Positions 1-39,661 of a DNA stretch of 39,661 nucleotides are shown in pieces (within the stretch, counting starts at the first letter, position 1; each line of letters opens with the position of its first letter). The position numbers and the translations under genes were made by a program. The notes below the pieces were generated by a model, which searched no databases, had not been told where the DNA came from, and saw only the letters and a program-made list of their open reading frames with translations. The stretch is from Klebsiella pneumoniae. Its GTDB lineage: Bacteria; Pseudomonadota; Gammaproteobacteria; Ga0077536. The stretch is taken from NCBI GenBank assembly GCA_945861225.1, contig CAMATU010000008.1, forward strand, positions 1 to 39,661. Direction: 5' to 3'.

Positions 1-126
1 TTGGTCGAGAACATGTTTGCCAGGATCAAACATTTCCGCGCCATCGCAACAAGATACGACAAGCTTGCACGGAACTTCGCAAGCATGCTTGCGCTGGCAT
101 TCGTGATTGTTTGGTTGCCAATGTAA
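1..126 (+). CDS. IS5-family transposase, C-terminal fragment
   Basis: The frame is open from base 1 to a TAA at 124-126 and gives 41 residues. They contain LVENMFARIKHFR, then IATRYDKLARNF, and a hydrophobic tail ending VIVWLPM. This is the C-terminal signature of IS5-type DDE transposases, where the catalytic Glu is followed by R/K-rich and RYDK motifs. The Glu of LVEN is the likely third catalytic acid. Only the last part of the protein is visible, so whether the element is intact cannot be told. Confidence 0.85.
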   Translation: MVENMFARIKHFRAIATRYDKLARNFASMLALAFVIVWLPM

Positions 127-145
127 TGCGAAAGATCAACAGGCC
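1..145 (+). mobile_element. IS5-family insertion sequence, right end only
   Basis: The window opens inside an insertion sequence. The transposase tail is followed after its stop by about 20 bases ending in GATCAACAGGCCC, which I read as the right inverted repeat. The element ends next to the stop codon of the acetamidase gene on the other strand, so the insertion point lies at or within the 3' end of that gene. The left end and any target duplication lie outside the window. The boundary is an inference, good to a few bases. Confidence 0.6.
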
Positions 146-1084
146 CTAAGTAAACACCACGCGCGGAAAATAAAACGAGACCACCCAGTTCGGCATATCC
201 ACGATTTCGCTGATCCGCAGATCACCGCACACCGAGCACAGCAGGTACGCATCGACTGGGTTCATGTGATGACGCGCCGCGAGTAGATCGACCATCCCGG
301 AAACTGCCGCGCGGGCCGCTGCCATGAGATCGGGTCCAATCCCGGTGGTGACTTCGTAACCGGCTGAATCGAGATGGCGAGTGACCGGACCCGGCGTGGT
401 GAACCGCGGATACGCGAGGTTTGCGCCTTTCACGAGCTCGAAGCGCGCAGCGACTGCGCAGGCGCTTTCGATGGCCGTGCCACATACTTCGCCATCGCCC
501 TGCGCGGCGTGCGTGTCGCCCACACTGAATAAGCCTCCCTTAACCTCTACTGGGAGATAAAGCTCAGTACCAGCCGCGAGATCACGAATGTCCATATTGC
601 CGCCGACGCGCCGTGGCGGCACGATGGAATGCAGCCCGTGCTCAGCTGGCGCTAATCCAATGGTGCCGCAGAGTGGCTTCAGCGGTACCCGACCACCAGG
701 GCCAAACAGCGCGGGCACCAACGACAGGGGATCATATTTCCAATGTTGCAGATGCGGCGCCGTGAACTGATCCGCCAACAAACCAAAGCCCGGAATATTC
801 GCCGTCCAACCCCATCCTGAGGGTGTGAACGCGAGCAAGGTCACCTTGATCGCATCCCCCGCTTCGGCGCCCTCGATATAGACCGGGCCGACCACCGGAT
901 TCACCTTGCCGAAATCGAGCGTGACCACCTCCGCGACCGTGGACGACGGCGTAATCTGGCCACCCGAGGCATCCAGCGGATGAAATTCGACAGTCTCACC
1001 GGGCGCGACGCGAAGCACCGGCGGGTTGGTGTTATCCCAGCCGCAATGGCCCTGGGCATGATGGATGGTGTGTTGGCATTTCAT
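146..1084 (-). CDS. Acetamidase/formamidase family protein
   Basis: This 312-residue protein matches the FmdA/AmdA family in length and in motif order: an N-terminal HHAQGHCGWDN segment, IEGAEAGDAIKVTLL, PLKPLCGTIGLAP, GGNMDIRDL, GLFSVGDTHAAQGDGEVCGTAIE and a C-terminal VDAYLLCSVCGDLRISEIVD. Family members hydrolyse short amides to ammonia and the acid in the cytoplasm; the substrate here is unknown. The C-terminus (YFPRVVFT) stops right at the end of the IS5-type element, so the insertion may have trimmed or replaced the last few residues. No clear Shine-Dalgarno sequence precedes the ATG. It probably does not share an operon with the DUF445 gene 48 bases upstream, although the strands agree. 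Confidence 0.9.
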   Translation of the reverse strand: MKCQHTIHHAQGHCGWDNTNPPVLRVAPGETVEFHPLDASGGQITPSSTVAEVVTLDFGKVNPVVGPVYIEGAEAGDAIKVTLLAFTPSGWGWTANIPGFGLLADQFTAPHLQHWKYDPLSLVPALFGPGGRVPLKPLCGTIGLAPAEHGLHSIVPPRRVGGNMDIRDLAAGTELYLPVEVKGGLFSVGDTHAAQGDGEVCGTAIESACAVAARFELVKGANLAYPRFTTPGPVTRHLDSAGYEVTTGIGPDLMAAARAAVSGMVDLLAARHHMNPVDAYLLCSVCGDLRISEIVDMPNWVVSFYFPRVVFT

Positions 1085-1132
1085 AGGGTGACGATGAACT
1101 TGCGGTGCTGCCCTGTCAACGCTTGCCGATGC

Positions 1133-1819
1133 TCAAGCCCGCTCAAGCAGGTTCGCGACAATCCCGATCGCACCACCGAATACCCCGCCCCACACCACCA
1201 ACCAACCGAGATGTTTGCGGATCATGTCTTCGACGATCTGCTTGACCTTGTTTGGCGTGAGTTCGGCAAGGCGACTGTCAATGATGTGCTCGACCTGCAC
1301 GACCAGCGTGTCGGTGAAATTGCCGCCGCTATCGGCGCCGCCCGGATTACTCGCCAATTCCGCAATCACATCCTTGAGCCTGGTGATGATCGGCGCCTTC
1401 AAGGGTTCCAGCGCCTTGCGCCCGCCCATCATGTTCAGCATGTTGCCCATTGGAGATTCCGTGATCGCCTCGGTGAGATGTTCGAACACGCGGTCGAAAT
1501 CAATGTTCGCGCTGAGCGTTTCAACCGAGGCCGCGCCATTCTTCTGGAAAAAGCGCTCAATGTGCTCGCGGGTAAAGAATTCCTGCACGATAAGGTGCTT
1601 GATGCCCGCCTTGAATTCCTCAAAGCGGCTCGGAATCACGCCGGAGCCATACAGATACGGCACCTTGTCAAACAGCATGTAAATCGCCAGCCAATTAGTC
1701 ACTGCCCCGGAGAGCGCGAAAATGCCGGTATCGAAAACGATCCCGCCATCGCCGCGCAGGAAATACCCAATGATAGTGATCAGGAGGGAGATGAGGTTGG
1801 TCGCAAAGCTCATGTTCAT
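1133..1819 (-). CDS. DUF445 family membrane protein
   Basis: About 228 residues from the chosen start MNMSFATNL. The first 45 residues form two hydrophobic segments flanking FDTGIFALSGAVTNWLAIYMLF, a DUF445 hallmark. A soluble helical region follows (FFTREHIERFFQ, repeated LTEAITESPMGN and DVIAELASNPGG segments), and a last membrane helix lies near the C-terminus (WLVVWGGVFGGAIGIVANLL). This suits an inner-membrane-anchored protein of unknown function. The frame stays open upstream to 2032, but that stretch lacks family similarity and its far end lies inside a mobile element (2025-2240), so I rejected the longer start. No strong ribosome binding site is visible at either start. Confidence 0.8.
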   Translation of the reverse strand: MNMSFATNLISLLITIIGYFLRGDGGIVFDTGIFALSGAVTNWLAIYMLFDKVPYLYGSGVIPSRFEEFKAGIKHLIVQEFFTREHIERFFQKNGAASVETLSANIDFDRVFEHLTEAITESPMGNMLNMMGGRKALEPLKAPIITRLKDVIAELASNPGGADSGGNFTDTLVVQVEHIIDSRLAELTPNKVKQIVEDMIRKHLGWLVVWGGVFGGAIGIVANLLERA

Positions 1820-2024
1820 GGTGTTGGATTGGGCAACTGGTTGAGTGGAGGATTTTTCATCAGCGTTCGGAGGCCTTGACGACACCGCGCGGTCGGTAAG
1901 CTTCGCGTAACTGCTCCTGCCTCGCAAGCCCTGAAGCGCCGGCTTACGAGTCGCTCGCCACCTCACAAGCGAAATCCCGAATTCGCTTAGACTACAGCCG
2001 AGTCGTAAAACGGCTGGCGGGTCG

Positions 2025-2240
2025 AATGTCATTTAACTTAACGGGAAAATAGATTGATTTGAGAGTGTTGGCAGGACGACACTCCAGATCAGGTAGGCAT
2101 TTCTTGACAGTCCACTGTAGGAGCGGCTTTAGCCGCGAGTGGGCGATTCAGCGCTGTTCGCGGCTAAAGCCGCTCCTACGGTAATGAAATCGAAGCGCAC
2201 GTCGTTTAGCGTTGATACGTGCACTTAAGTAAGTGCCATT
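2025..2240. mobile_element. MITE-like element, copy A (216 bp, REPIN core)
   Basis: The element is bounded by imperfect 13-bp terminal inverted repeats close to AATGGCACTTAAC: AATGTCATTTAAC on the left, and an end whose reverse complement reads AATGGCACTTAC on the right. An 83-nt left arm before the core (2034-2116) matches, without gaps and at roughly 70% by eye, the arm of copy B (15069-15282) read in reverse complement. The right arm is also related, with a 2-nt length difference. It carries no coding frame, which suggests a non-autonomous element moved by a transposase elsewhere. It fills much of the 1820-2330 spacer; I see nothing else there beyond the Dps leader. Confidence 0.75.
2117..2179. 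repeat. REPIN-like palindrome, copy 1 (GTAG type)
   Basis: A 63-bp structure made of a 22-bp arm starting GTAGGAGCGGCTTTAGCC, a 19-bp centre and a perfect inverted copy of the arm. Each arm also folds on itself (GCGGCT-TT-AGCCGC). The GTAG head and nested hairpins are the mark of REP sequences mobilised by RAYT (TnpA-REP) enzymes, here as an inverted pair. The second copy, at 15128-15190, differs at only two positions in the centre. Confidence 0.85.
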
Positions 2241-2330
2241 CGTGGCTGGATCCGACTACGGGAGTGCTGCGGCACGGCCCAAAAGATCGATTATTGGTGC
2301 CCGAAACTTAATCTTCCGGAGGAACTTACG

Positions 2331-2825
2331 ATGGCAAACAAGGCTGGCGCAAAAGCGAAAATCGACATCGGCTTGTCGGAAAATGATCGGAAGCAGATTG
2401 CCAAAGGACTGTCAGGACTGCTGGCCGACAGCTACACGCTTTACCTGATGACCCATAACTATCACTGGAACGTGACAGGGCCGATGTTTAACACCTTGCA
2501 CCTGATGTTCATGGGCCAGTACACGGAACAATGGAACGCGCTGGACTTGATCGCCGAACGGATCCGCGCCCTGGGCTATCCCGCGCCGGGCACTTACAAG
2601 GAGTTCACTAAACTTGCTTCGATCAAGGAACAGGATGGCGTCCCCAAGGCCCTCGCCATGGTGCGTAATCTGGTCGCCGCGCAGGAAGCGACTGCCCGCA
2701 CCGCGCGCGGTCTGTTCCCCGTGGTGACTGCCGCCAACGATCAACCGACGGCGGATTTGTTGACGCAACGGCTGGAGGTGCATGAGAAAACCGCCTGGAT
2801 GTTGCGCAGCCTGCTCGAGGAGTAA
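2331..2825 (+). CDS. dps: Dps-family DNA-binding ferritin
   Basis: A 164-residue protein with the usual Dps length and a Lys-rich N-terminus ([11 protein letters not shown]), which in E. coli Dps contacts DNA. The intersubunit ferroxidase residues are present with normal spacing: His45 and His57 from one subunit, Asp72 and Glu76 from the other (HWNVTGPMF, then [11 protein letters not shown]). Dps forms a 12-subunit shell that oxidises Fe(II), stores iron and shields DNA during starvation or peroxide stress. A strong site GGAGG lies 8 bases before the ATG. The truncated TonB receptor just downstream may once have been co-transcribed for iron handling. Confidence 0.93.
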
Positions 2826-2886
2826 GCGCCGTACAACGCGCCCTATGCGAAGGTCCGCGCTGAAGCGGCCCTGGTTGCTGCCGACT

Positions 2887-3849
2887 ATGCGATTCATCTT
2901 CAGCAGCCTGTGTCTGCTGATGGTGGCCTTGAACGCCTTTGCGGCGCCCGCGGTAGCGGTGGCTGAAACCGTGGTGGTGACCGGTGCGGCGCGTCGCGCG
3001 GAAATCTTTGATGCACCCTACACCGTCAATGTCGTGTCGCGCGCCCAGCTGGCGCGCAAACTTGTACGCACCTTGCCGGAAGCCCTGACTGAGACGCCTG
3101 GCGTACTGGTGCAGAAAACTGCGCACGGACAGGGCTCACCCTTCCTGCGCGGATTCACCGGCTATCGCACGCTGACCTTGATCGACGGTGTGCGTTACAA
3201 CAATTCCGTGTATCGCGATGGGCCAAACGAATATTTCTCGTTGATAGATTTCAACGCGATCGAACGCCTCGAGCTGTTGAGCGGACCCGCCGCCGTGCTG
3301 TACGGCAGCGACGCGGTTGGTGGCACGCTCAATTTGCAAACTCGCGCCGCGCGCTACGCGGAGGAGGAGGCGCAGCAGCACTTTCTGCATGCCGCCCAGG
3401 ATTATCGCTATTCAACTGCGGATAGCAGTCACTTGGCGCACACCGCTCTCGAGTTTGGCGCGGGCCAGCGCTGGGGCATGCATGTCGGCATTTCATTGAA
3501 GGATTTTGGCGATGTGCGCGCCGCCGAGCTCGGTGTCCAACCGCACACGGGCTATGGCGAGCACGCGGTCGATCTGCGCTTCGATCAGCATCTAAACGCG
3601 CGCTGGGATATGACGGTTGTGCACCAGACACTCGCCCAGGACGATGTCTCGCGCACGCACGCAACTATCTTCGGCAGAAGTTTCCGCGGTACCACGCTCG
3701 GCACGGATCTGGTCAGAAGCAAAGATCAGCAACGGCAGCTCAGTTATTTGCGACTGACGGGAATCGACCTTGCCCCCTATGTGCACAATTTCCGCGTCAC
3801 TGTCTCGCATCAGGCGTGGGATGAGGACGGCGTTCGCATCCACTTCTGA
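2887..3849 (+). pseudogene. TonB-dependent receptor, C-terminally truncated
   Basis: 320 residues from the ATG at 2887, chosen because it gives a clean signal peptide (RFIFSSLCLLMVALNAFA, cut near AAPAVAVAE). Next come a TonB-box-like ETVVVTG and a complete plug domain: PYTVNVVSRAQL, LPEALTETPGVLVQKTAHGQGSP, FLRGFTGYRTLTLIDGVRYNNS, and ERLELLSGPAAVLYGSDAVGGTLN. Only the first barrel strands follow before TGA at 3847. Family members have 600 or more residues, so about half the barrel is missing. The next gene starts 70 bases later, so the rest was deleted rather than frameshifted. A product would not form an outer-membrane pore; a pseudogene is the simplest reading. Confidence 0.85.
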
Positions 3850-3919
3850 CGCTGCAAATTAAGTCACCGGGCACCTTGCCCGAGTGCGGTATTATCCAGG
3901 GCGTCTTTGAAAGCTCCCC

Positions 3920-5275
3920 GTGATCGAACACTCCGCCTCCCTCAACACACTCTTGCGTCTTGCCTGGCCGGTCATCGTGTCCCGTTCGACCCAAGTCGTG
4001 GTGGGCTTGGCCGACGCGTTGATGGTCGCGCATCTCGGTGCCGATGCGCTTGCCGCCACCACCACCGGCGGTTTGAATGCTTATGCAGGCTTCATCTTTC
4101 CGATGGGCATTGCGTTTGTGATCGCGAGCTTCAGTTCGCAGCTCACGGGCAAAGGGGATCAGGCCGGCGCGCGACGCTTCGGGTGGTACGGCCTGGCCTT
4201 GGCGCTGGGCGCGCAACTCGTGATGCTGGCCTTCCTGCCTACACTGCCCTGGCTACTCGCCAGCTTTAATTATTCGCCCGAAGTCGAAACGCTCATGCAA
4301 AGCTATTTGTCGATTCGCCTGCTCTCGACTGGTGCTGCGGTCGGTATCGAAGCCCTTGGCAATTACTACGGGGGCATCGGCAATACTGCCCTGCCGATGC
4401 AGATCAACCTGTCGGCCATGGTGTTGAATGTGATCTTCAACTGGTTACTCATCGATGGGCACGCAGGGTTGCCAGCGCTCGGCGTGGCAGGCGCCGCCTG
4501 GGCCAGTGTGTTTGCGACCACGCTCGCCTTCGCAGGCTTTTTAACAGTGTTCTGGTGGCGGGGGCGGCAGTTTGGGCGGCTCAATCTCAATTGGCCTGAG
4601 TTTTTTCGCCTGTTGCGCTTCGGTATTCCGGCAGGACTCAATTGGTCGTTCGAGTTCTTCGCTTTCATTGCCTTCATCAACATTGTGGTAGCCGGCCTCG
4701 GCACGGTGAGCCTGGCGGCGATGATGGCAGTCATGCAGCTGAATTCTTTTTCCTTCATGCCGGCCTTCGGGCTCGGCTCGGCCGGCGCGATTCTCATCGG
4801 GCAGGCGATCGGCGCAGAGGCCAAAGATGCCGTGCCCGGCATTCTCAAGCTGACCTTCCTGGTGACAGCGACGTGGATGGGTTTGGTGGGCGTGGCCTAT
4901 GTGACGATCCCTCAGCTCCTACTTCAGCCTTTCACGCCCGCCGGTGAATTCGGCGAGCTTTTCCTGAAGGTGGGCACTCAAATGCTGGTGTTCTCGGCGC
5001 TGTGGCAGCTCTTCGATGCTGCCGGTATCACGATCAGCGAAGCCTTGCGCGCGGCGGGCGATACGACTTTTACGATGTGGACTCGCGGTGTCCTTGCCTG
5101 GGGGCTATTCCTGCCCGGCAGTTGGATCACGGTGCACTATTTCAAAGGCGAGGAACGCAGCGCGGTCGCCTGGTTACTGATCTATCTTGGCTTGCTCGCG
5201 CTCGTGTTCTATTGGCGCTTTCGCAGTGGCGCGTGGCGCAAGATTGAACTGATCGCGGAAGCACCGCTGGTGTGA
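3920..5275 (+). CDS. MATE-family multidrug/Na+ efflux transporter
   Basis: 451 residues starting at a GTG (VIEHSASLNTLLRLAWPVIVSR). The protein consists almost entirely of hydrophobic helices, consistent with the twelve-helix MATE fold in two related halves. Family signatures include WPVIVSRSTQVVVGLADALMVAHLG in helices 1-2 and GLGSAGAILIGQAIGA in helix 7-8. MATE proteins export cationic drugs or other organic molecules in exchange for Na+ or H+ across the inner membrane. The GTG start is supported by alignment to the family N-terminus. The substrate cannot be told. It stands alone, converging on the minus-strand gene that ends 7 bases after its stop. Confidence 0.92.
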   Translation: MIEHSASLNTLLRLAWPVIVSRSTQVVVGLADALMVAHLGADALAATTTGGLNAYAGFIFPMGIAFVIASFSSQLTGKGDQAGARRFGWYGLALALGAQLVMLAFLPTLPWLLASFNYSPEVETLMQSYLSIRLLSTGAAVGIEALGNYYGGIGNTALPMQINLSAMVLNVIFNWLLIDGHAGLPALGVAGAAWASVFATTLAFAGFLTVFWWRGRQFGRLNLNWPEFFRLLRFGIPAGLNWSFEFFAFIAFINIVVAGLGTVSLAAMMAVMQLNSFSFMPAFGLGSAGAILIGQAIGAEAKDAVPGILKLTFLVTATWMGLVGVAYVTIPQLLLQPFTPAGEFGELFLKVGTQMLVFSALWQLFDAAGITISEALRAAGDTTFTMWTRGVLAWGLFLPGSWITVHYFKGEERSAVAWLLIYLGLLALVFYWRFRSGAWRKIELIAEAPLV

Positions 5276-5281
5276 GCCGCG

Positions 5282-6364
5282 TTAGGCGAGTGCGTGCAGC
5301 ACGGGCGCTTGCTGAGCGGCCAGCGCCTCGAGCGTATCCGGCACTAGCGCGGGCAGCGTCGCGCGCTCGCCAATAGGCGCGGGCTCTTGGTTGGCGACTG
5401 TCGTCACCATCGAATGAAAAATTTTCAGTTTCAGCGAAAAATCCATCGACGGCGCTGCAGCCCCGTTTGCAGCGGGCGCCGGCGCCGCGAGCTTCTCCAT
5501 CAATTGACTTAAGAACCCGCGCACAATTTCCAACGCGCCAGTCATGCGCGGCGGCGGCTCACTGCTCTCGGCACTGGCTGCGGGTGGCGCCGAATCTGCA
5601 ATCGCAGGCACGGGCGCGGATTCTTCCACCACCGGCAGGGCGGGCGATATAGGTGCTGTTTCACTGGTTGCACTTGCTGCAGGTAGGGTTGGCGTGGCCG
5701 CAGTGCTGGGTAGCGCAGCCGCCGCGACTGCCCGCGAGGATCCAAACTGCGAATAGGTCAGTTGCTCGCGAAAACTCATTCGCAGTCCGACCGTCGCGAG
5801 CTGCGCGGCATCCACGTTGAGGGTCTGGGCGGCCGCAAAGGCACTCGGCAGATCACCATCAAAGAAATCCTGCGCGAGCGCGCCTGCTTGCTCAATCACG
5901 CTTTGAATCGCAGTCAGTTCATCAGCACTCAAATTGCCGTTGACCACGCAAGAAATCTTGGTCGAACTTTCTGTCTTGAGGGTGAGCTCAGAAAGCAGCT
6001 GATCACCCGCCTCGAATTCCGCCGTTTCCAGCGCGCCGCTCTCGCGGGATCTAATCTTGAGCTGAACCGTATCGCCTTCCTGCGTGGTGATGAACAAAGT
6101 CGTGCGTTCCGAGCGACCATAACTCAGGGCTGCCGCACTTTGCGGCTCCGCAGTGAGTGCTGCGCGGGCTGATTCGTGTTCGTTGGCGTGTGGACGCGCG
6201 GCACAATCCTGTTCTGCACGACGACCGTGACGCCCACCTTCAGCGCGCTCAAGCCCGGCCTCGCTATTCGCGTTCGCGGCGTTCGAATCGACTGCGTCGG
6301 CGCGAACCCGTAGGAAAGCCTGCGCGCTGAACCCCCCAAAGGCTAGACTGCTGAGTGATTCCAT
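5282..6364 (-). CDS. Unrecognised protein with low-complexity Ala/Pro linker
   Basis: About 360 residues. I chose the start MESLSSLAFGG because GGAG sits 8 bases before it; an ATG four codons upstream overlaps that site. The N-terminal 90 residues look disordered. A compact middle region follows (TLFITTQEGDTVQLKIRSRES, VVNGNLSADELTAIQSVIEQAG, ALAQDFFDGDLPSAFAAAQTL). Then comes a long Ala/Pro/Glu-rich linker and a short C-terminal segment (FSLKLKIFHSMVTTVANQ). I see no signal peptide, membrane helix or catalytic motif. The middle region resembles conserved uncharacterised proteins of gammaproteobacteria, but I cannot assign a named family. It is a single gene. Confidence 0.7.
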   Translation of the reverse strand: MESLSSLAFGGFSAQAFLRVRADAVDSNAANANSEAGLERAEGGRHGRRAEQDCAARPHANEHESARAALTAEPQSAAALSYGRSERTTLFITTQEGDTVQLKIRSRESGALETAEFEAGDQLLSELTLKTESSTKISCVVNGNLSADELTAIQSVIEQAGALAQDFFDGDLPSAFAAAQTLNVDAAQLATVGLRMSFREQLTYSQFGSSRAVAAAALPSTAATPTLPAASATSETAPISPALPVVEESAPVPAIADSAPPAASAESSEPPPRMTGALEIVRGFLSQLMEKLAAPAPAANGAAAPSMDFSLKLKIFHSMVTTVANQEPAPIGERATLPALVPDTLEALAAQQAPVLHALA

Positions 6365-6490
6365 GCTGCTCTCCATCCGTCGGTGACCGAACCTTGTTGG
6401 CGGCCAGCGTCGGCGAGAATTTAGTGCGGCGCGTTTACGTGATCGACCGTTGCCAGAATAAAGGCAGACGGTTGTTCGAGTTGCTCGAAC

Positions 6491-7993
6491 TCATAATGAA
6501 TAAACTGTCCCCGCAATACTTACGAGTCGGTTATTGTCGATCAGCACCCGGCGACCTACCCATTCATCCTCCTGCATGCTCGCCAATAGCGCAGGCTCTT
6601 CCGTCGTCGCGAATGCGCGGCGGCCGTGCGCGATGGCAAGCAATACGACGCCACGCGGCGCTTGCTGGCGTCCGTGCAGCACCGTGTAACCCACCACCTG
6701 CCCCTCACCTGAGAAATCTTCGACGACCTCCAGCGCGCCGACTTCACGCGCCACTGCCGAGGTGAGATCGGCGTTCACGAAGCCGTGGGGCGCCGGATTA
6801 GCCGACCACAACCCGAAGCCCTGCTTGGTGAGTAGACCGGACACACTCGAAATCAGCGCTGTGCGCGCGGTGCCCGCACGCAGCAATTCGGCGGCGCGGC
6901 AGGTGGCTTGCAGGACATAGTTATTGAAGGGACCGCCCGCGAATGGCATGCCACCCGTAATCGTATGTGCCACGTCCGGCGCCAGGCCAAGGGCTGCCGC
7001 GTAGGTTTCGACGGCAATCGGAAAGCAACTGTAAAGTTCGATGAGATCGATCGCTTCAATCGTAAGTTCGCCGGCCGCGAGCGCCGCCTGCCCGGTAATG
7101 CGGGCACCGGGACAGCGCGCGAGATCCTGCCGGGCCGAGACGGCGATCATGTGATTTGATTCGGTGCTGGCGACCGGAAAGATCCACTGTGCACGCGGGA
7201 TACGCAATTCTTCGGCGCGCGCCACCGAACAGAACAACAACGCGGCGGCCTGGTCCACATTCCAGGTTGAGCAATGCAGGCGGGTATAGGGAAAGGCCTG
7301 CATGGGATTGCGTGCCGAGGCCTCGCGGATTTCTGCAGCCTCGAGAGGGTGGCGATGCCAGGCCTGTGGATTGCGCGCCGCAATCGCGCTGAAGCGCGCA
7401 TAGAGTTCGGCAAGCTGAGTGCGATGAGCAGCAACCGACCAGCCGTGCTGGGCGCGGAACGCACTCTCCATGACTGCATACAGTCCCACCGGCAACTGCA
7501 AGCCGGCACGAATTTCCGCGGGATGAAAGAGTTCTTCCTTGGGCGTGAGCGCGAGATCTGGCGCGTCTTCTTGCGTTATCTCACCCAATTCTGCGCCGGC
7601 GATTTGCGCGCGAAGCAGCCGATAACCGGCATCGGCACCCACCACCATGGTCGTGTGCGCGTCGCCACGCGCGATCCGCGCACAGGCCTCACCCAGTAAG
7701 GTCTGCTGCAGCACGCCTACACTGGCCAACACAGTGCTTGCGTGATCAGCACCAATCCGCCGCGCAATCGCACCTGCCGGATTGCGATACTGCCAGCGGC
7801 CACGCGGGACCGCGATGTGCTGCGTGCCCACCAAGGCATTCGCAGCACCAGTGTCGCGTCCCGCTGCGGCCACCGCGTCGAACATCAACTCAAGCGGTTC
7901 CCGGGCGCGCTGGAAATCCTCTTCACGTTGCGTGACGACGCCAATCCCGACCAGCACGGGCGTATTCGCCGATGGTTTAACCTGCTGCTGCAT
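6491..7993 (-). CDS. Thiolase-like protein (acetyl-CoA acetyltransferase family)
   Basis: 500 residues with a thiolase-superfamily layout: PVLVGIGVVTQRE at the N-terminus, DLIELYSCFPIAVETYAAALGL, ITGGMPFAGGPFNNYVLQATCR and GLLTKQGFGLW. It resembles the SCP2-like/TLP branch rather than FadA thiolases. At the position of the nucleophilic cysteine it reads ASVGVLQQTLLGEAC, with no Cys at the expected place, and the usual C-terminal catalytic His/Cys pair is not evident. It may cleave or bind acyl-CoA by other residues, or act with a partner as DUF35-associated thiolase-like proteins do; that is inference. It is the last gene of the operon and overlaps the P450 remnant by 17 bases. Confidence 0.82.
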   Translation of the reverse strand: MQQQVKPSANTPVLVGIGVVTQREEDFQRAREPLELMFDAVAAAGRDTGAANALVGTQHIAVPRGRWQYRNPAGAIARRIGADHASTVLASVGVLQQTLLGEACARIARGDAHTTMVVGADAGYRLLRAQIAGAELGEITQEDAPDLALTPKEELFHPAEIRAGLQLPVGLYAVMESAFRAQHGWSVAAHRTQLAELYARFSAIAARNPQAWHRHPLEAAEIREASARNPMQAFPYTRLHCSTWNVDQAAALLFCSVARAEELRIPRAQWIFPVASTESNHMIAVSARQDLARCPGARITGQAALAAGELTIEAIDLIELYSCFPIAVETYAAALGLAPDVAHTITGGMPFAGGPFNNYVLQATCRAAELLRAGTARTALISSVSGLLTKQGFGLWSANPAPHGFVNADLTSAVAREVGALEVVEDFSGEGQVVGYTVLHGRQQAPRGVVLLAIAHGRRAFATTEEPALLASMQEDEWVGRRVLIDNNRLVSIAGTVYSL

Positions 7994-8426
7994 GCGTCAC
8001 CTGCGCGCGCGTAGTGGCGACATCCCACACCAACGGTAACCCATCGACAACGCCGCCCCGAAAGCGGATTTCGGCCGCCGGCGCGAGGCTGGTATTCAGC
8101 CACAGGCGGTACGGGCGATGCGCCGGTGGATCCAGCACCACGGGCAGCATCTGGTGCTGTTCGCCAACCGACTTGGGCACCAACATTACCCGGCAGGAAA
8201 AGCGTTCGTAATCGGCGAAGATTTCCGCAATCATCGCGCCACGGGTCGCCAGCCAATGCCCGCCGTTATGTGGCGTCCACACCAAATCCGGCACACCAGC
8301 CGCATGCAATTTTTGCCAGGCGTCATGGAATCCCGCTGCCACGTCAGGCGGGTTGTACAAATCGAAATCGACCACGCGCGCGGCTGGCACGTTGGTCGGA
8401 CGTTCGCTTGACAGACTCGTCGTCAT
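7977..8426 (-). pseudogene. Cytochrome P450 with in-frame deletion of its core
   Basis: The frame encodes 149 residues. Residues 1-115 match the N-terminus of P450cam/CYP111-like enzymes (DFDLYNPPDVAAGFHDAW, WTPHNGGHWLATRG, LPVVLDPPAHRPYRLWLN). Residues 116-142 match the extreme C-terminus of the same family (AEIRFRGGVVDGLPLVWDVATTR; P450cam ends in a like LPLVWDPATTKAV). About 250 residues between them are gone, including the I helix, the ExxR pair and the haem-ligating cysteine. The frame is intact across the join, near SLAPAAE. No haem enzyme can form. The gene keeps its place in the operon, starting 16 bases after the ligase stop with GAGG upstream, so the small protein may still be translated. 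Confidence 0.88.
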
Positions 8427-8442
8427 TGCAGGCTTCAACCTC

Positions 8443-9993
8443 TCAAACGATCCGGCTTTGCCTGTTTTCCCAATACCGATCACGCAGTAGGCGTTTATAC
8501 AATTTCCCGGTCGGCAGTCGCGGCAGTTCGCGTTCGAAGTCTATCGAACGCGGACACTTCATATGCGCGAGGTGCTGGCGGCAGAATTCGATCAACTCGC
8601 TCGCTGTTGCCGCGTTTGCCGCAATGTTCGGCTCGAGCTGAACGACCGCTTTGACCTCTTCTCCGAGATCTGAATTCGGCACGCCGAACACCGCTGCGTC
8701 CGTGACCTTGGGGTGGGTGATCAGCAGGTTTTCGCATTCCTGTGGATAGATATTTACGCCGCCGGAAATGATCATGTAAGTTTTCCGGTCGGTCAGATAG
8801 AGGTAGCCTTCTGCATCGGCGTAGCCCACGTCGAAGACCGTACTCATGCTGCTGTCGGCGGAGCGCGCCTCATTGGTTTTTCCCGGATCGTTGAAGTACT
8901 CAAAAGGCGTCGCCGTCTTGAACCAAATGGTACCCGGGGTGCCGTTGGGGCAAGGCTGCATTTCGTCATCGAGAATGTGCAGTTCACCGAGCCTGACTCG
9001 CCCCACCGTGCCGGGATGTGCGAGCCACTCAATGGTGTCACACGCAGTGAAACCGATCCCCTCGGTGGCGCCATAATATTCGTGAACAATCGGTCCCCAC
9101 CAAGCGATCATCGCGTATTTCACTTGCTCCGGGCAGGGCGCGGCAGCATGCACGATGGCTTCCAGCGACGTCAGCTCAAAGCCGCTGCGCAACTCAGGCG
9201 GGAGCTTCAGCAATCGACTGAACATCGTCGGCACCAGCTGACTGTGGGTGACGCCATAACGCTCGATGAGTTGGAGATATTCCTGCGCGTCGAAGCGTTC
9301 CATGATAATGCTGACGCGCCCCTTGCGAAGCGCCAGGTTAATCGCGGTTTGCGGCGCGGAGTGATAAAGCGGTGCGGGTGACAGATACACCATGCCCTCG
9401 CGGTACTGCCAGATGTCGCTCAAAAATTGCATGTAGGGCGACATCTCTGCGGGAGGGAGATCTGCGAGCGGCTTCAGAATGCCCTTCGGACGCCCGGTCG
9501 TGCCGGAGGAGTACAGCATGGGCCTGCCCAGACATTCGTCCGCGATGGGGGTGATCGGATAAGCCGCCACGGCGCGCTCGAAATCGATAAACGGACCATC
9601 ATCACCGGTGCCGTCCACCATCAGGTGCACGCGCACATTAGGACACTGCTGCATGGCCTGAAGCGCGATGTCGCGCTTATTGCGCGAAGTCACGACAATC
9701 TCCGACTGGCTGTCGTTCACGATGAACGCCAATTCATCAGCTGTCAGATAAGAATTGATGCACGTGTAGTAAAGACCAGCACGCTCGCCAGCGGCACACG
9801 CGATCAGATAATGCGCATTGTTCTCCATGAAAATCGCGTAATGCGCGCGGGCGCGCAGACCATGCGCACGGAAAAACTGCGCCAGTTGATTGGCCCGCGC
9901 TTCAAACTCTCCATAAGTCACCGTCTCACCGGTCTTTGCCATGACGAAGCAAGGATCCTGTGGGCGTTCGAGGGCCTGTTGCCGTGCGTACAC
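8443..9993 (-). CDS. AMP-dependent acyl-CoA ligase (FadD-like)
   Basis: 516 residues of the ANL adenylating superfamily. The ATP-binding loop reads YSSGTTGRPKGI, the A5 region YYGATEGIG, the A7/A8 hinge LYLTDRKTYMIISGGVNIYP, and the catalytic lysine lies in LPTGKLYKRLLRDR near the C-terminus. Such enzymes activate a carboxylic acid to its acyl-CoA with ATP through an acyl-adenylate. In this operon a steroid side-chain acid, terpenoid acid or ring-cleavage acid is likely, but sequence alone does not decide. The start is GTG with GAGGAG upstream, 12 bases after the FAD dehydrogenase stop, so the genes are probably co-transcribed. Confidence 0.92.
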   Translation of the reverse strand: MYARQQALERPQDPCFVMAKTGETVTYGEFEARANQLAQFFRAHGLRARAHYAIFMENNAHYLIACAAGERAGLYYTCINSYLTADELAFIVNDSQSEIVVTSRNKRDIALQAMQQCPNVRVHLMVDGTGDDGPFIDFERAVAAYPITPIADECLGRPMLYSSGTTGRPKGILKPLADLPPAEMSPYMQFLSDIWQYREGMVYLSPAPLYHSAPQTAINLALRKGRVSIIMERFDAQEYLQLIERYGVTHSQLVPTMFSRLLKLPPELRSGFELTSLEAIVHAAAPCPEQVKYAMIAWWGPIVHEYYGATEGIGFTACDTIEWLAHPGTVGRVRLGELHILDDEMQPCPNGTPGTIWFKTATPFEYFNDPGKTNEARSADSSMSTVFDVGYADAEGYLYLTDRKTYMIISGGVNIYPQECENLLITHPKVTDAAVFGVPNSDLGEEVKAVVQLEPNIAANAATASELIEFCRQHLAHMKCPRSIDFERELPRLPTGKLYKRLLRDRYWENRQSRIV

Positions 9994-10005
9994 TATGGAA
10001 GCTCC

Positions 10006-11499
10006 TCAGGCATTCGTGGAACGGCTGTCGCGAGTGTTGGCATATCGCAATGCTGCGTGTCGCCCTGCTTGCCTGCCGAAGAACGAACCGGTGGCGAGAC
10101 TTAATCCGCTTGCGTAACTCATGCCGCTACGCGGCAGATGCGCCGCCGATCCCCCCACTGCATAAAGGCCACCGAGCGGCAGACCTGAGCTTCCGAGCAC
10201 CTCACCATACTGGTTTGTGTGCAAGCCACCGAGCGTGAGATAGAGATAGGTCGAGCGGCTGCAGGAGACATCGAAGGCGGCGTACGGCGGGCGGTCGAGT
10301 GGTTTCAGCCAGTCGGTGTGCTTGTGGAATTTCCCATCGCCACCAGCCTTGACGTCCGCGTTGTACTCCGCAAGCGTGTGCTGCAAGACTCCCGTTGGAA
10401 TATTCAATCCCGCTTCCATCTCACCGACCGTGTCCCAACCATCGACCAGCGTGTGATGCGGGAATTCGAGCTCGGGATAAGCGAAAATCTCCGAGTCGAC
10501 GATGAGATAGGCGACCTGATCGGGCTGCAACATGATGTGCGACGCGGTGCGACCATGATAGCTGTCCTCCGCGACGAAGCGCTCGCCACGCGCATTCACC
10601 AGTACGCCTTTGATGAGATCTGCCGGGGGATAAAACGATGCCGTGCAGACCACCCCGTTCATATCTTCGACTGCGCCGCCTACGGACTGTCCGAGCAGAA
10701 TCCCCGCGCCGTCGTTATAAGGAATCCCAAAGGGTTCGGCAGTTTCGGATAGCGCTGGCAGGTGGGCTTTAACCATTTCGCGATTGAAGCTGAAGCCGCC
10801 CGCCGCAATGATGACCGCACCGTTGGCGCGAATGTCGAGCGTGGTACCCGCCTGCCGCAGGCGCACGCCAGCGACATTTCCCGCCTCGTCGGTAATGAGG
10901 TCAGTCACGCGGCCGTCATATAGCGCACGCACGCCGGCGTGTTCACACTGCGCGAAGAGTGCGGTCATCGCGGCGCCCCCTGCGCTATCGCCAGCGGCCG
11001 CTACCGCATGGCCCCGCATGACGGGTGTCGCGATATCGCGAAACGGCCAGACTGCTTCGTTGCCGGTGCTCATCAAGCATTCGGTGCTCATCAGAAACAT
11101 CGCCTTGCCGTGGTAAGCGGTCCGTTCGAAAGGGATGCCCTGCGCCTCCAGCCAATTGAAATGTTCAACACTGCCGTCACAAAAGGCGCGCAAGGAATCC
11201 CGATTGGACGGTTGGATATTAGCCTCGAGATAGCGGTACAGGTTGTCCGGCGTATCCACAAAGCCACACGCGGCTTGCACCGGCGTGCCGCCGCCGAGAT
11301 AAAAAATTCCGCACGAAACGGCGCTCGCGCCGCCCCCTCCGCTGGCACGTTCAATGACTAATACCTGCGCCCCAGCACGGCGTGCCTCCAGCGCCGCGCA
11401 GGCGCCAGCAATGCCGTAACCGATGATTAGAACATCGGCCTCGTCATGCCACTGCGTGACGTCACGCGTGAGAATTGGGTGGACTTTCGCCGTAATCAT
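10006..11499 (-). CDS. FAD-dependent dehydrogenase, 3-ketosteroid-dehydrogenase-like
   Basis: About 497 residues from the ATG at 11499, chosen because it starts 10 bases after the MaoC stop and just before the FAD fold. The dinucleotide motif is ADVLIIGYGIAGACAALEARRAG with the acidic end at VIERASGGGGASAVS. A fumarate-reductase-type flavoprotein domain follows (VIIAAGGFSFNREM, LGGLHTNQYGEVL, GLYAVGGSAAHLPRSGMSYASGLSLATGSFFGR). This layout is shared by 3-ketosteroid delta1- and delta4-dehydrogenases and related FAD-binding proteins that desaturate a ring next to a ketone. The exact substrate is an inference from family and operon. Confidence 0.86.
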   Translation of the reverse strand: MITAKVHPILTRDVTQWHDEADVLIIGYGIAGACAALEARRAGAQVLVIERASGGGGASAVSCGIFYLGGGTPVQAACGFVDTPDNLYRYLEANIQPSNRDSLRAFCDGSVEHFNWLEAQGIPFERTAYHGKAMFLMSTECLMSTGNEAVWPFRDIATPVMRGHAVAAAGDSAGGAAMTALFAQCEHAGVRALYDGRVTDLITDEAGNVAGVRLRQAGTTLDIRANGAVIIAAGGFSFNREMVKAHLPALSETAEPFGIPYNDGAGILLGQSVGGAVEDMNGVVCTASFYPPADLIKGVLVNARGERFVAEDSYHGRTASHIMLQPDQVAYLIVDSEIFAYPELEFPHHTLVDGWDTVGEMEAGLNIPTGVLQHTLAEYNADVKAGGDGKFHKHTDWLKPLDRPPYAAFDVSCSRSTYLYLTLGGLHTNQYGEVLGSSGLPLGGLYAVGGSAAHLPRSGMSYASGLSLATGSFFGRQAGRHAALRYANTRDSRSTNA

Positions 11500-11509
11500 C
11501 TGGCTGTCG

Positions 11510-12376
11510 TCAACTGGCCGGCCCGATAATCGCGCGGCCGTTATCCATGACGACCTTGTCGCGCTCAACAGCGCGCGTGCGCACCGACACAGTCTCGCCC
11601 TCCACCCACAGCTCGGTACGCAGCGTATCGCCCGGCATGACGGGCGCTGTAAATCGCACGTCGAAAGATTTCAGGCGCGTGGGATCGGCATCACACACGC
11701 TCTCGAGGATCGCACGGCCGCCGATGCCGAAGGTCGCAAGACCATGCAGAATCGGCTGCTCGAAGCCCCCTTTCTTCGCCACTGCCGGATCCACATGCAG
11801 GGGATTGAGATCGCCCGACAGGCGATAGATGAGCGCTATTTGCGGCAAGGTCTCGACGATTGAGACGTGATCCGGCGCGCGCGCAGGAATCTGATGTGGG
11901 ACAGATGGCGTCGCCGCCTGCCCCCCAAAGCCACCGTTGCCGCGGCACATCAACGTCTGGCGAATGGTGGCAATGAGCTCGCCGCTGACGGCATCGAGCA
12001 CATCGCGCTCGTAATACAGCTGCGCGCCCTTACCTTCGCCGCGATCGCTCACCTCAGTAATGCGCGAGCGGCCAATAACCTCGCCCTGCACCGGAATTGG
12101 TCGAAATAAACTCAAGCCGTGTTCGCCATGCAGCATCTTGGTCCAGTCGATACCTAACTCGGGGTTGCTCGCCCAAAACCCTGGATGCGCGAGCACCACG
12201 GCCATCATCGGCAGCGTCTTGAGCTCCCTCTCATAGGTGTATTGCAGATGCGCCGGATCGGTGGGACGTGAACCGAGACCAAGCCCCAGCGCGTAGAGGA
12301 TCACGTCACGCGGGCTGTAAGTCTGGCGCGATTCTTTAAATTTGTAGGAGAGCAAAAAATCTCGATTGAATGGCAT
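11510..12376 (-). CDS. MaoC-type double-hotdog enoyl-CoA hydratase
   Basis: 288 residues starting at MPFNRDFLLSYKF. It has two hotdog halves, as in hydratase 2 enzymes. The C-terminal half carries the hydratase signature YRLSGDLNPLHVDP with catalytic Asp189 and His194, followed by ILHGLATFGIGGRAI. The N-terminal half (VILYALGLGLGSRPTDPAHLQYTYE) is the non-catalytic, substrate-tunnel half. The family hydrates trans-2-enoyl-CoA to the (R)-3-hydroxyacyl-CoA, often with bulky steroid or branched side chains. It lies between the beta-hydroxyacid dehydrogenase (49 bases upstream) and the FAD dehydrogenase (10 bases downstream) in the operon. Confidence 0.92.
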   Translation of the reverse strand: MPFNRDFLLSYKFKESRQTYSPRDVILYALGLGLGSRPTDPAHLQYTYERELKTLPMMAVVLAHPGFWASNPELGIDWTKMLHGEHGLSLFRPIPVQGEVIGRSRITEVSDRGEGKGAQLYYERDVLDAVSGELIATIRQTLMCRGNGGFGGQAATPSVPHQIPARAPDHVSIVETLPQIALIYRLSGDLNPLHVDPAVAKKGGFEQPILHGLATFGIGGRAILESVCDADPTRLKSFDVRFTAPVMPGDTLRTELWVEGETVSVRTRAVERDKVVMDNGRAIIGPAS

Positions 12377-12425
12377 GGCTCCCGCCTTCACATAGGTTAG
12401 AGATTAACGCGACAGATGCCGCGAA

Positions 12426-13337
12426 TTAGGGCCGATTCAGCGGCGGCTTTTGAAGCGCCGGCAAAGTGACACCAGCGGTAGCTTCAAGCACCTTCACCGT
12501 CGCGAAGAAATCATTCTTCCCCAAGCCCGCAGCTAGCGCGCGCTGATACACGCCAGAAGCCGCTGCTGTCATCGGCATCTCAGCGCCGACTGCTTCTGCT
12601 GAAGCCAGCGCTACTTCAATGTCTTTGGCGGCAATCGCAAGCGCAAACACGTCTTGCTCAAATTTTCGCGAAAGCACAAGTGAGGCGCGCGCCAACAAGG
12701 ATCCCGCTGAACTCACCTTGAGCACTTCCAGCACTGCGCTCGGGTCCATGCCGGCTTTCACCCCCAGCACAAAGCCCTCTTGAATCAGCACACTCGCGGA
12801 CAGAAAAATCTGATTGTTAATGAGCTTGGTGAGCGTACCGGCACCAGCCGGTCCCAGGTAGAAAATATTCTCGCCGAAACATTCCAGCAGGTGTCGGATG
12901 GCCTCGAACGCGGCTTGTTCACCGCCCACCATGATCGCGAGTTTGCCGGCGCTAGCGCCCACTCTGCCGCCGGACACGGGCGCATCCAGATACTGAATCC
13001 CCTTACCCTGTGCCGACGTCGCAATCGCCCGGTTGAGCGCGATAGCGTTCGTCGATAAATCGATAATCGTCGTAGCGGGCAACGCGTGCGCAAGTAGCCC
13101 GTGCTCACCGAGGACCACTTCTTCGATTTGCCTGGGACCTGGTAGCGACAGGAAAATAGTCGCGCAGGTTTCGGCAATTTCCTGAATTGAAGCCGCGCGC
13201 TGTGCGCCCTTAGCCTCGTGGGGGCGGGTTGCCTCGCGATTGAGATCGTAAACCCGCAGAAGATGCCCACCATCGATCAAACGTTCAGCCATCGGGCTGC
13301 CGATGGTCCCCGTGCCAATAAAACCGATTGCCTTCAT
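12426..13337 (-). CDS. Beta-hydroxyacid dehydrogenase (3-hydroxyisobutyrate dehydrogenase family)
   Basis: 303 residues. The Rossmann motif GFIGTGTIGSPMAERL is at the N-terminus, the substrate loop DAPVSGGRVGA at 118-127, the catalytic lysine K171 in GAGTLTKLINNQ, and a helical C-terminal dimer domain follows. Members oxidise 3-hydroxy acids or 3-hydroxyisobutyrate-like compounds with NAD(P)+, or act as tartronate semialdehyde or imine reductases. The substrate here is not known; the operon suggests a branched or cyclic hydroxyacid. The ATG overlaps the stop of the monooxygenase gene (ATGA), so the two are likely translationally coupled. Confidence 0.9.
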   Translation of the reverse strand: MKAIGFIGTGTIGSPMAERLIDGGHLLRVYDLNREATRPHEAKGAQRAASIQEIAETCATIFLSLPGPRQIEEVVLGEHGLLAHALPATTIIDLSTNAIALNRAIATSAQGKGIQYLDAPVSGGRVGASAGKLAIMVGGEQAAFEAIRHLLECFGENIFYLGPAGAGTLTKLINNQIFLSASVLIQEGFVLGVKAGMDPSAVLEVLKVSSAGSLLARASLVLSRKFEQDVFALAIAAKDIEVALASAEAVGAEMPMTAAASGVYQRALAAGLGKNDFFATVKVLEATAGVTLPALQKPPLNRP

Positions 13338-14998
13338 TTAGCGTCCTTTTGCGGTGCTGATCGTTCGAGAACAAAACCGGCGTAGCCTTGCGCGGCCACC
13401 TCCTCACACTTTTCGCGATAGCGCGGTAAGCCGCCACCATAAGCCAAAAACGTGCGCTTCTTACCCGGAATGTTCGCCCCCATGAACCAGGAATTCGCGG
13501 TGGAAAACAACGTGTGGGAGACCACTTCTTCGCAGTGCTGTCGCCACTGCTCTTCCGCCTCCTCGGTGGCACGAATCCGCTTGATGTCGTTCTCGCGCAG
13601 ATACCGAATGCATTCCGTCACCCATTCCACGTTCTGTTCGATGCAGCGCGGCACATTGCAAAAATTCGCGGCGTTATGCGCGCCCACAACGGTGAACAGA
13701 TTCGGGAATCCTGCGATCTGCAGGCCGAGATACGTACGCGGACCGTCACGCCATTTGTCTTTCAGACTCTGACCCTGCTCGCCACGAATATCCATGCGGG
13801 TCAGCGCGCCGGTCACCGCATCAAAGCCTGTCGCAAAAATAATCACGTCAAATTCGAACTCAGCCGCTGACGTTTTAATACCCTTCGCGGTGAGACATTC
13901 GATGGGCGTCTTATGAAGATCGATCAACTGCACATTGGGTCGATTGTAGGCTTCATAGTAGCCGCTCTCGAGCGGCACGCGCTTGGTCCCAAAGCAGTGA
14001 TCGCGGGGGGTGAGCCGTTCGGCAATTTCCGGATCGTTAACCCGCTCGCGGATTTTCTTGCGCACGAACTCGGCGATTGTGGCGTTGGCTTTTTCGTCCG
14101 TCATGATGTCGTGAAAATTGCCGAGCCAGAAGCCGAATCCTGGTGCCTGCCAGAGGCGCTCGTAGATCGCCTCACGCTCCTCGGGCGTGACATCGAAAAC
14201 CGAGCGGGGATCGAAATCGTGGATGAACGCGCCGAAAGTCTCGCGGCAGCGCTCAAACATTGCGCCGTAGCGCGCCTTAAGTTCGTCCTGTTCCGCTGGC
14301 TTGATCGGTTGATTGTTAAGCGGCACGCAGTAGTTTGCGGTGCGTTGAAAGACGGTGAGGTGGCCAACATTCTTGGCGAGTTCGGTAATCAACTGAACTG
14401 CCGTGGCGCCCGACCCGATTACGCCCACGCGTTTGTGACTGAGATCGATTGGATGATGCGGCCATTTCGCGGTGTGCCAGCATTCACCGTTGAAGTCGCC
14501 GATCCCGGGAATATCGGGCGTATACGGCGCGGAAAGCACGCCCACCGCGGTGATCAGATATTTTGCGCGAGCGTGATCGCCAGCCTCGGTAGTGACCTCC
14601 CAGAAATTATCAGTGGCATTATAGATTGCCGACGCGATGCGTGATTTGAAACGGATATCCCGCCGCAGATCGAATTTATCTGCCACGAAATCCAGATAGC
14701 GCAAGGTCTCTGGCTGGGCGGCGAAATGTTCGCTCCACTCCCAGTCTTCCAGCAATGTCTGGGAGAACGAGTAGCCATAGGTGTAACTCTCGGAATCAAA
14801 ACGCGCGCCGGGATAGCGATTCCAGTACCACGTGCCACCCACACCGGTGCCCGCCTCGAACACGCGAACAGAAAGTCCAAGTTCACGCAACCGATAGAGT
14901 TGATACAGTCCCGAGATCCCTGCACCAATGATGATGGCGTCGAACGTTGCGCACGCGGCGGGAGAAGTGCCCGGGTGCATTGTGGCGGTGCTGGACAT
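13334..14998 (-). CDS. Baeyer-Villiger monooxygenase (class B flavoprotein)
   Basis: 554 residues from the ATG at 14998, which has GGAG 8 bases upstream; an in-frame upstream start at 15076 lies inside a mobile element and is rejected. The FAD motif IIIGAGISG is at 22-30. The Baeyer-Villiger fingerprint FxGxxxHxxxWP is met exactly at 169-180 (FNGECWHTAKWP). The NADPH motif VGVIGSGATAVQ follows, and the C-terminus has IIFATGFDAVTGAL. The enzyme would insert oxygen next to a ketone to give an ester or lactone, using NADPH and O2. It fits steroid, cyclohexanone-type or terpenoid ketones; which is not decidable. It is the first gene of the seven-gene minus-strand operon. Confidence 0.95.
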   Translation of the reverse strand: MSSTATMHPGTSPAACATFDAIIIGAGISGLYQLYRLRELGLSVRVFEAGTGVGGTWYWNRYPGARFDSESYTYGYSFSQTLLEDWEWSEHFAAQPETLRYLDFVADKFDLRRDIRFKSRIASAIYNATDNFWEVTTEAGDHARAKYLITAVGVLSAPYTPDIPGIGDFNGECWHTAKWPHHPIDLSHKRVGVIGSGATAVQLITELAKNVGHLTVFQRTANYCVPLNNQPIKPAEQDELKARYGAMFERCRETFGAFIHDFDPRSVFDVTPEEREAIYERLWQAPGFGFWLGNFHDIMTDEKANATIAEFVRKKIRERVNDPEIAERLTPRDHCFGTKRVPLESGYYEAYNRPNVQLIDLHKTPIECLTAKGIKTSAAEFEFDVIIFATGFDAVTGALTRMDIRGEQGQSLKDKWRDGPRTYLGLQIAGFPNLFTVVGAHNAANFCNVPRCIEQNVEWVTECIRYLRENDIKRIRATEEAEEQWRQHCEEVVSHTLFSTANSWFMGANIPGKKRTFLAYGGGLPRYREKCEEVAAQGYAGFVLERSAPQKDAK

Positions 14999-15068
14999 GG
15001 TCAGTTTCTCCGGTCGATGCGCGTGTGAAGAGAGTCTCGACGAGACTGTGCGAGTATATACAGCTTGA

Positions 15069-15282
15069 AATGGCACTTAACCGAAGGCACGTGACAAAGA
15101 AGTCACGCGCACTTCGTTCCTGGTACCGTAGGAGCGGCTTTAGCCGCGAGTGGGCGATCCAGCACTGTTCGCGGCTAAAGCCGCTCCTACAGAGGATTGT
15201 GAAGAAACGGCTGCTTGCTCTCAAGTGCCGTCCTACCAACGCGCTTAACTCAACGCTTTGCCCCGTTAAGTTAAGTGCGATT
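15069..15282. mobile_element. MITE-like element, copy B (214 bp, REPIN core)
   Basis: Bounded by terminal inverted repeats AATGGCACTTAAC on the left and, read in reverse complement, AATCGCACTTAAC on the right. Its arms match copy A (2025-2240) only when read in reverse complement: the 83-nt arm then aligns gap-free to copy A with 12/12 matches at its outer end and 15/17 at GTTGG(C/T)AGGACG(A/G)CACT. It lies between the divergent monooxygenase and P450 genes, so it may carry or disturb their promoters. The rest of this 15.0-15.4 kb spacer shows only the P450 leader. Confidence 0.75.
15128..15190. repeat. REPIN-like palindrome, copy 2 (GTAG type)
   Basis: The same 63-bp palindromic core as at 2117-2179: identical 22-bp perfect inverted arms and a 19-bp centre with two substitutions. 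On the plus strand the centre runs in the same direction in both copies, although the surrounding element arms run in opposite directions. Confidence 0.85.
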
Positions 15283-15408
15283 CCATACCGCTTCCCATTT
15301 GCTGGAATCCACTTCTGCGTGGTGCTCTAATGTTGCCCACTCAACGCTGTGCTCACCATCTGGCACAGCGCCTTGCCCTCACGCTTCTCTGTCTAAAGGA
15401 CGCGCATC

Positions 15409-16614
15409 ATGAAAGCTCCGCTGCTCGATCTCTCTGATAGCCGGAGCTTCGCGCACGGTTTCCCTCATGAGTTTTTCACTTGGCTGCGCGCCCACGAACC
15501 CCTGTATTGGCATCCTCCCACGAACGTCACCCCGGATGGCGAAGGCTTCTGGGTGTTCAGCCGTTACGCGGATGTGAATGAAGTGATCATGGATCCAGTG
15601 TCGTACTCCTCCGACAAGGGTGGCGCTCGTACGGCGGGCGGGACCACAATAAAAGACGAGCTGTCTGCCGGCAAAGTGATGAATCAAACGGACGACCCTT
15701 TACACCGTCGCCTGCGGGCGATTGTGAACGAGGGCTTCACGGTCAAAACAATCGCCGCGCTGGAAGAAGAATTGCGCGCCCGCACGCGCAAATTGCTGCA
15801 AGGCATCCAGGCCGGCGAGCATTTCGATTTCGCGCAAAAGGTGGCGCGAGAGATCCCGACACAGGCCATTTGTATCGTGCTGGGCGTGCCGGAGGAAGAT
15901 CGCCTGATGCTCGCAGACTGGGTGGACCACGGCATCGAGGCGCCGTCGGAGGCGGTTATCGCAGAGGAATACGTGCGCAAAATCCGTCGCTATGCGCAAG
16001 GATTGATCGAACGGAAGCGCGCCGTGCCACAGGACGATATTTTCTCAACCATCGTACATGCGCGGTTCGCCGCGGACGGCTCAACGTTATCCGATCATGA
16101 GCTGCGCTCTTTTTTTGGTCTGCTGTTTCCGGCGGGGGCGGAAACCACGACGCGCGCGATCAGCGGCGGCATGCTGGCGCTGATCGAACGCCCTGCCGCG
16201 TGGCAGCAATTACGCGCGGATCCCGCCCTGCTTAAAACTGCGGTCGAAGAAATCCTTCGCTGGACCACCCCCTCCTGTTACAAGCGACGGACCGCCACGC
16301 GCGATATCCCGCACGCCGGGAAGCTTATCCGCGAGGGCGACAAGGTGACTTTTTGGGAGATGTCAGCCAATCACGACGAACTGGTCTTTGATCGTCCGTT
16401 TGAATTCGACGTCACGCGCACACCGAACCGCCATATTGCGTTCGGCGCTGGCGTGCATTTCTGTTTGGGCTCAGCACTCGCGCGGCTGGAACTTAAGGTT
16501 GTGTTCGAAGAGTTGTTACGCAGCGGCCTGAATTTTGTGCTCGACGGCACGCCGCAATGGATGCCGAATAATCGGCTAGTGGGTTTGAAGAGCCTGCCGC
16601 TGCGCGCACGCTGA
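15409..16614 (+). CDS. Cytochrome P450 (CYP124/125/142-like hydroxylase)
   Basis: 401 residues, the normal length of a soluble bacterial P450. The I helix reads FPAGAETTTRA with the acid-alcohol pair at 245-246, ExxR is E281-I-L-R284, and the haem loop FGAGVHFCLGSALAR carries the thiolate Cys352. The early motif QTDDPLHRRLRAIVNEGFT and the overall pattern resemble P450s that hydroxylate the terminal carbon of steroid side chains or terpenoid alcohols (CYP124/125/142 group). It would need a ferredoxin and a reductase, neither of which adjoins it. AAAGGA precedes the ATG by 8 bases. It is transcribed away from the monooxygenase operon, across the MITE-like element. Confidence 0.94.
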   Translation: MKAPLLDLSDSRSFAHGFPHEFFTWLRAHEPLYWHPPTNVTPDGEGFWVFSRYADVNEVIMDPVSYSSDKGGARTAGGTTIKDELSAGKVMNQTDDPLHRRLRAIVNEGFTVKTIAALEEELRARTRKLLQGIQAGEHFDFAQKVAREIPTQAICIVLGVPEEDRLMLADWVDHGIEAPSEAVIAEEYVRKIRRYAQGLIERKRAVPQDDIFSTIVHARFAADGSTLSDHELRSFFGLLFPAGAETTTRAISGGMLALIERPAAWQQLRADPALLKTAVEEILRWTTPSCYKRRTATRDIPHAGKLIREGDKVTFWEMSANHDELVFDRPFEFDVTRTPNRHIAFGAGVHFCLGSALARLELKVVFEELLRSGLNFVLDGTPQWMPNNRLVGLKSLPLRAR

Positions 16615-16678
16615 TTGCTGCGGGTACGCCTGGCACGGAGATACACGCGCGCTCGGTCAGCACCCCGTATGCTTGAAC

Positions 16679-16984
16679 CTAGAAACGGCCACTAATACCG
16701 CTGCCATCGATCGCACCGTCGTCGGCATCCACAGAATCGGTGAGCGCTGAGGCTAACGTGAAGATAGCGGGCGTCGTCGTCGACACACCCAGGGTATTCA
16801 ATGCACCATCTTCAAAATCTTCGACGAATACCGGAGTGCCCAAAGTCTTGAAGGGGCTATCGGCGAAGCTCAGATAGACACTGGGGCCGATGAAGCTCGC
16901 GCCGAGCGTAACCGCAAATGCCGCCGGTACAAACAGCAGACCTGCAGCGGTGCCGAGCAACGCGCGTTTGGAATTAAATAGTCG
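16679..16984 (-). pseudogene. Fragment of a secreted (PEP-CTERM-like) protein
   Basis: The readable part begins near FNSKRALLGTAAGLLFVPAAFA, a signal-peptide-like stretch without a good start codon. It goes on through SVYLSFADSPFKTLGTPVFVEDFEDGALNT and ends SVDADDGAIDGSGISGRF at a stop. The FVEDFEDG and VDADDGAIDGSG pattern is typical of the N-terminal part of exported PEP-CTERM-type proteins, which are normally two or more times longer and end with a sorting helix. Here the body and any PEP-CTERM tail are missing. The open frame extends upstream to 17158 but through an extragenic repeat-like stretch, so that extension is not trusted. Confidence 0.55.
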
Positions 16985-17150
16985 TCTCTGAGAGCGAAAG
17001 CCGGGGCGCGCAGACCCGGAACCCAAGGGCGACAGAAGGACAAGAGGGATCCCGCTCGGGATATTTCCCCAGCTTTCGCTAGGGCTTCGGCTTTGACTGC
17101 AAATTTCGGGGTGACGGGGATAGCAGCTGTCGGTATCCCCAATGTCGCGC
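16985..17150. repeat. Extragenic repeat-like stretch with long inverted repeat
   Basis: Perfect 9-bp arms AGCGAAAGC (16993-17001) and GCTTTCGCT (17072-17080) enclose a GC-rich segment with further small palindromes such as ATCCCGCTCGGGAT. In one reverse frame it reads VTPKFAVKAEALAKAGEI and then CRPWVPGLRAPAFALRDDY. This looks like the widespread proteobacterial intergenic repeats that translate to AKAG and WVPGLR phrases. Only one copy is in the window, so repeat status is inferred from recall of that pattern. Confidence 0.45.
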
Positions 17151-17206
17151 CGAAGCATGCGTTTGTCTCACATACTGTGCGGGCGATTTAGAGATTAGCG
17201 CCCATC

Positions 17207-17680
17207 TCACACCGGTGTCGCAAGTAAGGTTTTCACGCGTGAGGTGTCGTACACCACCAAACGCTGCTTAAACTGCAACCCATCATCGGTGAACACGAGT
17301 TCGTCGTAATAGCTTCCCACCTGAAAGATCTCCGTGTCGCCCTCGCTCAGCGTTTGTACCACGATGTACGAAGACGCCACCTGGCAGCCCAGCGCGCTTT
17401 GTCCGGTCAACCGCACCCCCGAAAGTGCATGCCGATAGCGGTGGGGCTGAAAAATATTCGCTTTGCGCAATGAGAAAACACGATCACGCATCATTGCCTG
17501 GCTATCAAAGTAAACCAGTGGAATGGAATAGCCTTGCGCAAAATTCTCGCGCGATATCATTTTGTACTCGCCCGACTCGATGAACAGTAAGGGCCACTCC
17601 TCTAACCGATCTTCATCCAGACACGCACAGTACTCAGCGAACAACCGCTCAATGCGAAAATACAACTCACGCGCGTCCAT
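17207..17680 (-). CDS. Ring-hydroxylating dioxygenase beta subunit
   Basis: 157 residues from MDARELYFRIERLFAEYCACLDE. The ATG overlaps the alpha-subunit stop (TGATG), which favours coupling and decides the start over an in-frame ATG 12 codons upstream. It has the NTF2/SnoaL-like cone fold pattern of small dioxygenase subunits: WPLLFIESGEYKMISREN, then SLRKANIFQPHRYRHALSGVRL, and strands ending GLQFKQRLVVYDTSRVKTLL. These subunits are structural in alpha3beta3 hexamers. The closest pattern I recall is the NagH/AndAd type that pairs with salicylate 5-hydroxylase or anthranilate dioxygenase alpha subunits. Confidence 0.87.
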   Translation of the reverse strand: MDARELYFRIERLFAEYCACLDEDRLEEWPLLFIESGEYKMISRENFAQGYSIPLVYFDSQAMMRDRVFSLRKANIFQPHRYRHALSGVRLTGQSALGCQVASSYIVVQTLSEGDTEIFQVGSYYDELVFTDDGLQFKQRLVVYDTSRVKTLLATPV

Positions 17681-18921
17681 CACGCCCACCCCATCACGTG
17701 GCGGTAGCCGCTCCAAAAGCTGCGAATCATGTGCTCCGTGATCAAGCTGGTTTGTTGATCGAGCGCTGGATCGCCCATGCCGAGATACGACGCTGCCTCG
17801 TGCGGCGCCGAGGTGACTCCGCGTTGTACCAGTTCTGTGGCCTCGGTATCTTCCATGGAAATATAGCCCGCCGGACCCGCCAGATTCGCTTGCTTGTGAC
17901 GTAACGCCCGCAGTTCAGGATCGTCGTCCGCATAGCCAAAGAAATGAAAGACCAATTCAAATTCATCCACCTTCTTCGGCAGCACCTGGCGCACAGCGAG
18001 CGTGTTGTGGATTTGTTGAATGACGGTGCTCGGAAACAGGGTTTGAATATGATTGCTGGTCTGCTCTGCGAATTCCTGACGTACTTCGAGCATGCTCGGA
18101 TCATTGAGCTTAACCTGCTCTTGGTAGGTCGCGATGCCAGCCTGTTTGTACGCGTCGGCAGTGGCGTCGTCGGTGCGCGGGGTGCTGGTGATAATCGAAT
18201 GCAGGCCATGGCGAGCATCAATGATCGAGCGGCCTTGCATGTTAGAGCGATAAATATTGAAGGTGGTGTGAAATAAATGGAGCAGGCTCGCGTGATAGGG
18301 ATCTTTCACATTTTCGTAATAGAGCTTCCAGTTCGATTTCGCGTATTGGCGTGTGCAGCCGAGGTATTCAACGGGCTTATGGAAAATACGTGCGAGCCAC
18401 GGCAGCATTTCCGGCCCCAGATAATCGCTGAACGATTCTGCAGTCGCATCCAGAGTTCCAAACACCAAACCATGACATAGCTCAACGCGCACTGGCGGCA
18501 AAGCGTGTGCCGCCAAATCAAAATCGGCCGGCATGCCGGTTTGGGCATTCAAGCCGCCGCGAAAGGGCACGCCGCGTAACTGACCTTCCTGGGTGTAAGC
18601 CCATTGATGATAGACACAGGTGTGGCTGCGGGCGTTGCCGCGCAATTGACGACACACCAGGGCGCCCCGATGCGCGCAGCGGTTAATCCACGCGGCGAGT
18701 TTACCGGCAGCCGTTTGTGTGACGACGACTGGCGTGGTGCCGATATAGGTCGCTTTGAAATCTCCCGGCTTCTTAATTTCATCCGCGAGGGCCAGGAAGT
18801 GCCAGGTAGGTCCGCGGTAAATGCGTGCCTGCTCGCGTTCGAATACCGCCGGATCAGTGAACACCCAATAGGGGACAGTGTCGGTCTCGGTCCATTGTCG
18901 CGCGTGCTCCGAAGCGTTCAT
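17680..18921 (-). CDS. Rieske ring-hydroxylating dioxygenase alpha subunit
   Basis: 413 residues. Rieske [2Fe-2S] ligands are Cys82/His84 (CAHRG) and Cys102/His105 (CVYH). The mononuclear iron site follows as NVKDPYHASLLH with Asp207 bridging and His210/His215 binding iron. NWKLYYENVKDPYHASLLHLF resembles NagG/AndAc-type enzymes (salicylate 5-hydroxylase, anthranilate dioxygenase). It would hydroxylate an aromatic or unsaturated ring using O2 and electrons from a ferredoxin. With its beta subunit it forms a complete oxygenase, but no reductase lies next to it; the Rieske ferredoxin at 27595-27909 is a candidate partner. GAGGGG lies about 11 bases before the start. Confidence 0.93.
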   Translation of the reverse strand: MNASEHARQWTETDTVPYWVFTDPAVFEREQARIYRGPTWHFLALADEIKKPGDFKATYIGTTPVVVTQTAAGKLAAWINRCAHRGALVCRQLRGNARSHTCVYHQWAYTQEGQLRGVPFRGGLNAQTGMPADFDLAAHALPPVRVELCHGLVFGTLDATAESFSDYLGPEMLPWLARIFHKPVEYLGCTRQYAKSNWKLYYENVKDPYHASLLHLFHTTFNIYRSNMQGRSIIDARHGLHSIITSTPRTDDATADAYKQAGIATYQEQVKLNDPSMLEVRQEFAEQTSNHIQTLFPSTVIQQIHNTLAVRQVLPKKVDEFELVFHFFGYADDDPELRALRHKQANLAGPAGYISMEDTEATELVQRGVTSAPHEAASYLGMGDPALDQQTSLITEHMIRSFWSGYRHVMGWA

Positions 18922-19027
18922 GCGATTTGTCCCCCTCGGTTTTTTCCGCTTTTAAGGCATGTCCCTATATATCACGTGCGTGTGCATAGCGTCTTTCTGT
19001 TCGCAGCGATGAGGCCTACCCGCAAAC

Positions 19028-19447
19028 TCACTGCTTGTCAGGCGTAGTTAACGCAGTCTCATTGGAGTCCACGACAAAGGTCGTCAGTAAACTCGCCGGG
19101 TTCGAGGTGCTCGCGTTTTCGCTGACTCGATGTTTTTCGCCAGGCTCTTCGAAGAAGCTCTCGCCGGCCCGGTACACCTTAGGCGGCGCATCGCCCACCT
19201 GGCTGCGAATCTCACCGGTAAGCACATAGACGTAGATGAACGCCGACGCCGCATGGCTATGCGAAACAGAGCTGGCACCGGGGGCATAGTTCACCACGAC
19301 ACTGAGCAAGCTTTTGCCGGGGATATTCGAAATCTCGTGCCGGAATACCGGGGTTATCGTTTCCCGTTGCGGAGTGGCGGAATCGGCTAGCACTGCGAAT
19401 GACATGAGCGGCGCGCAGAGCGCCGCCAGTACGTATTTCCTGAACAT
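19028..19447 (-). CDS. Exported cupin-domain protein
   Basis: 139 residues from MFRKYVLAALC. This start is preferred because AAAGG lies 9 bases upstream, whereas it directly abuts the other ATG three codons earlier. The signal peptide (KYVLAALCAPLMSFAVLA) is followed by a single cupin: VVNYAPGASSVSHSHAASAFIYVYVLTGEI for motif 1 (His-x-His and downstream Gly) and RAGESFFEEPGEKHRVSEN for motif 2 with its His. It is probably a periplasmic metal-binding small-molecule sensor or enzyme. It closes the Rrf2/NDH-2-like operon, 39 bases after the flavoprotein. Related cupins often accompany oxidative stress genes; no substrate can be named. Confidence 0.85.
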   Translation of the reverse strand: MFRKYVLAALCAPLMSFAVLADSATPQRETITPVFRHEISNIPGKSLLSVVVNYAPGASSVSHSHAASAFIYVYVLTGEIRSQVGDAPPKVYRAGESFFEEPGEKHRVSENASTSNPASLLTTFVVDSNETALTTPDKQ

Positions 19448-19486
19448 GAGATTCATCCTTTGTATGTGGATTCGACGTTCTTGCGC

Positions 19487-20692
19487 TCAAATCGCCGGTG
19501 GCCACGGCGCATCGATATCGGCCGCCGCCAAGATCGCGTCGCGCGTCCCCGTTGGTGGGTAGATCCATTGGGTGTTAATCATCTGTTTGAGCTTTTTGCC
19601 CTCCGCGCCGGACATTTCGGGCACGCGATCCCAGCCTTGCGTGAGCAACGCGCCGGCTTCACCGAGGTCCAGGCACGTGACATAGACCGGTTGCCCGTAG
19701 GCACGCAGCGGCGTCCCGATCAGATCATGCGCTACGTTGTAACCCGCGAACTTGCCCATGGGGACCGCGTGCTGACAGGACATCAACGCGACATGGCTGT
19801 CATCGGTTTTAGCGTGCGCGATATCGCCCGCCGCGAACACGCCAGGCGCTCCCTTGACTCGTAAATTCTCGTCAACGACGAGGCGGCCTTGCCGGTCCAG
19901 CTCTGAATTCAGGGCTGATCCGAGGGGATTTGCGCGCAGACCGGCGGCGACGATCACCGTCGCAGTTTCAATTCGCGCGCCGCTCAAGAGCGTAATCGCG
20001 TCCTGCTCAATCTTCGCAATGCCGGCCCCAAGATACGTTTCAACTCGTGTCTCGCTGAGCGCGGCCTCCACGTGCGGGCGTGGATTGGCGCCGAGATCGG
20101 GGCCGACCACGCTGTCGCGTTCAATCAACAGCACGCGAGCCTTCTGCGCAGTCTCTGCATCACTGTGCACGCGAATGCGATTGCGCATTTCGGTCGCCAA
20201 TTCGATGCCGGTGAATCCAGCGCCCACGATCACGAATGTTAGGGCGCCGGGCCGGGCGGGCGCGCGGAGAACTTCGCGCAGGTGTTGGTCGAAGGCCTGA
20301 GCGGCCACGAAGGTATCGATACTGTGCGTGAACTCCGCGCCCGGAATTTCCAGGGGGCGCTGCTCGCTGCCTGCGGCAAGCACCAAGCGATCATATTTAA
20401 GTGGTTCCCGCTCACCCCCGCTGCCCGTCACGTGGACCGTGCGGTCCTGGTGGTCGATTGCGCTTACGTTGCCGATCTTCAACCGAACTCCAAGCGGTGA
20501 GAGTACCGGTGCAAATGGCGCGCGAAACTTCTCTGTGAACACTTCGTAGAGTCGCGGTCGCACCGTGAGATGGTCGTCGCGCGATATCAAGGTGATCCCG
20601 ACTTGCTCAGTGCTTCTAGCAATTTCCCGCGCTGCCACCAGCGCGGCCCACATGCCGGCAAACCCGCCGCCGACGATCACTATTTGCTTCAT
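19487..20692 (-). CDS. NDH-2-like FAD/NAD(P)H oxidoreductase
   Basis: 401 residues starting at MKQIVIVGGGFAGMW, with AGGAG 7 bases upstream. It has the two dinucleotide folds of type II NADH dehydrogenases: FAD motif VIVGGGFAGMWAAL, NAD motif FVIVGAGFTGIELATEM, and the FAD-closing GAPGVFAAGDIAHAK. QHAVPMGKFAGYNVAHDLIG near the C-terminus matches the quinone-site side of the family. NDH-2 enzymes pass electrons from NADH to quinone at the membrane without pumping; the same fold also serves soluble ferredoxin- or rubredoxin-linked reductases. It starts 17 bases after the Rrf2 gene, so the regulator probably controls it. Confidence 0.88.
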   Translation of the reverse strand: MKQIVIVGGGFAGMWAALVAAREIARSTEQVGITLISRDDHLTVRPRLYEVFTEKFRAPFAPVLSPLGVRLKIGNVSAIDHQDRTVHVTGSGGEREPLKYDRLVLAAGSEQRPLEIPGAEFTHSIDTFVAAQAFDQHLREVLRAPARPGALTFVIVGAGFTGIELATEMRNRIRVHSDAETAQKARVLLIERDSVVGPDLGANPRPHVEAALSETRVETYLGAGIAKIEQDAITLLSGARIETATVIVAAGLRANPLGSALNSELDRQGRLVVDENLRVKGAPGVFAAGDIAHAKTDDSHVALMSCQHAVPMGKFAGYNVAHDLIGTPLRAYGQPVYVTCLDLGEAGALLTQGWDRVPEMSGAEGKKLKQMINTQWIYPPTGTRDAILAAADIDAPWPPAI

Positions 20693-20709
20693 ACTCTGCT
20701 CCTGTGTGG

Positions 20710-21234
20710 TTAATTTGCGCGTCGACGCGACTTCGATGCTTGACGATTTTCGAACCAAGCGTTCATTTCAATAGAAAAAGTTTTGGGCATTTTATGGGCG
20801 ACGCCCTGCGCCAGTTCAGCTAAGCTGTGCCCGGCAAGGCTGCGCTTCATTGCTGTCTCTGCTTCCAGCATCACTTGGTGAATGCCACACAAACCTTTGG
20901 TCGCCCAGGTCGGAGGAGATCCGCGAAATAGCGCGCAGTTGCGCCGGATTTCTCTGCACTGGAATAGCGGCTTGGCGCCCTCCAGCGCCTCAATCACACT
21001 CAACACCGTGATGTCTTCTGCACGGCGCGCGAGACGATAGCCACCCTGCGCACCCTCGAGCGCGGTCACCAGGCCTGCGTTCTTCAGTTGAGTGAATAGC
21101 TTTGCAACATAAGACGGCGAGATACCCTGAATCTCGGCGAGATCAAGGCTGCTGACTTTCGCGGTGCTGGACGCATCCGCGAGATAGAGGAGGCAGTGCA
21201 GACCGTATTCCACACTTGCGCTATAGAGTGCCAT
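20710..21234 (-). CDS. Rrf2-family transcriptional regulator
   Basis: 174 residues with the N-terminal winged helix typical of Rrf2 proteins: MALYSASVEYGLHCLLYLAD, SSLDLAEIQGISPSYVAKLFTQLKNAGLV, GAQGGYRLARRAEDITVLSVIEALEG. Three cysteines follow in the sensor region, Cys93, Cys100 and Cys116 (FQCREIRRNC and GLCGIHQ). IscR and NsrR use Cys-x5-Cys-x5-Cys spacing, so this x6/x15 spacing is different, and whether it binds a cluster is open. It leads the operon with the NDH-2-like protein and cupin, suggesting redox or nitrosative sensing (inference). The ATG lacks a close Shine-Dalgarno sequence. Confidence 0.92.
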   Translation of the reverse strand: MALYSASVEYGLHCLLYLADASSTAKVSSLDLAEIQGISPSYVAKLFTQLKNAGLVTALEGAQGGYRLARRAEDITVLSVIEALEGAKPLFQCREIRRNCALFRGSPPTWATKGLCGIHQVMLEAETAMKRSLAGHSLAELAQGVAHKMPKTFSIEMNAWFENRQASKSRRRAN

Positions 21235-21236
21235 TT

Positions 21237-21272
21237 GTTTAACTCAGATAAAATCACTCCTAGTTAAACTAG
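21237..21272. promoter_or_regulatory. Candidate Rrf2 operator at the regulator's own promoter
   Basis: Just upstream of the Rrf2 ATG lie a perfect inverted repeat GTTTAACT (21237-21244) ... AGTTAAAC (21262-21269) and, overlapping it, the 13-bp palindrome CTAGTTAAACTAG (21260-21272). Rrf2 proteins bind such AT-rich dyads and often repress themselves. The position over the likely start of transcription fits autoregulation of the three-gene operon. Binding itself is inferred. Confidence 0.55.
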
Positions 21273-21429
21273 CAAAGCGAAAACGCTGGCGCAAGCTGCA
21301 GCGCGGGATCGTGGATTGTTTGGGTGCCCGTCTGCCTGCTGTCGCGAGGCTGCGCGCTAGCGTTAAGCGCGGCGCGGGGTGGCTGCGCAGGCGGCGCCGG
21401 GTTTGCCATCCAACGCTTCTCTTTTCACC

Positions 21430-22650
21430 TCACCACTCTCCATTAACCAAGCGGTTCACCACGTCAAATTGATGGCGACAGGTGATCTCGGGATCGGAGA
21501 AATTGATTTCCTTGAGCGCACCGGAACGCATCCCCGCTTGCGAACTCTCGCTGGTGGCAATGTCTTCGCGGAATGCGTCACGCAACAAACTCAAAGACTG
21601 AGTTTGCCCAATTAGTGCACCAGCGTTGGCCGGCGCGGGGAAATGCATAGTCGCTTCCCAGCGGGTGGTGTTCGCATCGAGGGGCCAAAATTCGTGAATA
21701 AAAAAGAAGCCGAGCGAGGTATCGAGCAGGAAGTTCGGGAAAATTCCATTGATGTCGAACGAGAAATGATCGTCATTTTCCGGATTGGTACCGGGGAAAT
21801 TCTTGCTGAGTCCCGCCTCGCCCTGGCTCAAAGACTCACCCATCTTGATGGCGAATTCTTCCGAGCGATGAATTTGGAACTCGGGATTGAAGGGGATCGT
21901 CAACGCTCGGTTGCGTTTGTAGAGGCGCACCGAGGAAGGTCGGCAATATGGATTCGCCTTGCCGGTGTAATAGGTGTTGATCGTGGCCGAGTGCACCGTG
22001 GCAACATGATAACCCTCTTGAAAGGCGTCGATGAACAGCTTCCAGTTGGCTTTCAGGGTTGCGCCCCAATGACCCGCCACGAGCATCTCTTCGAACGGAA
22101 ACGCGGCCAGCTGGATGCCGGTTTCGGCGAGCTGCTCGGCGAGTGTCTCGCGCGGCTGCTCATCGAAGTTTACGAACACGAAGCCCTTCCAAACCTCGCA
22201 ATGCACTTTCTGCAGATTGATCTTCGATTTATCGAGATCAAAGAACTGCGATTCATCGGCGACGTGCCGATTCTTGCCCTCGGTATCGTAAACCCAGCCA
22301 TGAAATTTGCAGGTGAAATATTTGCAATGACCCGCGCCCGCCGCAAGCGCGGTGCCACGGTGCCGGCACACGTTATGGAACGCCCGCACGCGGTTATCCG
22401 TGCCGCGCACTATGATGAGATTGGCGTTGAGAACTTCGAACACTCGCACATAAAAGTCGCCGGGACGCCCCAATTTCTCTGTGCGTCCAGCCAGCAGCCA
22501 CATGCGGCGGAAGATCGTGTCGCGTTCGCGCGCGAAATACGCGTCCGAGAGGTAGGGCTCGACGGAGACCGGGCCAGTCGACATCTCGGGATAACGCGCG
22601 CGGTAATTGCGCGTGCTCGACGCCAGATCCAATTTTTCTTCACGGCCCAT
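21430..22650 (-). CDS. Rieske non-haem iron oxygenase alpha subunit (module 1)
   Basis: 406 residues from the ATG at 22650, which GGAGG precedes at 6 bases; the upstream ATG overlaps that site. Rieske ligands are Cys95/His97 (CRHRG) and Cys114/His117 (CKFH). The iron site reads DAFQEGYHVATVH with His215/His220, and the acid before them is Glu212 where naphthalene dioxygenase has its bridging Asp. It is a paralogue of the product of 23603-24892, sharing RYP-GP-EPY, WKLFIDAFQEGYHV, HEFWP and LLRDAFRED. No beta subunit adjoins. It follows a small protein gene on the same strand, mirroring the second module. The substrate is unknown; ring or side-chain hydroxylation or demethylation is possible. 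Confidence 0.92.
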   Translation of the reverse strand: MGREEKLDLASSTRNYRARYPEMSTGPVSVEPYLSDAYFARERDTIFRRMWLLAGRTEKLGRPGDFYVRVFEVLNANLIIVRGTDNRVRAFHNVCRHRGTALAAGAGHCKYFTCKFHGWVYDTEGKNRHVADESQFFDLDKSKINLQKVHCEVWKGFVFVNFDEQPRETLAEQLAETGIQLAAFPFEEMLVAGHWGATLKANWKLFIDAFQEGYHVATVHSATINTYYTGKANPYCRPSSVRLYKRNRALTIPFNPEFQIHRSEEFAIKMGESLSQGEAGLSKNFPGTNPENDDHFSFDINGIFPNFLLDTSLGFFFIHEFWPLDANTTRWEATMHFPAPANAGALIGQTQSLSLLRDAFREDIATSESSQAGMRSGALKEINFSDPEITCRHQFDVVNRLVNGEW

Positions 22651-22691
22651 GGCTATCCTCCTCAATGATGTTGGATTGAATTTCGCGCTGG

Positions 22692-23048
22692 TTACGCGCG
22701 TGGGTCAATCACGCGATAACGTGGTGTGACAGGGAAGATTTGATACTTCTCATAAGCGACCGCGTCGGGTACGTCGGGACGCTGGTAGTACTCGATGGCG
22801 GGCGCCACCTCCATCGTCATCAACGCCAGCTCCAGCAAATTCGCCGCGGCACGGGGCAACGCATCTAACGGCAGTTCATTCAAATACAAGGTGATCCCCT
22901 CCAATTGCGGCATAAGCGCATCGTAGAATTCCTGCAAGCGCGCGAGCGGCTGTTGAGTCCGAAAAGCGTTGCGCGCATGCTCGGTTGCATGCGTCCAGGT
23001 GGGGACGAAGCGCGACAGTTCGGAGAAGCCAGGGGGTAATTCAAACAT
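22692..23048 (-). CDS. Small unrecognised Rieske-associated protein (module 1)
   Basis: 118 residues from MFELPPGFSELSRF, chosen because the paralogue at 23231 starts at the matching point; a GTG nine codons upstream is the alternative. Conserved features shared by the two are LPP-F--L-RF---W, ERARN-FR-Q-like segment, LDA-PR-AA-LL-L-LM-MEV-PA-E-Y and PDVP-A. Identity is about 45% by eye. It appears all-helical, with no cysteine or histidine cluster, no signal peptide and no known domain that I can name. It lies 41 bases before the Rieske gene on the same strand. A partner, stabilising or substrate-delivery subunit for that oxygenase is an inference from the repeated pairing. Confidence 0.8.
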   Translation of the reverse strand: MFELPPGFSELSRFVPTWTHATEHARNAFRTQQPLARLQEFYDALMPQLEGITLYLNELPLDALPRAAANLLELALMTMEVAPAIEYYQRPDVPDAVAYEKYQIFPVTPRYRVIDPRA

Positions 23049-23230
23049 AGCGAAATCTGCCGTGAGACGGTCCACGTCAGAGTATTAGCAACCGGCGTTC
23101 ACGGCAAGTGCAAATCCCTGAGGCCGCGCAGGCGGTGGGTGGTCGGACGCGTCCTATGTTGACAACCTTGCTCAGGAGAAACTACCGTCGGCTCTCTTAA
23201 CCTTCGTAGTCACTGTAGGTGCACGCCGCC
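23049..23230. promoter_or_regulatory. Divergent promoter region between the two modules
   Basis: This 182-base spacer separates the two oppositely oriented small-protein genes and must carry the start signals for both arms. A TTGACA hexamer lies at 23159-23164, oriented for the plus-strand arm, but the matching -10 region 17 bases on (CTACCG) is poor, so activation by a regulator is plausible. I see no clear operator palindrome and no regulator gene beside it. Confidence 0.4.
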
Positions 23231-23581
23231 ATGTCTATGTTGCCCCCCGAATTTGTCGATCTGGAACGCTTTGCGGCCGACTGGGCGCTGCCCTCGGAAC
23301 GCGCGCGAAATCAATTCCGTGTGCAGCGTTCGCTGCCCGAACTGGAAGACTATTACCAAACGATTTTCCCGCGCATGGATGCCCTGTGCGATTACATCGA
23401 TCAATTCTCGCTGGATGCGATGCCGCGCCCGGCAGCGCGCTTGCTCCAGCTCGGGCTCATGTTGATGGAGGTGGTGCCGGCAGTGGAAATCTATCGGGCA
23501 CCGGACGTCCCAAACGCGATTGTGCATGACCGGTTACGGATCCTCTCGCCGAACGATCCCGTCAAAATCCTCGATAACTAA
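23231..23581 (+). CDS. Small unrecognised Rieske-associated protein (module 2)
   Basis: 116 residues from MSMLPPEFVDLERFAADW; an in-frame GTG at 23219 and an ATG at 23237 are alternatives. It is the paralogue of 22692-23048 and shows the same blocks: LPPEF--LERF, ERARNQFRVQRSLPELEDYY, LDAMPRPAARLLQLGLMLMEVVPAVEIY and APDVPNAI. The conserved MEV-PA-E-Y-PDVP stretch is the best family marker. No named domain is recognised. It starts 21 bases before the second Rieske gene's ribosome binding region, so the two are likely one transcript. The repeated association suggests a dedicated partner of this oxygenase type. Confidence 0.82.
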   Translation: MSMLPPEFVDLERFAADWALPSERARNQFRVQRSLPELEDYYQTIFPRMDALCDYIDQFSLDAMPRPAARLLQLGLMLMEVVPAVEIYRAPDVPNAIVHDRLRILSPNDPVKILDN

Positions 23582-23602
23582 CTTGAATCCCAGGAGCCCG
23601 AC

Positions 23603-24892
23603 ATGAGTGCGAACCCGATCGAAACCAGAGAATCGCGCGCCAAACGACTGCCGGACTGGGCCAACCGTCGGCCGATCTCCGAACGTTATCCGCAGGTAGA
23701 CATGGGACCACTACCCATTGAACCGTATATTTCTGAGGAATTTTTCGAGGCCGAACGCGCGAAAATCTTCAAACGCATGTGGCTCTATGTAGGACGCGCC
23801 GAGCGGATCCCGAAGCCGGGAGATTATTTCACGCAGACCATCGAAGCGGTGCGCACCAAGAAAGAGGGGACCTACCCCTCATTCATCATCTGTCGGGATC
23901 AACACGGCGAGATCCGCGCGCACTACAACACCTGCCAGCACCGTGGCACCACCGTGGCCTGGGACGACCCTCAAACCTGGGACACGTCGCATCGTCGCTA
24001 CTTCGCGTGTCGTTTCCACGGTTGGGTGTACAACCCCGACGGGACGCTCAAATCGGTGCCGGATGAAAATCAATTTTGCAATCTGAACAAAGCCGAGCGC
24101 GGCTTGAAGCCTGTGCATTGCGCGGTGTGGAAGGACTTCATATTCATCAACGTGGATCCTGCGCCGCGCCAGACTTTGTTGGAACAGATCAAACCGCATG
24201 CTGAGTTGTTAAAAGACTTTCCGTTCGAACGGATCCGCAAACGCGGAATTTGGACCGCCACCGTGGACGTCAACTGGAAAGTCGCCGTTGACGCCTTCCA
24301 GGAGGGCTACCATGTCAACACCGTGCATGCCTCGACTTTGCCTGAAGCGTTCAACGGCCCGTTGAACCCGAACTGTCGCCCGACTTCAATCCGTATCTTC
24401 CCCGATGGGAATCGCTCAGTGACTTTCATGGTCTCGCCAGATTTCACACCTCCGGAAGTCGAAAAATGGGTGCGCCAGCGCGGCTCGAGCTGGTATGCCT
24501 CTGGCGGCGGTGACTCGACGAAGGCTTATCCTGGCGTGAATCCAGATCAGGACCCGTTCTACGCTTTCGACTGCCACGGGTTTTTCCCGAACATGCTGGT
24601 AGATCCGTTTGTCGGTGGCTACTACGGTCACGAGTTCTGGCCGATCTCAGTCAACAAAACGCGCTGGATTGGCAGCATCAACTTTGTGGATGCACAAAAG
24701 CCCAGCGATTTGATTGCCAACGAACACGGCAAGACCTTGCTGCGCGATGCCTTCCGCGAGGACACTGTGACGTTGGACGCAACCCAGGTCGGTCTGGAGT
24801 CTGGTGCGATCACTTCAACGATTCTGTGCGACGGCGAAATGGCCCCGCGCCATCTCTATAACTCGGTGGTGGAGATGGTGAATCGCGATTAA
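23603..24892 (+). CDS. Rieske non-haem iron oxygenase alpha subunit (module 2)
   Basis: 429 residues with CAGGAG 8 bases before the ATG. Rieske ligands are Cys111/His113 (CQHRG) and Cys136/His139 (CRFH). The 22 residues between the pairs are six more than in its paralogue, caused by an insert around WDDPQTWDTSHRR, so the cluster loop is enlarged. The iron site is DAFQEGYHVNTVH with Glu234, His237 and His242. A second small expansion (RTKKEGTYPS) lies in the strand before the cluster. There is no beta subunit. It follows the small partner gene and precedes the cytochrome c/propeller gene by 28 bases, likely one operon. The substrate is unknown. Confidence 0.92.
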   Translation: MSANPIETRESRAKRLPDWANRRPISERYPQVDMGPLPIEPYISEEFFEAERAKIFKRMWLYVGRAERIPKPGDYFTQTIEAVRTKKEGTYPSFIICRDQHGEIRAHYNTCQHRGTTVAWDDPQTWDTSHRRYFACRFHGWVYNPDGTLKSVPDENQFCNLNKAERGLKPVHCAVWKDFIFINVDPAPRQTLLEQIKPHAELLKDFPFERIRKRGIWTATVDVNWKVAVDAFQEGYHVNTVHASTLPEAFNGPLNPNCRPTSIRIFPDGNRSVTFMVSPDFTPPEVEKWVRQRGSSWYASGGGDSTKAYPGVNPDQDPFYAFDCHGFFPNMLVDPFVGGYYGHEFWPISVNKTRWIGSINFVDAQKPSDLIANEHGKTLLRDAFREDTVTLDATQVGLESGAITSTILCDGEMAPRHLYNSVVEMVNRD

Positions 24893-24920
24893 CGCCTACC
24901 TGAAATTCGAGGTCTCTCGC

Positions 24921-26693
24921 ATGCGTTCGTGGTTGTTCTCTTCCCACCTTGCGCTTGCGTTGTTGCTGGCGCCGTCCGCGCACGGCGCGCCGCTGACAGT
25001 TGCGGGGACCGTGGTCGATGCGCAGGGCACACCTCTGCCCTATGTCCGGCTGACGCTCTCCGGCGCCGCCGTCGCCCCGCTGACCACCAGCGTGTTTTCC
25101 GTTAAGGACGGCAGATTCAGCGCGACTTTGAAAGACGCGGATCCCGCGCAGATTAAAGTCACGAGCTTCCGCATCGGTTGGCAGGAAAGCGCGCGCGAAG
25201 TCACCCAACTCGCGGGGATCACGCAACTCAAACTGACGATGACGACACTCACCAATGTTGCCGACCAAGTGCCCGCCTCGGCGTGGATCCCCGGGACGCC
25301 AGGTGACCGCGACTTTCATATTTTGATCAACGAATGCGCGGGCTGCCACCAACTAGGCGCGGCACGCGTTAAGCGCTTTGCGCAGAGCTTGGCCGGACAG
25401 CCGTTGGCCACGCGCACCGCTGCGTGGGAGGCGATCGTGCAGTTCATGCGTGCACAGGCCCTGCGGATTGGACCTTCTGGGGATATGCATTTGCGCTGGG
25501 GACTCACTGAAGAAAGCCCGGATTACAAAATGGCGACGGCACCGGAGACCAGTTTCTTCCTGCCGCGGGACATGGAACGCGTGGTGCCTTTCCTCGCCAA
25601 GAACTACCCGACCAGTTTCGATAACTATACGGATTACCACGATATCGAGCGCTTGGGCGAATACGGAGTGACCGCCCAGACCGTGGTCGAGGAATATGCG
25701 TTACCCACTTTCGGCTGGACCCGGGAAGTCAGCATCGCACCAGGTTCCAGAAAAGTTTGGTTCGTGGAACTCGATGCAGATCGGTTGGGCGCCTTGGATC
25801 CTATGAGTGGCACAGTCGAATGGTTCGATGTGCCCGGCGACGGGCCGCAGGGTCCGCATACCTTGAACGCCGACGCCGACGGCAATTTGTGGGTCCCGCT
25901 GGAGGAAAGTTACTCGGTCGGGCGCTTCAACACCCAAAGCCATGAGTGGAAGGTGTATCCACCACCGGCGGGTGTGAAATTTGCGATTACGCATGACACG
26001 GCCATCAACGGCAAACGACAGGTACAGTTTGATGCGCATGGCCGGCTGTGGCTGACACTCGTCGGAATCAATGAATTATGGAGTGTGGACGTCAAATCCA
26101 GCCAGGTGAAACGTTTCCCGATGCCGTTGCCAGAGGGTGAGGAACAGTTTCATGTGTTTATTTATGGAGCGGCCATGGATCCCTCACTCAAGCGTGTGTG
26201 GTGGACCCAACTGCATGGTTCCCTTGGCTCGTTCAATGTGGAAACTGAGAAAGTCGAAAAGATCGTGCCGTTTCCACGTGGCGCCGCGCCGCGCCGCATG
26301 GCCATTGAGGACGACGGCACGCTGTGGGTTCCGCTTTATGGCGAAGGTCAGCTGCTGAAGTTCGATACTAAGCAGGGCGTAGAAGTGGCGCGCTACGATA
26401 TGCCGGATCGCGCTGGCGCTTCCTACTCGATCACGCTCGACAGCAAGCGCCGTGCCGTGTGGGTGGGCACCACAAACTCCGATCGCATTTACCGCTTCGA
26501 TATTGATACCACACGCTGGCGCCACTATCCCCTGCCACGCAAAGAAGCCTTTCTACGCATGATCGAGATTGATCATGAAACCGGTGATCTGTGGACCACC
26601 TACGCCAACCTGCCGATCGGCAAGCGCGATCCAGCGATCTACGGCAACGAGCACGCCAACAATATGATCGTGCGACTGCATCCAGGCGATTGA
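24921..26693 (+). CDS. Exported cytochrome c / Vgb-like beta-propeller fusion
   Basis: 590 residues. In order: a signal peptide (LFSSHLALALLLAPSAHG); a carboxypeptidase-regulatory-like beta domain (VAGTVVDAQGTPLPYVRLTLSG) to about residue 110; a single c-type haem motif CAGCH at 139-143 within a small cytochrome-like domain; then from about 240 a beta-propeller of the virginiamycin B lyase (Vgb) type. The propeller has repeated blades such as DADGNLWVPLEESYSVGRFN, DAHGRLWLTLVGINELW, EDDGTLWVPLYGEGQLLKFD and KRRAVWVGTTNSDRIYRFD. It should be periplasmic. The role is unknown: electron transfer coupled to lactone or ester chemistry is one possibility. It sits in the module 2 operon with GAGG at 8 bases. 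Confidence 0.85.
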   Translation: MRSWLFSSHLALALLLAPSAHGAPLTVAGTVVDAQGTPLPYVRLTLSGAAVAPLTTSVFSVKDGRFSATLKDADPAQIKVTSFRIGWQESAREVTQLAGITQLKLTMTTLTNVADQVPASAWIPGTPGDRDFHILINECAGCHQLGAARVKRFAQSLAGQPLATRTAAWEAIVQFMRAQALRIGPSGDMHLRWGLTEESPDYKMATAPETSFFLPRDMERVVPFLAKNYPTSFDNYTDYHDIERLGEYGVTAQTVVEEYALPTFGWTREVSIAPGSRKVWFVELDADRLGALDPMSGTVEWFDVPGDGPQGPHTLNADADGNLWVPLEESYSVGRFNTQSHEWKVYPPPAGVKFAITHDTAINGKRQVQFDAHGRLWLTLVGINELWSVDVKSSQVKRFPMPLPEGEEQFHVFIYGAAMDPSLKRVWWTQLHGSLGSFNVETEKVEKIVPFPRGAAPRRMAIEDDGTLWVPLYGEGQLLKFDTKQGVEVARYDMPDRAGASYSITLDSKRRAVWVGTTNSDRIYRFDIDTTRWRHYPLPRKEAFLRMIEIDHETGDLWTTYANLPIGKRDPAIYGNEHANNMIVRLHPGD

Positions 26694-26940
26694 GCCTAAG
26701 TAACCGAGTACAAATGCCTCCCACGTGGAAAGCCACAGAAAGCGGAGACTGGTCGGAGCAGCCTCCCGCGCCAGCGAGCCATGGGTGGCAAACAGCGCAG
26801 CGGGGGCGGCAACTGCGCGATTCATGGATGAATTAGCGTAGAGCAGTCTTCTCTTCGGGTAGCGTTCGGCACGGTGGCCGGTATTTGGGCTCCGTTATTT
26901 CGAAACACCAACTAGACCGCGGAACGACGGGCGAAAGCGT

Positions 26941-27573
26941 ATGAGCGAATTAAAGTTTGCGCTGCGATGGGATGAAACACGTTACGACGTGTGCACCGCG
27001 TCGCTTAAGCTCATCGAAATCGCTCTGCGCCAGAGCATTTTCACGCTTGCATTGTTGGGTGTATTGGTGCCGAGTTTCGCGCAGGAAATTTCTGCGCTCG
27101 AAGATGAGGCTGAGGTCTTTACGCAAGGAGATCTTCAAGTTACGGATCCCTGGGCGGCAAGCGCAATCGGCAACGCGCACGCAGCACAAGTCTTCTTCGA
27201 GTTTCGCAATCGTGGCACCGCCGCCGATCAATTGCTGGACGCCCGTACCCCTCTCGCCAGCGGGCACGCCTTACGCCTGGTGACCCAGGTCAATGGACAA
27301 CCCAAGCTCCGTACACTCCAGGTGATTGAGATTCCTGCAGGCGGTGACTCCTTCGAGTTGAGCCGACATGGTTACTATATTGAGCTCACGGGATTAACGG
27401 TCCCACTCACCATGGGCAAACGATTTTCGCTGTTGCTAACATTCAAGCGCGCTGGTCGGATGACGGTCGAGGTGACCAGTCGATTTCACTCACCGAAGTT
27501 GACTCGCCGCATTCGTGATGCCGCGCGCCGCGGAGATGTTGTGGAACTAAATCGTCTGCGCGAGTCGCCTTGA
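26941..27573 (+). CDS. PCu(A)C-like periplasmic protein lacking copper ligands
   Basis: 210 residues. A hydrophobic stretch at about 30-47 (IFTLALLGVLVPSFAQ) serves as a signal peptide after an unusually long N-terminal extension, so the true start may lie further in. The main domain follows the PCu(A)C copper chaperone pattern: LQVTDPWAASAIGNAHAAQVFFEFRNRG, then LRTLQVIEIPAGGDSFELSRHGYYIELTGLTVPLTMGKRFSLLLTFKRAG. The family's copper-binding His-Met residues are absent: the first His/Met pair is replaced in LVTQVNGQPKLRTLQ and the HxM element reads HGY. The C-terminal tail RRIRDAARRGDVVELNRLRES resembles the start of an ankyrin repeat. Copper transfer is therefore unlikely. Confidence 0.7.
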   Translation: MSELKFALRWDETRYDVCTASLKLIEIALRQSIFTLALLGVLVPSFAQEISALEDEAEVFTQGDLQVTDPWAASAIGNAHAAQVFFEFRNRGTAADQLLDARTPLASGHALRLVTQVNGQPKLRTLQVIEIPAGGDSFELSRHGYYIELTGLTVPLTMGKRFSLLLTFKRAGRMTVEVTSRFHSPKLTRRIRDAARRGDVVELNRLRESP

Positions 27574-27594
27574 AGTGTTGCCCGCAAACGCCTG

Positions 27595-27909
27595 TCAAGA
27601 CATCTCAATATAAAGATTACCGTTTTCGTCGAGCACGACCGGATAGGCCTTGATCGCCACCTGGCACGGCGCGGCAGTCGGCATACCAGAGCGAATATCG
27701 AATTTTCCAAGATGGAAAGGGCACACGATCTCGCCATCTTCGATATCTCCCTCTGCGAGACTGGCTTCGCCATGCGAGCAGAGATCGTCCGTCGCGAAGA
27801 AGCCGTCCACGAGATGATAAAGCGCGATCGGCGGCCGTCCTTCCAGCACAATTTGCCGCACCGAGTTGGGCGGGACATCGGCGGCCCGGCCGAGCGGAAC
27901 ATACGGCAT
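27595..27909 (-). CDS. Rieske [2Fe-2S] ferredoxin
   Basis: 104 residues, the usual size of Rieske-type ferredoxins of ring-hydroxylating oxygenases. Ligands are Cys44/His46 (CSHGEASLAEG) and Cys63/His66 (CPFHLGKFD). The C-terminal FDIRSGMPTAAPCQVAIKAYPV is the common AndAb/BphA3-type ending. It would carry electrons from a flavin reductase to a Rieske oxygenase. It points toward the isocitrate dehydrogenase side and is not in an operon with any oxygenase here. It is the only such carrier in the window and may serve one or all three alpha subunits (inference). Confidence 0.92.
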   Translation of the reverse strand: MPYVPLGRAADVPPNSVRQIVLEGRPPIALYHLVDGFFATDDLCSHGEASLAEGDIEDGEIVCPFHLGKFDIRSGMPTAAPCQVAIKAYPVVLDENGNLYIEMS

Positions 27910-28013
27910 CGCTAGACCGTCATCTCCAGCAAAAAGACGCCTTTTTGCGTGGAAAATACCAGACGTAGTGAACGTTCAGTCATGCAATAAGGATGAGCAG
28001 GAGGAGCGCCCGC

Positions 28014-30251
<2,238 letters not shown>

Positions 30252-30402
30252 GAGAAAAGGTCTCCTTGATGTGGCGCTGGATGGCGCGGCTGGCGCTATG
30301 CCATTTCTTTATTGGTCTCGCCCGTTGTGCCCGGAGTATGGCCAGGACACCCCGGCATTGTAACGCCGCGCTGCGCGCGGAATGAATGACCTGGCGCAAT
30401 AG

Positions 30403-32214
30403 CTAATGCACCGCCTCCTGTAAGGCAGTGACGATTCGCGCAACGGTGTCCTGATTTTCATACGGGAAGCGCTCTCGCACATTCGCGAGTGTGAAGTGCG
30501 GACTGATGCGGAGAATTTCACGGTATGCGGCGCGGGCGGCGTCGCCGCGTCCCGCTTCGCTATGGATCACCGCCAGCATGAAATGCGCCGTGACGTGATC
30601 CGGATTACGCGTGATGACGCGCTTGAACGTCGCGATCGCTTCCTCCGTGCGGCCGATAAAGTAATACGCTTGACCCAGCCCCCACAGATACGACGGGGGA
30701 TAGCGTGGATTCAGTCGCATCGCCTGTTCAATATAGGGCAGCGCCTCGTGCGCGCGACCGGCGAAGCACAGAATTTCGCCGAGTGTGTCCAGCGCATCCG
30801 CCGAATTTGGGTCGAGCTCAACGGCGCGTTGCGCGGCGACAATGGCCTGGGCATGCTCCTTGGCCCCGAGATGGGCGTAGGCGAGCGTCTCAAACGCGAT
30901 TGATAAAGTGTCGTCAAGCGCCACTGCGCGCGCGGCGAGACTAAACAATTGTGCGCTAGCCTGGTCACGGTCTTCCCACTGAAACGCCGACGCGGTGAGG
31001 TAGGTCCGCCCGAGCATCGCGCACGCCGCGGCAAAGCGTGGATCGAGCGCCAGCGCGCGCTCGAATAACTGTCTGGCTTGCAGGTTGGCATTACGCGCGC
31101 GCTGCCCGTGCCGCTCAAGACCGCGCAGGAAACAATCGTACGCCTCGAGATTGCTCGTCGGTGCGTTACCGATGCTCGCTTGCTCGCCCTGCGTCAAGGT
31201 GACCTGTAACGCGGCGACAATCTTCTGCGTCACCTCGTCCTGCACGGCAAACACATCCTCCAGCTCACGGTCATAGCGCTCAGACCACAGTTGATAGCTC
31301 GTCGCGGCCTCGCTCAGCTGCGCGGTGATCCGTACGCGCTTATTCGCCTTGCGCACGCTGCCTTCCAGCAGATAACGCACGCCAAGCTCTTTACTGATGG
31401 TGTCGGGTCGCGTGGCTGTCCCCTTGTACTGGAACGCGGAATTACGCGAAATGACAAATAGGCCGGAGATTTTTGAGAGATCGGTGATCAGATCCTCGCT
31501 GATGCCGTCACTGAAATATTCCTGCTCCGGATCGCCGCTCGAGTTTAAAAAAGGCAGGACTACTATCGAGGGCTTGTCCGGCATCACCAGCGGCGCCGCT
31601 GGAAGTTCGGCCGGGGCCGCGGCCGCCGATAAATTTGTGGATTCGGTGACCACCCGGAAGGCACGGATAGGGCGCGCGATGTTTTTAAACGTCTGCTCGC
31701 CGAGGTCGAGAAATTGCAGCGGCAACTTGTTCTCAACCTGTTCGTGCACTGCGCTCGAAACACAAATTCCACCACCCTCGGCTAACGCTTCGAGCCGCGC
31801 GGCGATATTGACCCCATCACCATAAATGCGCTCACCCTCAACGATGACATCCCCCACATTAATCCCAATTCGATATTCCATGCGCTCGGCCACGGCGAGC
31901 GGATCGTTCTGCAATTTAAGTTCGCGCTGAATATCCACCGCACTTTGCAGCGCATCGACTGCGCTGCCGAAATCCGCCAGTAAGTTATCGCCCGGCGAGT
32001 CGATAACGCGTCCGCGATAGTTCTCGATGAGCAGCGTGATCCGTGACCGATAGTCCGCCAACCGGCGAATCGTCGTCACCTCATCCACACTCATCAGGCG
32101 ACTATACCCTTTGACATCCGCGCTTAAGATGGCGGTCAACTTGCGCATCACGGTCGGCGAGTTAGGCGGCGCGGATTCGTTCACGGTGCTTGACCATATG
32201 ATCTTCTGGGACAT
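30403..32214 (-). CDS. Class III adenylate/guanylate cyclase with TPR repeats
   Basis: 603 residues. The catalytic domain spans about 22-190: metal-binding Asp33 (ILSADVKGYSRLM) and Asp76 (SPGDNLLADFGS), with the transition-state pair Asn136/Arg140 (VNIAARLEAL), so it looks active. A TolB-like segment follows (PSIVVLPFLNSSGDPEQEYFSDGISEDLITDLS) that in this family links cyclase and repeat parts. From about 345 to the end there are several TPR units (FERALALDPRFAAACAMLGRTY, AQRAVELDPNSADALDTLGEIL, EQAMRLNPRYPPSYLWGLGQAY). It is soluble with no membrane helices. It likely makes cAMP in response to a protein partner. No clear Shine-Dalgarno sequence is visible, and a start at residue 23 is possible. 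Confidence 0.92.
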   Translation of the reverse strand: MSQKIIWSSTVNESAPPNSPTVMRKLTAILSADVKGYSRLMSVDEVTTIRRLADYRSRITLLIENYRGRVIDSPGDNLLADFGSAVDALQSAVDIQRELKLQNDPLAVAERMEYRIGINVGDVIVEGERIYGDGVNIAARLEALAEGGGICVSSAVHEQVENKLPLQFLDLGEQTFKNIARPIRAFRVVTESTNLSAAAAPAELPAAPLVMPDKPSIVVLPFLNSSGDPEQEYFSDGISEDLITDLSKISGLFVISRNSAFQYKGTATRPDTISKELGVRYLLEGSVRKANKRVRITAQLSEAATSYQLWSERYDRELEDVFAVQDEVTQKIVAALQVTLTQGEQASIGNAPTSNLEAYDCFLRGLERHGQRARNANLQARQLFERALALDPRFAAACAMLGRTYLTASAFQWEDRDQASAQLFSLAARAVALDDTLSIAFETLAYAHLGAKEHAQAIVAAQRAVELDPNSADALDTLGEILCFAGRAHEALPYIEQAMRLNPRYPPSYLWGLGQAYYFIGRTEEAIATFKRVITRNPDHVTAHFMLAVIHSEAGRGDAARAAYREILRISPHFTLANVRERFPYENQDTVARIVTALQEAVH

Positions 32215-32355
32215 TCATCGTTTAGCCGCAGGATGCGCTACCGCAGACCATCAAGAATAGCGTCCATCCATGACATTGCACGGTCTTGAATTTTGCAAAA
32301 AGACCAGTTTCCATCGTGTCCTAGTGACGAATTGCTGAGGTTCTTCACCGGTAAC

Positions 32356-33411
32356 TCAGACCGATGCGGCGAGTCGGTACAAAGTCCCCACGACGCTCGG
32401 CGCGTAGCAAGCCGGTGCGAAAGCCTTCGCTAATTCGACCTTCGCGCGCCATCCAGTGCAATGACCAGGCGCGACGATCTGCGGATTGATGCGGGTCGCA
32501 AGATCCCGCACGGTATCGTCGATCCGCTGCTCCATGATCTTTCCGGCTAGATGATAGCCTCCGAGCACCAGATCGATTGGCGTCCCAGGAAAGGTGTCCT
32601 TTGCGTCCAGGCACGCATTCACGATCCCGGCGTGCGAGCACGCCGAAAAAACACTGACTCCGCGGCCTCGCACGCGCGCGGCAACGAAACGTTCGTCCAT
32701 GATTAGTGGGTCCGCTTCCAGTCGTTCGCCGCGAATCGAGTGATGACCCGCGAGGCCTGTTTCATAGGCAGTGACGCGCGGAATCGCGCCGCTGCTGAAA
32801 AAGAAACCGCCACCTAACAAGTGCGCGTCGGCGGCTTTAATCACTTGACCGCCCGCGGCTTCGATCGCCGCGAAAGTCGGTTCAACCGGTAACAGAATCA
32901 ATGTACCGTTGGCCGTCATCAACCCTCGTTGATCGGGGCGGTCAGGATGGAGATCCACCACCAGAGGCGCAGCTTGACCGGCACTTCGGCGCGCGGCCGC
33001 GATAGCCGCGACGACCTCCGGGAAACCGCCGCTGTGATCGAAGTGCCAGTGGGAGAGAAACACACATTCAATACTCGCGAGATCAAGATCGAGATGTCGC
33101 GCATTTTCCAACCACACCGCGGGATAGGGACCGACATCGAACAGAATGCGGTGTGTTTCTGCGCCACGTCGACCGGTCAGGAGCACGGATAACCCATGAC
33201 ATGCGCAGCACAAATGATCGAACACCACTTTGCATTCGTGCCCATCCTGAACCCGCTGTGAGGGCATGCGCGCAGCGAGGTGCACGGCCTCTGGAATTTG
33301 CGGAATGCCCTCATTGACGCTCGACAGCGTATCCGTTTCATTATCGACCACCACCAGAACGTCCAGTGCATCGAGTTCGGCGAGGTCGGTGGCGACATTC
33401 GCGAAGGTCAT
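32356..33411 (-). CDS. MBL-fold metallo-hydrolase
   Basis: 351 residues with AAGGAG 8 bases before the ATG. The metallo-beta-lactamase signature HWHFDH is at 121-126 (LSHWHFDHSGGF), and further ligands appear in FSACSHAGIVN, LVLGGYHLAG and IVAPGHCTGW. The layout, with FDVGPYPAVWLENARHLDLDL before the motif, is that of the group often named after the methanopterin-related phosphate synthase. That name overstates what is known: the family acts on diverse esters, phosphates or lactones. A Cys-rich DHLCCACHGL precedes the fold. It stands alone, divergent from the scar region at 33.6 kb. Confidence 0.9.
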   Translation of the reverse strand: MTFANVATDLAELDALDVLVVVDNETDTLSSVNEGIPQIPEAVHLAARMPSQRVQDGHECKVVFDHLCCACHGLSVLLTGRRGAETHRILFDVGPYPAVWLENARHLDLDLASIECVFLSHWHFDHSGGFPEVVAAIAAARRSAGQAAPLVVDLHPDRPDQRGLMTANGTLILLPVEPTFAAIEAAGGQVIKAADAHLLGGGFFFSSGAIPRVTAYETGLAGHHSIRGERLEADPLIMDERFVAARVRGRGVSVFSACSHAGIVNACLDAKDTFPGTPIDLVLGGYHLAGKIMEQRIDDTVRDLATRINPQIVAPGHCTGWRAKVELAKAFAPACYAPSVVGTLYRLAASV

Positions 33412-33616
33412 GCCGGTCTCTCCTTAGGTAGTCTCACAATTTAGATATCACCCTGGCACACGTCGCGCGGCCGCGGGATGAATCGCCATCCGCCGCATCG
33501 GGGCAACGTGACTTATACGCTGAATTGTATCGGACCGACCGCGCTTAGGGTGTTTTGAACTGGGTCGACCCTGGTAGGTCGTGAAGGCAGATCAATTCCG
33601 TAGCCATGCGCTCAAA

Positions 33617-33843
33617 GGGCATCTCGGGTATTGGGTGGTGGCGACGACGGATCCGACGCGTGGCGCGGAGGGGGCCAGTCTCTTTTACGTGCCGGCGGGA
33701 CGCCCCCGGACTCGAATTTTCGAATCCGTATCAGAAGATGGGCTTCTCCTGGACGGAATCGAACTTGGACATCTGGTTCAACCAAGTGCGGATCCCGAAA
33801 CGGTATCGCATCGATACGCAGCCGGGTCAGGGTGCGCACCTCA
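33617..33843 (+). pseudogene. Acyl-CoA dehydrogenase remnant, frameshifted
   Basis: Two short pieces in neighbouring frames read together like the middle of an acyl-CoA dehydrogenase. First comes [24 protein letters not shown] (frame of 33617). Then, after a one-base shift near 33705, comes [18 protein letters not shown], continuing [21 protein letters not shown]. The second piece fits the family's PG-(T/E)...MG-...D-(I/V)-F--VR-P strand. Both ends are missing: nothing similar precedes it, and the IS3-type transposase begins at about 33845. It is a dead fragment. The steroid and fatty-acid degradation genes nearby would be natural company for the parent gene. Confidence 0.65.
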
Positions 33844-33844
33844 T

Positions 33845-34312
33845 CAATGGATTACCTACTTGTGGACCGATGAAGGCTGGCTTTACCTGGCCACGGTCAT
33901 CGATCTCTACTCACGTCGCGTGGTGGGCTGGGCGATGTCAGAGCGTATGACCGCAAAGTTGGTGTGCGACGCGCTCCAGATGGCGCTGTGGCGCTGCCAT
34001 AAGCCGCGTGGCGTTATCGTGCATTCAGATCGTGGCAGCCAGTACTGCTCTGCCGTTTACCGGGCCTTGCTCGACCGGCACGGCTTGCTATGCAGTATGA
34101 GCGGCACCGGCAACTGTTACGACAATGCTTGCGCGGAGAGCTTCTTTCATACCCTGAAGGTTGAAGCGATCCATGGCGAGCGCTTCCCCACTCGGCAGCT
34201 CATGCGAGAAACTGTCTTTGAATATATCGAGGTAGATTACAATCGAACTCGCCGACATAGCGCCAACGGCTACCTCAGCCCAGAAGCGTTTGAGGCACAA
34301 CAAGTCGCTTAA
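33845..34312 (+). pseudogene. IS3-family transposase (OrfB), 5'-truncated
   Basis: About 155 residues from [30 protein letters not shown] to the stop at 34312. The integrase core has the second acid in [13 protein letters not shown] and the catalytic Glu in [18 protein letters not shown], with the family ending [19 protein letters not shown]. Full-length OrfB has about 275-290 residues and begins its core with W-x-x-D-I-T-Y; here the sequence starts exactly after that Asp, fused to the dehydrogenase remnant. The first catalytic acid and the whole N-terminal part are lost, so it is inactive. The longer open frame back to 33581 is a chance fusion. Confidence 0.88.
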
Positions 34313-34343
34313 CCAGATGTCCACTGAAGGCGGGCAGGATCAT
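33845..34343 (+). mobile_element. IS3-family element remnant with right inverted repeat
   Basis: The truncated transposase is followed 5 bases after its stop by TGTCCACTGAAGGCGGGCAG and then GATCA (34319-34343), which has the form of the right inverted repeat of IS3-type elements. The left half, OrfA and the left repeat are absent. The right end abuts the broken GlcG-like gene. Confidence 0.7.
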
Positions 34344-34569
34344 CACGTCGCGCACCATGTCTGTCGGACGCTGGAACGCAACGGCAGTCCAAGCTTTACT
34401 TTTCCGCGATCAGAATGTTCGCGATGCGGCCCTTGTCAGGGCGCAATGCGCCTCGCAGATTCCCGCCAAAATCGACTACTGCAATGGAACTTGGTCGTGC
34501 GACGGATTGGGCATATGTCACGCCCTCTTTAAGCAATGTTTCGACTTCGGATAAGGTGAGTTCACGCAT
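34344..34569 (-). pseudogene. GlcG/HbpS-like haem-binding family gene, broken
   Basis: A strong ribosome binding site (AGGAGG, 6 bases) precedes the ATG at 34569. The frame reads MRELTLSEVETLLKEGVTYA and, a little on, SSIAVVDFGGNLRGALRPDKG and IANILIAEK before a TAA at 34396. This is the N-terminal half of the GlcG/HbpS (DUF336) family (LTL-EA---, AVVDAGG-L). One base out of frame it resumes as KAWTAVAFQRPTDMVRDVMI, the family's next segment, so a single-base frameshift broke it. That segment runs into the IS3 right end, which removed the C-terminal half. The 260 bases upstream, to the DUF1302 gene, show nothing else I can support. Confidence 0.72.
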
Positions 34570-34829
34570 TAGACCCTCCTATAAAAAGCCGTACGTTATT
34601 CTTTCAAGACCAACTTCTAGCTGATGCATAAGAACGATGAACATTAATGGGAACCCAGGACCAACCGCAGATCGAAATAACGTCGCGGAAAACTCGGCTT
34701 TCCAGGGTGGTTATCCACCTGTTCGTGTGCGAACTCGCCCTCTCCTCACCACTCAGGAACGCCGTCCCGGTGTGCGCGATAGGCACTCCTTATGTTATCG
34801 ATATTCAATCACTTCTTAGGTAGCAACTC

Positions 34830-36434
34830 TCAGAATTGATAAACCAGACTGAACACCGTCTCGTGCCGACTATTGCCGCTGGAATGCCCCCAAAGATCAC
34901 CGAGCGCCCATGGCCCTACTTCATGCCCTTTCACGCGCCAAAACAGGTTCTGCTGGAACTTCAGCACGACGTGGCTCGATAGCAGATAATCAACTCCGAT
35001 CTGGTTATACGCTCCGGTCGAAAGCGGATCGATGGCGAAAACAAATCGCGGTTGCAGCAGGCCGGCATCGCCGTAACTGGTGGACGCGGCAAAGGTGATC
35101 ACGAATTCATCCCGATCGAGCGAATTGGGTTGCTCATTGACAAAGCGCCCCGGGAAAAACTGGCCATTGATATTTGCAAGTTGTACGGCCGAGAAGCCCC
35201 GAAAAGAGTCGCTGTAGTCGAGATATCTGCGCCAGAAAAACTGTGAGGACAAAAAGAAGGTCCGCTGATCATTAAGCGGCTTGATCCAGGTTGGACGATC
35301 TACCGCAATCATCACCACCGAGCGCCGCGCCTCCTCGAATTGGTCCTGCTCAGGATCGATGTTCAGTGGAGCACCGGCCTCTACTGAGACCGGCACACCG
35401 GTTGTAAAAACTGACTCAAGGCGAAACACTGCTTGCGTGTAGCGCTCTTCCGAGTAATTGGCGGTCAGCCCGACGAGGTGGGAGCGCGGATTCACTGTGT
35501 CAACTTGCGCATGTAACGAATCGGCATCGATTCGCAGAAGATCCGAACGAAACTTCGCGCCAGTGTCTGTCGAAAACCCATAGAAGTAGTTCAGACTGAA
35601 TTCCACCTCGCCCCAGATTGCCTTGAAGCGCATTCCGGCCTGCCCATTTTCGAGTTTGCTGGCGGGACTTCGATCGCGCACCTGCAGATCAAGATCTAAA
35701 AGCTGGTTGCCGACGATCGCGGAGTTCGCCACTTCGTTGAGACCGGTGCCGGTGAAGGCCCATGGCCGGCGCGGGTCGGTGGAGACGATATTGGACCGGA
35801 CATCCCAGGGGATCCACACGCCTTCGACGAAAGACTCATCGAACGGCCCGAACTTGCCGATGTCGTAAACGCCGCGTGCCATCCACAGCGGAATGCGGAT
35901 GTCCTCCCAGGACTCCCAACTCCAATGCCAGCTCAAATCAAGTGGATTGATGACATCTAGCGCGCGAAAATTATCGGTCTCGCCCCACACTACCTGCTGG
36001 CGGCCGAGGCGTAACGAAATCGGCGGCAGTAACAAATCGACGAACGCTTCACGTGCTTTGATTTCGAACTCGCCGGGATGATCGTCATCGTTCCTGAAGG
36101 AATCGTGAAAGGAATCCCGTATATCGTAGATTGAGTCGTACACCGCGCGACCGACAAACGTGAAAGTGGCTTCTTCCAGTCGTCCAGTCGAGAAGCGCCC
36201 GAACGCCGTGCTATCCCGTAGGAAGTAATACTTCCCTTCAATCTGTGCGGTATTGCGTTGCATGACAAATTCAGTGTCCTCGAACTTCGGTGTGCGCAGA
36301 ATATTCTGGGCACTTAGAAACCCTTCGAGTTCGATGTCGTCGTTAATGGTAACGATGCTCCATGCTGCGCTGGAGAACACTGCAGAACTCAACATCAGAA
36401 TGGCAGGCGCGGCTGCGCCGTAGCAAAATTTCAT
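34830..36434 (-). CDS. DUF1302 outer-membrane protein
   Basis: 534 residues from MKFCYGAAAPAIL, chosen for its signal peptide (AILMLSSAVFSSAAWS) and AAGGG 8 bases upstream; an in-frame ATG at 36521 would add a non-signal stretch. The rest alternates beta-type strands and loops, and the protein ends in a terminal Phe (FSLVYQF), the mark of an outer-membrane barrel. Markers of DUF1302 are LRLGRQQVVWGETDNFRALDVINPLDLSWHW near the middle and EVEFSLNYFYGFSTDTG. DUF1302 proteins occur with DUF1329 proteins in degraders of hydrocarbons, steroids and other hydrophobic compounds. Uptake or export across the outer membrane is inferred, not shown. Confidence 0.9.
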   Translation of the reverse strand: MKFCYGAAAPAILMLSSAVFSSAAWSIVTINDDIELEGFLSAQNILRTPKFEDTEFVMQRNTAQIEGKYYFLRDSTAFGRFSTGRLEEATFTFVGRAVYDSIYDIRDSFHDSFRNDDDHPGEFEIKAREAFVDLLLPPISLRLGRQQVVWGETDNFRALDVINPLDLSWHWSWESWEDIRIPLWMARGVYDIGKFGPFDESFVEGVWIPWDVRSNIVSTDPRRPWAFTGTGLNEVANSAIVGNQLLDLDLQVRDRSPASKLENGQAGMRFKAIWGEVEFSLNYFYGFSTDTGAKFRSDLLRIDADSLHAQVDTVNPRSHLVGLTANYSEERYTQAVFRLESVFTTGVPVSVEAGAPLNIDPEQDQFEEARRSVVMIAVDRPTWIKPLNDQRTFFLSSQFFWRRYLDYSDSFRGFSAVQLANINGQFFPGRFVNEQPNSLDRDEFVITFAASTSYGDAGLLQPRFVFAIDPLSTGAYNQIGVDYLLSSHVVLKFQQNLFWRVKGHEVGPWALGDLWGHSSGNSRHETVFSLVYQF

Positions 36435-36611
36435 TTTTTTTCCCTTACGGACAGGACAGTTCCAACTTGTGACGAAAATTGCGATGAGCATCCTGACTTT
36501 TGCCACAGGTTGATCTTGCATTTAATTGGTCATGACGCGTGCTGCATATCTTGCCGTTTCAATTGCGGCAGACCGGGACAGACACGTGGTTATAAGCGGA
36601 GCCGGCGTGCG

Positions 36612-37937
36612 CTAACGTCGCCCACTAATCATGTTGCGCAGTGAAAAAAACTGTTGCGCCCGCGCCGGCGAAAAAATCCGCTTTTTGACGAAGCAATGCG
36701 TAATGGTGGCGTGTGGCTTTTTCGCGTTGATGTCAGTTTCGCCGAGGTGGAGAAATACCTGGTGACCGACGTTCTTTGCAAGATCCTGTTTCAGGTACGG
36801 TGCCTGCTGTGGCATTTCGTCAGCATAGCTTTCGGAGTACTTCAGGAAATGCTGACTCATCCGTAGCAGCTGGTCGTCCTGCTGGTCGAACGCAAACATC
36901 CAGAGTGTCCAGTACGTTTCCGCATCGATAAAGACCACTCGGTGACTATAGGGATGATCTTTCGATTTGGGCTCGATAAGCACCACGTGTGCCTTGCGTA
37001 CTTCCCAGCGCGCCTTGTTCGGCACCCATAAATTCGGTCCGCCGATCTCCGGATTGTCGCGGACATTGATAGTGGCAAGCACGTCTCTGGTGCCGAGATA
37101 GGTCCAGTTGTTCTCGTGAACCTTGCCGCCGAACCCGTCCAGATCTTCGCGAATCATGTCCATGCCCATCAATTCGCTCGTGCGCTCCGAGGCGAGAGTG
37201 CGGCGTGGCTTGCGTTGTGCCGGCAAATACAGCCAGCCGGAATCTTCCCGCTCGTGATCGACATACGAGATCAACATGTCTTTGGCGCCCGCCATATCCC
37301 GCGGTGAACGGAATTCCATGATCCGCTTGCTTTTCACTTCTTCGTAACCCGGCACCAGGCAATGTTCACCATTTGCGTAGCTCGAATTCACGGAAATATA
37401 TTCAAGCTTGCGATCGAGCGTGCCGCCTTCGCTGCGCATCCATGTCACCATGGGCATGTCGTAATCCTGCTGGCCCGGCCGCCACAACATGTTCCAAATC
37501 ACTTTCACCGCCGCCTTAGGATCGTCGGGCGTGATTTCCGCGAAGGGGAATCCGCCACCGGTAAAGCCTTTCAGTACGCCGTTATCTGCGAGGTGATAGT
37601 CGGTTTTGTGATTGGTGCCCCACTTAGACGGAAGCGGATAGTGCGCGGTCGCAGCGACCTCCATATCCATATCGTCAAAGAAATAGTACTTCCAGGCTGA
37701 CTGCGGAATCAGTTGCTCCAGGACGCTGCTGCGGTCCTGTGCCGTGAGATGTTGTCCCGGCGTCACGACGTTGGCGTCGGGTGCGTGACCGGAAATCCAT
37801 TCCCGCAGCGCCTCATAGCTTTGGTCTCCTTCCGCAAGTGCGGCACCGGGGAGCCCCGCAGCCGCGACAATGGCGCCTAGGACTGCCTGGTGTAGGAGAC
37901 GGCCCACAGGCTTGCGAACATCAGCGCACTGGTTCAT
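36612..37937 (-). CDS. DUF1329 periplasmic/outer-membrane protein
   Basis: 441 residues with GGAGAGG before the ATG. A signal peptide (LLHQAVLGAIVAAAGLPGAALA) is followed by the LolA/B-like fold pattern of DUF1329: GFTGGGFPFAEITPDDPKAAVKVIWNM, REDSGWLYLPAQRKPRRTLASERTSELMGMD, YLGTRDVLAT and SHRVVFIDAETYWTLWMFAFDQQDD. It lies 177 bases upstream of the DUF1302 gene on the same strand, a standard pairing. Together they are thought to handle hydrophobic compounds or lipids at the envelope. The spacing allows one transcript with a processing or internal promoter region. Confidence 0.9.
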   Translation of the reverse strand: MNQCADVRKPVGRLLHQAVLGAIVAAAGLPGAALAEGDQSYEALREWISGHAPDANVVTPGQHLTAQDRSSVLEQLIPQSAWKYYFFDDMDMEVAATAHYPLPSKWGTNHKTDYHLADNGVLKGFTGGGFPFAEITPDDPKAAVKVIWNMLWRPGQQDYDMPMVTWMRSEGGTLDRKLEYISVNSSYANGEHCLVPGYEEVKSKRIMEFRSPRDMAGAKDMLISYVDHEREDSGWLYLPAQRKPRRTLASERTSELMGMDMIREDLDGFGGKVHENNWTYLGTRDVLATINVRDNPEIGGPNLWVPNKARWEVRKAHVVLIEPKSKDHPYSHRVVFIDAETYWTLWMFAFDQQDDQLLRMSQHFLKYSESYADEMPQQAPYLKQDLAKNVGHQVFLHLGETDINAKKPHATITHCFVKKRIFSPARAQQFFSLRNMISGRR

Positions 37938-38077
37938 TTAAATCCTCTCCTACCAAGGTTATCGATACCCCCTAGGGTAATAGACAAGGTGGTCACTGGC
38001 AATCAGCGGATTCCTGTCATCACGCCAAATCGCGTGTGTGTTCGAAATTGAAAGCAAGCCTGGCAACCCGCGATAAG

Positions 38078-38749
38078 TCAATTCATTCTCGTGCTGTGGG
38101 ATTCTTCGTCAATGAAGTTGATGATGCGGCGAATTCGTGCCGCAAGGTCATGAGCATCGTGCGGGGGCGTGAATTCGCCCAGCACGCGAAGGTCTGGTCC
38201 GATGAGCAGCATTGAAGAGGAATGATCGAACCAGTAGTTGGAGGACTCTCCGCTGGATATCTTGACGAATGTTGCGCCAAGCTGACGAGTCAGCAAATGA
38301 AGTTTTTCGGGTGGCGCAGTGGCTGCGCGAAACGTTGGGTCAAAATAGCGGACATAAGACCGTAAGACCTCCGGCGTATCGCGTTCCGAATCCACCGACA
38401 CGAACAGAATCTGAGCGTGCGTATCGAAGGCTGGGAAATCGCGGAGCGCTTCGCGTACCGCTTTGAGCGTCACCAGAGTCGTCGGACAAATGTCTGGACA
38501 GTGCGTGTATCCAAAGAAAAGCAGCGTCCATTTCCCGCGAAGGTCTGAATCGTCAAATACAGCGCCCTGGTCATCCTGCAGAGAAAATTGATCCAAATGT
38601 GGCGGGTTCGGCCACAGAAAACCTTCGATAGGCACAGCGTCTTCCCGTCGATCGTTGCTGTGCGCGAGGTAGTGGCCGGCCCAGAACGCCCCTAGCGCAA
38701 TGAGCGCCATCGGCCCATACCGCCGGATATAATTGGCTTTGGGTGTCAT
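38078..38749 (-). CDS. SCO1/SenC copper chaperone
   Basis: 223 residues. An N-terminal membrane anchor (YGPMALIALGAFWAGHYLA) is followed by a periplasmic thioredoxin-like domain. The copper site is complete: Cys84 and Cys88 in THCPDICPT, and His176 in FDHSSSMLLI. TLLFFGYTHCPDICPTTL is the family signature. SCO proteins deliver or reduce copper for the CuA centre of cytochrome c oxidase or act in redox sensing. No oxidase genes are in the window. The YeeE/YedE pair lies 91 bases upstream on the same strand; co-transcription is uncertain. Confidence 0.93.
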   Translation of the reverse strand: MTPKANYIRRYGPMALIALGAFWAGHYLAHSNDRREDAVPIEGFLWPNPPHLDQFSLQDDQGAVFDDSDLRGKWTLLFFGYTHCPDICPTTLVTLKAVREALRDFPAFDTHAQILFVSVDSERDTPEVLRSYVRYFDPTFRAATAPPEKLHLLTRQLGATFVKISSGESSNYWFDHSSSMLLIGPDLRVLGEFTPPHDAHDLAARIRRIINFIDEESHSTRMN

Positions 38750-38840
38750 GCACGCAGTATATCGGGTGCTTTTGGGTATCTACTTTATGCGGGGAGCGGC
38801 GGGCGATCCCCGCATAGTCTCGGCGAGGTCCGGCTGCACT

Positions 38841-39293
38841 CTATCTGCCAGCTATCGAGCCAGTCCCAGGGTGCGTAGATTGCGTGCGACTCGCAAGCCA
38901 ACCTTGTACATAAGCGCCCGCAAAAAGACCGGCCAGCGCGAACAGGACAGGCCAGTTGCCAGCGCCGAGGCTTGCAATAGCCGGACCCGGGCAGACCCCG
39001 GAGATCCCCCAACCGATACCGAATAGTGCGGCGCCGCCTAGGGTCTGCGTGTCGAGGGTGGCGTGATGTTGACCGAATTTAGCTTCCAATATTGGTTTGT
39101 GGAGCACGCGGGGTGCAAGCTGATAACAGACGGCAGTGACCGACGCGGCGCCACCGAGCACGAATAGCAAACCAAAATCTTCGAAACGTAGGAAACTCAG
39201 CACGACTTCCGGTTGGGTCATCGTCGACAACGCGAGTCCGAATCCAAACAATACACCCGTTAATAATACGACGAACAACGAACTGAGTTTCAT
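38841..39293 (-). CDS. YeeE/YedE-family membrane protein (DUF6691 half)
   Basis: 150 residues from MKLSSLFVVLLTGVLFGFGLALS, with GGGAGG 7 bases upstream. The ATG overlaps the stop of the next gene (TGATG), so the two are coupled. Four membrane helices are visible, with the family motif GWGISGVCPGPAIASLG near the third. The YeeE/YedE family includes thiosulfate and sulfur-compound importers; conserved Cys in such GxC(P/S)G motifs is essential there. Here the transporter is split into two half-size genes, and this is the second half. The cargo is presumably a small sulfur species. Confidence 0.88.
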   Translation of the reverse strand: MKLSSLFVVLLTGVLFGFGLALSTMTQPEVVLSFLRFEDFGLLFVLGGAASVTAVCYQLAPRVLHKPILEAKFGQHHATLDTQTLGGAALFGIGWGISGVCPGPAIASLGAGNWPVLFALAGLFAGAYVQGWLASRTQSTHPGTGSIAGR

Positions 39294-39655
39294 CACACAC
39301 CTCCCAAGCTGCGCACCAGGTGCGCGGTTACGACGGCAGTCCCCAGAAACACGAACACTGCGAGCAACGAAGGAGTCTGCAAGGCGGCAAGCCCGCAGAT
39401 CCCATGACCAGACGTACAACCATTGCTCATGCGCGCACCGAAGCCGCCGATAAAACCGCCGAATGCGAGCTGCCACCATGCAACTCCCGTGTGCAGCGAA
39501 TGACCGCCGCCCAGCGTTAGCATCCAGAGCGAGGCGCCCAACACGAGGCCGACAGCGAGAACTAGCCGCCACTGCCGCGTGCCGACAAAGCGCTCGGTTT
39601 GAAAATACGAGAGCTGCGAAAAATACGACCAGGTCGACGAGAAGAAGGTACTCAT
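39293..39655 (-). CDS. YeeE/YedE-family membrane protein, first half (may be partial)
   Basis: 120 residues are visible from an ATG at 39655, six bases before the window ends, so the true start may lie outside. Motif GGFIGGFGARMSNGCTSGHGICGLA is the family hallmark with its conserved cysteines. Membrane segments surround it (LVLAVGLVLGASLWML, LLAVFVFLGTAVVTAHLV). The N-terminus MSTFFSSTWSYFSQLSYFQTERF is short of hydrophobic residues, where other family members have a first helix. It is coupled to the downstream half by a TGATG overlap. The pair should form one sulfur-compound transporter in the inner membrane. Confidence 0.8.
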   Translation of the reverse strand: MSTFFSSTWSYFSQLSYFQTERFVGTRQWRLVLAVGLVLGASLWMLTLGGGHSLHTGVAWWQLAFGGFIGGFGARMSNGCTSGHGICGLAALQTPSLLAVFVFLGTAVVTAHLVRSLGGV

Positions 39656-39661
39656 GCCGGT

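Follow-up and report, generated by a model that had tools for sequence, protein, structure and literature searches.

A 39,661-nt stretch of DNA (the window) carries two small genes back to back, each followed by a gene for a Rieske oxygenase alpha subunit, which raises the question of whether the small protein (S) belongs to the oxygenase (R), and in what capacity. Rieske oxygenases degrade resistant chemicals with the help of oxygen. They are a common target of mining for biodegradation and biocatalysis, and are often expressed as alpha subunit plus reductase only. If the enzymes concerned need S, members expressed without it may fail, and the label "hypothetical protein" conceals a required component.

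Two divergent S-R pairs in the window

A sequence-only reading of the window described two arms diverging from a 182-bp spacer, each with an S gene of 116-118 codons followed by an R gene. The coordinates were confirmed, with R1 ending at 21430 (Table 1). No sigma-70-like site was recognised in the spacer between S1 and S2. The same reading took both genes to be paralogous and estimated about 45% identity by eye for the small proteins. Alignment showed that 48 of 116 aligned residues are identical between S1 and S2 (41%; z = 41 against shuffles), while R1 and R2 agree in 166 of 416 columns (40%; z = 165 against shuffles), confirming that both are paralogous pairs.

Table 1. Features of the divergent locus (positions in the 39,661-nt window)
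Feature	Position	Strand	Remarks
R1, Rieske oxygenase alpha subunit	21430-22665	-	411 aa from TTG; ATG five codons in (22650) also possible
S1, putative small helical partner protein	22692-23048	-	118 aa from ATG; upstream GTG at 23075 gives 127 aa
Divergent spacer S1/S2	23049-23230		182 bp, ATG to ATG
S2, putative small helical partner protein	23231-23581	+	116 aa from ATG; upstream GTG at 23219 gives 120 aa; stop TAA
R2, Rieske oxygenase alpha subunit	23603-24892	+	429 aa; Rieske and mononuclear-iron ligands intact; bridging Glu234
Vgb-lyase-like propeller protein, downstream of R2	24921-26693	+	Pfam PF24684; conserved neighbour of S2-R2
PCu(A)C copper-chaperone-like protein	26941-27573	+	Pfam PF04314; conserved neighbour of S2-R2 (synteny)

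R1 and R2 scored far above the Pfam cut-offs for the Rieske and Ring_hydroxyl_A domains (PF00355 and PF00848 in R1), and both carry the CxH...CxxH Rieske motif and an acidic bridging residue. R1 was placed inside the S-linked clade described below. No beta-subunit gene was found beside R1 or R2, in agreement with the sequence-only reading; the sole beta gene of the window (17207-17716) overlaps a separate AndAc-like alpha gene at 17680-18921. These two genes form an AndAc/AndAd-like alpha-beta dioxygenase pair (17207-18921) that is distinct from R1/R2 and scores below the NCBIfam cut-offs. Directly downstream of R1 lies a gene for an Rrf2/IscR-like regulator (20710-21234), with a cysteine spacing unlike classic IscR, which may control the Rieske genes. 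On the other arm, synteny of the Vgb-lyase-like neighbour was found at three further loci (L051, L055 and L062) at 69-72% identity. The source genome has 19 matches to the alpha catalytic domain, yet only two S genes, S1 and S2.

An unrecognised family of small, predicted helical proteins

Neither S1 nor S2 matched a Pfam family at E<=1, and NCBIfam gave no meaningful match to either. Among 51 diverse members of the family, no repeated or significant match to Pfam or NCBIfam was observed, and the S profile found nothing among the sequences of solved structures in the PDB. S is a family unrecognised in Pfam, NCBIfam or PDB sequences, as the sequence-only reading had supposed. Annotated plasmid copies are labelled "hypothetical protein" in public annotation, and no account of S was found in the open-access literature, where most subscription papers are missing. 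Members have roughly 105-125 residues, and the conserved residues are L, P, F, W, R, Y and E. No Cys or His is conserved, so a redox or metal-carrier role of S is unlikely.

The structure of S2 was modelled by AlphaFold2 with an alignment of eight S rows. The model has four helices (residues 6-18, 23-31, 35-56 and 66-89) and an overall pLDDT of 82, with values of ~90 in the helices and ~50 in the tail from about residue 90. In this prediction S forms a four-helix bundle whose tail is floppy although conserved. Because this C-terminal tail is disordered in the model yet carries a partly conserved P..P...RF pattern (P94, P97, R104 and F105), it may become ordered on a partner. Structure searches with the model revealed no match above the level of common helical bundles (Foldseek, best E 3.3; VIA-align, best Z 5.6, which is that level).

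The sequence-only reading had suggested that S perhaps replaces the beta subunit, as found in alpha3-beta3 Rieske oxygenases, and this suggestion fared poorly. It is true that R1 and R2 have no adjoining beta gene and that S stands next to alpha, where beta usually is; the beta subunit (PF00866, NTF2 fold; AndAd in the window) is likewise a small protein encoded beside alpha. However, the beta subunit has an alpha+beta fold, whereas S is predicted to be all-helical. Comparison of S with beta/NTF2 profiles gave an hhalign probability of 0.1, and neither PF00866 nor any other Pfam family was matched in the 51 S members. Moreover, an NTF2-fold SnoaL protein, itself beta-like or not, occurs together with S in operons of Acinetobacter, Novosphingobium, Azospirillum, Paroceanicella and Variovorax. 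The closest enzyme of known structure, carnitine monooxygenase CntA, has no beta subunit. We regard replacement of beta by S as very improbable.

Linkage of S to one Rieske clade

The first S collection comprised 66 S genes from ten plasmid loci, the window and relative genomes. A same-strand Rieske alpha gene adjoins 61 of them, and 62 have one within about 100 bp when the remnant L100 is counted. The other four are a transposon-broken copy on a lindane plasmid (L014), a copy that lies behind the remnant of an alpha gene (L016), one at a contig edge (L086) and one broken by a stop (L096). In a class-wide sample, every fetched S gene adjoins an alpha gene, apart from three for which about 1.1 kb separates the two; one of these gaps holds a gene for a luciferase-like monooxygenase in the same operon. 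Overlaps of 1-4 bp are frequent in annotated plasmid-borne S-R pairs.

A search that began with the alphas gave the same picture. All eight further full-length clade alphas on plasmids have S (E<=1e-17), in Rhodococcus qingshengii, Azospirillum, Paroceanicella, Variovorax, Novosphingobium and Sphingobium, and most of these S genes had been missed by the first S search. No S was found for the nearest alphas outside the clade (Acaryochloris and Diaphorobacter). S and clade alphas are both present in the same 7 of 369 genomes of the class sample and in the same 1 of 398 genomes of the phylum sample, and a scan of the whole collection with a narrower S alignment yielded six loci. The expectation that S adjoins its Rieske clade across genomes was thus upheld. 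The earlier proposal of a dedicated, undescribed partner of one Rieske branch also gained support, as S occurs almost only beside this clade and matched no characterised family.

Several loci show unusual arrangements. On plasmids of lindane degraders and on pLB1, three loci (L014, L231 and L247) have S and R near linC or linB, with the S and R genes disrupted by IS6100 and by a transposon of the Tn3 family. One S-R-R array (L054, 3459-6339) consists of one S followed by two tandem clade alphas, and L100 (4603-6216) is a decayed remnant whose sequence passes from the initial half of S into a fragment of a Rieske domain and from there into a different protein. No fused S-R gene was found among the S loci examined, a point against the partner reading; long open frames considered as natural fusions turned out to be overlapping frames, and the frame shared by L100 and L112 a decayed remnant.

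We then placed 132 alphas, drawn from four genomes with broad alpha inventories and from the S-R pairs, on one tree. In this quick tree, for which the tool warns on long branches, S-linked rows make up 80 of the 83 in one starred clade. The remaining three are the stop-broken case, a case with one gene between and the second alpha of the S-R-R array. The S-linked label changes 4 times on the tree, compared with 40.7 in shuffles, and L095 is S-linked but lies outside the clade on a long branch. The Rieske ligands (C111, H113, C136 and H139) and the 2-His-1-carboxylate ligands (H237, H242 and D387) are invariant in the clade. The bridging residue E234 is present in 100% of its members, while other alphas mostly have Asp, and signature residues include P36, P188, N313, D323, G338, W346 and R416. 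The clade is spread over Pseudomonadota and Actinomycetota. These results show that S is linked to one alpha clade, and that other Rieske alphas in these genomes have no such link.

S copies reach 12 per genome, with one S kept per clade alpha; one sampled genome has 65 alpha matches and 8 S genes. So many matched copies fit a specific partner better than a helper that several enzymes would share. The genome G295 (3,243,537 bases, one contig) has 65 Rieske alpha catalytic-domain matches, an extreme expansion, and in its family 4-12 S genes were found in all 7 genomes examined (e.g. loci L198-L225 in G295).

Co-evolution was assessed in 78 distinct S-R pairs. The S and R distance matrices are correlated at r = 0.83 against a permutation maximum of 0.09, and the two trees have 41 of 75 splits in common, compared with 0.2 by chance. 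S lies on one side of R in 45 pairs and on the other side in 33, and the order has switched at least 6 times on the tree with adjacency kept. With the species tree removed, co-evolution within genomes was positive in 5/5 genomes and significant in two (r = 0.67 and 0.64); it was not significant in G184, G389 and G295. S and R are transferred, duplicated and degraded as a pair. Shared cassette transfer and duplication can also raise the agreement of S and R trees without contact between the proteins.

These data bear on whether S could be an independent pathway protein that shares operons with the oxygenase without touching it, with a role in catalysis, binding or regulation for some recurring class of substrate. 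This account draws on the fact that S-R binding is something we infer, and on neighbour genes that vary widely between loci, which indicates that the pathways are degradative and mixed. However, the linkage tracks the alpha clade and not the pathway, gene order flips while adjacency stays, genomes rich in clade alphas are also rich in S copies, and S lacks the conserved Cys or His noted above. An independent pathway protein is improbable on this evidence.

Within the window, the S1-R1 and S2-R2 lineages fall in the same nine-row clade in both the S and the R tree. Because both trees group the two lineages, the S-R pair was duplicated as a unit, and this half of the earlier proposal, duplication and inversion together, was retained. 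The inversion was not borne out in the same way: orthologous S2-R2-Vgb-PCuAC operons elsewhere have no S1-R1 beside them, so the mirror layout is not conserved among S2-R2 relatives and may be secondary.

Proposed role of S and comparison with known systems

We consider it likely that S serves one Rieske alpha clade as a dedicated helical partner without cofactor, either an accessory subunit or an assembly partner, whose binding we infer. Most likely, S would be an accessory subunit that binds its cognate alpha chain in a presumed stoichiometry, with contact perhaps made through the conserved but floppy C-terminal tail. S would then be needed so that the enzyme assembles, stays soluble, or takes electrons and substrate correctly, any of which could be the assisted step. 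A co-fold of S2 and R2, with the in-frame S2 stop read through, had a mean pLDDT of 51, with R not modelled and the S tail disordered, and was uninformative on binding.

S might instead be a dedicated assembly chaperone of its own alpha chain that leaves after folding, trimerisation or metal loading. Such a role would suit a protein that is predicted to be all-helical, is cofactor-free, is kept at one copy per enzyme paralogue and co-evolves with R; the isolated S model is also confident, with its conserved tail disordered, as expected of a partner-binding segment. TorD and NarJ are helical chaperones each serving one enzyme, but their likeness to S is one of general analogy, with no fold match found, and the data fit a transient and a permanent partner alike. 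We rank a permanent accessory subunit first in likelihood and an assembly chaperone second, although the chaperone reading is itself rather unlikely.

In S, annotation pipelines have probably passed over a dedicated working partner of the oxygenase. We also lean, somewhat less firmly, towards the broader view that a clade extending over Pseudomonadota and Actinomycetota depends on a new helical accessory subunit, a third kind beside alpha and beta, with its own matched copy for each alpha paralogue. The novelty would lie in a clade of Rieske oxygenases that has a family of accessory proteins to itself, one unmatched in Pfam, NCBIfam and PDB sequences.

Among solved enzymes, the clade profile hits CntA best (6y8j, E 1.5e-50), and the CntA/GbcA NCBIfam model was matched by all 12 clade members tested. 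The bridging Glu of the clade aligns with the E in "NYMECYH" of CntA, so that both have Glu instead of Asp. R1 and R2 reach 113 and 85 bits with the GbcA/CntA equivalog NF058607, far below its cut-off of 670 bits. To our knowledge, no S gene has been described alongside CntA or GbcA.

Diiron monooxygenases have small, cofactor-free auxiliary proteins encoded with each oxygenase (the effectors MmoB/TmoD, and MmoD/DmpK). S resembles them by description, but they are partners of a different oxygenase class. IacD is a protein that we take to be a beta-type subunit. In the Marinomonas indole-acetate cluster, iacD is the gene after iacC and is annotated "hypothetical protein" (PMC11373566). The closest concept to S is NdmE, postulated to be a structural protein in the NdmCDE caffeine N7-demethylase complex (PMC4408171); S differs from it as a predicted helical protein of the size given above that is spread over a whole clade.
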